From: Neocallimastix lanati (nom. inval.) | Lineage: Eukaryota; Neocallimastigomycota; Neocallimastigomycetes; Neocallimastigales; Neocallimastigaceae | NCBI GenBank assembly: GCA_016946835.1 | Contig: JACVTC010000096.1 | Span: 157,501-221,500 of the forward strand | Direction: 5' to 3' | Length of the DNA: 64,000 bases | Shown: in pieces, positions 1 through 64,000 of the stretch | Numbering within the stretch: the stretch's first letter is position 1 | How the letters are laid out: each line of letters starts with the position of its first letter | Notes under the pieces: model-generated | What the model was told of the DNA's origin: nothing | Seen by the model: only the letters and a program-made list of their open reading frames with translations | Database searches by the model: none | Program-made: the position numbers and the translations under genes

Positions 1-129
1 TATTTAGGATATTAAGGATTGGGATGTCCAAGCAAGATGAAAAATACGATCTCTTTTTATTTTGAAAAAAAAAAAAAAAAAAGGAGGTGTGGTCTAGTTT
101 TGAATTACTATCGTTGCATGCACCCTTAC

Positions 130-190
130 TTGTTACTTCCAAAATTCATCATATAAAAAATTTTTTAGTCCATTTATTTACCTTCTTAAG

Positions 191-237
<47 letters not shown>

Positions 238-294
238 TTACTTCCAAAATTCATCATATAAAAATTTTTTAGTCCATTTATTTACTTTCTTAAG

Positions 295-333
<39 letters not shown>

Positions 334-419
334 TTACTTCCAAAATTCATCATATAAAAATTTTTTAGTCCATTTATTTACTTTCTTAAGCAATTTTTTT
401 TTTTTTTTTTTTTTTTTTT
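130..419. repeat. Tandem repeat, three ~95-105 bp units with long T tracts
   Basis: Three copies start near 130, 235 and 331. Each begins with a TTGTTACTTCC motif, continues through a CCATTTATTTAC segment and ends in a long T run. The related segment near 11306 carries a single unit with a short T run, so this array looks like a local expansion. The T-rich ends would favour slippage or unequal exchange. No coding potential is visible. Confidence 0.9.
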
Positions 420-718
420 AACTTAGTTCTTGACGGTGCACAAAGAACAAGATCATACTTCAAAGAGTTCACCACAACATCTTGATTCGCCTAAAAAAAA
501 AATTCCTAGTGCTGAAAAAATTATTAAAATGGTCATTAATAAATAATAAAATTGAAATTGATTGAAATAGAATTGGTGAGCGTGGACAAGCTTTGTCTAA
601 ACTCCTTTTCATTAATATTAATATTAATATTAATATTAATAAAAGATTCCGAATATTTGAATCATTAATTTTTTTTTTTTTAGTACTGGCTTTGGAAGTC
701 AAATATAGAATCAAATGT

Positions 719-767
<49 letters not shown>

Positions 768-1096
768 AAATTAATAACCGTTTACCGTTTACCTTCTCCT
801 CTAATACCTAAAACATCTAATTTATATATAAAATATTACCTATTGAGTGGAACAAAATCCTATGCCTTTTTTTTTTTTTTTTTTTTCAAATCTAGAAAAA
901 ATCAAGGTAAGTTTCTTTATAATCGTTTTTTTTTTTTTTTTTTTTTTTACACCTTTGACAAATTTCTTGAAATTGAAATATAAAATAAAATAAAACTATC
1001 ACTTTTCTATCTTTATTACGGAAATCCAAATGGCTCTGATCTAAATAAAATTATTAATTATTATTATTATTAATTATTAATTATTATTATTATTAT

Positions 1097-1135
<39 letters not shown>

Positions 1136-1258
1136 GTCCATATTCCGAAATTCTTTTTGGAGACGACTATATTTTCGAAAAAAAAAAAAAAAAAGTTTTG
1201 TAACATGGTGAATCCGAGAGAGATACCTCGATAATTGTTATCATCAGATAGATCATCT

Positions 1259-1295
<37 letters not shown>

Positions 1296-1945
1296 GATAT
1301 AGATATATAATACTTGCTTCATTCCATGAACTAGGAAATATTCTCTATTCCATTATTTTAGAGAGAAGATCTTCTGTAAACAATTTAAAAACAGAAGCAG
1401 AATATTATTTTCTGAATTTTCGTCATCAGGAGGAATTAAAGCTTTATAAAAAATACAATAGAAATTCCATCTGGGCCTGAAGCTTTATAATTTGAAGTAA
1501 GCTAATAGTATTTCTTTAATTTCTTCTATACTAATGTCCTTGATTGATTGATTCATATCCCATTCATTATGTTTCGTATCCCTGAATGGATCATCAGAAA
1601 AGATATAAATTTCTTAGAAACAGCATCAATACTACTACTAATATCAGGATCTGGGATCACTTCCTCTAATACATTAAAATAGGTATTGTCAAAAATTGAT
1701 TCTTTTTTTTTTCATTTATACAATTTAAATCTATCCCATTTAAATTTTTTTTTTTTTTTATAGGTAGAGAGAAAGAATTATCTGAATTATCTAATGAAAA
1801 ACATTTACCCATTTATTAATAAAGACTTATGATCCAAAATAGGGGGAAAGTCAATAAAAGTACCATATGAAAGTAAATCTAACATATGATCATTGACAAT
1901 CGCATGGCCTATATCAGATTCTCTATCACCTCTACTCTATGAAAT
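420..1945 (-). mobile_element. LINE (non-LTR retrotransposon) reverse-transcriptase debris
   Basis: Read on the minus strand, 1443-1488 gives KASGPDGISIVFF, the conserved N-terminal reverse-transcriptase block of LINEs. Further along, 469-600 gives ACPRSPILFQSISILLFINDHF, which resembles the CPLSPILFNLFINDL block. The order agrees with one element running leftward. The segment is heavily decayed, its frame is lost repeatedly, and T tracts of up to 43 bases interrupt it (721-763). A shorter relative lies at 11241-11690, and its right-hand part (1889-1945) recurs at 11632 and 16346. It is non-functional. Confidence 0.75.
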
Positions 1946-2305
1946 TATTTATTATTTATTATTTATTAATAAGTATTTATTTATTTATTACTTATTTATT
2001 TATTTATTATTTATTATTTATTTACTTATTATTTATTTACTTATAATTCATTTATTTATTAATTATTATTTATTATTTATTTATTTATTATTTATTTATT
2101 TATTATTTATTTATTTATTATTATTTATTATTTATTTATTACTCATTTATTTATTATTTATTATTTATTATTTATTATTTATTATTTATTATTCAATTAT
2201 TTATTAATTATTAATTATTAATTATTATTTATTATTTATTAATTATTATTTATTATTTATTATTTATTTATTTATTTATTATTTATTTATTTATTTATTT
2301 ATGTA
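1945..2305. repeat. TTA/TTTA microsatellite (copy A)
   Basis: About 360 bases consist almost wholly of TTATT and TTTATT units with small imperfections. Open frames through it encode only Leu/Ile/Tyr-rich low-complexity peptide and are not genes. The same kind of tract occupies the corresponding position in the two other copies of this segmental repeat (11690-12190 and 16728-17350). Confidence 0.9.
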
Positions 2306-2570
2306 TATATTAAAAAAAAAGTTTTATATATACATAAATTATATACAACATATACAATAGACATCTACATTTAAATAAAAAAAAATTTTTATTTTTTTAT
2401 TATTTATAATTTTCATTATTCATCTTTCTTTATTATTATTATTTTTTTTCCTTTTTTTCTTTTTTCCTTCCCCCTTTTTTTTCCTAATATATTTCTTTTA
2501 TAGTTATTTAGTAGGTACTTTAAAATACAAAATCTTATTTGGAGTAATGTTATAAAAAAGTAATTAGAAT

Positions 2571-2622
<52 letters not shown>

Positions 2623-2660
2623 TAAATTTTGTACATTTAAAATTTTATTTGAAATTATTA

Positions 2661-3220
2661 TTAATCATATCCATTATAAATCCATATTAAAGCCATAATA
2701 TCTAGAAGGATGAAAAAAACTAAGAAGATAAATGATAAAAGTAGGAAAAAGTTTGATAAAACATTAATTAAGTTCTTTTTTTCTTTTAAATCCTTCATTC
2801 TTTCTTTCTTAGCTTCATTTTTTAAGTAACAAAGGGGGAAAATGCCGGTTTGTTCAGTAATGTCGTTTTTACCATACGCTCTACCGTCGGGATACACTTC
2901 AATAATATAAATACGATCTTTAACACGAAGGATGAGTTCTTCTTTTTCTTTAACACGAAGGGTGAGTTCTTCTCTTTCTTCTTCCTTTTTTTCCTTTTTT
3001 TTATTATTTCTTTACTTGGTTCATAGTTGGTACAAACCGTATAACATTTCCCAGCTGTATACCATGTTTTAGCTAGGAGGGAGGCTTCTTTGCACTTTAT
3101 GTTTTCAATTAATATATCTTTAATTTCAAAGATGAAATATACTACGATAAACCCTATTATACAAATTACAATCCCTATACCAATGTATTGTAACATTCTA
3201 TAAACTCTCCATAGATTCAT
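2661..3220 (-). pseudogene. SH3-domain membrane protein, copy A, frame interrupted
   Basis: This is a relative of the intact gene at 12574-13101. The N-terminal half starts at 3220 (MNLWRVYRM) and has a hydrophobic segment, IGIGIVICIIGFIVVYFIF. It continues to the SH3-like CYTVCTNYEPS and then leaves frame in an A/T-rich tract. The second half (2661-2900) has PDGRAYGKNDITEQTGIFP, matching the distal part of an SH3 domain, then a charged stretch and a second hydrophobic segment ending in WIYNGYD. Compared with copy B, a stretch of about 30 bases encoding an ELTLRVK-like sequence is duplicated. It is probably a pseudogene, unless the tract is a sequencing error. Confidence 0.65.
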
Positions 3221-3224
3221 GTTA

Positions 3225-3308
3225 TCCCCCCAAAGAAAAAAAAGTTAATGAAAATATAAGAAAAAAGAAAAAGAAATCTAAATGATATATATATATATAT
3301 ATGTATTT

Positions 3309-3340
<32 letters not shown>

Positions 3341-4530
3341 GGCAATTCTAAATAATTGTGATTTACTGTTAATATATTTAATAAAATTTTGTTTATTAAG
3401 TTATATCTTAAAAACTATTTTCATTTCATTACTAATTTTTTTTTTTTTTCCCTTTTTATATTCCATTGAAATTATATTTTATTATTATAAATAAAGTACT
3501 TATTCATATTTATATTCATATTCATATTCATATTATATATATATATTTATATATATAAATTTATATGTTATATTTGGCATATAAAAATTAAAAATTTGGT
3601 TTTAATATCTTAATCTTTATAATTAATAATTAATAATTAAATTAGATTTAATAATTTATTAATTATGATTATTTTTTAAATATACATGAAATCCTATTTA
3701 TTATATTATTATTATATTTATTATGTTGTTTATTATGTATTTACTTTGTTCGAATTCTAATGGCTTTTAAATACATTTATTTACATTGTTATTACGTTAA
3801 AATAAAATAAAATAAATAATGAAGTTAGTGAATGAAGCATTAATAAAAATTAAAATTAAAATAAAATAAAAATAAAACTAATAATAAATTCTTATAAAAA
3901 CTTATTTTTAAGTAAAAAGCATTTTAGTTTTTTGAAACAATTGACACAAATTTGTAATTGAAAAGAAAAATTTTTTTTATAAAGTTAAAAAAAAAATATA
4001 TATATATATAAAATTAAGATCATCATTAACAACAACTACAGAAAAAAATAAAAAAAAAAAATAGTAGTATATTAGATGTTAAACACTTTTTTTTAAAATT
4101 TTAATTAATAAATAATTAAATAATAAATAATAAATAATTGAATAATTAAATAATAAATAATTAAAAATTGAATAATAATAAATAATAAATAATAAATAAT
4201 AAATAATAAATAATAAATAATAAATAATAAATAATAAATAATAAATAATAAATAATAAATAATAAATAATTGAATAATAAATAATAAATAATTAAATAAT
4301 AAATAATTGAATAATAAATAATTGAATAATAAATAATTGAATAATAGATAATTGAATAGTAAATAATTAAATAATTGAATAATTGAATAATTGAATAATC
4401 AATAATCAATAATAAAAAAGTAAATAGTCATTTAATTATTTATTAATTTATGATTTACCATGAATGTTTTTTTTTTTAAAGTTGACACATGGTTATAAAT
4501 TTGGTTATGAAAAAAAAAAGGTTAGAACCA
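3225..4530. other. AT-rich flank of segmental repeat copy A, no gene
   Basis: This is non-coding spacer. It resembles the flank of copy C (18253-19800) in order: a TTCGAATTCTAATGGC segment, a run of AAAT-type repeats, an AATAATAAATA microsatellite (about 4110-4420) and a GTTGACACATGG motif followed by GGTTAGAACC. This places the right end of repeat unit A near 4530. No splice-bounded coding blocks were seen. Confidence 0.6.
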
Positions 4531-5180
4531 TTCAAGAAAAGATGTGATAATTTTTAATTTAATTATTTTAATTTAATTTATTTTTTTTTTTATTCATATA
4601 TATGTTAAGTAGAAAAAGAATTCTATATCTAAAATAATATGTATATATATTATATGTATAATTGTATAAAAATAATGTTTAATAAAAAAAAAGATAAAAA
4701 ACGTAATTATAGAAAGAATAAGGAAAAGGGGAGAGAAAAAGATGAATTATCAAACAATTTCAATTTTTTTTTTTTTTTATTTATTCAATAAAATAAAAAA
4801 AAAAAAAAAAAAAAAAAACCTGTTTTAATTTTTAATTTTATTTTTTATTTTTTTTTTTTTTTTATTTATATATATGATTATTTAATTATTTATTAATAAA
4901 TATTCTTTTTAATTATATATTATTTATTATTTATAATTTATAGATTTATTATTTAACATTTATTAGTTAATAAAATACATGGAATAAAAAAAAAAAAAAA
5001 AAAAAAAAAAAGATAAAAGAATAAACATAAAAACACAAAATAATGATATAATATATTCTTGTTTCATTTAATCAATATGAATTCCTTTTATTAAAATTAG
5101 AGTAAACGATTTGGTCAATAAATTATATCAATAAATTATATAAAAATTTTAGAATGCATTTTAACCTTTATTTTTTGTGA

Positions 5181-5232
<52 letters not shown>

Positions 5233-5255
5233 TAAATGGATAATTAATTAATTAT
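4531..5255. other. AT-rich spacer with A and T homopolymers, nothing recognised
   Basis: The stretch holds several A or T runs of 20 to 30 bases and short TA repeats. I see no coding block, RNA gene or element end in it. Confidence 0.6.
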
Positions 5256-5259
5256 GTAT

Positions 5260-6735
5260 TTACTATAATATATTTCAAAACAATTATTAAATTTAGCATT
5301 TGATATTGATGAAATTGTATAATAAAATAGGTCGTGATATTCTTCCATCCATTCTTCCATGTCTTCAAAAACTCCTATGTCTCTTATTGTCCGTTCAAAA
5401 CATAATTTGTTTTCTTTAAAATTATAGCTTAATGGAACATAATTATTTAATAATTCGGTTAAAGTATTTATAACAAATTTAGATTTATTGTTATAAATTA
5501 GAGATCCAATAACACAGCATCTTATAATTATAGTATAAAATTAATTATGTTCCATTGTCGTGTCATTTTCACTTTTATAAAGTATATATTCAGGATCTTT
5601 TAAAACTTTAGATAATTCATCATCATTTAAATATTTGTCTCTAAATATTTAAATTTATCTATTTCTTGATATGAATAATTATATTGCTCATTAATTTTTT
5701 AAATGATATTTTTTTAATTCAAAATTAATTTTAAACAAATCTTTGTTTCCAAACCATAAGTCTTTATGTTTAATAAATTTATTTTCATGCAACTTATTTT
5801 TATTTAAAAGATATTCTTTAATATTAGTAATAGTGAAATTATTTATATTACTAGTAATTTTATACTCATCTAAAAAGGGTTTGCATTTCTCTAAAGCAGT
5901 ATCAATCGAATCATCTGGATCCATATCTATTAATGTACTATCTCCACAAATGCTATTAATGAAATCTTCCATATTTTTTATCATCGCATTTGAAATATAA
6001 AGTATTAGGTTTATAAATTTTAGAAGAAATTTTTTTTTTATTAAATTTATAGGGTAAATCGGTTTTAAACGAAAAGGAGCTATACAATAATCATATTTTA
6101 TGTTTTTTTACAAATATTGATTAATATATATTCTAATGCTTTAATATCTTCTCCATATTTATTTTTCAAATAAGATGATACACCAATATATCCTATATAT
6201 TTAATAATATTTTTTAAATTAATATATTTTCTTTTTAAATAATATGCAATATAAAAAGTAATAAATATAAAATTACTATAAAATATTTCGTTACATTTAA
6301 AATAATCAAAAATTTTATAAGAAATATAATTGTATTTTAATAAACAATATAATGAAATATGTGAATATTCGTTTAAAAGTGTCAAAATGTAGGAATTATT
6401 ATTATCATTAACTAACTTTTTAATAATATATTCATTTATTATTACTAACTGTCTATATTCATTTTTATTATATGTATTATTTTTACTTTCATATCTTTCA
6501 AATTTTTCAATTAATCGATCATATTGTCTATCATTATATATTTTAAAATATTGCTTATACATTAAACTTATATCTACTACATACTCATGATATTTTATTC
6601 TTTTATATAAATATAAAGGCTTATATAAATATTATTCCCTTTAAAAGAAAGATTATATAATATTTCAGGGTTACATGTTTTACTCCTTAATTCTTTAAAA
6701 AATAATTCAGTATTGTTTTCTTTTTCTATATTCAT
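5260..6735 (-). pseudogene. Decayed coding region, family not recognised
   Basis: The minus strand gives coding-like pieces in consistent order. A start at 6735 gives MNIEKENNTELFFKELRSK. This is followed, in another frame, by a 154-residue stretch (6098-6562, with YKQYFKIYNDRQYDRLIEKF). Next comes a 97-residue acidic piece (5691-5984, with MEDFINSICGDSTLIDMDPD), and a last piece near 5330-5500 with DIGVFEDMEEWMEEYHDLFYY. Residue composition is that of an ordinary cytosolic Asn/Lys/Ile-rich protein. At least three frame changes separate the pieces, and I saw no convincing introns, so a pseudogene is likely. Gaps due to short introns are the alternative. I cannot assign a family. Confidence 0.5.
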
Positions 6736-6739
6736 TGTT

Positions 6740-7240
6740 TAATAAAACTTTATAATTGCTTATTATTTAAATATTTCATTTTAAAAATTAAATAATATTT
6801 ATATTTATATAAACATAAAAAATTTTAAATGAAAAATATTATTTAAAATTGACAAAGAAATATTATTAAATTTTTTATAATATGTTAAAAATATAAAATA
6901 TTTCGTAAAAAGCGAAATTATTGTATGTCAAATACTTTAATATGAGCTTAATTGAAAATTTTAATTTTTTGTAACTAATGTTTATTTAAGATTTTTTTTA
7001 ATAAACCTCTAATTTTTAATATGATTTTAATCATATATTATATTAAGATAAATAGTAGAATAAGTGTTAAATATATGAAACAGATTATATATATATAAAT
7101 ATAGATATTAGTAACGTAGCAAGACACGTTTCACATCCATGATTTAATACTTTAAGCAATATTTGAGGTATAAAATGATTTTTTTTTTTTTTTTTTAATT
7201 TTTAAAAATAAATCAAAAATAATATAAAATAAAAATAAAT
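6740..7240. other. Intergenic spacer between divergently placed decayed genes
   Basis: AT-rich, with no coding block. It lies between the start of the minus-strand decayed gene (6735) and the start of the plus-strand decayed gene (7244), so it may be a former shared promoter region. Nothing more specific is visible. Confidence 0.5.
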
Positions 7241-7243
7241 ACC

Positions 7244-9790
7244 ATGAAAATATTAATATTATTTTAATTATTGATTATAGCCATCGGAGCCTATTGTAGC
7301 TCTCAAAATCATACTACGTCAAACATTTTAAATCAATTAATTGCGGCTATTGATGAATTATGTACCGTTGATCCTAATAGATGTGGTCCAAAATCAACTA
7401 TAACTGGTTTTCCCATCAATGTAGTTATAGGTTTAGATGAATTAAATAATTATATTCAAGGATCAATTTATGATATTATTCCTGAATTACGAAGACTCAG
7501 TAATAAGGAAGCCGATAATTTTTTTTAAGAATGAATTACTTCCTATTATTAAAGATGTAATTGAAGAATTAGGAATAAATATGTTTGAAAAGGAAATTAT
7601 TGACGCAGAAGCTATTAATATTATTGAAAACATTTATATTAATCTTAGAAATAAAGATATAATTGCAGAGTTATTTGGATTCAAATACTGACATAAGTAT
7701 TTTCCCTTCATTATTCTCAGATAATTATGTTAAAAAATTGTATATTTATCCGAAAAATGGTAATGGTGGTGATTATATTAAAGAAATTATGGAATATGTA
7801 AAAGATGCTTCAATGAATGATTTTCCATGAAAATAAAGGAAAAAAAAAATTATAGTAATAAAGAACATTTCGATGAAACAAGCTATATTAATGAACCCAT
7901 AGATTATATTAGTGAAGAAGATTTATCGGGAATATTTTTACAATGTAAAAATGACGATATATGTAAAAGTTATTTTACAAACCATCCAAGTTCTAAGACT
8001 TTCCATGTTAGTATTTTCAAAAGTATTATTCATGGCATTGAAAGATATCATTTATTAATAAATGATAGTTATAATAAAATTACAACTGCTCATCCAATTA
8101 CGGTAAAAAAGAGTTTAAATAGTGAAGGAAAATATGAATATGAAGTGGATAAAGATTTTGCCCCAAAAGAAGTATATTTTTATAAACCTCTTCTTATTTT
8201 TAATACAAATATAAATAATCATGTAACTTCTTTAAATAATTTATTTACCGATACAAGTAACCATGGTAATATTAATATTATTAATAATTATTTAAATGAA
8301 TGCAATAGAATAAGAGGAAATTCAGTTATTAAAAATCTCAGTCCTGATGAAAAAGAACAAATTACTAATGCTAATACTATACTAAAACAATGTATGTTTG
8401 ATAAATTAGAAATTTATGCAAACGATAATAATTATGATTTAACACTTGAACAAAAATTAAGATTAGCTAATGATATAGCTTCTAAATTAATTGATTTGTA
8501 TAGAACAAAATCAAATAGTAATCCTAACCAAAATGTTTCATTTAGTAATAATGAAATTAATAATAATATAGAAATGGTATTAAATTCGGGACAAACTGAA
8601 TATAATCATCAAAATAATATTTTTGATTTTAATTTAATTAAAAAATTTGTTTTCAAAAAATCCATCATTAAATTCTGAAGATATTACAAAATTATCAAGT
8701 ATGTTAAAGGATGATGTTAGGTCTTCTAAATTAACTACATCAGAAATAGATAATTTTATTAATGATTTACAGAGACATATAAATTCCAATCCTGGTATTA
8801 AATTTACAATTAATGCATCTAATCAAAATGTTGAGAAAGTTTTAAACGAAATATCAAACCGTTAAAAAATAAATACTATTTTTAAAGAATTTATATGCTA
8901 TGTCGTTTTGTTCAAATGATGAAACAAGAAGGAATATGGAAAGTATTCATAAATTTTTTGGAAGAAAAAATTATCATATTACCGATCCTTCAAATAAAGG
9001 TTATTTTGAAGATAAATCTTTAGCATTCAATATAAAAACAGGAGTCGTATTCAGGGATCTTAAAGTTAAAGGTAAAATATATATACCTTAAGCTGATGAT
9101 ATTAATTTAGGGACATTAATTACTGAATATAAAATGGAAGGATATCATTACAAAGATCCAGATACTAATGTTGCTGATTTAAATAGAATTAATAAAAATG
9201 GGGTTGGTAAATATATATTAGGGACAAGATGATGTAAACAATAAAGGGGTTGATGTATTAGGTCATTTAATTAGTGTAATGTCAGATGATCAAAAAAATA
9301 CAAATTTACCACAACAATTAGCAAATTTATATAATTATTTAACCATTAGTAATAATAATGATGGAACGAAAGAAATTACATGATTTTACAGATCCAAATT
9401 GTTGGGCTAATGAAATATAACAGTGCAATATAGTTGATATTTTTATTAATTCATATAACAATAGAAAAATATTCACTGAAATACTAAATTCATTAAAAAA
9501 AATGAGTATGATTATATTAAATTCAGATACGATAATGAACATGATGTTAATATAAGAGAAAATTTAAAATATGTTTTAGATAATTGTTTAGGAAAAGGTT
9601 TCACCCTAAAAGAGTTCACAAATAAAAATAATGTATTAGATAAAAGTTATTACAAATGAATTTAAAAATTATGTAGTAAATGCAATTAGTAATAATGTAA
9701 CTAATGACTTAAATAAAATTATGCAAAGTGTGAATAGAGCTATTAGTCAATCCTATAATGTTCTTAGAAAGTCTAATGACTTATTATAAA
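7244..9790 (+). pseudogene. Decayed gene for a large, probably secreted protein of unknown family
   Basis: An ATG at 7244 opens a signal-peptide-like MKILILF...LLIIAIGAYCSS, broken by an early stop. Coding-like sequence then continues through several frames: 7271-7528 (NQLIAAIDELCTVDPNRCGP), 7470-7691, 7827-8678 (283 residues, the longest open piece), 8647-8865 and 8900-9091. Decayed fragments carry on to about 9790. Successive pieces overlap or abut, so small indels rather than introns best explain the breaks; I estimate eight or more. The piece at 7827-8678 is Asn/Lys-rich and ends in a helical, hydrophilic region. No known domain is recognised. Confidence 0.55.
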
Positions 9791-9799
9791 GTTTTGATT

Positions 9800-10560
9800 T
9801 AAAAAATAGATTATAAGTCAAAAATTATAATAACACTAAATAACACAAAAATGTTTTATAAACAAATAAGTTTTATTATATTTAGATTTTAAAATAATCT
9901 TTATTAATTATTAGTGTTATTAACAATAAATCGTTAATAACAATTACATCGATTAAAATACATGAAATTTGGTTAACTATTTATATTTTTATCTTATTAC
10001 ATTTAGAATATATAATTCCTATTGAATTATATTATCTAACTATTTATTTAAAAACAATACTAACCTAAACTAATAATAAATAATTAACTATTACTAAATA
10101 AAGAGAATTATAATTAATAACTAAAATAAATATAAACAATTTCAATCGAGCTCATTTATTATTTATTTATTATTTAAATATTATTAATAAATTCTTATTA
10201 TATTTTCTATTTAAAATTAATATAAAAGTTGTCATAATTATTTAATATGATTTTAGCATAAAATGCCGCAAGTTTCAACATGACTAATTGCATAGTTTCA
10301 TGTTGTTAATTTATCTTGTAAAAAACCTTAACTCTTATTATTTAAATTAAATTACATAAAAAGAAATGATTTTCAATTACTAGTTTCACAAGAGAAATTT
10401 TTAATTTATTAATATGATTGGGAAGAAGTCGAAGTTTTGTTTAAAATTATTTGCAATAATTTTATACACGTGATTTTTAATAGATTTATTTCAATTTTAC
10501 TTAAATTTATGATTAAATTTAATTAAAATTTATAAAGATATTAATAATATCTTTACACTT
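9800..10560. other. AT-rich spacer, nothing recognised
   Basis: This stretch follows the decayed plus-strand gene. I see no open frame of note, no tandem array and no element ends. Confidence 0.5.
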
Positions 10561-10579
10561 ATTAAATTATTTTGATAAT

Positions 10580-11120
10580 TCTATTACCCCACGTCTAAAA
10601 TATAGCGAACAATACTTATCTATTACGAAAGATTTAAGTAAGTATGAAAATGAAAACATTGAAAATATTAATAATGACGCATTAAAAATGCATTTTTTAA
10701 AGGCAAAATATATTCACTCTTATATCGGATTTTTTTAATAATATTGTTAATGAAAATACGAAACCTGTATTCTTCAATTTTAGAAAAATTACTGGGAATT
10801 ATCTAAATCGTCCTTTAGAAAATAGTAACAACTCTATAAAGATTTATACATAAATACGTTAATGTTTACTGATGGTAATGGTATTTATGAACATATTTTT
10901 GCAGTAAATATTCCAGGTATAATAAATGTTATTGGAATTAACGCAGCCCATTTATATCAATTAGATAATTTTCTTTTTATTTGAACTAAGTAAAGGTGCA
11001 AAGTAAGAGATTTTACTAAACACATAGGAGTTAATTATAATCTTCTTAAATGGAATGGGAGTTTTTGAATTTTAATGAAAATTACTAACAGAAAAGAGAG
11101 CCTTGGTGACTTTAGTATTT
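10580..11120 (+). pseudogene. Decayed coding fragment, unrecognised
   Basis: The plus strand shows coding-like text with a less extreme base composition than its surroundings. Examples are PRLKYSEQYLSITKDLSKYE near 10590 and LMFTDGNGIYEHIFAVNIPG near 10860. Stops and frame changes separate the pieces. It ends just before the perfect fold-back at 11187-11240. I do not recognise the family; it could be either a host gene or part of a mobile element. Confidence 0.4.
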
Positions 11121-11186
11121 TAGTAATTTAATAATAGGGTTCAACGATAAGCTTTTATCAAACGGTATACCTAAATAAGTATAATA

Positions 11187-11240
11187 TTGCTGGTCATCCC
11201 AATCCTAATATCTAAATATTAGGATTGGGATGACCAGCAA
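11187..11240. repeat. Perfect 25-bp inverted repeat with a 4-base loop
   Basis: The left arm is 11187-11211, the loop CTAA is 11212-11215 and the right arm is 11216-11240. All 25 pairs match. The right arm flows into the segment that recurs at the start of the window (GGATTGGGATG..CAAGCAAGATG at about 17-40), so the fold-back marks an inverted junction at the end of a LINE-type segment. Confidence 0.92.
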
Positions 11241-11690
11241 GATGAAAAATAGGATCTCTTTTATTTTGAAAAAAAGGAGGTGTTGAATCACCATCGTTGC
11301 ACACTTGTTACTTTCAAAATTCATCATATTAAATTTTAGTCCATTTATTTACCCTCTTAAGCAATTTTTTTTTTTAAATTAGTTCTTGACGGTGCACAAA
11401 GAACAATATCATCTGTAAAAAGTCCACCACAACATCTTGATTCTATTAAAAGAATTCCTAGTTCTGAAAAATAATTAAAATTGTCATTAATAAATAAATA
11501 GATTGAAAAGAATTGGTGAAAGTGGACAAGCTTGTCTAACTCTTTTCATAATATTAAAAAATTCCGAATATTGATCCGAAATTGGGGGAAAGTCAATAAA
11601 AGTACCATATTAAAGTAAATCTAACATATGATCATTGACAATCGCATGATCTATATCAGATTCCCTATTTACTCTACTCCATGAAACTAT
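11241..11690 (-). mobile_element. LINE reverse-transcriptase debris, copy B
   Basis: This is homologous to 1-650 plus 1830-1945. On the minus strand, 11488-11545 gives RVRQACPLSPILFNLFI, the clearest LINE reverse-transcriptase motif in the window. Compared with copy A, about 1.2 kb is missing between CCGAATATT and GATCC (junction near 11570), and the ~95 bp tandem unit is single. It is non-functional. Confidence 0.8.
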
Positions 11691-12251
11691 TTATAATTTA
11701 TTATTCATTATTCAATTATTTATTATTTATTATTCAATTATTTATTATTTATTATTCAATTATTTACTATATATTATATATTATTTAATTATTTATTATT
11801 TAATATTTATTTATTTAATATTTATTATTTATTAATTATTAATTATTAATTATTAATTATTATTTATTAATAAATATTTTTTTATTATTTATTATTTATT
11901 ATTTATTATTTATTATTTATTTATTATTTATTATTTATTATTCATTATTCAATTATTTATTATTTATTATTCAATTATTTATTATTTATTATTCAATTAT
12001 TTACTATATATTATATATTATTTAATTATTTATTATTTATTATTTATTATTTATTATTTATTATTTATTATTTATTATTTATTATTTATTATTCATTATT
12101 TATTATTCATTATTTATTATTCAATTATTTTTTATTTATTATTTATTATTTATTATTTATTATTTATTATTTATTATTTATTTATTAATGTATATAATAA
12201 AAAAATTATATAAAACATATATACAATAGACATCTACATATGTATTAAAAT

Positions 12252-12293
<42 letters not shown>

Positions 12294-12300
12294 TTCATCT
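11690..12300. repeat. TTA/TTTA microsatellite and T tract (copy B)
   Basis: The stretch has imperfect TTATT units to about 12190, then a short segment shared with copies A and C (CAATAGACATCTACAT), then a run of about 37 T (12250-12287). It has the same position and order as in the other two copies. Confidence 0.85.
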
Positions 12301-12349
12301 TTTCTTTATTATGATTAATTTTTATTTATTTATTTATTTTTTTTTATTT

Positions 12350-12384
<35 letters not shown>

Positions 12385-12573
12385 TCCTTTTTTCCTTTTT
12401 TCCTTCCCTCCTTTTTTTCTTAATATATTTCTTTTATAGTCATTTAATAGGTATTTTAAAAAATAAATTTTTTTTTTGAGTAAAGTTATAAAAAAATAAT
12501 TAGAATTATATATATATATATATATATATATTTTTTAAATTTTGAACATTTAAAATTTCAATTGAAATTATTA

Positions 12574-13101
12574 TTAATCATATCCATTATAAATCCATAT
12601 TAAAGCCATAATATATAGAGGGATGAAATAAAGTAAGAAAATAAATAAAAGTAATAGGAAAAAATTTGATAAAACATCAATTAAGATCTTTTTTACTTTT
12701 AAATCCTTCATTCTTTTATTCTTAACTTCATTTTTTAAATAAGAAAGGGGGAAAATGCCGGTTTGTTCAGTAATGACGTTTTTACCATAAGCTCTACCGT
12801 CGGAATATACTTCAATAATATGAATACGATCTTTAACACGAAGAGTAAGTTCTTCTCTTTCTTCTTCCTTTTTTTTTTTTTTTATTATTATTTCTTCACT
12901 TGGCTCATAGTTGGTACAAACCGTATAACATTTTCCAGCTGTAAAACATTTTTTAGATAGGATGGAGGCTTCTTCAAGCTTTATGTTTTCAATTGACTTT
13001 TTTTTAATTTTAATGATGAAATGTACAACTATAAACACTATTAAGCATATTACAATCGCAACAATAGTGAGATACAACATTTCATAAGTTATGCTATTCA
13101 T
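12574..13101 (-). CDS. Small SH3-domain protein with two membrane segments (intact copy B)
   Basis: The 175-residue single-exon frame starts at 13101 (MNSITYEML). Residues about 8-30 form a hydrophobic segment (LYLTIVAIVICLIVFIVVHFI). Residues about 58-122 look like an SH3 domain: CYTVCTNYEPSEE stands for the ALYDYEP block, ELTLRVKDRIHIIE for the DELTL..GD.I.II block, and ITEQTGIFPLSYL for the G.FP.NYV block. A Lys/Glu-rich insert from an A15 tract sits in the RT-loop region. A second hydrophobic segment (LSNFFLLLLFIFLLYFIPLYIMALIW) closes the protein. SH3 domains bind Pro-rich ligands; an adaptor at an internal or plasma membrane is inferred. Two frame-broken relatives lie at 2661-3220 and 17723-18252. 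The SH3 call is by motif and fairly sure; the role is unknown. Confidence 0.72.
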   Translation of the reverse strand: MNSITYEMLYLTIVAIVICLIVFIVVHFIIKIKKKSIENIKLEEASILSKKCFTAGKCYTVCTNYEPSEEIIIKKKKKEEEREELTLRVKDRIHIIEVYSDGRAYGKNVITEQTGIFPLSYLKNEVKNKRMKDLKVKKILIDVLSNFFLLLLFIFLLYFIPLYIMALIWIYNGYD

Positions 13102-13109
13102 TGATTCAT

Positions 13110-13730
13110 ACTATCCCAAAAAAAAAATATTAATGAAAATATAAGATAAAAGTAAAAGAAATCTAAATTATATATATATGTATATTTTTTTTTTCTTTTT
13201 AATTATAGCAATACTAAATATTGTGATTACTATTAATATATTTAATAAAATTTTGTTTGTTAATTTTTATTTTAAAAACTATTTTCATTTCATTACTACT
13301 TTTTTTATTTTATTCCATTGAAATTATATTTTATAATAAATAAAAGTATTCATTCATATTTATATTTATTTATTTATATATATAAATTTATATGTATGGC
13401 ATTAAAAAATTAAAAATTTGGTTTAATAATTAAATTTAATTTAATATTATTATTATTTTTTAATATACATGAAATCCCATTTATTATATCATTATTATAC
13501 ATTTATTATATTAATTATTATGTGTTTATTATGTATTTGTGGTGTTCGAATTCTAATGGCTTTTAAATACATTTATTTACATCATTAATACGTAAAAATA
13601 AATAATGTAGTAGAGAAGAATGAAAGTATGAATAAAAATACAATAAATAAAAAAAAGTAATATAAAGGAATAATGATTTAATTAAAAAATAAAATAAATA
13701 ATGTTAATTAGAATAAAAGAGCTAAATTAA
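13110..13730. other. AT-rich flank of repeat copy B, no gene
   Basis: The sequence parallels the flanks of copies A and C, including the TTCGAATTCTAATGGC segment near 13547 and a TACATGAAATCC segment near 13463. It ends in AAAAT repeats that merge into the composite satellite. No coding block was seen. Confidence 0.55.
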
Positions 13731-13734
13731 GGAT

Positions 13735-14450
13735 AAAATAAAATAAAATAAAATAAATAGTAGAATATGAATATAAAGTACAGATTGAATAAAATAAAAT
13801 AAAATAAAATAAAATAAAATAAAATAAAATAAAATAAAATAAAATAAAATAAAATAAAATAAATAGTAGAATATGAATATAAAGTACAGATTGAATAAAA
13901 TAAAATAAAATAAAATAAAATAAAATAAAATAAAATAAATAGTAGAATATGAATATAAAGTACAGATTGAATAAAATAAAATAAAATAAAATAAAATAAA
14001 ATAAAATAAAATAAAATAAAATAAAATAAAATAAAATAAAATAAAATAAAATAAAATAAAATAAAATAAAATAAAATAAAATAAAATAAAATAAAATAAA
14101 ATAAAATAAAATAAAATAAAATAAAATAAAATAAAATAAAATAAAATAAAATAAAATAAATAGTAGAATATGAATATAAAGTACAGATTGAATAGAATAA
14201 AATAAAATAAAATAAATAGTAGAATATAAATTTGAAGTACAGATTGAATAAAATAAAATAAAATAAAAATAAATAGTAGAATATAAATTTGAAGTACAGA
14301 TTGAATAAAATAAAATAAAATAAAATAAAAATAAAATAAATAGTTGATATATAAATATGAAGTACAGAATGAATAAAATAAAATTAATAGTTGAAATATA
14401 AATATGAAGTACAGATTGAATAAAATAAAATGAAATAAAATAAAATATAT
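13735..14450. repeat. Composite satellite: AAAAT arrays alternating with a ~31-bp unit
   Basis: Runs of AAAAT (pentanucleotide) of very different length are punctuated by about eight copies of a unit containing TAGTAGAATATGAATATAAA and GTACAGATTGAA (near 13757, 13862, 13939, 14160, 14217, 14273, 14340 and 14390). The longest pure run is about 190 bases (roughly 13972-14160). The right-hand copies are more diverged, as expected at an array edge. A 262-residue open frame across it on the minus strand (Phe/Tyr/Ile/Leu only) is an artefact of the repeat. Confidence 0.92.
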
Positions 14451-14474
14451 TAAATATTATAAAAGAATAATTTA

Positions 14475-15455
14475 AAAAAATGTTAGAAAAATACAAATTT
14501 ATTTATTTTAAATTTATATAATGTTAGAAAAATACAAATTTATTTATTTTAAATTTACATTTATAATCGTTTAAATAATAATTAAACAATCTTAATTTAA
14601 AAAAATGCTATAAAAATACAAATTTATTTACCTATTGTGTTTATTTAATAATCTTAATAGAAATTATCTTTTAGTTATTTTTATTAAGTAATTTATAAAA
14701 CCGATTTATATGATACTAGTTAAAATTTTATTAATATCAATATCAATATTATATAATTAAAAATTTTATTAATATCAATATCAATATTATATAATTATAA
14801 ATTTTATTAATATCAATATCAATATTATATAATTATAAATTTTATTAATATCAATATACTTTTCAAAATTAATTATGTTATTAAAAATATTAAATTCAAT
14901 AAAAGATTTTTATTAGTTTATTAAAATTCTAATTGTTATTATTAAATTTTAATAATAATTGATTCATATTGATCAAACATTATAAATATTACTATGCAAA
15001 TAATTAATTATTTTAATAGGATCAATTATTCAACTCTTATTGTTTTAATTTTTAATTCTTATATTATTTAAATTAATATATATATATTGTTTATGAAAAT
15101 ATGAATTATAAATAATTAAAATTATTTACTTTTCATTTAAATTTTTTTATTTACTATAATAAAATATAATAATTAAAAAACACACATCATTATAACTAAA
15201 ATTTATTTTTTTTAGAAAAATAAATGAAAAAAAATTAAAATATATGATTCCTATATATATAAAATAATTATTATATTTTTTATTTTATTTTATTTTATTT
15301 TATTTTTATTTTACCTATATACTTCATTATTTAATATTTTTATATATGTTAAACTTATATATATTTATATGGTTTATATATTATCTTAATTTTTAAAAAA
15401 ATAATATTTAGTTTAATAATAAATTTAAAATTAATCTATAAAAAATCTATTTTTT
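14475..15455. repeat. AT-rich spacer with two short tandem duplications
   Basis: A segment with TGTTAGAAAAATACAAATTT occurs twice in a row (about 14480-14560) and once more in a diverged form near 14607. At about 14740-14860 a unit of about 37 bases built around TTTTATTAATATCAATATC is repeated three to four times. The rest is plain AT-rich sequence downstream of the minus-strand gene at 15462. Confidence 0.7.
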
Positions 15456-15461
15456 ATTTAT

Positions 15462-15902
15462 TTAACCACGCCAACACCAACCATATTCAGTAAGACAGTA
15501 TTTACCAACTATATCATAAACACGATTAACATAACCTCTCCATGAAAATCCACCTCTTGTGTTATTTGGTGTGTAATAACATCCATTTTTGGTACTTATA
15601 TGTCTAGTAATCCATTTACATTTATCTGGATTTTTATATTGTGTATCTCTAAGATATGCACCAACAGGGATTTCTCTATAATTAGCTACTGAATTACGGA
15701 GGAAACAGTCATAAAATCCACAATTACTATTTTTTATAATACCATAACCTTTACATATATATGTATTTTTGCAATCTCTAGAATTAAGGAAATATAGATG
15801 AGATATATCTGAATATATAGCTGGTCCAACCAATTTTATACTACAAACATAAGTAATGCATGCAGTAGCAATTAATAAAGCAGTTAATAATTTTTTAAAC
15901 AT
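15462..15902 (-). CDS. Small secreted cysteine-rich protein, unknown family
   Basis: The 146-residue intact frame starts at 15902. Residues 1 to about 21 (MFKKLLTALLIATACITYVC) form a typical signal peptide: two lysines, a hydrophobic core, then small residues. The mature part of about 125 residues has eight cysteines (DCK, ICK, NCG, DCF, KCK, GCY, YCL, WCW), enough for four disulfides. It ends in a Trp/Gly-rich tail (YGWCWRG). Aromatic residues and Arg/Lys are frequent. Size, signal and even cysteine number suggest a small secreted disulfide-rich protein of the kind often seen in fungal secretomes, but I cannot name a domain. It stands alone between repeat tracts. Confidence 0.75.
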   Translation of the reverse strand: MFKKLLTALLIATACITYVCSIKLVGPAIYSDISHLYFLNSRDCKNTYICKGYGIIKNSNCGFYDCFLRNSVANYREIPVGAYLRDTQYKNPDKCKWITRHISTKNGCYYTPNNTRGGFSWRGYVNRVYDIVGKYCLTEYGWCWRG

Positions 15903-16252
15903 TTTAATTTATAAAATTAATACTTTAATATAATATTATAAAAAATACTAATTATAAACCTATTTATATATTTATTTTTTTTTTTTAATTATTCAATTAT
16001 GTAATTACGTATGTAATTCTGTTGATAATATAAACAAGGTATTAATAATAATTAATAATATTTAAAATAAAATAAAAAAATATAATAATTATTTTATATA
16101 GTAATTATATATATATATATATTTTTTTTTTATTTTCTAAAAAAAATTTTTTTAGTCATAATAAAAGTTTGTCTTAATTATTTTTATTATTATTTAAAAA
16201 TTTATTTATTCATTTATAATTTATTCATTCATTTATTTATTTATTACATTAT

Positions 16253-16345
16253 AATACGCCATGTTTTCCGAAATGCACTACAACAAAATACAAATTTATG
16301 TAATAAAAATTTTCGAAATGCACACTCCCCTTGCGAAATTCACGA
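16253..16345. mobile_element. Fragment with MITE-type end motifs
   Basis: The stretch carries TACGCCATGTTTTCC, two copies of a CGAAATGCAC motif and a GCACACTCCCC motif, all resembling the ends and subterminal repeats of the MITE just downstream. Its right edge (GCGAAATTCAC) abuts the start of segmental repeat copy C at 16346. It is probably a diverged partial member of the same family. Confidence 0.5.
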
Positions 16346-16409
16346 TCATTGACAATCGCATGATCTATATCAGATTCCCTATTTACTCTACTCCATGAAA
16401 TTATTTATT

Positions 16410-16727
16410 GGGTGTGGGGCATTTCGCCAAATTGCATTTCGCCAGATTGCATTTCGCCAATTTTTTTGAAAGCATGTGGCGTATTAAAAAATGTGGCATT
16501 TCGCCAAGTTGCATTTCGCCAAATTGAAAATTATTAAATAAATAAATAAATCAATAAATAAAATTAAATATTATTAATATCACATAAAAACAATTTTAAA
16601 AAAAATATATTTTGAATTAATATTTATTTATTTATTCATTTATTTATATCAACACTCTACTTGTCGAAAAGCAACCTGGCGAAAAGCAACCTGGCGAAAT
16701 GCAATTTGGGGAAATGCAACTCTCCCT
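16410..16727 (-). mobile_element. MITE-like DNA transposon, 318 bp, copy 2
   Basis: One end reads GGGTGTGGGGCATTTCGCC and the other, inverted, reads AGGGAGAGTTGCATTTCCCC, giving an imperfect terminal inverted repeat. It is flanked by TATTTATT at 16402-16409 and 16728-16735, consistent with an 8-bp target duplication, although the flank is itself TTTA-rich. Subterminal 15-bp repeats built on GCATTTCGCCA(A/G)ATT face inward from both ends. The AT-rich core has no coding capacity. It is oriented opposite to the copy at 24953-25290. An 8-bp duplication fits the hAT superfamily, but the assignment is tentative. Confidence 0.75.
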
Positions 16728-17418
16728 TATTTATTATTTATTATTTATTATTCAATCATTTAATTATTTATTATTTAATTATTTATTATTTATTATTTAT
16801 TATTTATTATTTATTATTTATTATTTATTATTTATTATTCAATTATTTATTATTTATTATTTATTATTCAATTATTTATTATTTATTATATATTATTATT
16901 TATTATTTATTATTATTTATTATTTATTTATTTATTAATAAATACTCTTTCTATTATTCAATTATTTGTTATTATTCAAATATTTATTATTTATTTATTT
17001 ATTATTTATTTATTTATTATTTATTATTTATTATTTATTATTTATTATTTATTATTTATTATTTATTATTTATTATTTATTATTTATTATTTATTATTTA
17101 TTATTTATTATTTATTATTTATTATTTATTGTTTATTATTTATTATTTATTATTTATTATTTATTGTTTATTATTCATTATTTATTATTTATTATTCATT
17201 ATTTATTATTTATTATTTATTATTTATTATTTATTATTTATTATTTATTATTCATTATTCAAATTATTATTTATTATTTATTATTTATTATTTATTATTT
17301 ATTATTTATTATTTATTATTCAATTATTTTTTATTTATTATTTATTTATTAATGTATATAATAAAAAATAAATTATATAAAACATATATACAATAGACAT
17401 CTACATATGTATTAAAAT

Positions 17419-17459
<41 letters not shown>

Positions 17460-17460
17460 T
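16728..17460. repeat. TTA/TTTA microsatellite and T tract (copy C)
   Basis: More than 600 bases of near-perfect TTATT units are followed by the shared CAATAGACATCTACAT segment and a run of about 34 T (17420-17453). Open frames in it are low-complexity Leu/Ile/Tyr artefacts. It matches 11690-12300. Confidence 0.9.
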
Positions 17461-17722
17461 TCATCTTTTCTTTATTATGATTAATTTTTATTTATTTATT
17501 TATTTTTTTTATTTCTTTATATATATATATATATATTTCCTTTTTTCCTTTTTTCCTTCCCTCCTTTTTTTCTTAATATATTTCTTTTATAGTCATTTAA
17601 TAGGTATTTTAAAAAATAAATTTTTTTTTTGAGTAAAGTTATAAAAAAATAATTAGAATTATATATATATATATATTTTTTTTTTAAATTTTGAACATTT
17701 AAAATTTCAATTGAAATTATTA

Positions 17723-18252
17723 TTAATCATATCCATTATAAATCCATATTAAAGCCATAATATATAGAGGGATGAAATAAAGTAAGAAAATAAATAAAAG
17801 TAATAGGAAAAAATTTGATAAAACATCAATTAAGATCTTTTTTACTTTTAAATCCTTCATTCTTTTATTCTTAACTTCATTTTTTAAATAAGAAAGGGGG
17901 AAAATGCCGGTTTGTTCAGTAATGACGTTTTTACCATAAGCTCTACCGTCGGAATATACTTCAATAATATGAATACGATCTTTAACACGAAGAGTAAGTT
18001 CTTCTCTTTCTTCTTCCTTTTTTTTTTTTTTATTATTATTTCTTCACTTGGCTCATAGTTGGTACAAACCGTATAACATTTTCCAGCTGTAAAACATTTT
18101 TTAGATAGGATGGAGGCTTCTTCAAGCTTTATGTTTTCAATTGATTTTTTTTTAATTTTAATGATGAAATGTACAACTATAAACACTATTAAGCATATTA
18201 CAATCCCAACAATAGTGAGATACAACATTTCATAAGCTATCCTTTGATTCAT
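17723..18252 (-). pseudogene. SH3-domain membrane protein, copy C, frame interrupted
   Basis: This is nearly identical to copy B at 12574-13101. It starts at 18252 (MNQRIAYEM), and the first membrane segment and CYTVCTNYEPSEE are intact. The A/T homopolymer inside the SH3 RT-loop is 14 T on the plus strand against 15 in copy B, which shifts the frame so that translation ends near 17884. The distal SH3 blocks (ELTLRVKDRIHIIE, TEQTGIFPLSYL) and the second membrane segment remain in another frame down to 17723. It may be a pseudogene, a homopolymer sequencing error, or a length-variable allele. Confidence 0.65.
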
Positions 18253-18254
18253 GT

Positions 18255-19800
18255 TATCCCAAAAAAAAAAAAAAAAAATTAATGAAAATATAAGATAAAA
18301 GGAAAAGAAATCTAAATGATATATATGTATTTTTTTTTTTTTTTTTATTATAGCAATAAGCAATACTAAATAATTTTGATTACTGCCAATAAATTTAATA
18401 AAATTTTGTTTATTAAGTTATATTTTAAAAACTATTTTCATTTTATTACTATTTTTTTTTTTTCCTTTTTATATTCCATTGAAATTATATTTTATTATTA
18501 TAAATAAAGCATAATATAAAACAAATGTACGAAGTAACATATTGAATATTTGTATATTCAGATATTAAATTTATATCCTATTATAATAATTTATATTATT
18601 ATATATTTTATATTATTATTTATATTTTATATTATTTATATTTTGTATATATTATATTTCTGATATATATTTTATAAATATTAAATTATATTATTTTAAA
18701 ATATTAAAGTTTATGTAATTAATATAATAGTTTATATTATATTAATTATATTTATTTATAATAATTATATATTATTAATACTTTACAGTATAATTAATTC
18801 TTATTCTTGTTTTTATTTTTCTTTATTATAATTATAAAAAAATAAAATATTAATAAAAATTATTAATAACTCAAATACACTTATTAAACCAGCTACAACA
18901 TAAAGAATATCACATTAAGTACCTATTCATATTCATATTTTATATATTTATATATATAAATTTATATGTTATATTTGGCATATAAATATTAAAAATTCAG
19001 TTTTTTAATATTTTAATCTTTATAATTAATAATTAATAATTAAATTAGATTTAATAATTTATTAATTATGATTATTTTTTTAATATACATGAAATCCTAT
19101 TTATTATATTATTATTATGTATTTATCGTGTTTGAATTCTAATGGCTTTTAAATACAATTATTTACATTGTTATTACGTTAAAATAAAAAAAAACAAAAT
19201 AAAATACAATAAAATTTTTTTTTGTTTTTCATGTTCAAATTCTAATGGCTTTTAAATACAATTATTTACATTGTTATTTACATATATGTTATTACGTTAA
19301 AATAAAATAAAATAAATAATGAAGTTAGTAAATGAAGCATTAATAAAAAATAAAATAAAATAAAATAAAATAAAACTAAAATAAATTCTTATAAAAACTT
19401 ATTTTTAAGTAAAATGTATTTTAGTTTTTTGAAACAATTAAAACAAATTTGAAATAGAAAAGAAAGACTTTTTTATAAATTTAAAAAAAAAAATAGAAAA
19501 TTAAGAACATCATTAACAGCAACTGCAGAAAAAAAATAAAAATAAAGAAAATAGTAGTTTATTGGATATAACTTTATAGCATATATAATAAAATAATAAA
19601 TAAATGTATAATAAATAATAAATATAAATAATAAATAATATATAATAAATAATAAATAATAAATAATAAATAATAAATAATAAATAATAAATAATAAATA
19701 TTATTAATTTATGATTTACTATGAGTGTTTTTTTTAAAGTTGACCCATGATTTAAATTTTAGGAGTAAAAAAAAAAAAAAAAAAAAAAAAGAAGAAGGTT
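18255..19800. other. AT-rich flank of repeat copy C with a ~400-bp extra segment
   Basis: Order and sequence follow the flank of copy A (3225-4530). Between about 18510 and 18925, however, there is a segment absent from copy A: copy A reads AAATAAAGTACTTATTC directly, while here AAATAAAGCATAAT and TTAAGTACCTATTC bracket the extra sequence. A second TTCAAATTCTAATGGC segment (about 19230) shows a local duplication of the one near 19133. No coding block was seen. Confidence 0.55.
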
Positions 19801-19879
19801 AGAACCTTGAAGTTTTTTTTTTTTTTTTTTTTCACCGTATAAGTTCAACGTTGGTTGGATTCTTTTTTGGTTTTGAAAG

Positions 19880-20017
19880 TTTTTTTTTTTTTTTCTCTAA
19901 TGTTGTTACTATAGTCATTCAAAATTTTTTCTTTCTTTCCTTCCTTTTTTTTTTTTTTTCTTCTCCCTTCTCCAATGCTGTTACCATAATCATTCGAATT
20001 TCTTTCTTTCTTTCCTT

Positions 20018-20048
<31 letters not shown>

Positions 20049-20093
20049 CAATGCTATTACCATAATCATTCGAATTTCTTTCTTTCTTTCCTT

Positions 20094-20129
<36 letters not shown>

Positions 20130-20165
20130 CCAATGTTGTTACCATAATCATTCGAATTTCTTTCT
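19880..20165. repeat. Minisatellite, four ~75-80 bp units with T-rich spacers
   Basis: Four units each contain an AATGCTGTTACCATAATCATTC-like core (near 19897, 19973, 20050 and 20131), then TTCTTTCTTTC and a long T run of variable length. Frames on the minus strand read Lys-rich peptide with NSNDYGNNIG, and plus-strand frames read poly-Phe. Neither has other gene features, so I treat the stretch as non-coding. Confidence 0.85.
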
Positions 20166-20344
20166 TTCTTTCTTCCTTCTTTTTTTTTTTTCTTGTTAAT
20201 TTCTTGATTATTGAATAGTATTTCGCTTACGATCTCTATTAAATATTGAGTCTCTATTAGGTAATTCATTGCTATTATCCTCAATAGGAATTTTTAAAGT
20301 AATTAGAGACTTTAATAAATAAAATTACTTTTTCATATATAAAA

Positions 20345-20863
20345 TTTCATTTTCAAATTTTAAACTATAAAAAAAAAAAAAATAAAAATAAAAATAAAAA
20401 TTAAAATTCAAGTCTACTTTTAGTTTCCTCATTTCTCTAATTTCGTTTCTTTATATAATTAAAATATATAACATATAATATTTTTTGATCATAAGAATTT
20501 TTTTTTTAAATTCCTCCCTTGAAGCTATACAATGTAAACAATGTCAACGATAATTTCTTATACTATATAATTATTCCCCCTTCACTTCACATGTAATAGT
20601 AATAATAATTTAAGCAATCTATTTTTTTTTATTTTTTTTTTTTTTTTCCAGTATTTCAATTTCTAATTTTTGATCTTTTTTAAAAAATTATAAGATCCTC
20701 CCCCTCTTCCCCCCCTTATTATTAATATTATAATTTTATGAAGATAAAATCTTTAATATTACTAAATTTATTATGATTAAATAATCTATCATAAATTTTG
20801 TTTAAATTACGATCTGAACAGGTATTATAACCTCTCCTCAAAATAGTAATAACATTATTATTT

Positions 20864-20899
<36 letters not shown>

Positions 20900-21178
20900 A
20901 TTTATATTATATTTATCTAATCTATTTCAATTGTTACTGGAATTATATTACTATTTTTAAATTTATCACCATCAAAAAAAACTTTTAACCGCATTTCCAT
21001 TTTAATATATAATATATTAATACTATAAGTTCTATTTCTAAATTCAAATATTTTCTATTTTTTTTTATTATATTCATTATTATTCTATTATTAAACCTAA
21101 TACCTTGCTTTAATTTCATAAATACAAAAAAAAAAAAAAGAAAGAAATAACAAATTTTAACATATTTTAATAATGAAT

Positions 21179-21209
<31 letters not shown>

Positions 21210-21670
21210 TTTAAATTGGGATCAAAATCTTTTAATTTTTAATTGTTATTATCATCAAGAATTAAAGTATTATAGTTATTTATTTTCATCAGGGATCAAA
21301 GTGTTGTAATCATTAATCTCATTAGGAATTAAAACATTATAATCATTATCTTCTCCAGGAAAAAAAAAAACATCATAATCGTTTTATCTTTATCAAGAAT
21401 CAAAGCATTATAATCGATTTATCTTTACCAGGATTTAAAGTATTATAATCATTATTATATTTATCATAAATTGAAGCATTATTTACCACTATTTTGTTGA
21501 TTTATTCTGGAAAGTGGTAATAGTAAAGCCAAGAAATAACTAAAACAATACCAATAATAAAAAGTAGAATTAAAGGTAAACCAATAAGCTAGACGAACCA
21601 AGGTAGATAAATCAAGAAATAATTTAAGCCAATAAATAAGTTAACCAAAAAAAGAAAGAATTAATAAAAA
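20345..21670 (-). pseudogene. Possible decayed membrane-protein gene
   Basis: On the minus strand, 21500-21650 reads as two hydrophobic segments (FIGLNYFLIYLPWFV and LIGLPLILLFIIGIVLVISWLYYY). They are followed by a hydrophilic tail, INKIVVNNASIYDKYNNDYN, in which YNTLNP-like words recur about every 50 bases (21240-21480). Stops and A tracts break it up. A short piece at 20922-21005 reads MEMRLKVFFDGDKFKNSN. Overall this looks like the C-terminal end of a decayed multi-span membrane protein with a repeated cytosolic tail, but the evidence is thin. Confidence 0.3.
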
Positions 21671-22199
21671 TATTTTAATTTTTATTATTTTTTTTTTTTT
21701 TAAAATATATATATATTTTAAAAATTTCTGGAAAATTGACAAAATATATATATGTAAAGAAATATTTCATTCTTTTTATATGTTTATAGTTTCAATTATT
21801 TAATTGTTTTTAAAAATATTATAATATATTATACAATAATTTATTTAAAATTCATTAAATACTTTTTACAAAGTAAAAAAAAAAAAAATTAATAAAATAA
21901 ATAAATTAAAATAAAAATAAATATTATAAATATTATATTATATATATTATATTAATATAAATAAATATTTATATATTTCTCTATTTAAGTATTAATTATT
22001 TCTTTAATGAATTAATGTTAATAACAATATAATTAATGCTAAAACAATAATAAAGATTAATTCTTTTTATATTCATTTATTTTTTTATTTTTTTTATCAA
22101 TAAAATAAAATAAAATAAAATAAATTTTTTTATTCCCTTTCCAAATAAAAATATTTTTAATAGTATATAATTTTACTAATATAAAACTATTTTATATAA

Positions 22200-22470
22200 C
22201 AACAATTACAATAATGAATTATTAAATAATAAATAGTAAATATAAATAATAATTAAATAATAAATAGTAAATAATAAAAAGAGTATTTGTTAATAAATAA
22301 TTGAATAATAAATAATAAATAATAAAATAAATAATAAATAATAAATAAATTAATAAATAAATAATAATTGAATAATAAATAATAAATAACAATTAATAAA
22401 TAACAAATAATAAATAATAAATAACAATTAATAAATAACAAATAATAAATAATAAATAATTTTCTTGCAT
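22200..22470. repeat. AATAATAAATA microsatellite
   Basis: This is an imperfect TTA-type tract on the minus strand, similar to those at 4110-4420 and 1945-2305. No gene. Confidence 0.85.
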
Positions 22471-22479
22471 TTTTTTTTT

Positions 22480-23491
22480 TTTAAATATAAAGTATTATTA
22501 TTAAATTATTCCTAGGCTAAAATAGTTTATGTCTTATATAAAATTATTCCTAATCTAAAAAAAAGTTTAAATGGACGACTTCATTAAACTTTAATTAATT
22601 TATCTTAAATATATAAATACTAATTTTTTAATATATAAATTTTTAGTATATATTAATAAAAAATATTAATAATAATTAATGATTTTTATTATTTTATTAT
22701 GGTTTCATTTAATTATCGTTATTATTATAAATTGTCTTTTATTTTTCTAATTTAAAGTTTTTATTTTTTTATTTTATTTTTTATTTTTTATTTTTTTACT
22801 TCATTAATTTTAAAAAATTTTATTTTTTTATAAGCATTAATGATTATAAATAAAAATTTTTAATATAGATTATATTTTAATTATATATTAATAAAATAAT
22901 TAATGATTTTTATTGTTATTATTTTAATTTAGTATTATTATTAAATTTTTTATTAATAAATTTATTAATAAAAAATTTAATAATAAATTTAAACCATAAT
23001 TTAACAATAATATTTCTTAAATAATTAATATTGAATGAGATATTAATAAAAATATAATAATAATTATAATTAAATAATTTTGAACAAGATTTTTTTAAAA
23101 TATAATTGAAATTATATAAAAAAAATAATAATTAATAATATTCTAATTAAAAAAGTATCTTAATACTTATAAAATTCATATTTTTATATTTACATATATT
23201 AAAAAATATAATGATTTTTTTCATTTGTTTATCATTATTGTTACTATTTTTAAATTTTTATTTATAAATTAGTATTTATTGATTTCATTAGTTCAAATGT
23301 CCTTTTATAATCATTGTAAGATATGGTCTGATCTTTTTTCTTTTTTTTTATTTTATATAATTTTTACTACATATATTTAAAATTTATATACTAATATAAT
23401 TTTTTTTTTTTTTAATTGCAGTTTCAAGTTCTGAATAATTAAAATTTAAAGTTTTATTAAAAATTAATTAAATTTAATTATTTAGAATTTC

Positions 23492-23537
<46 letters not shown>

Positions 23538-24005
23538 GGATATATTTAAAATATTATATAAAAATTAAAAAATATTTAATTTGACACTAGAATTGAAGAT
23601 TTTTATTAATAAAATAGTATTTAAAATATTCTTAAATTCTATTCCTATTATTCTATATCTAAATTAACTATTTAATTATGCAAAACTTTATCTAAACAAT
23701 ATTAGTCTGAATGAACTAAAATAACTTAAAAATAAACTATCCTAAATAAATTAACTAATGAAACAATGACCATAAAACACTATAGTATAAAAATGAAGCA
23801 TTAAACACTTTAAAGCAACCACAATTAATAAATTATTCCAAGCATTAATTAATTTATTCTTCACAATTTTAAATTTATTTATTTAAAATTTAGAAAATAC
23901 TAAAAGAATAGTAAATTAATAAGGTTGTAAGAAAAAGAGGAAGAACTAAAGTATTGTCTACTTTATACTTTTTATACTTTTTAAAATTGTTTTTTAATTG
24001 GAATT
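22480..24005. other. AT-rich spacer, nothing recognised
   Basis: No coding block or element ends stand out. A run of 38 A lies at about 23497-23534. A possible splice pair (GTAAGA near 23317, TTGCAG near 23420) borders too little coding sequence to support a gene. Confidence 0.5.
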
Positions 24006-24019
24006 AAATATAATAATAA

Positions 24020-24220
24020 AATTATAATAATCAAAATTTAATAATCAAAATTTAATAATCAAAATTTAATAATCAAAATTTAATCATCAAATTATAATAA
24101 TCAAAATTTAATAATCAAAATTTAATAATCAAATTATAATAATCAAAATTTAATAATCAAAATTTAATAATCAAAATTTAATAGTCAAAATTTAATAATC
24201 AAAATTTAATAATTTAATAA
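24020..24220. repeat. Tandem repeat, ~14-15 bp unit AATAATCAAAATTT
   Basis: About thirteen consecutive units occur with occasional shorter variants (ATCAAATTATAATA). There is no coding meaning in any frame. Confidence 0.9.
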
Positions 24221-24609
24221 AAATATAATAAACTTATTAAAATATTAATTAATAAAAATTTAGTTTTAGTTATTTTAGTTATAAAATTAAATATAAATAA
24301 ATAATTAACATTAATTTGACTAATGTATTAATTTTTTTATTTATTTAATATTGTAATAATACTTTGATGTTTTAAACTATTTTAATAGCTTTAATATTCA
24401 TATTTAAATTAATTACTATTATCAATAATTGTTTATCTTTATTATGTTAATATTTATTATTTAAATTAATTACTATCAATTATAGTTTATCTTCATTAAG
24501 TTAGTATTTATCATTTAAATTAATTACTATCAATAATAGTTTATCTTTAATAAATTATTTCTAATACTGTAAAATTTCATTATTTATTACTTTCATAACA
24601 AATTATTTC

Positions 24610-25578
24610 ATGACTTAGTTTTTATCCTGGTTGTTTGTTCGTGGATTAGTATATATAAAGCTCCTGGTCCGATCCTGCCCTTTGACCATTTTCCAGGTTT
24701 TCCTCACAAGAGGTTTTTCATGGAATATAGTGGTTATGACTATAAATAAGTATTTCCTCCTCATATAAATATTATTCTCAATCTCCTAGGTAGTATAGAG
24801 AAAATACTATCCTAACTGTGGGTTTGACAGGGTTACGAAAGTACTGTCATTTAATATATTTACAAGGAAATTTCTAGCATATAGGTACATTTCATGTGTC
24901 CATATAGATATATTCTACTAAAAAGCAATGCATTTACTAAGGAAGCTAGTACAGGGAGAGTTGCATTTCCCCAAATTGCATTTCGCCAAGTGGCGTAGTA
25001 TTAAAATGTTGCATTTCCCCAAGTTGCTTTTCGTGAGGTTGCATTTCGACAAGTAGAGTATTGATATAAATAAATGAATAAATAAATAAATATTAATTCA
25101 AAATATATTTTTTTTTAAAATTGTTTTTATGCGATATTAATAATATTTAATTTTATTTATTGATTGATTTATTTATTTAATAATTTTCAATTTGGCGAAA
25201 TGCCACATTTTTTTAATACGCCACATGCTTTCAAAAAAATTGGCGAAATTCAATCTGGCGAAATGCAATTTGGCGAAATGCCCCACACCCGCTAGTACAT
25301 ATCACATTGGATTAGGTTAGGTTAGGTTGGTCTTCAAAGGGAAATTAGGAACTGGAGAAGCACTCGGAGAAAAAGCATACTAGAAAATTCTCAACAATAA
25401 TATGATATGCAGGTCAGAACGCCAATGCTGAACACTTATTAAGGTCGTCCAGCAGGGACATTATCTTCCTATGGGAAAGTCTACGGAAGTGATATAATGT
25501 AACTACCTTAATATTCCCATGCCTTGAGGAGGGAGGCTGAAAATAAGGGCTTTACACACCAAAAAAAAAAAAAAAGAA
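24610..25578 (+). mobile_element. Poly(A)-tailed retroposon (LINE/SINE type) split by a MITE
   Basis: This is a less AT-rich block running from about 24610 (CCTGGTTGTTTGTTCGTGG) to a poly(A) tail at 25561-25575. Its 3' end (ACTACCTTAATATTCCCATG, then TTTACACACCA and A15) recurs inverted at 55203-55310, also beside an A/T tract, which marks a retroposon 3' end. The MITE at 24953-25290 interrupts it, with GCTAGTAC on both sides. The 5' end and target duplications were not resolved, so whether it is a truncated LINE or a SINE is open. Confidence 0.65.
24953..25290 (+). mobile_element. MITE-like DNA transposon, 338 bp, copy 1
   Basis: The ends read AGGGAGAGTTGCATTTCCCC and, inverted, GGGTGTGGGGCATTTCGCC. 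The perfect 8-bp direct repeat GCTAGTAC flanks it (24945-24952 and 25291-25298). Because the host retroposon is non-repetitive here, this is strong evidence for insertion. Multiple inward-facing 15-bp subterminal repeats (TTGCATTTCGCCAAG and variants) lie at both ends, and an AATAAATA core lies between. There is no coding capacity; it would need a transposase supplied elsewhere. Confidence 0.85.
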
Positions 25579-25579
25579 A

Positions 25580-25844
25580 TAATGTAATATAAAATGATTT
25601 TAGTATTGTTCTATATTTTAATGATTAATATTTAAATATATATTCCAATACATTTATTTATTTATAATTATGGTTTTAAATTTATTAATATTTTTAATAA
25701 TTAATTAATAAAACATTGTAAATGTAGATACATTCTTCATCTTACTTCAAAATAAATAAATAAATAAAATAATTATATTTAAATAAGTATTTATAATAAT
25801 TAAGACATTAAATAAAATATTTTAATACTGTTTTATGTGTTTAG

Positions 25845-25877
<33 letters not shown>

Positions 25878-26414
25878 CCCGAATAATTTATATTTATTAA
25901 AAGTATATAATAATTAATTAATTAAAAAAGATAATTGACGACATAAAAATATTTACATAGTAATTTCATATGTAATTATTGAAAGAAATGCTTTTAAAAT
26001 TATTATAAACAAAATAATTATCATTTATATACAGAAAATAATAATAAAATATCATTGTAAGGAAATCGTTTAAATATTTGAAAACCTAGATTATATATTA
26101 AATAAATAAATATAATATAATATAATAAATTCGATTTACAATTAAAAGTAGTTTTTTTTTTTTTTTTTTATATTATTATTAATATATTTTTATTTATATA
26201 ATATTAAATAAAAGTATCATATGTTAAAAAGTATTAAGATGTTATTATTAATATATTTTTATTTAGATAATATTAAATGTAACGTCATATAAAAAAATAT
26301 TAAGATATTATTATTAATATATGTCACTTTTTTATTGTTAAATGATGATTTGTTTTTAAGATATATAAACTTTTTTTTTTTTTTAAAATACTTTTTGATA
26401 GATTTAAAGAAATA

Positions 26415-26454
<40 letters not shown>

Positions 26455-27840
26455 TTTTTTTTTTTAAATATATTTAACATGGAAAATTCAAGAATTATTT
26501 ATATTTTATTATTATTTTTTTTATTGTTTTTGCATAAATTAAAAATACAAAAAAAAAAAAAAAGAAAAAAAAAATTTAACCCTAATTTAACATTATTTAT
26601 TAAAATTATTTATTAAAATTATTTATTAAAGTTATTTATTTATTTATTTATTAAAATTTTAAAAAGCCACATTTTCTGAAAGGAAACCTTGAATGAAATT
26701 ATCCGAAATGTAACTTTTGGGAAATGTCAACACTCCTATTTTATTTATATATTATTTATTTATATATTATTTATTTATTTATTATTTATTTATTTATTTA
26801 AATAAAAGTGTTCATGAAAATTATTTTACTTTGTTAATGTTTAAAGAATAAATATATTTAAGTAATTATTTATTATTAATGTATTAATGTTAAATTATAT
26901 AATTATGTAATTATTATTTATTTATTTATTTATATTGAATAAATTAATATTAATTATTCAGTTCAATAACAACTTAATAATTATACTGTATATTTATTTA
27001 TATCATCTCTTATAATTATTCATTATATAATTTATTAAAAAGTGCTTTTAATATTTATGTTTTTATGTAAATTAATACGTTTATGTGGTATAAATTTATG
27101 TTATCCATCCTTACAAATATTTTGTGTAACTTGTATAGATGAAACAAATGTATTCAAGTGATATACGCTCTATAAAAAATATCATGAATGGACTATTCAC
27201 TTCTCTTCTTATTTAACCGTGGTACTTTTGTATAATAATATATTGAATAAATAAACAATATATATTAGTTTTTTTTTTTTTTAAATAATATAATTATATA
27301 TTAATTTATCATTTATTATATAAAAAGTATTCATGGAATTCTTTATTAATATTAAATTATTATTTATTTATTTATTTATTTAAAATGTACTAAAAAACAA
27401 AATTTAAAGAAGTGACGGTTAAATTATAAATTTTTATAAGTCAGTTTCCGAAATGCACTTTTCCGAATTACATTTATACTCCCTATTAAATTTTCAATTA
27501 TTGCCATATTATTAAAATAGGTTAAATTTTCTACAGCTGATAATTTTGAAAAAAGAATATCGATTCATTAATCTTCTTTTCAATATATTATTTGATTAAC
27601 CGATTAATACTTTTTTTTTTTTTTTTTAACTATTATTCTACGAAAGGATGATTTTCTAATAATACAAATAGATTAAGATTAAGAAGAATTAATATAAAAT
27701 AATTTTTCAATTCATTTTCTTAATAAATAAAGTTTATGTGCTGAGTCTAAAAAAAAAAAAAAAAAATAGAAAGTACAATAGAAATTTATGGAGATTAAAA
27801 AGAATATTTATTTTGCCACAAATTTTTTTTAAAAATTTAT
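25580..27840. other. AT-rich spacer with two isolated MITE-type end motifs
   Basis: At 26668-26735 the sequence GCCACATTTTCTG ... GGGAAATGTCAACACTCC resembles a MITE end. At 27440-27487 TTTCCGAAATGCAC ... ATACTCCC does likewise. Both lie beside TTTA-type tracts. The rest is plain AT-rich sequence with A, T and TTA runs. The open frames at 26259-26616 are homopolymer-driven and not supported as genes. Confidence 0.5.
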
Positions 27841-27849
27841 TAAAACTAT

Positions 27850-28115
27850 TAATTAAATCATAGTAATAAAATGAACTATAATTGTAATAAATAGATTTAG
27901 TCAAACTATAATTAAATCATAGTAATAAAATGTACTATAATACTAATAAATTATAGTAATAAAATGTACTATAATACTAATAAATTATAGTAATAAAATG
28001 AACTATAATACTAATGAATCATAGTAATAAAATGAACTATAATACTAATAAATTATAGTAATAAAATGAACTATAATACTAATTAATTATAGTAATAAAT
28101 AGATTTAGTAAAACT
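27850..28115. repeat. Tandem repeat, ~36-bp unit with ATAGTAATAAAATG
   Basis: Six or so units contain ATAGTAATAAAATG(A/T)ACTATAAT followed by ACTAATAAAT. The outer copies (27860 and 28095) are more diverged and carry AATAGATTTAGT. No coding function is visible. Confidence 0.85.
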
Positions 28116-28379
28116 GTTAATGAAAATCATTCAATAATGATTTAATTAATTATATATATATATATTAATTAAAAAATAAATTAATTCATTAATTTTTATT
28201 TCTTAATAAATACTGCTAAGTATAATTAATTATTCATTTAATTTTAGTTAATTTTTTATTATTTATTATTTATTATTTATTATTTAGTAATATATACTCT
28301 TTTTATTAATTATTAATTATTATTTTTTAATTTTTATATAATGTATTATTTAATATTTGAGTGATGCAGTATATGAAAA

Positions 28380-28710
28380 CTTAAATATTGGTTCGGGAGA
28401 AAGAAAGTATTTTTATTAATAATATCTTTCAATCATCTTCGAGAGAGTCTTCTTTCCCGATTTCGTATTTTGTGGGGGCTTTTTGGAGTTCCTTGCTAAT
28501 GTTATGAATTGTTACGCCTATTGTGATTAGTGATTTTTGTACTATGATCAATTTGTATATCATTAGACAACTAACCATTTTCAAGAGCATCGACTTCAAA
28601 ACGATAAAGGCAAAAAATAAATTCTGATACAGATTGGAATGATAATTTTTATCGACATGGCGTAGATGAACAGGAAGAGTTTGAAATTATTTCTTCCTCT
28701 AAGCTCAATT
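28380..28710. mobile_element. Probable LINE fragment
   Basis: This block is less AT-rich than its surroundings. It includes CAAGAGCATCGACTTCAAAACG followed by GATAAAGGCA, which resembles the AAGAGCGTCGACG...CTGATAAAG segment at 34862 and 61703, where it belongs to retroelement debris. It ends in a long T run (28720-28741). The family call rests on this similarity only. Confidence 0.45.
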
Positions 28711-28749
28711 AACATTAGTTTTTTTTTTTTTTTTTTTTTTTTAATATTA

Positions 28750-29500
28750 ATATAAAAAAAAAAAAATTTAATGTATTTTATATTTTTATGGATTCTATTT
28801 AATAAATATTGTTAAATAAAGTTTATTAATTTATTATTTATTAAATAAATATTCATTCATTCATTTATTTATTTTTCAATATTTAATATTTAATTATATA
28901 ATATATTATTTATTGTTCAATTAATTATATTATATTGTATTAAATAAATAATTAATACTAATATATAAATTATATAATATTTATATATTATGTTATTTCA
29001 TTATTATTTTATATTTATTTATTAGTATTCATTATTTACTTATATATTAATATTATGTATAATATATTATTTGTCATTTATTATATATTATGTATAATAT
29101 ATTAATTATTATTCAATTATATATTATATTTATATATATATAATTTGTTATATATTATTTATTATGTATTATATATTATTTGTTTTATATTATTTATTAT
29201 GTATTATATATTATTTGTTATATATTATATATTATTTATTATTATATATTATTGAATAATTGCTTCATTCAATAATATATTGAAAGAAAAGAAGAAGAAA
29301 AAAGAAAAGATTTTCTTTTGATGAATAATAATAAAATAAAATTTTATTAATTGTAATTAATTTTGATGGATAATAATAAAATTATATTTATTGTAATTTT
29401 ATATAATATATAATATATAATATATAATATATAATATATAATTTTTTATCGTTTTATAAAGATTAATTATTTTTTTTTTTTGTTTTTATCATGGACTTAA
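28750..29500. other. AT-rich spacer upstream of the LRR gene
   Basis: The stretch holds TATTTATTA and ATAATATAT repeats (a run of ATAATATAT near 29402-29440) and no coding block. The right edge passes into the promoter region of the gene at 29601. Confidence 0.5.
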
Positions 29501-29504
29501 AAGC

Positions 29505-29514
29505 TATAAAAGAG
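29505..29514 (+). promoter_or_regulatory. TATA-box candidate of the LRR-CBM18 gene
   Basis: TATAAAAGAG lies 96 bases before the ATG at 29601. It is followed by a T/C-rich stretch (29528-29545), a common arrangement in fungal promoters. In so AT-rich a sequence, TATA-like words also occur by chance, so this is only a candidate. Confidence 0.4.
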
Positions 29515-29600
29515 CGTTATTTAATCCTTTTTTTTTCTTTTTCATTTTATTTTATATCAATTATTCTTTATCTAATTGATTTTAGTATAATTACAGAAAA

Positions 29601-30458
29601 ATGAAGTTATTTAATTACGCAACAGCTTCAATATTATCTATTTTTGTTTCGAACGTTTTAGCAAACCAATGTTCTGATTTTAATAACTACATTAACCAAA
29701 GAAAATTAAATTTTAAAAGTGAATGTAACGAAGAAGGAAATGTGACTAAACTGTAATTTTTAATTATTTAATATTAGTTGTTTGATATAATTAAAAAAAT
29801 TAAATAATAACAAAAATAAAAAGAATTTTAAGAAAAAACTATTTATAATGGCTTATAATATTCAAATGTATATTTAAATATATATTTTTTATTAATATTT
29901 TTTACTATTTATTATTGCAATATTTAAATTTTAATATTATCTAATCTTAAAAATGGAAATATTTAAAAAAGTGACTATGACTCTGACAGTGAAAACAGCT
30001 TTAATCAAGAAGATATAAATATGTTATCAAAATTAAGTAGCCTTGAAACTTTGTAAGCTAATTTATATCAATATAATTTAATTTTTTATATTATTATTTT
30101 ATATATTTTATATGTAATTGATATTATTAAAAAAAAAAAATAAGTAGAAAACTATAATTTATTGATAATTAATATATATTATTTAAATTTAAAATTTCAA
30201 ATTTTATATACATCATTGATAATTGTAAATAATTATACTTGCTTTAAATTTAAACAAATATTAGGGGTTTAAACGATTTTGATTATAATGATAAAATTGA
30301 TTATTCACCATTACAAAAACTTATGAACTTAACTTCAGTGTAACTATCAATTGTTTTATAATATATTTCTATGATTTTTATTTATTATAAAAATTTGAAA
30401 ATGTTAAAGTAAATTAATAATTAATTTGTTTTTATATATTGATATTAAAATAAATTAA

Positions 30459-30496
<38 letters not shown>

Positions 30497-30585
30497 AAAA
30501 AAAAAGTGAATTGGAATATAGCAGAAAATCACTTATGGCCATCAAAAATTTAAAATCAATTGAAAATTTGTAATATTTTAAATTA

Positions 30586-30619
<34 letters not shown>

Positions 30620-31030
30620 TTTATATCTTTAATATATAATTTTTGATGTCATATTATTAATAAATAAGAATATTAATAATGCTTATACTATTCATATTTT
30701 AACATTCAAAATAATAGAAAATTATTTAGAAGCGATATAAGTAGTCAAGAAGAAATCGACAGTTTAGCAACATTAACAAATCTTGAAACTATGTAAAATA
30801 ATTTATTTCAATAATATATATTTAAATACTTAAATAAAATTTATAGCACTTAATTTTTTATAATATTACTAAATCAAATAATAATTTTTTTTTTTTGTTG
30901 AATTATATATATTTAGTACCATTACCGATTGTTCTTTAACTGATAAAAATTTCGATTATTCTCCATTAGAAAGTTTACAAAAATTAATTAAAATGTAATT
31001 ATTCAATTATGTAATTTAAAAGTAATAGGC

Positions 31031-31065
<35 letters not shown>

Positions 31066-32340
31066 TGTTATTATTTTTGTATGTCTGCGTTTATATTTTT
31101 GTTAATTATCATATAATTAGTTGTAATTTTCAAATTAATGATAAAGTTTTTAATTATAAAATTTTAAATATATACTTATTTATTAAATTTTTTATAATTA
31201 TAAAAATTGCTTTTATGGCTTACTAAATAAATCATTATTTCACTTTCATATAAAAAGCCAAAGTACTAATCGTGAATCTGTAGATAATGCCCTTATTTTT
31301 AGAAACTCTACTTCCTTAAAGGAATTGTAATTATTAGTATTATTTTTTTTATATAATATTGATCATATTAATTATAAAGTATTAAAACACTATAAATACT
31401 ATTAATACTATTAATACTATTAAATATAAATATATAATTAAGAATTAAAAAACCTATTAATAATATTAATAATATATGATTTTATGATTTTATGAATTTA
31501 TATTTTTATTTATTAATTAAACCTTAATAAATTTAAAGAACTATAACTGGTAACACTAATTTGAACGATGAAGATATGAAAGTTATAACAAACTTTACTG
31601 AACTTCAATCATTGTAATAATAGTCTTAAATTATATTGTATTAAAATTAATTATAATTATATTAATATTTTTATTTATTAACTTTTAAATTAAACATTTT
31701 TTTTTATGAATAATTATAATTTTTTTTTTAAAAAAAAAATAGACATATCTCTGTTAGAGATCTTAGTGTTGAAGATTATTCTGGTTTAAAGAAATTAAAA
31801 AAACTTACTAAATTGTAATTTTTTTTATTAATAATTTAATAATTATCCAATATAATTTAAATAAATATATATAATATATATATTAATTATAATTGTGTAA
31901 TGATAATGATATTAATTTTGATTTTTTTTTTCTATATTAAAATTAAAAAAATATAATTATTTATTCAGATTTTTAGAAAAACCTATTGTATTTCCTACTG
32001 AAATCTATTCATTAACCAATTTAAAAGAATTGTTAGTATAATAAAAATTTAAAAAAATAAGTTTTGTATAACAATTGATATATAAATTTTCAAATAATTA
32101 ATCAAGTATTATTTTATAATTTAAAATTTAAGAGGTTTAGTCGATGCTGGCATAAAGGCAATTCCTTTAGAATTATATCAATTAACAAATCTTGAATCCC
32201 TGTATGTCATATATATATATTTAAGACTATATAGTTTATCATTTTTTTTAATTATATATCCCTAAATAAATAATATTAAATATTAAATAATTTTAATAAA
32301 TAATGATGTTTTATTTAATGGTTTATTTTGTTATTTTGTC

Positions 32341-32409
<69 letters not shown>

Positions 32410-32515
32410 AATTATTATTATTTTTTATATAAAGTGATTTAAGTGAAAACAAGATTGAAGGAATTCCTGCAGCTTTAGCTCTTTTAAAGAATATTACATC
32501 TCTGTAAGTAAAGTA

Positions 32516-32552
<37 letters not shown>

Positions 32553-34108
32553 TCTAGTTTTTTTGTATCTTAAGAAATCTAATAATGCTTTTTATTGAAA
32601 AAAAAAATAAAATAAGAAAAAAATATAATTTTTTTAAATATATTATTTTCAATTTAGAAACTATTATTATTATTAAAACTTAAAAATTATTATTATTATT
32701 ATTATTATTATTATTTGATATTTTTAAATATATTTATTTAAATAAGACTAATCTCTTTTATTATATGTATATTGTATTTCGATTTTTTTTTATAATAATT
32801 TTTTATTTTAATATATCATAATAATATTATAAAGTAATTTGTCTGGTAATGATATTCGTGACATTCCTTATTATTTAAATAACATCCCTAGTCTTAAATC
32901 TATGTATGTAATAACATTATTTAATCTTTAACGATATAAAAGATTAATTAATTAATTAATTAATTAATTTTATTAATAATAATAAAAAAAAAAATAAATA
33001 ATAATAAATTTTATATTATTATTCTTTAGTTTTTTTGTTTTATTATAATAAATATAATAATACTATTATAAATTTTATATTAATAATACTAATAAAAATA
33101 TATATATATATTATATTAATCTATATTAAAAAATTTAATAAAAAAAAATAATAACAAAACAGTGATTTAACTTATAATGAAAATTTATCAGGAAAAACTT
33201 TAACTAAAGAACTTGAACATTGCTATTACTATAATAGAGGAGGATATGAAAAAAATGTATGTGTAGCTAAGGAAATGAAATGTTTAAATGAATCAAGAAA
33301 TGAGAGTGAACCAAAACCAACTTACAAACCATGTGCTAGTACTTCTACAGTTCCAGTTACAACGACTACTACTAAATCATCCACTCCAACTTCTATTTCT
33401 ACTGATGGTAAATGTGGTAAGGATTATGGAAAGTGTCCATCTGGTGAATGCTGTAGTAAGTATGGTTACTGTGGTACTGGTGAAAAGTACTGTGGCACTG
33501 GATGTCAATCTGAATTTGGTCAATGTACCAAGGCAAATACTTCTGACAGTGGTAGATGTGGTAAGGGTTATGGAAAATGTCCATCTGGTGAATGTTGTAG
33601 TAAGTATGGCTACTGTGGTACTAGCGATAAGCACTGTGGTACTGGATGTCAATCTGAATTTGGTCAATGTACCAAGGCAAATACTTCTGACAGTGGTAAA
33701 TGTGGTAAGGGTTATGGAAAATGTCCATCTGGTGAATGTTGTAGTAAGTATGGTTACTGTGGTACCAGTGAAAAGTACTGTGGCACTGGATGTCAATCTG
33801 AATTTGGTCAATGTACCAAGGCAAATACTTCTGACAGTGGTAAATGTGGTAAGGGTTATGGAAAATGTCCATCTGGTGAATGCTGTAGTAAGTATGGTTA
33901 CTGTGGTACCAGTGAAAAGTACTGTGGCACTGGATGTCAATCTGAATTTGGTCAATGTACCAAGACAAACACTTCTGACAGTGGTAAATGTGGTAAGGGT
34001 TATGGAAAATGTCCATCTGGTGAATGCTGTAGTAAGTATGGTTACTGTGGTACTAGCGATAAGTACTGTGGCACTGGATGTCAATCTGAATTTGGTCAAT
34101 GTAAATGA
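29601..34108 (+). CDS. Secreted leucine-rich-repeat protein with five CBM18 chitin-binding domains, 14 exons
   Basis: Exons: 29601-29752, 29972-30052, 30265-30339, 30507-30569, 30718-30792, 30917-30994, 31258-31326, 31539-31613, 31743-31814, 31969-32031, 32133-32201, 32435-32503, 32835-32903 and 33163-34108. They sum to 1956 bases, 651 residues plus stop. Exon 1 encodes a signal peptide (MKLFNYATASILSIFVSNVLA). Exons 2-13 each encode one leucine-rich repeat of 21-27 residues. Exon 14 adds a last repeat, a Ser/Thr linker and five hevein-like CBM18 domains with CGKGYGKCPSGECCSKYGYC. Introns begin GTAA, GTTA or GTAT and end AG; all 13 are phase 2. CBM18 binds chitin. A cell-wall or surface protein is inferred; no anchor follows the last domain. 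The exon joins are my reading of splice signals. Confidence 0.85.
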
Positions 34109-34114
34109 GATGAA

Positions 34115-34790
34115 TGGGAATTAACATGAAAAGAAATTAATTTATTTATTTATTTATTTTTTTTTTTTAAATAAAAATAATTAAAATATAAAATTATATA
34201 GTAAAGAGGATATATATACATTTATAAATATATATTTAAAATTATATAATTTTATTGCTATATATAATATGAAAATATTTTTGAATTGTTTTTAGATTAT
34301 ATATGTTATTTTTTTACAATTAAAAAAAAAAAAAAAATTAAATTATTTAAAAATTGAATATTTGAATTATATTATTATGTATCAATGGTTCAAAAAAAAA
34401 AAAATTTTTTTTTATTATAAATATTTATATTTATATAATAAAAATCTATTATTTAATAAAATAATTAAAAATAAAATTAAAAATATATTTTATATATTTT
34501 TAATTTTATTTTTAATTTTATTCCAATAAATATTTATATGTTTAAATATTTTTATAGAATATTTTTAAAAATATTTATATATCTTTATTATTTTTTTTAT
34601 TTATATTTAAATATCATTTTTTTTTGTGATAATATATATATATATATTTATTTATTTATTTATTTTTTTTTTAAAAAAAAAGGTAATAATTTATGTTTAA
34701 ATTATTAATGGAAAAAAAAAAAAAAAAATAAAAAAAATAAAAATATTTAAATTTATATATATATATATATAAAAGTTTTAAAAATAATTT
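34115..34790. other. AT-rich 3' region of the LRR gene
   Basis: Long T and A runs, TTTA and TA repeats follow the stop codon. The only notable item is a run of alternating TA near 34755. No coding block. Confidence 0.5.
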
Positions 34791-34814
34791 TGGGTGAATT
34801 ATTAAGAGAAACAG

Positions 34815-34985
34815 AATTGAGCTATTATTTGATAGGTATTGTAAAATACCAAACTTATCCAAGAGCGTCGACGTCGTACTGATAAAGCCTTAATGATAAT
34901 ACAGGATCATCATCTATTTCTACTAAGGGTGAATCTCGCCTTAGTAGTTCAATAAATGATGAATCTGGGGAGAGTTTAGTGGACA
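34815..34985 (+). mobile_element. LINE-type fragment, shared with 61655-61816
   Basis: The segment from GAGCTATTATTTGATAGG through AAGAGCGTCGACGTCGTACTG to GGGGAGAGTT is repeated with few changes at 61655-61816. There it is followed within about 70 bases by reverse-transcriptase debris. This makes both copies parts of a LINE family upstream of its RT region. Coding frames are not kept. Confidence 0.6.
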
Positions 34986-35219
34986 CCACACTATCTATTT
35001 TAAAGATGTTACTACTAAGTTTTATTATTTTTTTTTTTATTTGTTAGGAAGGGAATTTTCACGCATAGTACAACTTGCCGAAATACATAGTATTTTCGAG
35101 CTTTTTATTATTTTATTTTTTAAAATTTTTATTTCTAATTTCAAATGTACTTTTCACTTACATGTATTTTTTAAAATAAAATTTTAATAAAGTTTTGGAA
35201 GTGTGTTCTCTTCCTTGTC

Positions 35220-35262
<43 letters not shown>

Positions 35263-35269
35263 TTTTATT

Positions 35270-36130
35270 TTAATTGCTAGTATTTGCGCAGCCTTACAGA
35301 TTAAATCGTTTGCAAAATGGAGTAAATCTTACTGTATTCTAAAGGATCTTATTAAATCTATTATACTGCTGTTAAATAGAGTTTTAAATATTCATGTATT
35401 TTATATAAGAATAAATAAATAAAGATTAAAGTTCGCAATAATTGCGGCTATAAAAAAAAAAAAAAAAAAACTATTTCCAAAATGCCTTATTATTCCTGGA
35501 CTAAAGAATCTAGAACTGTATAAAAAAATCAAAAAATATAAACGTGTGAAATATGACGATATTTTAGAACATTATTGGAAATCAGTTTCCAAATTTCAAG
35601 GTATTAAAGGTCAAAACTACGATAGTAACAAGTTCTTAAGTAATAAAGCTATAATTATGCTTAGCTTAAAATATCCCCAATTCAATTTAGGATTTTCGTG
35701 GATTATACGTTTACGCTATGGTTATAAATACAATACTACTATTGCTATTAGTATGAGTAGAGCTTCAGAAGAATTGTCCCAAGACTTGCCCCCTGTTGTG
35801 ACGAAGATAATCAATCTTTGGAACATTAGATTTTTTAATGCAATGCTCTTTCATCTTTAAGATGGAATTCTTTAAATTTCATCGATGATCAAATAAAAAG
35901 AAAATGGAAAAAAGTTCAATCCTGCTTTTAATCGAGGTTTGTTTTTGAAGTTTTAGGTTTAAAAGATAAAACCTCCAATACTATTTTTTTTCTACTTTTT
36001 TTTTTTTTTAAATATGTCTATGGGACTATTGATACATTCCTATTTCTAATTTTTTGTAGTAAAGTGATGATTCACTGAGTTAAAAAAAGTGATAAGAATT
36101 TTCTTGTATTATTTCTCATTCAGTTATAAC
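35270..36130 (+). mobile_element. LINE C-terminal region (CCHC-type) debris
   Basis: From about 35500 the plus strand has an open stretch, HYWKSVSKFQGIKGQNYD ... WIIRLRYGYKYNTTIAI. It then reads, in another frame, PCCDEDNQSLEH and CNALSSLRWNSLNFIDDQ (35790-35890). The Cys-Cys...His...Cys spacing is typical of the zinc-binding region after a LINE reverse transcriptase. The following stretch near 36060-36130 resembles 62020-62075. At least two breaks separate the pieces, so it is inactive. Confidence 0.65.
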
Positions 36131-36299
36131 AGCATTTTAATTAAAAAATAAAATGATTAAGAATTTATGAAATATTTATTCGATATTTAATTTATAATAA
36201 TATAAAAATGAAGTTTAATAATTCAAATAATATTCTTAATTTTTTTTAAGAAATATTAGAAATTAAGAAATATATATATACATATATATATATATATAT

Positions 36300-36489
36300 T
36301 TTATGATTCTTAATAAATTATATTTAAATTATGCGAATTTTATCAAATTATAAAAATATTTTATAATTTTATCAAATTATAAAAAAAATATAAAATAGAA
36401 TTTATAAAATGATCAAAGAATATAAAATTAATTTTAATATAATTTAAATTACAACTAAAAAAAAAAAAATCGCTTTTATGTTTATTGTA

Positions 36490-36520
<31 letters not shown>

Positions 36521-36657
36521 TTTTCTAATAGATTTTAAATTATAAATTAAAAATAAATGGAAATAACAAGTTGATAAAAAAAAAAACTTTTTTAATAATA
36601 ATTAATTATAATCTACTAATGAAAAATAAAGAATTATTAATGAATTTTATATTATTT

Positions 36658-36692
<35 letters not shown>

Positions 36693-36970
36693 CTAAACCA
36701 AAAAAAAGAAAAGATTTTAAAATAATGGTAATGATCAATTATAATTAAATTAATCATAATAATTAAAGTTCATTATTATGATAAGAAATATATTAAAAAT
36801 AATAGATTAATATGGAATTTTTAAAGTATTTTAAATGAAAATATTTTAATTAAATTAATCATAATAATGAATATTATTAAACAAAATTTTATGTTTTTCT
36901 AAAAATAAAAAAAGAATATTTTGTAATTACATATATATTTTAAATTAATTATTATGATAAGAAATATATT
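36300..36970. repeat. Left copy of a ~650-bp direct repeat flanking the glycine-rich gene
   Basis: The portion from a T tract and AAGCTAAACCAAAAAAA (36690) through TTTTATGTTTTTCTAAAAATA (about 36887) to ATTACATATATATTT matches 39899-40152 closely. Looser similarity extends leftward (36400 and 39505). No coding potential is visible. Confidence 0.7.
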
Positions 36971-36974
36971 AAAA

Positions 36975-37850
36975 AATAATAGTTTAATTTGGATATTTTA
37001 TTAAGCATTTTAAAATATTAATATTATTAATTTCAATACTTAAAATATATTTATGATATCTATAAAAAAATTATTTTAATGAAATAATAGAGATTTAATA
37101 ATTAACAAAAAATTAAATGAAAATTCAACGAAGAATTCAATACATATTTTAATAAAGATTCAATAAAATTAAATAAAAATTCAATATACATTCAATAAAC
37201 ATTCAATATAAATTCAATTAAAATTATAAATATTTATAAACATATATAATATATATATGTATATAATATACATATTTTATGATAATTTTTTGGCATATAA
37301 GTATTAAAAAAAAACATGGGACATAAATTTTTATTAAATTAAATTTAATAAATATTTCGAGCTATATAATAATATGAAATAATAATAAAAAAAAAAAAAA
37401 AAGCGGCAATTACCAAAAAAATTAAATATCCAATAAAATTAATGAAAAAAATTAAAAATCATTTTTAATTTTTTTCATTAAATTATTTTTATTATTTAAT
37501 AAATTTTCTTGGTTTTTATTTCTTTTTTTCTTTTTATATTGTTATACCTATGATATTAATTATGAAAAAAAATTTTTTTTATATAAAGAAAAAAAAGTAC
37601 TCCAAAAATAAATTATTGTTTGTAATATATAAAAACAAATCAAATTAATAGTTTTTGTAAATAATAAAAATATAACTATCAAACAAACATAAAATATATA
37701 TTTATTTAGATATAAATATAAATATAAAATTTATTCATTTATTAAAAAATATTTATTACTGTAATATATATTATAATAAAATATAATTTTCAATTCTTAA
37801 TTTTACTTTATTTTTGTAAATAATAAATAATTTAAAAAAAAAAAAAATAA
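36975..37850. other. AT-rich upstream region of the glycine-rich gene
   Basis: The stretch holds a cluster of short ATTCAATA words (37130-37215) and several A/T runs. TAATATATAAAAAC near 37623 is a possible TATA element about 230 bases before the ATG, but the composition makes this weak. No coding block. Confidence 0.4.
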
Positions 37851-37856
37851 TTCATA

Positions 37857-39023
37857 ATGAAGTACACAACTATTTTTAGTATTCTTTCTTTACTTATTGT
37901 AGGTATCAATTCTTATCCCCTTGAAGGAAACCAAGATGGTCCAACAAATGCTCAAGAAGGTGAATTACCCGATGCTCCAGCTGGTGGCAATATAGGAACC
38001 GGTGGATTCCCAGGTGGTGGATTTCCAGGTGGTTCTCCAGGTGGTGGTGCTCAAGGTGGTGATATGGGAGCAGGTGGTTTCCCAGGATTCCAAGGTGGTG
38101 CTCAAGGTCGTAATACTGGATCAGGTGGGTTCCCAGGATTCCCAGGAGGTGCTCAAGGTGGTGATATGGGAGCAGGTGGATTCCAAGGAGGTGCTCTAAG
38201 AGGTGATGCAGGAGCAGGTGGATTCCCAGGATTCCAAGGTGGTGCTCAAGGTGGTGATATGGGAGCAGGTGGTTTCCAAGATAATGCTCAAGGTGGTGAT
38301 ATGGGAGCAGGTGGTTTCCAAGATAATGCTCAAGGTGGTGATATGGGAGCAGGTGGTTTCCAAGATAATGCTCAAGGTGGTGATATGGGAGAAGGTGGTT
38401 TCCAGGGTGGTGCTCAAAGTGATGATAAAGGAACAGGTGGTTTACCAGGATTCCAAGGAGGTGCTCAAAGTGATGATAAAGGAGCAGGTGGTTTACCAGG
38501 ATTCCAAGGAGGTGCTCAAGGTGGTGATATAGGAGCAGGTGGATTCCCAGGATTCCAAGGTGGTGTTCAAGGTGGTAATATGGGAGAAGGTGATTTCCAG
38601 GGTGGTGCTCAAAGAGGTGATAAAGGAGCAGGTGGTTTACCAGGATTCCAAGGTGGTGCTCAAAGTGATGATAAAGGAGCAGGTGGTTTACCAGGATTCC
38701 CAGGAGGTGCTCAAGGTGGTGATATGGGAGCAGGTGGTTTCCAAGATAATGCTCAAGGTGGTGATACTAAAGCAGGTGGTTTCTCAGGATTCCAAGGTGG
38801 TGCTCAAGGTCGTAATACTGGATCAGGTGGATTCCCAGGATTCCAAGGTGGTGCTCAAGGTGGTGATATTGGAGAAGGTGGATTCCAGGGTGGTGCTCAA
38901 AGAGGTGATACTAAAGCAGGTGGATTCCCAGGATTTCAAGGAGGTGCTCAAGGAGGTGATATGCCAGATGATAGTATTCCAACTACTCCACCAAGTGATG
39001 GTAATACTGAAGATGATGAATAA
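37857..39023 (+). CDS. Secreted glycine-rich repeat protein
   Basis: This is a 388-residue single-exon frame. The start MKYTTIFSILSLLIVGINS is a clear signal peptide. The mature protein is made of about 20 imperfect repeats of GGFPGFQGGAQGGDMGA type, 14 to 17 residues long, with variants (FQDNAQGGDMGAGG three times in a row, GLPGFQGGAQSDDKGA). It ends with an acidic, Pro/Thr tail (MPDDSIPTTPPSDGNTEDDE). It has no cysteine and few charged residues other than Asp/Glu. Such repeats suggest an extended, flexible structural or wall-associated protein; no enzyme domain is seen. Its codon use is richer in G and C than its surroundings because of Gly, Ala and Pro. Repeat number is likely to vary between strains. 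The function is unknown. Confidence 0.85.
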   Translation: MKYTTIFSILSLLIVGINSYPLEGNQDGPTNAQEGELPDAPAGGNIGTGGFPGGGFPGGSPGGGAQGGDMGAGGFPGFQGGAQGRNTGSGGFPGFPGGAQGGDMGAGGFQGGALRGDAGAGGFPGFQGGAQGGDMGAGGFQDNAQGGDMGAGGFQDNAQGGDMGAGGFQDNAQGGDMGEGGFQGGAQSDDKGTGGLPGFQGGAQSDDKGAGGLPGFQGGAQGGDIGAGGFPGFQGGVQGGNMGEGDFQGGAQRGDKGAGGLPGFQGGAQSDDKGAGGLPGFPGGAQGGDMGAGGFQDNAQGGDTKAGGFSGFQGGAQGRNTGSGGFPGFQGGAQGGDIGEGGFQGGAQRGDTKAGGFPGFQGGAQGGDMPDDSIPTTPPSDGNTEDDE

Positions 39024-39479
39024 AATCATTAATAATTTTTAAAATAATTTTTAAATGATATATCCAGAAAAGAAAGATAAACATAAAAAATAAAAAAAAA
39101 AACAGCAAAATAAAATAGAAATATAAAAGTAATATTTAATTTAAAATTTATATTAAAACTATTAATAATCATATTATGTATATATAAATTAATTGATTAA
39201 CATTTTAAAATTACATGTTTTGTTTTAAAAATTTAATAATTATAATTTTGTAAATTATAATTTTCATTTAACATATATTATAATATTAATAATTAAATTT
39301 TTATAAATTTTTATGTAATTTTTTTATATTTATTTATTTTAATTTTAAATAAAATTTTTAATTAATAAAAAATTATAATTAAAATAAAAAGATATAATTA
39401 AATAATTATTAATAATATTAATTATATTTTGTAAATACGAAAAATAATTTAATAGAAATTTAATGAAATTATTTTTTAT

Positions 39480-40165
39480 AAATAAAAAATATAAAATAGA
39501 ACTTATAAAAAGAACAAAGATACAATATAAAATTAATTTTAATAAAATTTATATATATTTTATTTTTATTTTATATATATTAATAATGGAAAAATTACAT
39601 AATCTAAATTGTAATTTAAATTATTAAATAATTATAAATATAATATAAAAATACCATATTTTTAATTTGTTAAATATTTTAGTATTTATTAATATATATA
39701 TTTAAATAATGTACATATTATTAAAACTATAAGAAAAATAAATGTTTTTTTTATGTTTATTGTATATATACATATTTTATATCTAATAGATTTTAAATTA
39801 ATAATGACAAATACTTTGGAAATAATTTGTTGAAAAAAACTATTTTAAATAATATAAAATAGAAAATTAATAATGAATTAAGTATTATTTTTTTTTAAAG
39901 CTAAACCAAAAAAAAAAAAAAAAAAATATTTTAAAATAATGATATTAATTGATTATAATTAAATTAATCATAATAATTAAATTTATTATTATAAGAAATA
40001 TATTAAAAAATAATTGATTAATATGGAATTTTTAAAGCATTTTAAATGAAAATAGTTTAATTAAATTAACCATAATAATGAATATTATTAAATAAAATTT
40101 TATGTTTTTCTAAAAATAAAAAAAAGAATATTTCGTAATTACATATATATTTCAATTTAATTATT
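39480..40165. repeat. Right copy of a ~650-bp direct repeat flanking the glycine-rich gene
   Basis: This matches 36300-36970 in order, most closely from AAGCTAAACCAAAAAAA (39899) to TTACATATATATTT (40152). Both copies have the same orientation, about 3.2 kb apart, with the glycine-rich gene between them. Confidence 0.7.
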
Positions 40166-40174
40166 ATAAAAAAA

Positions 40175-40320
40175 TATTTCTACACTTTCACATTATTCAT
40201 GGAAAAAAAAAAAAAAAAAAAAAAAAAACTCATAGATTAATAATACATAAATACAATAATAAACTTCCTGAAGAAATGAGAAATACGGAAGTTTTTATAA
40301 GTCCATTACCATTGTAATTT
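40175..40320 (+). mobile_element. LINE fragment shared with 62080-62185
   Basis: The segment TAATACATAAATACAATAAT ... CTTCCTGAAGAAATGAGAAATACGG recurs near 62130-62180, where it follows LINE reverse-transcriptase debris. It is therefore a short LINE remnant beyond the RT active-site block. An A run splits it. Confidence 0.55.
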
Positions 40321-40530
40321 TAATTTTTATTTCATGTCATTTTATATCATTATTTTTCCACCTTTATTTATTTTATATTATTTTCTTTCTTTATTTTATT
40401 TTTTATTCATTTATTATCTATCTATTTATTTATTTATTATTTATTATTTATTTATTTATTATTTATTTATTTTTTATTTTTTATTTTTTATTTTTTATTT
40501 TTTATTTTTATTTTTATTTTTTTTTTCGCA

Positions 40531-40804
40531 TTAGATAGATATTTATACTTTTTTTTTATTTGAGTTATATCCAAAATTTCTGGTCATTGAAACTTTTAAA
40601 TTTGAATAAATGATTGAATAGAAAGTTTATTTTATTTTTTATTTATTATTATTTATTTATTTATTTATTTTTTAATTTTTAATTTTTAATTTTTAATTAT
40701 ATTTTTTTCTCGTTTTAGATAGATATTTATACTTTTTTTTTGTTTGAGTTATATCCAAAATTTCTGGTCATTGAAACTTTTAAATTTGAATAAATGATTG
40801 AATA
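40531..40804. repeat. Two copies of a ~90-bp repeat; third at 43334-43423
   Basis: The unit starts TTAGATAGATATTTATA, then has a T run, TTTGAGTTATATCCAAAA, TTTCTGGTCATTGAAAC and ATAAATGATTGAATA. Copies lie at 40531-40620, 40714-40804 and 43334-43423, all in the same orientation and each preceded by TTTA/TTTTA low-complexity sequence. Confidence 0.9.
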
Positions 40805-41000
40805 TAATAAAAAAGCTTTTATAATTTTTTTAATTTATTTTATATTCTTTATTTTTAGAAAATTTTTTTATAATATAAAAATGTAATGATATAAAAAATT
40901 TTTTTATTTTTTAAAATTAGAGAAATTTTTATAATTCTATATCAATAATAAAATCATAATTATTATAATTATTTGGTATAGAATTATGAAAATTTCACTA

Positions 41001-41103
41001 ATTTTATATTCTCTCTTTAAAATAAGAATTAAAGACAACTAAGAATAGACTATACATAAATTTATTATTTAATTTTGGATTAAATAATAAATATAATAAA
41101 TTT
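41001..41103 (+). repeat. Arm of an inverted repeat (partner 43487-43595)
   Basis: The segment ATTTTATATTCTCTCTTTAA through AACTAAGAATAGACTATAC to AATATAATAAATTT is present in reverse complement at 43487-43595 with few differences. The arms are about 2.4 kb apart. The stretch just left of this arm (40915-41000) is also partly self-complementary. Confidence 0.85.
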
Positions 41104-41104
41104 A

Positions 41105-41399
41105 ATACTTATATTCTTTTTATTTTATATATATCTTTATATAGTTATTAAATATTTTCTTATAAATAATAACTATTAATAATTATTATTTATTAATAAT
41201 TATAAAAGTTAAACCTAAAAATTCATTAAATAGTTTATTATAATCATAAGAACAACTAATTAAATAGTTAATTATAACTAAATAACATAAAAATTAAACA
41301 TTTCTCTGAATTAAGAGAAGTGTGTGAGCAAGTTCCATAATTTTAATGTATAAACAATAATAATTATTTATATTTGAATATATAATCATAATAATAAAA

Positions 41400-41440
<41 letters not shown>

Positions 41441-42292
41441 ATTTTATTATTTAATATTTTTTTTACCAATTACTATTTTTGATATTATAATTAAAATTCT
41501 TCATAAATTATTAATTTTATTATGATGATAATCTCATTATTTAGATTATCATCATTTGATCTATTTACTACTTTATTAGTTATCATACAATTATTTTCAC
41601 TATCACTAATATTTATATTCTTATTTTCACTATTAATAACACTATTGCTATTGTAATAAGAATTCCTTTAAAAAGATTAGGTTTTAAATTGATAATCTTA
41701 AAATTAAGCTCATTATAATGTTTCTAAACTACTAGTTGATACAGATTAGAACGAAATTTCAAAGCATTATAAAAATTTTTATTAAATATAATTAATGTTA
41801 ATTTCAAATTCAATAATATTTTTATTTTTTTTATTCGTTTATTTTTTTATTTTTGTTTTATCATTATTATTAATTTTTAATACGTCCAATTAAAATCTAT
41901 TGGCTGATCAGATATATTTTTGAACTTTAAAATTATTTAAATTTAAGTCCAAGTTATGATTATAATATATAAATATATATTAAAGTATATATAGAATTGA
42001 ATGAAATAATATATAATAATATATTAAAATATATTAAAATATATAAAATATATAAAATAATATATTATTTAATATAAATAAACTAATAATCTTTATTATA
42101 ATATTTAATAATTCAAAGCCTTTTTTTTTTTTTTTATTTAATGTTATTTCTTTTTTTTGGAGTGTTAATGAGTTTGTTAAAAATTATTATTATATATTTT
42201 ATATATGATAGAATAATTCAATTATATCTATTTTTTATATTTTAATATATATTATTTTATTATAGCCTTAGTTCTTTTTTTTTATTGCTTTT

Positions 42293-42324
<32 letters not shown>

Positions 42325-42586
42325 AAATTGATTTTATGAAGTCTTTTTTATTATTATTATTACTATTACTACTATTATTATTATTATTATGTATTATTAA
42401 TATTGATTTTATTAAATCATTTTTATTATATTTATAATTCTTTATTTATTATTCTTTATTTATTATTCTTTATTATTTTTTTTATAATATTTATTATTTT
42501 TATTATTATGCATTATTATTGATATTGGTTTTATTAAGTCCTTTTTATTATACTTTATAATTATTTATTATTCTTTATTATTATTC

Positions 42587-42625
<39 letters not shown>

Positions 42626-42928
42626 TATGTATTATTATTAATATTGATTTTATTAAATCCTTTTTATTATTATAATTAATATTATTATTGATTTTGTGAA
42701 CTTTTTTCGATATGTTTGTCGATTATTTTTCATCCACTTTAATTTTTTAACCATTTTATTTGAATTATTTTTTATAAAGCTAGTTTGTTCTTTAAATAAA
42801 AGTTAAAACTTTTTTTTTTTATAATTTTAAAGATGACTTTTTGGCCATTTGAAAAAATAGTAAATCAAAAAAATTGTATTATATATTAGATTATTGAATA
42901 ATAATGAAATGAAAAAGAAAAAACTAAA

Positions 42929-42961
<33 letters not shown>

Positions 42962-43195
42962 AATAAAATAATATCATTTCTTTTATATTATAAATTATAA
43001 GCTTAATATTTTTATTTTTCTTAATATCTTATAATTGTTATTTTTTATTTATTATTGAATATATTAAATATATATATTTTTATTATGATGTTAATTTTTA
43101 TTATTTGATTTACTTACTATATGTTTTACTATATGTTTATTTTTATATTTAAATTCATTTATTATTTTATTATATAAAATAAAAAATAATTTTAT
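41105..43195. other. AT-rich spacer with TTA/ATTGATTTTATTAA composite repeats
   Basis: At 42320-42680 a segment like ATTGATTTTATTAAATCCTT occurs four times, separated by TTA microsatellite. A run of 38 A lies at about 42922-42959. I see no gene in the stretch. Confidence 0.55.
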
Positions 43196-43486
43196 TACCA
43201 TTGTAATTCTATTTTTTACTTTATTTTATTTTATGTCATTTTATGCCATTATTTACCACTTTTATTTTTATATATTATTTACTTTCTTTATTTTATTTTT
43301 TTATTTTTTTATTCTTTTTATTTTTTATTTCTCTTTAGATAGATATTTATATTTTTTTTGTTTGAGTTATATTCAAAATTTCTGGTCATTGAAACTTTTA
43401 AATTTGAATAAATGATTGAATATAATAAAAAACTTAATAAAAAATTTTATATAAAATTAAAATAAAGATTTATTAAAACTAGTATT

Positions 43487-43595
43487 AAATTTATTATATT
43501 TATTATTTAATCTAAAATTAAATAATAAATTTATGTATAGTCTATTCTTATTCCTAGTTGTCTCTAATTCTTATTTTAAAGAGAGAATATAAAAT
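43487..43595 (-). repeat. Arm of an inverted repeat (partner 41001-41103)
   Basis: This is the reverse complement of 41001-41103. It differs mainly by a short insertion in the CTAGTTGTCTC region. It lies about 60 bases after the third copy of the ~90-bp repeat, so the region was built by both direct and inverted duplication. Confidence 0.85.
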
Positions 43596-43599
43596 AAAA

Positions 43600-44510
43600 A
43601 ATTTTTTATATCATTAACATTTTATATTATAAAAATTTTTAATAAAAATAAAAAAGTAGTATAAAATAATTTAAAAAAATTATTAACAGCTTTTTAATAA
43701 AAGAATTATTTTCTTTCATTTATTAAATGATAAGAAATTGAATCTAAATTACAATAAATATTAATACAAAAAATAATTACTAACATAAATTAAAGTAATA
43801 AATCAAATTTAAATTTAAATGATTTTATAATATTTTTAATATGTGGCCTGAATTTTATAAATTAATTATATTTATAATTAATAATAAATTTTATGACATA
43901 AATAGATGTTTTTATTTATATTCTTTTTATTTTATATTTTTTTTATATAGTTATTAAATATATTTATATAGTTAAATATTAAAAATAATTATTTTATTAC
44001 TAAAATATTGTTATAATAATATTATGTTTAATGAAGAAACTGAAGGCCCTTTTTTCTTTTATTAATTCTAGTTTAAAATAAATAAATATAAAAAAAAAAT
44101 TAATTAATTAATTAATTAATAATCCTTTTTGCATTAGAATTATAAATTAATATTTAAAGAATTAAATATTATATTAAAAAAAAAAGAAAAGTTTTTTTTT
44201 TTTTATTATTAATATAAAAACTATATAAAATCTATATATTTTTTTTTTTTTTACAAAATATTAAAATATATCTTTATAATTAAATATATTTTTATAATTT
44301 AAGTATTATAAATAATTATTTAATTACTAAAATATTGTTATTATAATATTATTTTTTACAAAATATTAAAAAATATCTATAATTAATTATTAAATATAAT
44401 AAAAACAAGTTTAAAAAAATTATTATGAATTTTTATTTATTTATTCATTCATTTATTTATATTAAAACAGGTATGATTATATATAAATGATAGTGTTTTT
44501 AGTGATTGCA
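43600..44510. other. AT-rich spacer, nothing recognised
   Basis: Homopolymers, ATTA repeats (44100-44120) and two similar TATTACTAAAATATTGTTATTATAAT-like segments (about 43995 and 44320) suggest a small local duplication. No gene. Confidence 0.45.
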
Positions 44511-44514
44511 AACC

Positions 44515-44623
44515 TAGCTAGTTTTAGGATTCAGAGCATGTTTTTGACCAGTTGAACGATCAAAAACATATGTTGATCAACTAGCTATATATATATATGA
44601 CACTTGGCGAAATGCAACTCTCC
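44515..44623. mobile_element. Nested inverted repeats followed by a solo MITE end
   Basis: The outer arms TAGCTAGTT (44515-44523) and AACTAGCTA (44579-44587) enclose the inner arms ATGTTTTTGA (44538-44547) and TCAAAAACAT (44560-44569). Then 44603-44623 reads CTTGGCGAAATGCAACTCTCC, the terminal sequence of the MITE family. No partner end was found nearby. Confidence 0.65.
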
Positions 44624-44649
44624 AATGAGGTTCGTTGCAGAGGAACTTT

Positions 44650-45330
44650 TTTCTGAATTTAATTATTCTCATTTTTTTCGAATATTACTTTTTTTTTCAC
44701 ATCACCCTTTTAAATATTATCATGTTCTCATTGCACAAATAATTTTTATTAATTTTTTTTTTTGTTTTTTTTTTTTAAATTTAAAATATAAATTTTTACT
44801 TCAAATTAAAATTGAATAAACAACTTTAAAAAAATGATTAAAACTGGTATAATATTACATCTTTTAATTATATAAACTTTTAATTTTTTTTATTTTTATT
44901 TTTTTTCAAAATATATTTATATATATATATATATATATTTTATTATTAATTCTATTAATTCGATTTTTATAATATCATCAAAATTAATTTATATAAATAT
45001 ATATATATTTAAAAAAAAAAAAAACTTTAATACTTTGTAATTAATTTTATAATTATTAACTCGTAATCATTATATATTTTTTTGTTTATTATCATTTAAA
45101 ATATATTACACATTAATTTGTATATTTTATTTAATATAAAATAATATTTAGCTAATTCTATTTCATTTTCTTTTTATCACTAGCTTTAATTCTAATGTAT
45201 TTATTTAAATTTATTAATTTAAGATTAAGAACCGATTTATTCTTTATATCTTATTCTTATTAATGAATTTATAAAGTAATGAAAATTTTGATTTTGAGAA
45301 AAGTTTTTATTATTATTATTATTATTATTA

Positions 45331-45399
<69 letters not shown>

Positions 45400-46050
45400 T
45401 AATTATAATTTATTTATTTATTATTTTTTTTGTTCCATTTAATTAAATATTTAATACATCAATAAATAATAATATTAGTAATAAATTATTAATAAATTAT
45501 AAATGCTTTATATTAAAATTAATTGGTTTTTATAAATATATAAACTTATATATTTAAACTATATATATAAACTAATATTAATTTTGAAAGGTAATAATTT
45601 AGATTTTTTAATTATGTCATTTTATTAATATATTTTATGATAAATTACTATAAAGTATTTAATTTTTAGGACAAATTATATATATATTTTTTATCTTTAC
45701 AATGTGACTTTAAAATTAATTTATATATAACACCTTTTGTATAGATTATATATGTATAATCTATATTATATTAAGTATTAAATTTTATTATAATAATATA
45801 TATATATAGAATAAATAATAAAATTAGTTTAGGTAGACATCATCAAATTAATTTAAGAAACAATAATAATCATATAATAATATTATTAAACTTTTTTTTA
45901 AAGTTATCTTTGTATACTATTATAAAAAAAAAAGAAAAAATAAAATAAAAAACTGTTGATTGTATGTGACGTGTTACAGATAAATTTTATGAAATTAAAT
46001 TAAATCTTTTAATATATTAAGCCTTTTTTTTTTTTTTTTTTTTTGACTTT
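44650..46050. other. AT-rich spacer with a TTA microsatellite
   Basis: A TTA run of about 105 bases lies at 45307-45411. The rest is low complexity. The right edge is the 3' flank of the ankyrin locus, with a T run at 46024-46043 directly after its stop. Confidence 0.5.
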
Positions 46051-46056
46051 CTCTTC

Positions 46057-49000
46057 TTATTTATAGTGACCTTCACAGGATTTAAGAATAACTTTTTCTC
46101 CGTCGACTTCATAAACCAGTCTATCTTTTTTGTTAATTCTTCTGGAATACCATCCTTCTTTGTCTCCTGTTAATCGTTCAACTCTGCCTATTCCTCTGAA
46201 AGGATCCTTTTTAATTTCTTCAATTAATTGATGGATTTTTTTAAATGTATTTAAATCCTTTTTTTCTAAGTTATTTAAATCTTTTTCACATTCATTCATG
46301 GAAACTTCCCAGAGATCAATTATATTCATTTTTGAAGAAAAATCTTCCATTTTATCATTTTTAAAGGAAGAAGGGACCTGTTCCATTTTGTTTTTCAGGG
46401 TGGTTTTAATGGATTCAAGATTATGGTAGAGTAATGTTTTTTTCTTCTTTTTGTTTTTTAGACTTTTAATTTTGGCCATGACAATATCCAATGCTGTTTT
46501 GTCGGACTTATCTTTAAGGGTCATCTTTGAACCTTTCTTAATTAATAATTTTACCACACGAATATGTCCATTTTCTGCTGCAGTCATCAATGCGGTTCTA
46601 TTGTCATTATTTATGGAATTAATATTGGCTTTTTTATTTAATAATTCTTCAACAATGTCAAAATAACCCTTTTTCGCCGCTTTGATCAGCGCATTATCTC
46701 CGTAAACATCTTTGAGAGAAAGATCTTCTTCATAAGAAAGTAACCATCTCACAAGATCTAGATTTCCATTGTCAGAAGCAATCATTAGAGCAGTATCGCC
46801 TGATTCGTTTCTTGCATTAATATCAAAAAGAAGATTTCCATTTTCATCCAGTAATGAATCTATTTCGTTTATGTTTCCTTGAGAAACGGCTTCCAAGAAT
46901 TTTTTATTAACTTTTTTTATTATTGATTTTTCCTTGATTTTTTTATTTTTTTTAAATGATTGGATATCTTTTTGTTTTGGTTTTGATTCCATTTTAGCTC
47001 GAATTAATTCCACTATTCTACTGTATTTTCTATATTCAGCACAATCCAAAGCGGTTTCCCCATCATCATTTTTTTGGAAAACATCAATATTCGGATGATT
47101 TAGCAATAGTTTCACTATTCTTACGTGACCATTATCTACAGCATACATTAATGGGGTTAAACCGAATAAGTCTTTGGTATTAACATCCGCCCCTTTTTCT
47201 AGTAACAATTTAACAATTTTAAAGTATCCATTATCAATAGCATTTATCAAATAAGTTGGTATAAAAAAATGATTTTGGTTAACGTCAAGTAAATAACTTT
47301 GATTAATGGTAATGCTTATTGCTTCTTGTTGAAGTATCATCTTTACGATCTCTTCATGACCTCGATGTATTGCCAAACTCAGACAAGAATGTAAATCATA
47401 TTCATTCAATTCTATATCTGATCGATTCAACCATAATTCAACGATTTCCTTATAACCACAAAATGACGCAATCATCAATGCTGTGAATCCTCTATTATAA
47501 CCAATATTGGCTTTAATATTGGGATGATTCAACAATAGCTCAACGATTTCTTTATGGTTTAGTTTCACTGCATGCATTAATGCTGTAGCTCCGTTAATAT
47601 CTTGACAATTTATGTTGATATTGGATTGTTTCAGTAAAATATCGACGATTTCTGTATGTCCGTGTATCGCAGCAATTATTAATGCGGTTTTTCCGTCATT
47701 ATCTTGATTATTTATGTTGATGCCGGGTTGTTTCAGTAAAATATCGACAATTTTTGTATGTCCTTGTGAGACAGCACTCATTAATGCAGTGCTGTTGTAA
47801 TAATAAGTCATGGCATTAATATCCGTATTTGGATATTTTAATAACAATTCAACGACTTTCGTAGACCCACTTTCTGCTGCAAGTAACAAAGCTGTGGCTC
47901 CATTATTTGATTTTTTATTAACTTCAATTTTAGGATGCTTTAGTAATAATTCAACCACTTTCCAATGACCTGACGATGATGCATGCATCAAAGCGGTTTC
48001 TCCTTCATTACTTTGCATATTAACATTAATATTTTTTTGTTTCAATAACATTTCAACGATATTTCTGAGTCCATTCATTGATGCGTCCATTAATGCTGTG
48101 TACTTTGAATTATCTTGAATATTAATATTGATTTTAGGATGTCTTAACAACATCTCTACAATTTCTTCATTGCCTTTACCAACTGCATTCATCAATGCGT
48201 TAATGCCCATTTCCCCTTTAAGGTTAACATTAATTTTAGGATGTTTTAATAATACCTCAACTATTTCTTTATATTCTATCATTGTAGCATTTATCAATGG
48301 AGTGAGACCAATTACATTTTTAATATTAACATTGATTTTTGGATGCTTTAATAACAATTCCACTGCTGATTTATGTCTATTCATTATTGCAAAGACTAAT
48401 GCGGTGTGCCCATCATTATCTTGAACATTAACATCAATATCTTTCTGACTCAACAACCATGTCATCTTTCCTATATCTCCATTCGATGCCGCAATCATTA
48501 ATGCGGTACTTCCATTATCACCTTGAAAATTAATGCCGCGATTAGATTGATTTAATAATAATTGAACAATGTCTTCATATCCAAAATGTGTGGCAAAAGT
48601 TAATGCGGTTGCTCCATTTTGATTTTGGATATTAACATCTGCATTATGTTTCACCAATAACTTCACTATTTCTTTACGTCCATTTATTATGGCATACATC
48701 AGGGGTGTTTTTCCTTCCGAATCTTGAATATTGATGTCAATAGTTGGCTTTTTCAATAACAACTCCATGACTTTGATATGTCCGTTTCTTGCGGAAAGGG
48801 ACAAGGCCGACACTCCGTTATCACTTTTTGTATTAATGTTAATATATGGTTGTTTTAACAATAACTCCACAATTTCAATAAATCTCCCTCCGCTGCCCAC
48901 ATTAAGGCCGTAACCCCGTCATTATTTTTTATATTAACGTCAATATATGGTTGTTTTAAAAATAATTCAACAACTTTAGTATATCCTTTTTCTACTGCAT

Positions 49001-49739
49001 ACATCAATGGAGGAACTCCTAGGAAATCTCTGAGGTTAACGTCAATATACGGGTGTTTTAATAGCAACTCTACTAATTTCATATGTCCTTTTTTTGCTGC
49101 ACATATCAAAGCAGTAGTATCATAGTAGAGGGTTTGGTCAGGGTTACTTACTATTGCGTTAACCTCTACCGGTGTATTTTCCAGTAATTGTTTTGCTCTT
49201 TCAAAATTTCCCATAAGAATTGTCCGTATAAATTCTATATTGGCATTTTGAATATTAATATGAAGATTCTTAAGTTTTTTGCGGGCTTTATTTGAACATT
49301 TTGTTGATGCTAAATCAATATTGGCACCACTTGTCATCAATAATAATATTTTTTTCTCATCACCGGTATCTACGGCAATAGACAATGCAGTATTTCCGTT
49401 ATGATCTTTTGCATCAATGTTGATGAGCCTGTTTCCCTTATGATCTTTAGCATTCAAAATCTGTTGAATAATTTTGATATCAGCATATTTGATAGCACAC
49501 ATCAAAATCGTCCATCCTTCTTGATTTTTTGGTGAGTTGAAACTTTTTCCATTCTGTTTCATATCAATAATTTCGGTAATCCACTCCCTTACCGTCCACG
49601 TTTTATAATCATTTGACAGTGATGTATTTTCAGATGACATTAAATTAAATAATAGATTATGTAATATTTTTGGAGGTTTTTTATCTACTTCTTTTTTTTT
49701 TTTTTTTTTAATATACTTAAGTACAAAAAGTCTTCTCAT
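46057..49739 (-). CDS. Ankyrin-repeat locus ending in a YoeB-type toxin domain
   Basis: The minus strand encodes a long array of ankyrin repeats, roughly 25 or more. The consensus is GxTALMxAxxxGHxxIVELLLKHPxIDVN, starting near 49739 with a Lys-rich N-terminus (MRRLFVLKYIKKKKKK). Ankyrin repeats bind other proteins. A Lys-rich linker follows. The last 85 residues (46060-46314) match the whole length of the YoeB family: LWEVSMNECEKDL, KDPFRGIGRVERL, GWYSRRINKKDRLVYEV and a terminal CEGHYK. YoeB proteins of bacteria are ribosome-dependent mRNA endonucleases, normally held by the YefM antitoxin. The toxin domain looks whole, while the locus as a whole appears interrupted about once in the ankyrin part. 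No YefM-like partner was seen. Transfer of the YoeB part from a bacterium is inferred. Confidence 0.75.
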
Positions 49740-49937
49740 ATAAAAACATGTATTTATATTTATTTGTATAAAATATATATAATATATAAAGTATATAAAA
49801 TATAGTTTTTAAAGTTTTTAATAATATATTAATATATGAAAATTATTTTATATATATATCTTAATTTCTCTCATTCTCCCCACAGAAAAAAAAAAAAAAA
49901 AAACAATTTATTCTTTAAAAATAATTTAGTTTATAGG

Positions 49938-50460
49938 TATTTTGGGAGGTCATTTCTCAAAATGTGGCTTAAAAATTTTTTAAAAAATATTTATTTATTA
50001 TTTATTATTTATTATTTATTATTTATTATTTATTAATAAATACTCTCTTTTTATTATTTATTATTTATTATTTATTATTTATTAATAAATACTCTCTTTT
50101 TATTATTTATTATTTATTATTTATTATTTATTATTTATTATTTATTATTTATTATTTATTATTTATTATTTATCATTCATTATTTATTATTTATTACTTA
50201 TTATTTATTATTTATTATTTATTATTTATTATTTATTATTTATTATTTATTATTTATTATTTATTATTTATTATTTATTATTTATTATTTATTATTTGTT
50301 ATTTATTATTTATTATTTATTATTTATTATTCATTATTAATTATTTATTATTAATTATTTATTATTTATTTTATTAAAAAAAATATATATATAATGTGGC
50401 AATTTATCAAAAATTTTTAAGCAACATTGTGAAATGCACATATGGTGGAGTGTACACATT
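49938..50460. mobile_element. Possible MITE-type element with an expanded TTA core
   Basis: The left side has GGGAGGTCATTTCTCAAAATG (about 49946), and the right side has GTGAAATGCACATATGGTGG and GAGTG (about 50427-50452). These resemble the GAAATGCA and CTCC motifs at ends of the 16410 and 24953 elements. Between them lie some 400 bases of TTATT microsatellite including two AATAAATACTCTCTTTTTATT segments. The ends are too diverged for certainty. Confidence 0.4.
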
Positions 50461-51185
50461 CATGAATTTTATTTTATTTTTATTAAGGTTAGAAGTTAAT
50501 AATTATTTACAAGACTATTTTTTATTAATAATTATATTTATATTTCAGTTAAATTATTACTATATTTTATATTTTAATATTAACCAATTTTTTATTTTTT
50601 TAAAAAAAAAGAAAAAAAAAAACTTTAGTTTTATGGATAAAAACTGTCAAACTTTATTATTTTATAATATTTACAAGGTTTATATTAATGGATTGGATAC
50701 TTGTTAAGTCGTACAACATATAATTATATTAACTATGATAATATTCTGATTTTAAATAATTTAAATTATTATTTGACCACTCTTTAGCTATGTATCATTT
50801 ATTTTTTTAGCTTGACTATAATTTGGTTTTTCTGTTAAAAATTTTATATATTTTATAACATATTTTATTCTTTAATTATATTAAAATTTTATTATAATAA
50901 ACTTGTTAAAAGACTCTATGTTTCATTAGTTTATATGTATAGTTTAATACTTTATATTGTCTTAGGGGGTGTTCCTTATTTTATCTTTAAACAATTTATA
51001 TTTAATTTTTTCAAGTTTTTAAATTTACATTAATCATTTTTTACTGTTAGTCAATAATGAGAAAACTTTATCTTAAATATTGTCAAATTATTAAATTATT
51101 GTTATAGTTTAATATTAAAATTTAATATATTGGATTGATTTCTCTTTTTATGTACAGAAATTATCAATGCATTATTCCATGATTT
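50461..51185. other. AT-rich spacer, nothing recognised
   Basis: An open stretch of about 100 residues (50396-50707) is driven by composition and lacks features of a protein. No elements were identified in the rest. Confidence 0.45.
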
Positions 51186-51189
51186 AGTA

Positions 51190-51445
51190 AAAAATCACCA
51201 TTCCAAATACTATTGATTAAGGCTTTGAAACATTTAAAACCAAATGTAATATTACTATTATTTTCTCTATATTCTTCTGAATCATCTTTACCAGGAATCA
51301 AAGCTTTGAAGAATTCCATTGAAATCCCATCAGGACCACAAGCTTTATGGTTAGGGGTAGATCAGATCCGCATCGCTAATTTCTTCATCGCTAATATCTT
51401 GGTTAATTTCCCATTCTTGTTGCCTTGGATTTCTCAAATTTTATT
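51190..51445 (-). mobile_element. LINE reverse-transcriptase fragment
   Basis: The minus strand gives KACGPDGISMEFFKALIPGK (about 51290-51350). This is the N-terminal conserved block of LINE reverse transcriptases, and it is better preserved than at 1443-1488. It is followed by coding-like sequence toward 51200. Upstream pieces are in other frames, so the fragment is decayed. Confidence 0.75.
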
Positions 51446-51449
51446 TAAC

Positions 51450-52185
51450 AAATAAAATATTAATGTCAATTATCTAATTCAATATTTTAATTTCTAGTTT
51501 TAATAGTATATTTTAATTTTTTAACTTCTATTTTCGATAGTATATTTCTTATTATAAAATTCAAACATAAAATTAAGAAGGGTTTCATCCTTCATTGTGT
51601 ATAAATGTATCCAAAATATAATTATAATTTTATTACGATAAAATTGACTTTTAATTTTTTTTTTTTTAATTCTATTTTAATTTTTATTTATAAAAAGTAT
51701 TAAAAATTTTCGATTAAATATTAAAAAAAACTAATAAATCATTAAATAAGTAAATTGCTGTAATTTTATTAATAAAATTTATATTATTTTAAAAAAGAAC
51801 TCATTTGAATAATAAAACTAAATTATTATGGTAATTAATTAAAGAAATTAAATAATTTTTTTAATATATTACTATATATTATTTTTATTAATATAAATAT
51901 TTATTTAAAATATAACTTATATATTTTAAAAAAAAAAAAATTCTTAAATAAAATTTTAAATTAAATAATACTTTTTCTATTTTTATATTTTACATTTATA
52001 TATTTTTAATAATTATTCTAAATTATAAAATTAAAATTATAAATAAATAAAATTTACATTTTTAGTTTTAAAAAGTAAATATAAAATTATAATGATATTC
52101 TTTTTGAAAAATAAGAATTAATAATATGTTACAATTTTATTCTTAAAAAATAATAAGTAATACTTCAAATTACTTAATTTTCAAT
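51450..52185. other. 3' flank of the first xylanase gene, duplicated at 56520-57330
   Basis: Sequence from about 51520 (TCGATAGTATATTTCTTATT) to the stop codon parallels 56555-57330, with many small differences. This places the left edge of the xylanase segmental duplication near 51500. No gene. Confidence 0.6.
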
Positions 52186-52189
52186 TAAT

Positions 52190-53836
52190 TTAATTTTGAC
52201 ATTGGTGGAAATATTCATTAACTTGCTTACAAGTACCTTCGGAACAACAAGTTGGACCATTGAAACCTTGTCCGCCACATTGGCCCCAAATGGAAGCACA
52301 GTTACCATCAACTGGAGGGGCTTGTTGTTGTTCATTACCTTGTGGTGGTTGAGGACCTTGTTGTTGTTCACTACCTTGTGGTGGTTGAGGAGCTTGTTGT
52401 TGGTCATTACCTTGTGGTGGTTGTGGAGCTTGTTGTTGTTGTTCATTACTTTGTGGTGGTTGTGGAGCTTGTTGTTGATCATTACCTTGTGGTGGTTGTG
52501 GAGCTTGTTGTTGATCATTACCTTGTGGTGGTGGTGGAGCTTGTTGTTGATCATTACCTTGTGGTGGTTGTGGAGCTTGTTGTTGATCATTACCTTGTGG
52601 TGGTTGTGGAGCTTGTTGTTGTTGTTCATTACTTTGTGGTGGTTGTGGAGCTTGTTGTTGTTCATTACCTTGTGGTGGTTGTGGAGCTTGTTGTTGATCA
52701 TTACCTTGTGGTGGTGGTGGAGCTTGTTGTTGATCATTACCTTGTGGTGGTTGTGGAGCTTGTTGTTGTTCATTACCTTGTGGTGGTTGTGGAGCTTGTT
52801 GTTGTTCATTACCTTGTGGCGGTTGTGGAGCTTGTTGTTGATCATTACCTTGTGGTGGTTGTGGAGCTTGTTGTTGATCATTACCTTGTGGTGGTTGTGG
52901 AGCTTGTTGTTGTTCATTACCTTGTGGTGGTTGTGGAGCTTGTTGTTGGTCATTACCTTGTGGTGGTTGTGGTGGAGCTTGTTGTTGGTCATTACCTTGT
53001 AGTGGTTGTGGAACTTGTTGTTGATTATTACCTTCTGGTGATGGTGGAACTTGTTGTTGGTCATCACCTTGAGCTGGTGCTGTGGCTTCACCTCCTCCAT
53101 TACCATCTCCAATATAAACTTTAGCATATGGGAAATCTGCTGTACCACTGACACCTCCACTACCGTTACCAGCTTCACCTAAAACTTTGGCTTCATGTAA
53201 TTTACCCATTTTCATACCAAGCTTTTCCCATTGATCAAAGTGTGCTGAAATATCAATAGTACCACAGTCACGAGCTTGTTGACGAATACTGAAGTATTGT
53301 TTGAAAGTAGTATCTCCATCAATAGATGGTCCAGTACGAGTGTTTTCATAGACAGTATATTGAGCTCCATCAATAGTGAAAGCTCCATGTTTCTGATTAC
53401 CAACCCAATCACCTGGTGGAGATGGACTAAGCCAGTTATCAACAATGTAGTACTCAACAAGTGGATCTCTGGTCCAACCATAAACACCAACATAAGAATA
53501 TCCAACATTTGAAATATTTTGTTTAACAAGTTTGAAATCTGCCTTCATACGACCAATTTGATCTGGAGTCTTAGTACTATCAAATGAAAGACCACTACGA
53601 CATAAATAATCACCAGCACTTTGGAAAGTACAAGAGAAAGAACCATCAGAATAGAAAGTAGCACTATTATTACCACTATCAGCCCATAATTCATAACCAA
53701 CACCTCCAATACTACCAACCTTGTTACTAGTTTCCTTAACACTTTCACCAGAGTGAGTTGCAGAACTACAGAAACTTTGAGCAAGAGTAGTAGAAGCTAA
53801 AGATAAAGCAACTGGAATTAATTGAGTGAATTTCAT
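52190..53836 (-). CDS. GH11 endo-beta-1,4-xylanase with Gln/Pro linker and CBM1
   Basis: This is a 548-residue single-exon secreted enzyme that cleaves xylan. Residues 1-19 (MKFTQLIPVALSLASTTLA) are the signal peptide. Residues about 20-245 are the GH11 jelly-roll domain: Glu128 in PLVEYYIVDNW is the expected nucleophile and Glu221 in VLGEAGNGSGG the expected acid/base. The domain then has a linker of about 21 repeats of GNDQQQAPQPPQ type (residues about 255-505). The last 36 residues are a CBM1 (CASIWGQCGGQGFNGPTCC...CKQVNEYFHQCQ) with six cysteines and aromatic residues for cellulose binding. CBM1 rather than a dockerin suggests a free, not cellulosome-bound, enzyme. A near-identical paralogue lies at 57330-59063. 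GH11 genes of anaerobic fungi are thought to be of bacterial origin. Confidence 0.95.
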   Translation of the reverse strand: MKFTQLIPVALSLASTTLAQSFCSSATHSGESVKETSNKVGSIGGVGYELWADSGNNSATFYSDGSFSCTFQSAGDYLCRSGLSFDSTKTPDQIGRMKADFKLVKQNISNVGYSYVGVYGWTRDPLVEYYIVDNWLSPSPPGDWVGNQKHGAFTIDGAQYTVYENTRTGPSIDGDTTFKQYFSIRQQARDCGTIDISAHFDQWEKLGMKMGKLHEAKVLGEAGNGSGGVSGTADFPYAKVYIGDGNGGGEATAPAQGDDQQQVPPSPEGNNQQQVPQPLQGNDQQQAPPQPPQGNDQQQAPQPPQGNEQQQAPQPPQGNDQQQAPQPPQGNDQQQAPQPPQGNEQQQAPQPPQGNEQQQAPQPPQGNDQQQAPPPPQGNDQQQAPQPPQGNEQQQAPQPPQSNEQQQQAPQPPQGNDQQQAPQPPQGNDQQQAPPPPQGNDQQQAPQPPQGNDQQQAPQPPQSNEQQQQAPQPPQGNDQQQAPQPPQGSEQQQGPQPPQGNEQQQAPPVDGNCASIWGQCGGQGFNGPTCCSEGTCKQVNEYFHQCQN

Positions 53837-53917
53837 TTTTAAATAATTTATTTAAAATAATTAAATATAAATAAAAAATGTATTTATTTTCAGATTTGAA
53901 TTAAATATATTGTTTCT

Positions 53918-53940
53918 TTTTTCAACCAGTGAAATTAAAT
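53918..53940 (-). promoter_or_regulatory. Conserved upstream element of xylanase copy 1
   Basis: TTTTTTCAACCAGTGAAATT (plus strand) is kept exactly between the two xylanase upstream regions (also at about 59158-59180), while the sequence between it and the start codon differs. It lies about 85-105 bases before the ATG. It may be a transcription-factor site or simply a conserved patch of the duplication. Confidence 0.45.
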
Positions 53941-54060
53941 AATATATTTATAAAAATTTTCCTTTATTATAATATTTATATATTTACAACTTTTATTTTA
54001 TTTTTACTATTATACAAATAAGTTATTAAATGATAGATATAAGAGAGAAAATTAATAAGT

Positions 54061-54067
54061 ATTTATA
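54061..54067 (-). promoter_or_regulatory. TATA-box candidate of xylanase copy 1
   Basis: On the minus strand, AGTATAAATA lies about 230 bases before the ATG. The paralogue keeps the same word at 59312-59318. It is within a conserved upstream block (54008-54070 and 59258-59320, with CTATTATACAAATAAGTTAT). Confidence 0.35.
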
Positions 54068-54079
54068 CTCAAATTTTTC

Positions 54080-55160
54080 AAAAATAAAATTTAAAAAAAA
54101 TATAATATTAAATTATATAATAATTAATTAAAAATTGATTTAATATAAATAAAATTTTTTAATTAGTATGTAAGCTTAATTAAAATAATATTAATAATGT
54201 ATATTAACTAATCGTAAAAGAGTACTTAAATTATAGGTATTTATTAATTAAAAATATAATAATAAAAAAAGTTTAAAAACTTTTACTAATATAATAAATA
54301 AATATATATTTATATATATTTTTTTTTTGTTATTAAATATTTAAATAACATCTAAAAATTGGATATGCGGTTCAAAAAATGATAAAAATATAAATAAATT
54401 AATATTAATAGAAAAAAAAAAAAAAAAAAAAACAATTGGTTAAAATTTAATTTAATATAAAATTTTATGATTAAAATTATTCAAATGAAATTTAATATGT
54501 TCTATGGTATGAAAATTTATTATAATAATTTTACTCTGGGTGATATTTTTATATTAAAATAATTTTATTAATATTTTTTTAATTTTAATAATAAAGATTA
54601 AAATAAAAAATTAATAAAAGTAAAATAAATGGAAAAACCTATAATAATAGATTTAAAAAATAATTATAATAAAAGAAGCTTTTCTATTTAATTAATTACT
54701 AATTATTTTAAAATGTATTTTTATTATTATGATATATATAAAATATTTAAAATATTTAGTATAAAATGTATTAAAAATATATAAAAAATAACAATTTTAA
54801 AAAAATAAATATAAATTTATGTTATAGCCTAAAGTTATTATAGTCATTGGTCTATGTAAATGTAAATTTTATATTAAAAACTTATAAAAAAGTAATAAAG
54901 AATAGTATTATTTGAAATATAAGACATATAAGAATATGAATGTGGTAAATATTACTAATGAATGATAGAAAAAGGCATATGATAATTTAGATCAATTTAA
55001 TCATAAATTTTTACGAAATACAATAAAAATATAGTAACAAAAATAGTTCAGTAAAAATACGAACTATTAATTATATTAACTATATATTTTATATGAGAAC
55101 TTAATATAATGATATAATCCAATGATATAATCCAATATAAATCATATAATAAATATTAAT
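54080..55160. other. AT-rich spacer between the xylanase genes, nothing recognised
   Basis: The stretch has low complexity, with A/T runs and no coding block. A run of 37 T (55162-55198) precedes the retroposon end at 55203. Confidence 0.5.
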
Positions 55161-55199
<39 letters not shown>

Positions 55200-55202
55200 T
55201 TA

Positions 55203-55310
55203 TTTCTGGTGTGTACCGCCCTCAATACATGGGAATATTAAGGTAGTCACAACACTTTGTGGATATAGTCCCTACTGGACAGCCTTACTGTTTATTCAGT
55301 ATTAATGAAA
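55203..55310 (-). mobile_element. Retroposon 3' end with poly(A) (T run on this strand)
   Basis: Reverse-complemented, the segment reads GTAAGGCTGTCCAGTAGGGA ... GACTACCTTAATATTCCCATG ... GTACACACCAGAAATAAA, then a long A run. It matches the 3' end at 25430-25575. Only about 110 bases remain, so this is a 5'-truncated copy, as is usual for poly(A)-driven retroposition. Confidence 0.75.
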
Positions 55311-55854
55311 AATAAATTAAAACTTACATTATTATGTCATATAAAAATGAAACTAAAAAAAAAAAAAAAGATAATTTAAAATATTTAATAAATATTTAAA
55401 AAAAAAAAAAAGAATTTTTAAAGAAATTTTTTATATTAGAACATATTTTAATAATATAATCTAATGTAATATATATTTTTAAATAAAATGTATTAACAAA
55501 TTTATATTTATCAATTTCTATAACACATAAAAATTGAAACTGTAGTTCAAAGATAAATATTAAATAAAGAAATTGATTAATAGACATAAATATTTTTAAA
55601 ATTATATTAAATATTAGCATTAGTTAATATTTGTGTATATTTGTACTTTTTTCTTCTTTTTTTTTTATTTTACAGCGTTATGTATTGCGAACATTAACAT
55701 TATTAATCACATTAATTTTTTTTTAAAAAAAAAAACATAAAATTAACAAATAAATATTATTTATTCAATTTGAACATAATAATGATTTAAATAGTAATGT
55801 GAAATAAAAGAAATATTCAAAATAAAGTGTATAAATAAATTTAAAAAAAAATTT

Positions 55855-56340
55855 TCATATGCAACGAACCTCACCTTCAGATTATAAGATTTCTGTTTAT
55901 AGGGAATTCTTATTCAGGATTAGGGTTTAAACTGACTATCTGAAAGAAATTATGGTCTTTTCTTTCAGAGACATTGGCAAAGTTAGCCTGTCATACTGCA
56001 TTTTCAACATTGAAGCTCCTAGTTAATTTGCGATAATATACCGTTGGAATAGCAATCCTTGTCAAATATTAGCTCTAGGCATAATTTCTATAAAGAGAGC
56101 GGCAGATCTTACCATGAATGGCGTTTTAGAATAATCGCTTGAAATAATTTGAATACAAAATATCCCATTCCTTTTAATAATTTAAATCAATTATATCTAC
56201 ATCTCTTCCAACAAGAGGAAAGTTATATAATTGGTACCTAGTCACATATATATTTACACACTCATTATTCACTATTCCTATTGTTATTATTATTAAGATT
56301 ATACTCTTAGTTACTATTATCAGAATCAGTACTAGATTCT
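55855..56340. other. Less AT-rich block, probable mobile-element remnant
   Basis: The composition is noticeably more balanced (for example ATATGCAACGAACCTCACCT at 55858 and AAAGAGAGCGGCAGATCTTA near 56092). GCAACGAACCTCA recurs inverted at 44625-44640 (TGAGGTTCGTTGC). No coding frame or recognised motif was found. Confidence 0.35.
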
Positions 56341-56523
56341 ACATTATTCATATCTGTGATAACAGTGTTTACATTACTATTTGATATTGAACAATATTTG
56401 CTAATTACAAACAATTTTTATTTAAGAATTTCAATATCCTTAAAATATTTATTATTTCCTTTATCCTATGCATGATGTCTACAACGTGATATATTTTTAA
56501 GTAAAACAGATATAATATATTTC

Positions 56524-56803
56524 GAGTTTTTCTATTTCTTTTTTGTTAATTTCTATTGTCGATAGTATATTACTTATAATAAAATTTCAAATATAAAATT
56601 AAGAAGAGTTTCATGATTTATTAATCTATCCATATTATAATGATAATTTTATTATGAGAAAAAGAGTTTTTCTATTTCTTTTTTGTTAATTTCTATTGTC
56701 GATAGTATATTACTTATAATAAAATTTCAAATATAAAATTAAGAAGAGTTTCATGATTTATTAATCTATCCATATTATAATGATAATTTTATTATGAGAA
56801 AAT
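56524..56803. repeat. Exact-looking tandem duplication, 140-bp unit
   Basis: The units 56524-56663 and 56664-56803 both start GAGTTTTTCTATTTC and end ATTATGAGAAAA. By eye they are identical. A single diverged version lies near 51530-51660 beside the first xylanase gene, so the tandem step came after the larger duplication. Confidence 0.9.
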
Positions 56804-57329
56804 AGATGTTATTTTTTTTTCCTGTTATATTTAATTTTTATTTATAAAAAGTAATAAAAATTGAGATTTAATAATAAAAAAATTATTAAATTATAAAATA
56901 AGTATATTACTGAAATTTTATTAATAAAATTTATTTACTATTTTAAAAAAGAATTCCATTGAATAATAACCCTATATTATTATGGCAATTAATTAAAGAT
57001 ATTAAATATATTTTTTTGATATACAAATATTTTTATTATTTTTTATTAATATATATATTTATTCAATAATATTTTAAGGAAAACTTTTAAATCACATTTT
57101 AAATTAAATAATACTTTTTCTGTTTTTATATTATACATTTACATATTTTTAATAATTATTCTAATTTATAAAATTAAAATTTTATAAATAATATTTACAT
57201 TTTTAGTTTTAAAAAAAATATAAAATTATAATGATATTCTTTTTTGAAAAATAAGAATTAATAATATATTACAATTTTATTCTTATAAAATAATAAGTAA
57301 TACTTCAAATTACTTAATTTTCAATTAAT

Positions 57330-59063
57330 TTAATTTTGACATTGGTGGAAATATTCATTAACTTGCTTACATGTACCTTCGGAACAACAAGTTGGACCAT
57401 TGAAACCTTGTCCGCCACATTGGCCCCAAATGGAAGCACAGTTATCACCGGCTGGAGGGGCTTGTTGTTGTTCATTACCTTGTGGTGGTTGTGGAGCTTG
57501 TTGTTGTTGTTCATTACCTTGTGGTGGTTGAGGAGCTTGTTGTTGATCATTACCTTGTGGTGGTTGAGGAGCTTGTTGTTGTTGATCATTACCTTGTGGT
57601 GGTTGAGGATCTTGTTGTTGGTCATTACCTTATGGTGGTTGTGGAGCTTGTTGTTGTTGTTCATTACCTTGTGGTGGTTGAGGAGCTTGTTGTTGTTGTT
57701 CATTACCTTGTGGTGGTTGAGGAGCTTGTTGTTGATCATTACCTTGTGGTGGTTGAGGAGCTTGTTGTTGTTGATCATTACCTTGTGGTGGTTGAGGATC
57801 TTGTTGTTGGTCATTACCTTATGGTGGTTGTGGAGCTTGTTGTTGTTGTTCATTACCTTGTGGTGGTTGTGGAGCTTGTTGTTGGTCATTACCTTGTGGT
57901 GGTTGTGGAGCTTGTTGTTGATCATTACCTTGTGGTGGTGGTGGAGCTTGTTGTTGATCATTACCTTGTGGTGGTTGTGGAGCTTGTTGTTGTTCATTAC
58001 CTTGTGGTGGTTGTGGAGCTTGTTGTTGTTCATTACCTTGTGGTGGTTGTGGAGCTTGTTGTTGGTCATTACCTTGTGGTGGTTGAGGAGCTTGTTGTTG
58101 TTCATTACCTTGTGGTGGTTGAGGAGCTTGTTGTTGGTCATTACCTTGTGGTGGTTGAGGAGCTTGTTGTTGTTGGTCATTACCTTGTGGTGGTTGTGGT
58201 GGAGCTTGTTGTTGGTCATTACCTTGTAGTGGTTGTGGAACTTGTTGTTGATCATTACCTTCTGGTGATGGTGGAACTTGTTGTTGGTCATCACCTTGAG
58301 CTGGTGCTGTGGCTTCACCTCCTCCATTACCATCTCCAATATAAACTTTAGCATATGGGAAATCTGCTGTACCACTGACACCTCCACTACCGTTACCAGC
58401 TTCACCTAAAACTTTGGCTTCATGTAATTTACCCATTTTCATACCAAGCTTTTCCCATTGATCAAAGTGTGCTGAAATATCAATAGTACCACAATCACGA
58501 GCTTGTTGGCGAATACTGAAGTATTGTTTGAAAGTAGTATCTCCATCAATAGATGGTCCAGTACGAGTGTTTTCATAGACAGTATATTGAGCTCCATCAA
58601 TAGTGAAAGCTCCATGTTTCTGATTACCAACCCAATCACCTGGTGGAGATGGACTAAGCCAGTTATCAACAATGTAGTACTCAACAAGTGGATCTCTGGT
58701 CCAACCATAAACACCAACATAAGAATATCCAACATTTGAAATATTTTGTTTAACAAGTTTGTAATCTGCCTTCATACGACCAATTTGATCTGGAGTCTTA
58801 GTACTATCAAATGAAAGACCACTACGACATAAATAATCACCAGCACTTTGGAAAGTACAAGAGAAAGAACCATCAGAATAGAAAGTAGCACTATTATTAC
58901 CACTATCAGCCCATAATTCATAACCAACACCTCCAATACTACCAACCTTGTTACTAGTTTCCTTAACACTTTCACCAGAGTGAGTTGCAGAACTACAGAA
59001 ACTTTGAGCAAGAGTAGTAGAAACTAAAGATAAAGCAACTGGAATTAATTGAGTGAATTCCAT
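57330..59063 (-). CDS. GH11 xylanase paralogue, linker cut by two in-frame stops
   Basis: The start is 59063 (MEFTQLIPVALSLVSTTLAQ). The GH11 domain, with the same Glu residues in PLVEYYIVD and LGEAGNGSGG, is almost identical to copy 1. The open frame ends after 414 codons, within the linker, at a TAA at 57819-57821 where CAA (Gln) is expected. A second identical TAA lies at 57630-57632, 189 bases further. Beyond them the linker and a complete CBM1 (GDNCASIWGQCGGQGF ... HQCQN) stay in the same frame to 57330. The product would be a xylanase with about half the linker and no CBM1. The second residue is Glu instead of Lys, lowering the charge of the signal peptide. It may be a functional truncated enzyme or a young pseudogene. 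Confidence 0.85.
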
Positions 59064-59099
59064 TTTTAAATAATTTATTTACAATTAATTAAATATAAA

Positions 59100-61320
59100 T
59101 AAAAAATGTATTTATTTTCAAAAATAATTGTTTTATATAATTTTGAATTCTAAGATTTTTTCAACCAGTGAAATTAAATATTATAATAAATTAAAAAAAT
59201 TTATAATTAAAAAGATTTTATATATATACAAATATTATTATTATTATTTTTTTTTAACTATTATACAAATAAGTTATTAATTGATAAATAAATGAGAGAA
59301 AATAACGAATTATTTATACTAAAATTTTAAAAACTAAATGTTAATAATATTAATTTTTACATGTAATAAAACATTATAATTTAAATTAAATTTTGCCATA
59401 TAGTAAGATGTAAAATTAATTAATTAATTATGAAAAAAAGTTACACATACAAAAAATATTAAAACTTATAAATTAAAATATTTTATTTAAAAAATAAAAA
59501 CTGAAATATTTTTTAATTATAGGTATTTATTTGATATATAATTTTATAACTCTCAACCAAAAATCTAATAAATTTAATTATAATTATTTGAATATTAAAA
59601 TATAAATATTTTATCATTGGTCTTTAAATAAACATTTTTATTATTAAACATTTTTTTTTTTTTATTTTTGTTATTATTATTGTAATAATATAGAATCCTA
59701 ATTAATATTATTTATATTTAGTCTTTATTGGTTACCTCTCTATTTTTATATTAATTCAATATATACAGCAATTCATTACATATGTATCAAAAAATCTAAA
59801 AATATATTAAAAAATATATTATTCTTTTAAGTTATTTTTTTTTTATTAATTCTCAATTATATTATTAATAAACCATGTCTTCATCATTCTTGACATAAAT
59901 ATTTTCCTAATTTTAATTCGTCAATTCATATAGTTTATCTTAAACTTTTTAATTTATTTTTTTAATTCTAATTATTATTTATATATTTATTTGTTTATAT
60001 TAGTATTTATATTTTTAACTTAATTTCTTGGTTTTTAAATTATTATTAATTAATTTCTTTTTTTATTATAACTATTATGATTATCAATAATTTTTTTAGT
60101 TAGTATTAAGTATAACTAAAAATCTTGGATTAAATTAATATTTATTATATCTTTTTTTTTTTTTTTTGAAGAAATTTAAATAAAATTTTTTATAGTTATA
60201 TTAATTATTAATTTATTTATTTAAATATTTAAAAATGATTACTAATAATTGGTAAAAAAAAATTTTATTATAAACTCTCTATTCATTTTCCACTTAATTT
60301 TAATTCTTTCATTTTTATTTAGCTACATTATTATTTATGATTGTAGATTATTTTTTTATATGTTGTTATTATATTAATGTTCTAATAATGAAATATTAAA
60401 TATAATACCTATTATTAAATAGGAAATATTCTTGTAATTCAACAATATAATATACTAATTATAATCATTTAATAATATACTATTTTTTGGTTTATATATA
60501 TAACTATATTATTATTTTTTTTTATATTTCATACACAAAATGTTAATATATAAATTTTTAATTTATTATTTATACAAATATATATATATTTATTTTTTAT
60601 TTTTCATATTTATCTATTTAGATTTTATAATAAAAAATATTATTTCACTTTTTTAATTAATTTCTATTCCTATTTTTCATTTTAATTTTTTAAGTAAAAT
60701 ATCTGAAAATTTTCCGTATGTAAACTATATGTTGAATAAAAAAATTTTTAACACCTATTTTTTATTTTTTTTTATAATAAATTTAAATATTTTTGTTTGA
60801 GTTTAATTCACTCGTCGCTCGCCGTAAGTCCTATACACTATAAATTTATTTTTATTATTCAAAAGGTTTTTTATATAATTTATTAAAAAAGTTTTAATAA
60901 TTATTCAAAACGCTTATGGTTTTACTTATGTTAATTATATTAATTGAAAATAGTATAAGATATAACCTATATTCAATCTATGATAAATAAATAATATATA
61001 TTGTATATTTTAAATAATATATATTCTTGTAAAATATATCAATATAATGTATCTTATAAATCATATTAAGCTTATATATTAATAATAATATAAACATGTT
61101 ATTCTTATATTTTTACATATATTAACATATTTATCAAATGTAACAATATATACAGAATAAATATGTGAAACAAAAGAATATTAATAATTTTTATTTTGTA
61201 TAAAAATTATTAAAAGGAAAAAAAATTTCTTTTATTAAAATAAATAAAATAAAAAAAAAATAAAAAAAAAATAAAAAAAAAAAAATCTATTTACTTATTT
61301 TATTTTATTTTTTTTTATTT
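59100..61320. other. AT-rich spacer, nothing recognised
   Basis: The left part (59156-59330) keeps the xylanase upstream block. The rest has no coding block. One small GC-richer patch (CACTCGTCGCTCGCCGTAAG at about 60811) stands out but has no identifiable meaning. Confidence 0.45.
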
Positions 61321-61332
61321 TATTTATTTTAT

Positions 61333-61480
61333 TTGTTTATTATATTATATTTTTTATTATATTATATTTTTTATTATATTATATTTTTTATTATATTATA
61401 TTTTTTATTATATTATATTTTTTATTATATTTTATTTTTTATTATATTTTATTTATTAACTTATTTATCTATTTATTTAT
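61333..61480. repeat. Tandem repeat, ~18-bp unit TTATTATATTATATTTTT
   Basis: Five to six units are followed by TTTA repeats. Open frames across it are Tyr/Ile/Phe artefacts. Confidence 0.85.
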
Positions 61481-61489
61481 TTTTATTCC

Positions 61490-62240
61490 TTCTTGGTGGA
61501 ACTTTAGCTTTGAATGAGCTACATTTCGATAGAGGGGAGCAGAGACAATTAAATGAACTACTTTTCAAAGGTTCATCTGAGTTAACCTGTTTCAAAAATT
61601 GTGGGCTTGGAGGAATTCTTAACTAGCGCAATACCTATCATAAGTAGTTCGTTTGAGCTATTATTTGATAGGCATTCCAAAATACCAAACTTAAACCAAG
61701 AGCGTCGACGTTGTACTGATAAGGCATAATGACAATACAGGATCATCTTCTATTTCAACGAAGGGTGAATCTCGCCTTAGTAGTTCAATAAATGGTGAAT
61801 CCGGGGAGAGTTAGTGTTATAAATTTATTGAAAACTTATACTTTATCTTCCATGGGTTGATAGACAATTATCAGAAAATTTAGTATTTATGAAAGTTGTT
61901 CGTTCAAGGTTGTCCCCCTCTCATCAATTTTATTTAACTTGTTTATTAATGTCATTTTTAATAAAATGTGATAAATTTGGAATCTATATTGGGGATAAAC
62001 GTCTATCGTGGAGGTCTCTTTTACAGATGATATAAGAATTTTCTTGAATTATTTCTTAATAAGTTAAAAAATATTTCTACGTTTTCTCATTATATATAGA
62101 AGAAAGAAAAAAAAGCCCAATAGATTAACAATGCATAAATACAATAATAAACTTCCTAAAGAAATGAGAAATACGGAAGTTTTTTATTGGGAAGATTCTT
62201 ATTTTTTTTTCAAGTTCTTCTGTCTTGTCCTGTTCTGCCT
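61490..62240 (+). mobile_element. LINE debris including reverse-transcriptase block
   Basis: 61496-61626 reads LNELHFDRGEQRQLNELLFK. 61655-61816 is the segment shared with 34815-34985. 61895-62050 contains a decayed VQGCP(L)SP...LF...F block followed by KCDKFGIYIGDKRLSW, typical of LINE reverse transcriptases just before the active-site region. 62080-62185 matches 40175-40320. The pieces are in element order on the plus strand but in several frames. Confidence 0.7.
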
Positions 62241-62249
62241 GCAATTAAT

Positions 62250-63705
62250 GATCAATTACATTCAAAAAAAACTTTTTAATATATTATTTTAATAGAAAAA
62301 ATTTATATTCAATGTCTCTCTCTAAAAATTATTCATAATTTTCTCATAGATTTTTTTTATTTTATTTGAATTGGACAGACGAATTAGATGTGAATTCAAA
62401 TTTGATTATGAAATATTAGGTTAAAAAAAAAAAAAAATTGGATATTAGAAACTTGTCCAATAATGATGCCTAAAATGAGATTAAATAACAAAACATAAAT
62501 ATAATTTAAGTGAAGATTAAATACAATATAATAAAATAAAATAAAACATTGTCTATTCAAAATTATTTTATACGAAAGTATTATTTTTTTTAATTCAAAA
62601 ATAAAAATTTTCTTTATTAATATTTTATTAATTAAGTATCAAATTCAAAAATATAATTTTGTTTTTTTAATATTTTCATTTCTTAATATTTTTATTTCTT
62701 AATATTGTTAATTCATATTTTCTTTATTAATATTTTGCAATATAAAATTTAATTCAAAAATAAGATTGTATTTATTAATTTTTTAATATAACGAAAGGAA
62801 TAAAATAATAATAATTGTTATAATTTGAATAAAATATAAAAATATTGAATATAATTATAATTAATAATATAAAATAATATATTCTAAATTTTAAATATTT
62901 ATTAAGTTATTTTATATAATTATAATAATTGATAAATTTCTCTCTTAACACACTAGTTAAAAGAAAAATTTATACAAACGAGACCACTTTATTACTTATT
63001 AAAGTATTTGTAAAGAGACCTTTATTATTTATATTTACCCTTTAAATATAAATAATAGTTTTTAATATATTTAATGTAAACTACAAATAAAAATAAAATA
63101 ATTTTATAAATAACACTAATAATTAATAAACACGTATTATTAATTATACTAGTTAATTTTATATATTTTATTTATTAATATTAATATTTCATTATTAAAT
63201 TTCCTCTTTCTTTTCTTTTTTGTTTACTTTTCTTCTTCAAAATAAACAAAAGACTTGTTATTTTTATTATAATTATTAAAGAACAAAGCTTTAAAATTAT
63301 TAATATATTTTTAATATATTTATAATTTCTTAATTAACTTAAATTATTAATAAATTTACATTTATATTTCATGAGAGTACAATTTGTATACATCAAAATA
63401 TTTTATTTTATTATTAAATTAGTTATTTTCTTATCAATAAAATTAAGATTAAAATCATTTCAAAAAATAAAAAATTAAAAAAAAAAAAATAAAACAAAAA
63501 AAAAAGCAGCATTTTCATTAGATCTTAAAATGTTATTTTATAAATTATTATTATATTTCAGTGCAATTCTATTATTAGCATTATTTAAAATCTATTGAAA
63601 ATATTGCTTTTTTTTTTTTTTTTTTTTTAATAAAAATTAGTATCGTTTAATAAAGTATGACTTCTTTCTTTAAAAATGATTAAATCATTAAGTAGTACAT
63701 ATTCA
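62250..63705. other. AT-rich spacer, nothing recognised
   Basis: Two short repeats of TTCTTTATTAATATTTT occur (62600-62760). There is no coding block. It forms the 3' flank of the gene entering at 63715. Confidence 0.45.
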
Positions 63706-63714
63706 AACGACTAA

Positions 63715-64000
63715 TTAGTGTTTTTCATGAATTTTGGAATGATCAATACAACCTTTTGGAGGTGGTGAAAGTGTATTTGATGGTATTTGTATTGGTGATG
63801 ATAATAATGATGATGTTGACGACTGTGATGGTGATGGTGATGGATATTCATTTTTATGCTGTAAGGAATTTCTACTTAAATTTATCATATTTTCATAAAA
63901 GTTATTATGGATTTCATCATTATCGCTTTCATTATTACTTTTAATATCTAATAGATCCAAAGATCTAGTTTCATTTGAAGATGAAATATTACCAAATTGA
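63715..64000 (-). CDS. C-terminal end of a gene running off the window
   Basis: The open frame continues past the right edge. The visible 94 residues are hydrophilic: NISSSNETRSLDLLDIKSNN, an acidic Asn-rich part, then a Ser/Pro-rich part (YPSPSPSQSSTSSLLSSP) and a Pro-rich end (SNTLSPPPKGCIDHSKIHEKH). This looks like a disordered regulatory tail with possible phosphorylation or SH3-ligand motifs. The first Met seen (63960) is internal, because coding sequence continues upstream of it. The family cannot be told from this part. Confidence 0.55.
   Translation of the reverse strand, partial: QFGNISSSNETRSLDLLDIKSNNESDNDEIHNNFYENMINLSRNSLQHKNEYPSPSPSQSSTSSLLSSPIQIPSNTLSPPPKGCIDHSKIHEKH

Follow-up and report, generated by a model that had tools for sequence, protein, structure and literature searches.

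YoeB is a bacterial toxin that is held in check by a partner antitoxin. The gene analysed here lies in a 64,000-nucleotide stretch of fungal DNA (the window). It shares with the YefM-YoeB and Axe-Txe type II modules (PF06769, TIGR02116) a full-length YoeB domain in which Glu46, Arg65, His83 and Tyr84 are kept; unlike in these modules, the domain ends an array of ~27 ankyrin repeats, and no PF02604 antitoxin was found in the fungal assembly. A survey of toxin-antitoxin fusions describes the YoeB family as widespread in bacteria and absent from archaea, and reports 13 fusions of the RelE/ParE superfamily in eukaryotes, two of which are YefM-YoeB (PMC11980606). Eukaryotic records with a YoeB domain are therefore known already. 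Our gene resembles those fusions in this respect, but there the antitoxin is fused to the toxin, whereas here an ankyrin array stands in its place. The survey left out multidomain proteins without an antitoxin, and the word ankyrin is absent from its main text (PMC11980606).

Endosymbiont toxins that carry ankyrin repeats and have no immunity gene have been argued to be the source of latrotoxins (PMC3482391). As described there, these toxins are similar to our gene in joining an array to a C-terminal toxin part with no immunity gene noted, in being thought to aim at eukaryotes and in having moved from bacteria into a eukaryote; they differ in that latrotoxins carry another C-terminal domain and belong to spiders, whereas we find an mRNA-interferase domain in a fungus. 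The same work counts at least 13 polymorphic-toxin domains that fungi have taken from bacteria, with a possible role in conflict or incompatibility. These, too, are bacterial toxin domains in fungi, but here a whole multidomain gene is common with bacteria, and the main text of that work makes no mention of YoeB (PMC3482391). Ankyrin families are reported to be expanded in Neocallimastigomycota, their role in fungi being unstudied (PMC8778642), and the work linking Neocallimastix with toxin-antitoxin systems concerns a bacterial HicB response (PMC8406330). Within the literature searched, an ankyrin-YoeB family common to rumen bacteria and an anaerobic fungus appears new.

We propose that the gene is one of six ankyrin-YoeB genes of a gut fungus, likely derived from rumen Alphaproteobacteria, and that it would encode an intracellular, ankyrin-gated, ribosome-dependent RNase; we consider the chances of this reading as a whole to be evenly balanced. 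At issue is a eukaryote that has YoeB in six copies, of which five are open, and whose assembly yielded no PF02604 antitoxin; a likely bacterial source is at hand.

The window gene and its host

The gene occupies positions 46057-49739 of the minus strand and consists of an N-terminal module, ~27 ankyrin repeats and a C-terminal YoeB domain, distributed over two overlapping frames:

48855..49739, minus strand: 294-aa ORF with the N-terminal module and the first ankyrin repeats (ORF list, Pfam, purpose-built repeat HMM)
49200..49637, minus strand: N-terminal module common with the bacterial protein L029, 52% identity (assembly coordinates C759:206700-207137, converted via the window offset)
48855..48900, minus strand: ORF overlap of 46 bases with a single frame change (ORF list)
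46057..48900, minus strand: 947-aa ORF with the remaining ankyrin array, linker, YoeB domain and stop codon (ORF list, Pfam, repeat HMM)
46321..46377, minus strand: low-confidence linker (pLDDT under 50) from the array to the YoeB domain (residues 226-244 of a 331-aa model)
46060..46311, minus strand: YoeB domain, 84 aa (Pfam match 46063-46284)

Of nine Pfam models with a match in the 947-aa ORF, seven are of ankyrin type, one is PF06769 (YoeB) and one, TFIIE_beta, stays below its cut-off; five ankyrin-type models match the 294-aa ORF, with Ank_KRIT1 and ANK_LRRK2 below cut-off. The repeat HMM built for this analysis counted 23 ankyrin repeats in the former and 4 in the latter, in line with the 25 or more read from the letters alone in an earlier note on this DNA. 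The one interruption described in that note was recovered as well: in the assembly sequence the frame changes once, within 48855-48900, which may be either real biology or a sequencing error.

The earlier note had also placed a full-length YoeB domain at the end of the array and suggested comparing the last residues with the Pfam family, and this comparison bears it out. PF06769 aligned with residues 873-946 of the 947-aa ORF over profile positions 7-80 of 80 (69.7 bits, cut-off 27), the last 107 aa alone reached 75.2 bits (E 4e-21), and TIGR02116 (Txe/YoeB) gave 71.8-78.3 bits vs a cut-off of 51.8. The solved sequences nearest to the domain are mostly named YoeB toxins. Since a Foldseek structure search with a model of the C-terminal 331 aa yielded ankyrin proteins among the best 50 matches, the YoeB domain was modelled separately; the resulting AlphaFold model (mean pLDDT 88.7) matched solved YoeB chains with query TM scores of 0.82-0.91 (ranks 1-13). 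Residue numbers of E. coli YoeB were transferred by a gap-free alignment to chain 2a6q_E. In YoeB, Glu46 serves as general base and His83 as general acid, and activity requires Glu46, Arg59 and His83 (PMC3814384). The window copy possesses Glu46, Arg59, Arg65, His83 and Tyr84. All 12 aligned domains agree at the positions of Glu46, Arg65, His83 and Tyr84, and the Arg59 position is occupied by arginine in 10 of the 12 and by lysine in two, both fungal (L011 and L012). Profile, modelled fold and catalytic residues together assign the window domain to the YoeB/Txe family, and it is predicted to cut mRNA in a ribosome-dependent manner; the lysine at the Arg59 position in two of the six fungal copies would count against an RNase.

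The assembly comprises 199 Mb in 762 contigs. Fungal dockerins (CBM10), which we take to be a tie to the phylum Neocallimastigomycota, gave at least 150 matches (150 of 150 candidates scored, out of 1440) and none in 14 control genomes. Profile scans of 10 window ORFs, four of which had been picked for other reasons, found two GH11 ORFs (one with CBM1) and one chitin-binding ORF, the other seven being without family:

52190-53836, minus strand: GH11 xylanase ORF with a fungal CBM1 at its end, fourfold-site GC 0.05
57819-59063, minus strand: GH11 xylanase ORF, fourfold-site GC 0.03

The host is read as an anaerobic gut fungus of the Neocallimastigomycota, and the CBM10, GH11, CBM1 and chitin-binding matches agree with the eukaryotic setting that had been suspected. 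Matches to 5.8S rRNA were discarded as proof of a eukaryotic host because the same model also matches bacterial controls. GC content in the window ranges from 10 to 36% in 2-kb steps. The contigs that carry the fungal copies are 0.48-1.79 Mb long, GC in the flanks of the copies is 7-22%, and the gene is embedded in native fungal DNA. Fourfold-site GC of both GH11 ORFs is very low compared with the ankyrin-YoeB gene. An ORF with five chitin-recognition (CBM18-type) stretches was seen at 33275-34108 on the plus strand.

Copies in the fungus and relatives in rumen bacteria

A domain search of the assembly returned nine matches, of which three lie in frames that contain stops and six in long open ones. 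The six comprise the window gene and L009-L013, whose stop-to-stop frames of 1052, 1061, 1118, 1128 and 1080 codons are fully open (the first ATG in each open frame was taken as start codon). PF06769 recovered the same six copies plus decayed stretches in contigs C312 and C124, and two matches below cut-off in C83 and C72. Beyond the six copies, three or four stretches are decayed. The PF06769 search of the 199-Mb assembly found no free-standing YoeB gene, and PF05016, which covers other toxins of the YoeB fold, had no match in it. The N-terminal module of bacterial L029 occurred in the fungus only in the six copies and in the C312 stretch (best 150 of 327 candidates). No ORF of 40 aa or more was common to the 2-kb flanks of the six loci. 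Among metagenome proteins, P0007 (20 contigs from three sources) is contained in the L012 protein. P0010 (111 aa, on a contig of 1144 bases from the ncbi source) is 93% identical to the YoeB domain of the window gene and probably represents a copy from a close relative.

A scan of GTDB genomes found 30 relatives, 28 of which are YoeBs without an array in frame. The other two are ankyrin-YoeB proteins of 868 and 891 aa: L029 from the uncultured proteobacterium RUG13554 and L030 from Alphaproteobacteria bacterium RGIG8297 of water buffalo rumen. The N-terminal module of the window gene is present in L029 and partly in L030. Forty genomes of the same bacterial family, ~1.0-1.1 Mb in size, were searched; 13 had a YoeB match, with 22 matches in total. 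Four of these belong to long ankyrin proteins (frames of 876, 895, 714 and 833 codons) encoded in 3 of the 40 genomes, one lies in a 209-codon frame that runs into the end of its contig, and the other 17 are short. Each of the three fusion-bearing genomes has two secretin matches. The array had previously been taken as the mark of a eukaryotic gene; this is not supported, as the whole architecture occurs in rumen Alphaproteobacteria, and a eukaryotic origin of the fusion was discarded on that ground. The entire gene was therefore most likely imported by the fungus, and we infer from these sequences that it most likely arose in bacteria, where it encoded an exported toxin, before it moved into the fungus.

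Several further bacterial sequences were noted. The frame cut by the contig end (L107:1560-2186, minus strand, from G001:C24) has a divergent YoeB-like domain whose HY pair lacks the final Tyr, and is perhaps a fifth bacterial fusion. In L105, L106 and L107 the tail after the HY position is longer than in the fungal copies, and the divergent L106 as protein query matched only P0128 (823 of 831 residues identical). Two other long ankyrin proteins from the same bacterial genomes (L078:1434-4724, plus strand, and L080:2747-5026, minus strand) have a signal-peptide-like start and no YoeB match. The orders RF32 and Rs-D84 have been named for rumen Alphaproteobacteria (PMC8992543); no link from the present MAGs to either order was seen. 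As to possible carriers, a viral one was set aside, one of 245 pattern matches in viral contigs being a relative (37% identical over the YoeB part). Among plasmids, the C-terminal 331 aa found matches in 766 records, in no case across 80% of its length, and the best 8 of the 766 align with the ankyrin part.

In the tree of the C module (15 rows, five of them metagenome proteins without an assigned host; stars on 2 of 12 inner branches), the fungal copies fell among L029, L030 and metagenome proteins, and L105 and L106 stood outside on long branches. For the tree of both modules, 13 of the 15 rows were used: L105 and L106 were left out as they have no N module, and P0003 and P0005 entered without theirs, that of P0005 having been missed by a text pattern. 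One fungal clade was rejected by the C module (p-AU 0.033) but not by both modules (p-AU 0.205), so one or several transfers are possible.

Fourfold-site GC of the fungal copies (0.20-0.32) lies between that of bacterial (0.35-0.51) and native fungal genes (0.03-0.16). Compared with codon values from four fungal and four bacterial genes, codon usage of the copies is nearer to native fungal than to bacterial genes, except in L010 (r 0.72 to bacterial vs 0.68 to native fungal). Neutral drift simulated from L029 or L030, with donor GC assumed equal to theirs, to the fungal values produced 39-80 in-frame stops on average (60 simulations per case, with a minimum of 23 in any one), whereas the open frames have 0. 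Among the fungal copies dN/dS is 0.16-0.30 at dS 1.3-2.8, which is near saturation and makes the ratio inexact; part of this divergence may predate the transfer. The absence of stops together with dN/dS suggests, with moderate confidence, that the copies were retained under selection after transfer.

The same data bear on another account, that genes are taken up now and then from rumen bacteria, have no function and are lost over time. It would explain the interrupted window copy and the decayed stretches in C312, C124 and C83, and the rejection of a single clade in the C-module tree is what repeated capture predicts. However, five copies of 1052-1128 codons are fully open although their base composition has shifted part-way, far from the dozens of stops to be expected without selection, and with both modules one clade is not rejected. 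We consider this account unlikely. The idea that the locus is a relic does not suit the gene family, five of whose six members are open, and stands for the window copy in so far as it is interrupted and further pieces are decayed.

Export, restraint and alternative readings

The four bacterial fusions, as well as P0005 and P0006, all start with MKK and a hydrophobic stretch. The hydropathy maximum of the start is 1.86-2.26 in the bacterial fusions vs at most 1.22 in the six fungal copies, although a value of 1.99 was also obtained for P0003, whose start lies within the array; hydropathy alone is thus no test for a signal peptide. Judged by hydrophobicity, none of the six fungal copies has a signal-peptide-like start. 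A hidden signal-peptide exon was sought and rejected, as the 600 bases upstream of L009-L013 hold none and are low-complexity A+T. The bacterial ankyrin-YoeB proteins are predicted to be exported toxins. Since the export start is missing, the fungal proteins are predicted to stay inside the cell.

Ankyrin arrays are a usual means of binding eukaryotic proteins, and an antitoxin is superfluous for a cell whose toxin is exported; a similar argument has been made for endosymbiont toxins with ankyrin repeats (PMC3482391). The bacterial array would thus serve to direct the exported protein to a eukaryotic target cell. For the fungus, we infer a different use: the array would bind a protein partner and hold the RNase back until an invader protein or a stress partner engages it. 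The freed YoeB domain would then enter the ribosomal A site and cut mRNA by the Glu46/His83 chemistry of YoeB, and translation would stop. YoeB is lethal in Arabidopsis (PMC4430920) and RelE is harmful in yeast and human cells (PMC4773802), which makes action on eukaryotic ribosomes plausible. The low-confidence linker in the model would fit a tethered domain but is no proof of restraint by the array. A wider version is tentative and, as a whole, rather unlikely: anaerobic fungi might possess an antitoxin-free, ankyrin-gated suicide or defence RNase derived from a bacterial mRNA interferase directed at hosts; it would be encoded by several genes with conserved ends, whose differing arrays would sense intruders and trigger translation shutdown, as a eukaryotic counterpart of abortive-infection toxins.

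An intracellular location would also suit a protein that strikes a grazing ciliate or a competitor once the fungal cell has been eaten or lysed. All six fungal copies being without an export start fits this, and there is a precedent in latrotoxins, described as ankyrin-bearing, without conventional secretion and derived from endosymbiont toxins (PMC3482391). Yet nothing in the data here demonstrates release or entry into another cell, and a ribosome-directed RNase would endanger its producer first. We consider such a weapon improbable.

The gated RNase that we favour raises the matter of restraint. PF02604 had no match in the 199-Mb fungal assembly, and the same search was positive in 8 of 14 control genomes; this extends to the whole assembly what had been noted for the locus, that no antitoxin is visible. 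On the bacterial side, the search for PF02604 covered 11 of the 13 genomes having a YoeB match. Six of the 11 contain it, at seven sites that all lie 35-83 bases away from a YoeB domain, but G001, G002 and G037, the three genomes with ankyrin-YoeB fusions, gave no match. Among the 13 short YoeBs of the 11 genomes, seven have an adjacent PF02604 and six, including two in G002, also have none, so the absence of PF02604 is weak, only suggestive evidence, and other antitoxin families or contig ends may conceal partners. A fungus without the usual antitoxin would have to control or exploit the toxin by other means.

Such a cell could instead keep the protein as a scaffold, with the array as binding part and the YoeB domain enzymatically idle. 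The lysine in L011 and L012 and the absence of the PF02604-family antitoxin would be expected under this alternative, but the other four positions are invariant in 12 of 12 domains and the YoeB part is conserved no less than the array; we regard it as very doubtful. Contamination could in principle affect either side, with bacterial sequence in the assembly of the fungus or fungal sequence in the bacterial MAGs; MAGs can be contaminated, and L029 sits on a contig of 7.5 kb. This account is hardly credible, given the long, GC-poor contigs of the fungal copies, the fungal genes near the window copy, the 43.7-kb contig of L030 with bacterial GC, argS-like and other bacterial ORFs (named from translations), and two further bacterial fusions on other contigs.

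With these genes in a eukaryote and their likely bacterial source at hand, two questions come within reach: by what means a eukaryotic cell would live with, or make use of, an RNase that depends on the ribosome, and whether the little-known small-genome rumen Alphaproteobacteria attack ciliates or fungi with ankyrin-aimed toxins. Directly after the ankyrin-YoeB stop in L030, we observed a second ankyrin frame of 286 codons (L030:6259-7116, plus strand), which may encode either an ankyrin protein of its own or a partner that restrains the toxin.
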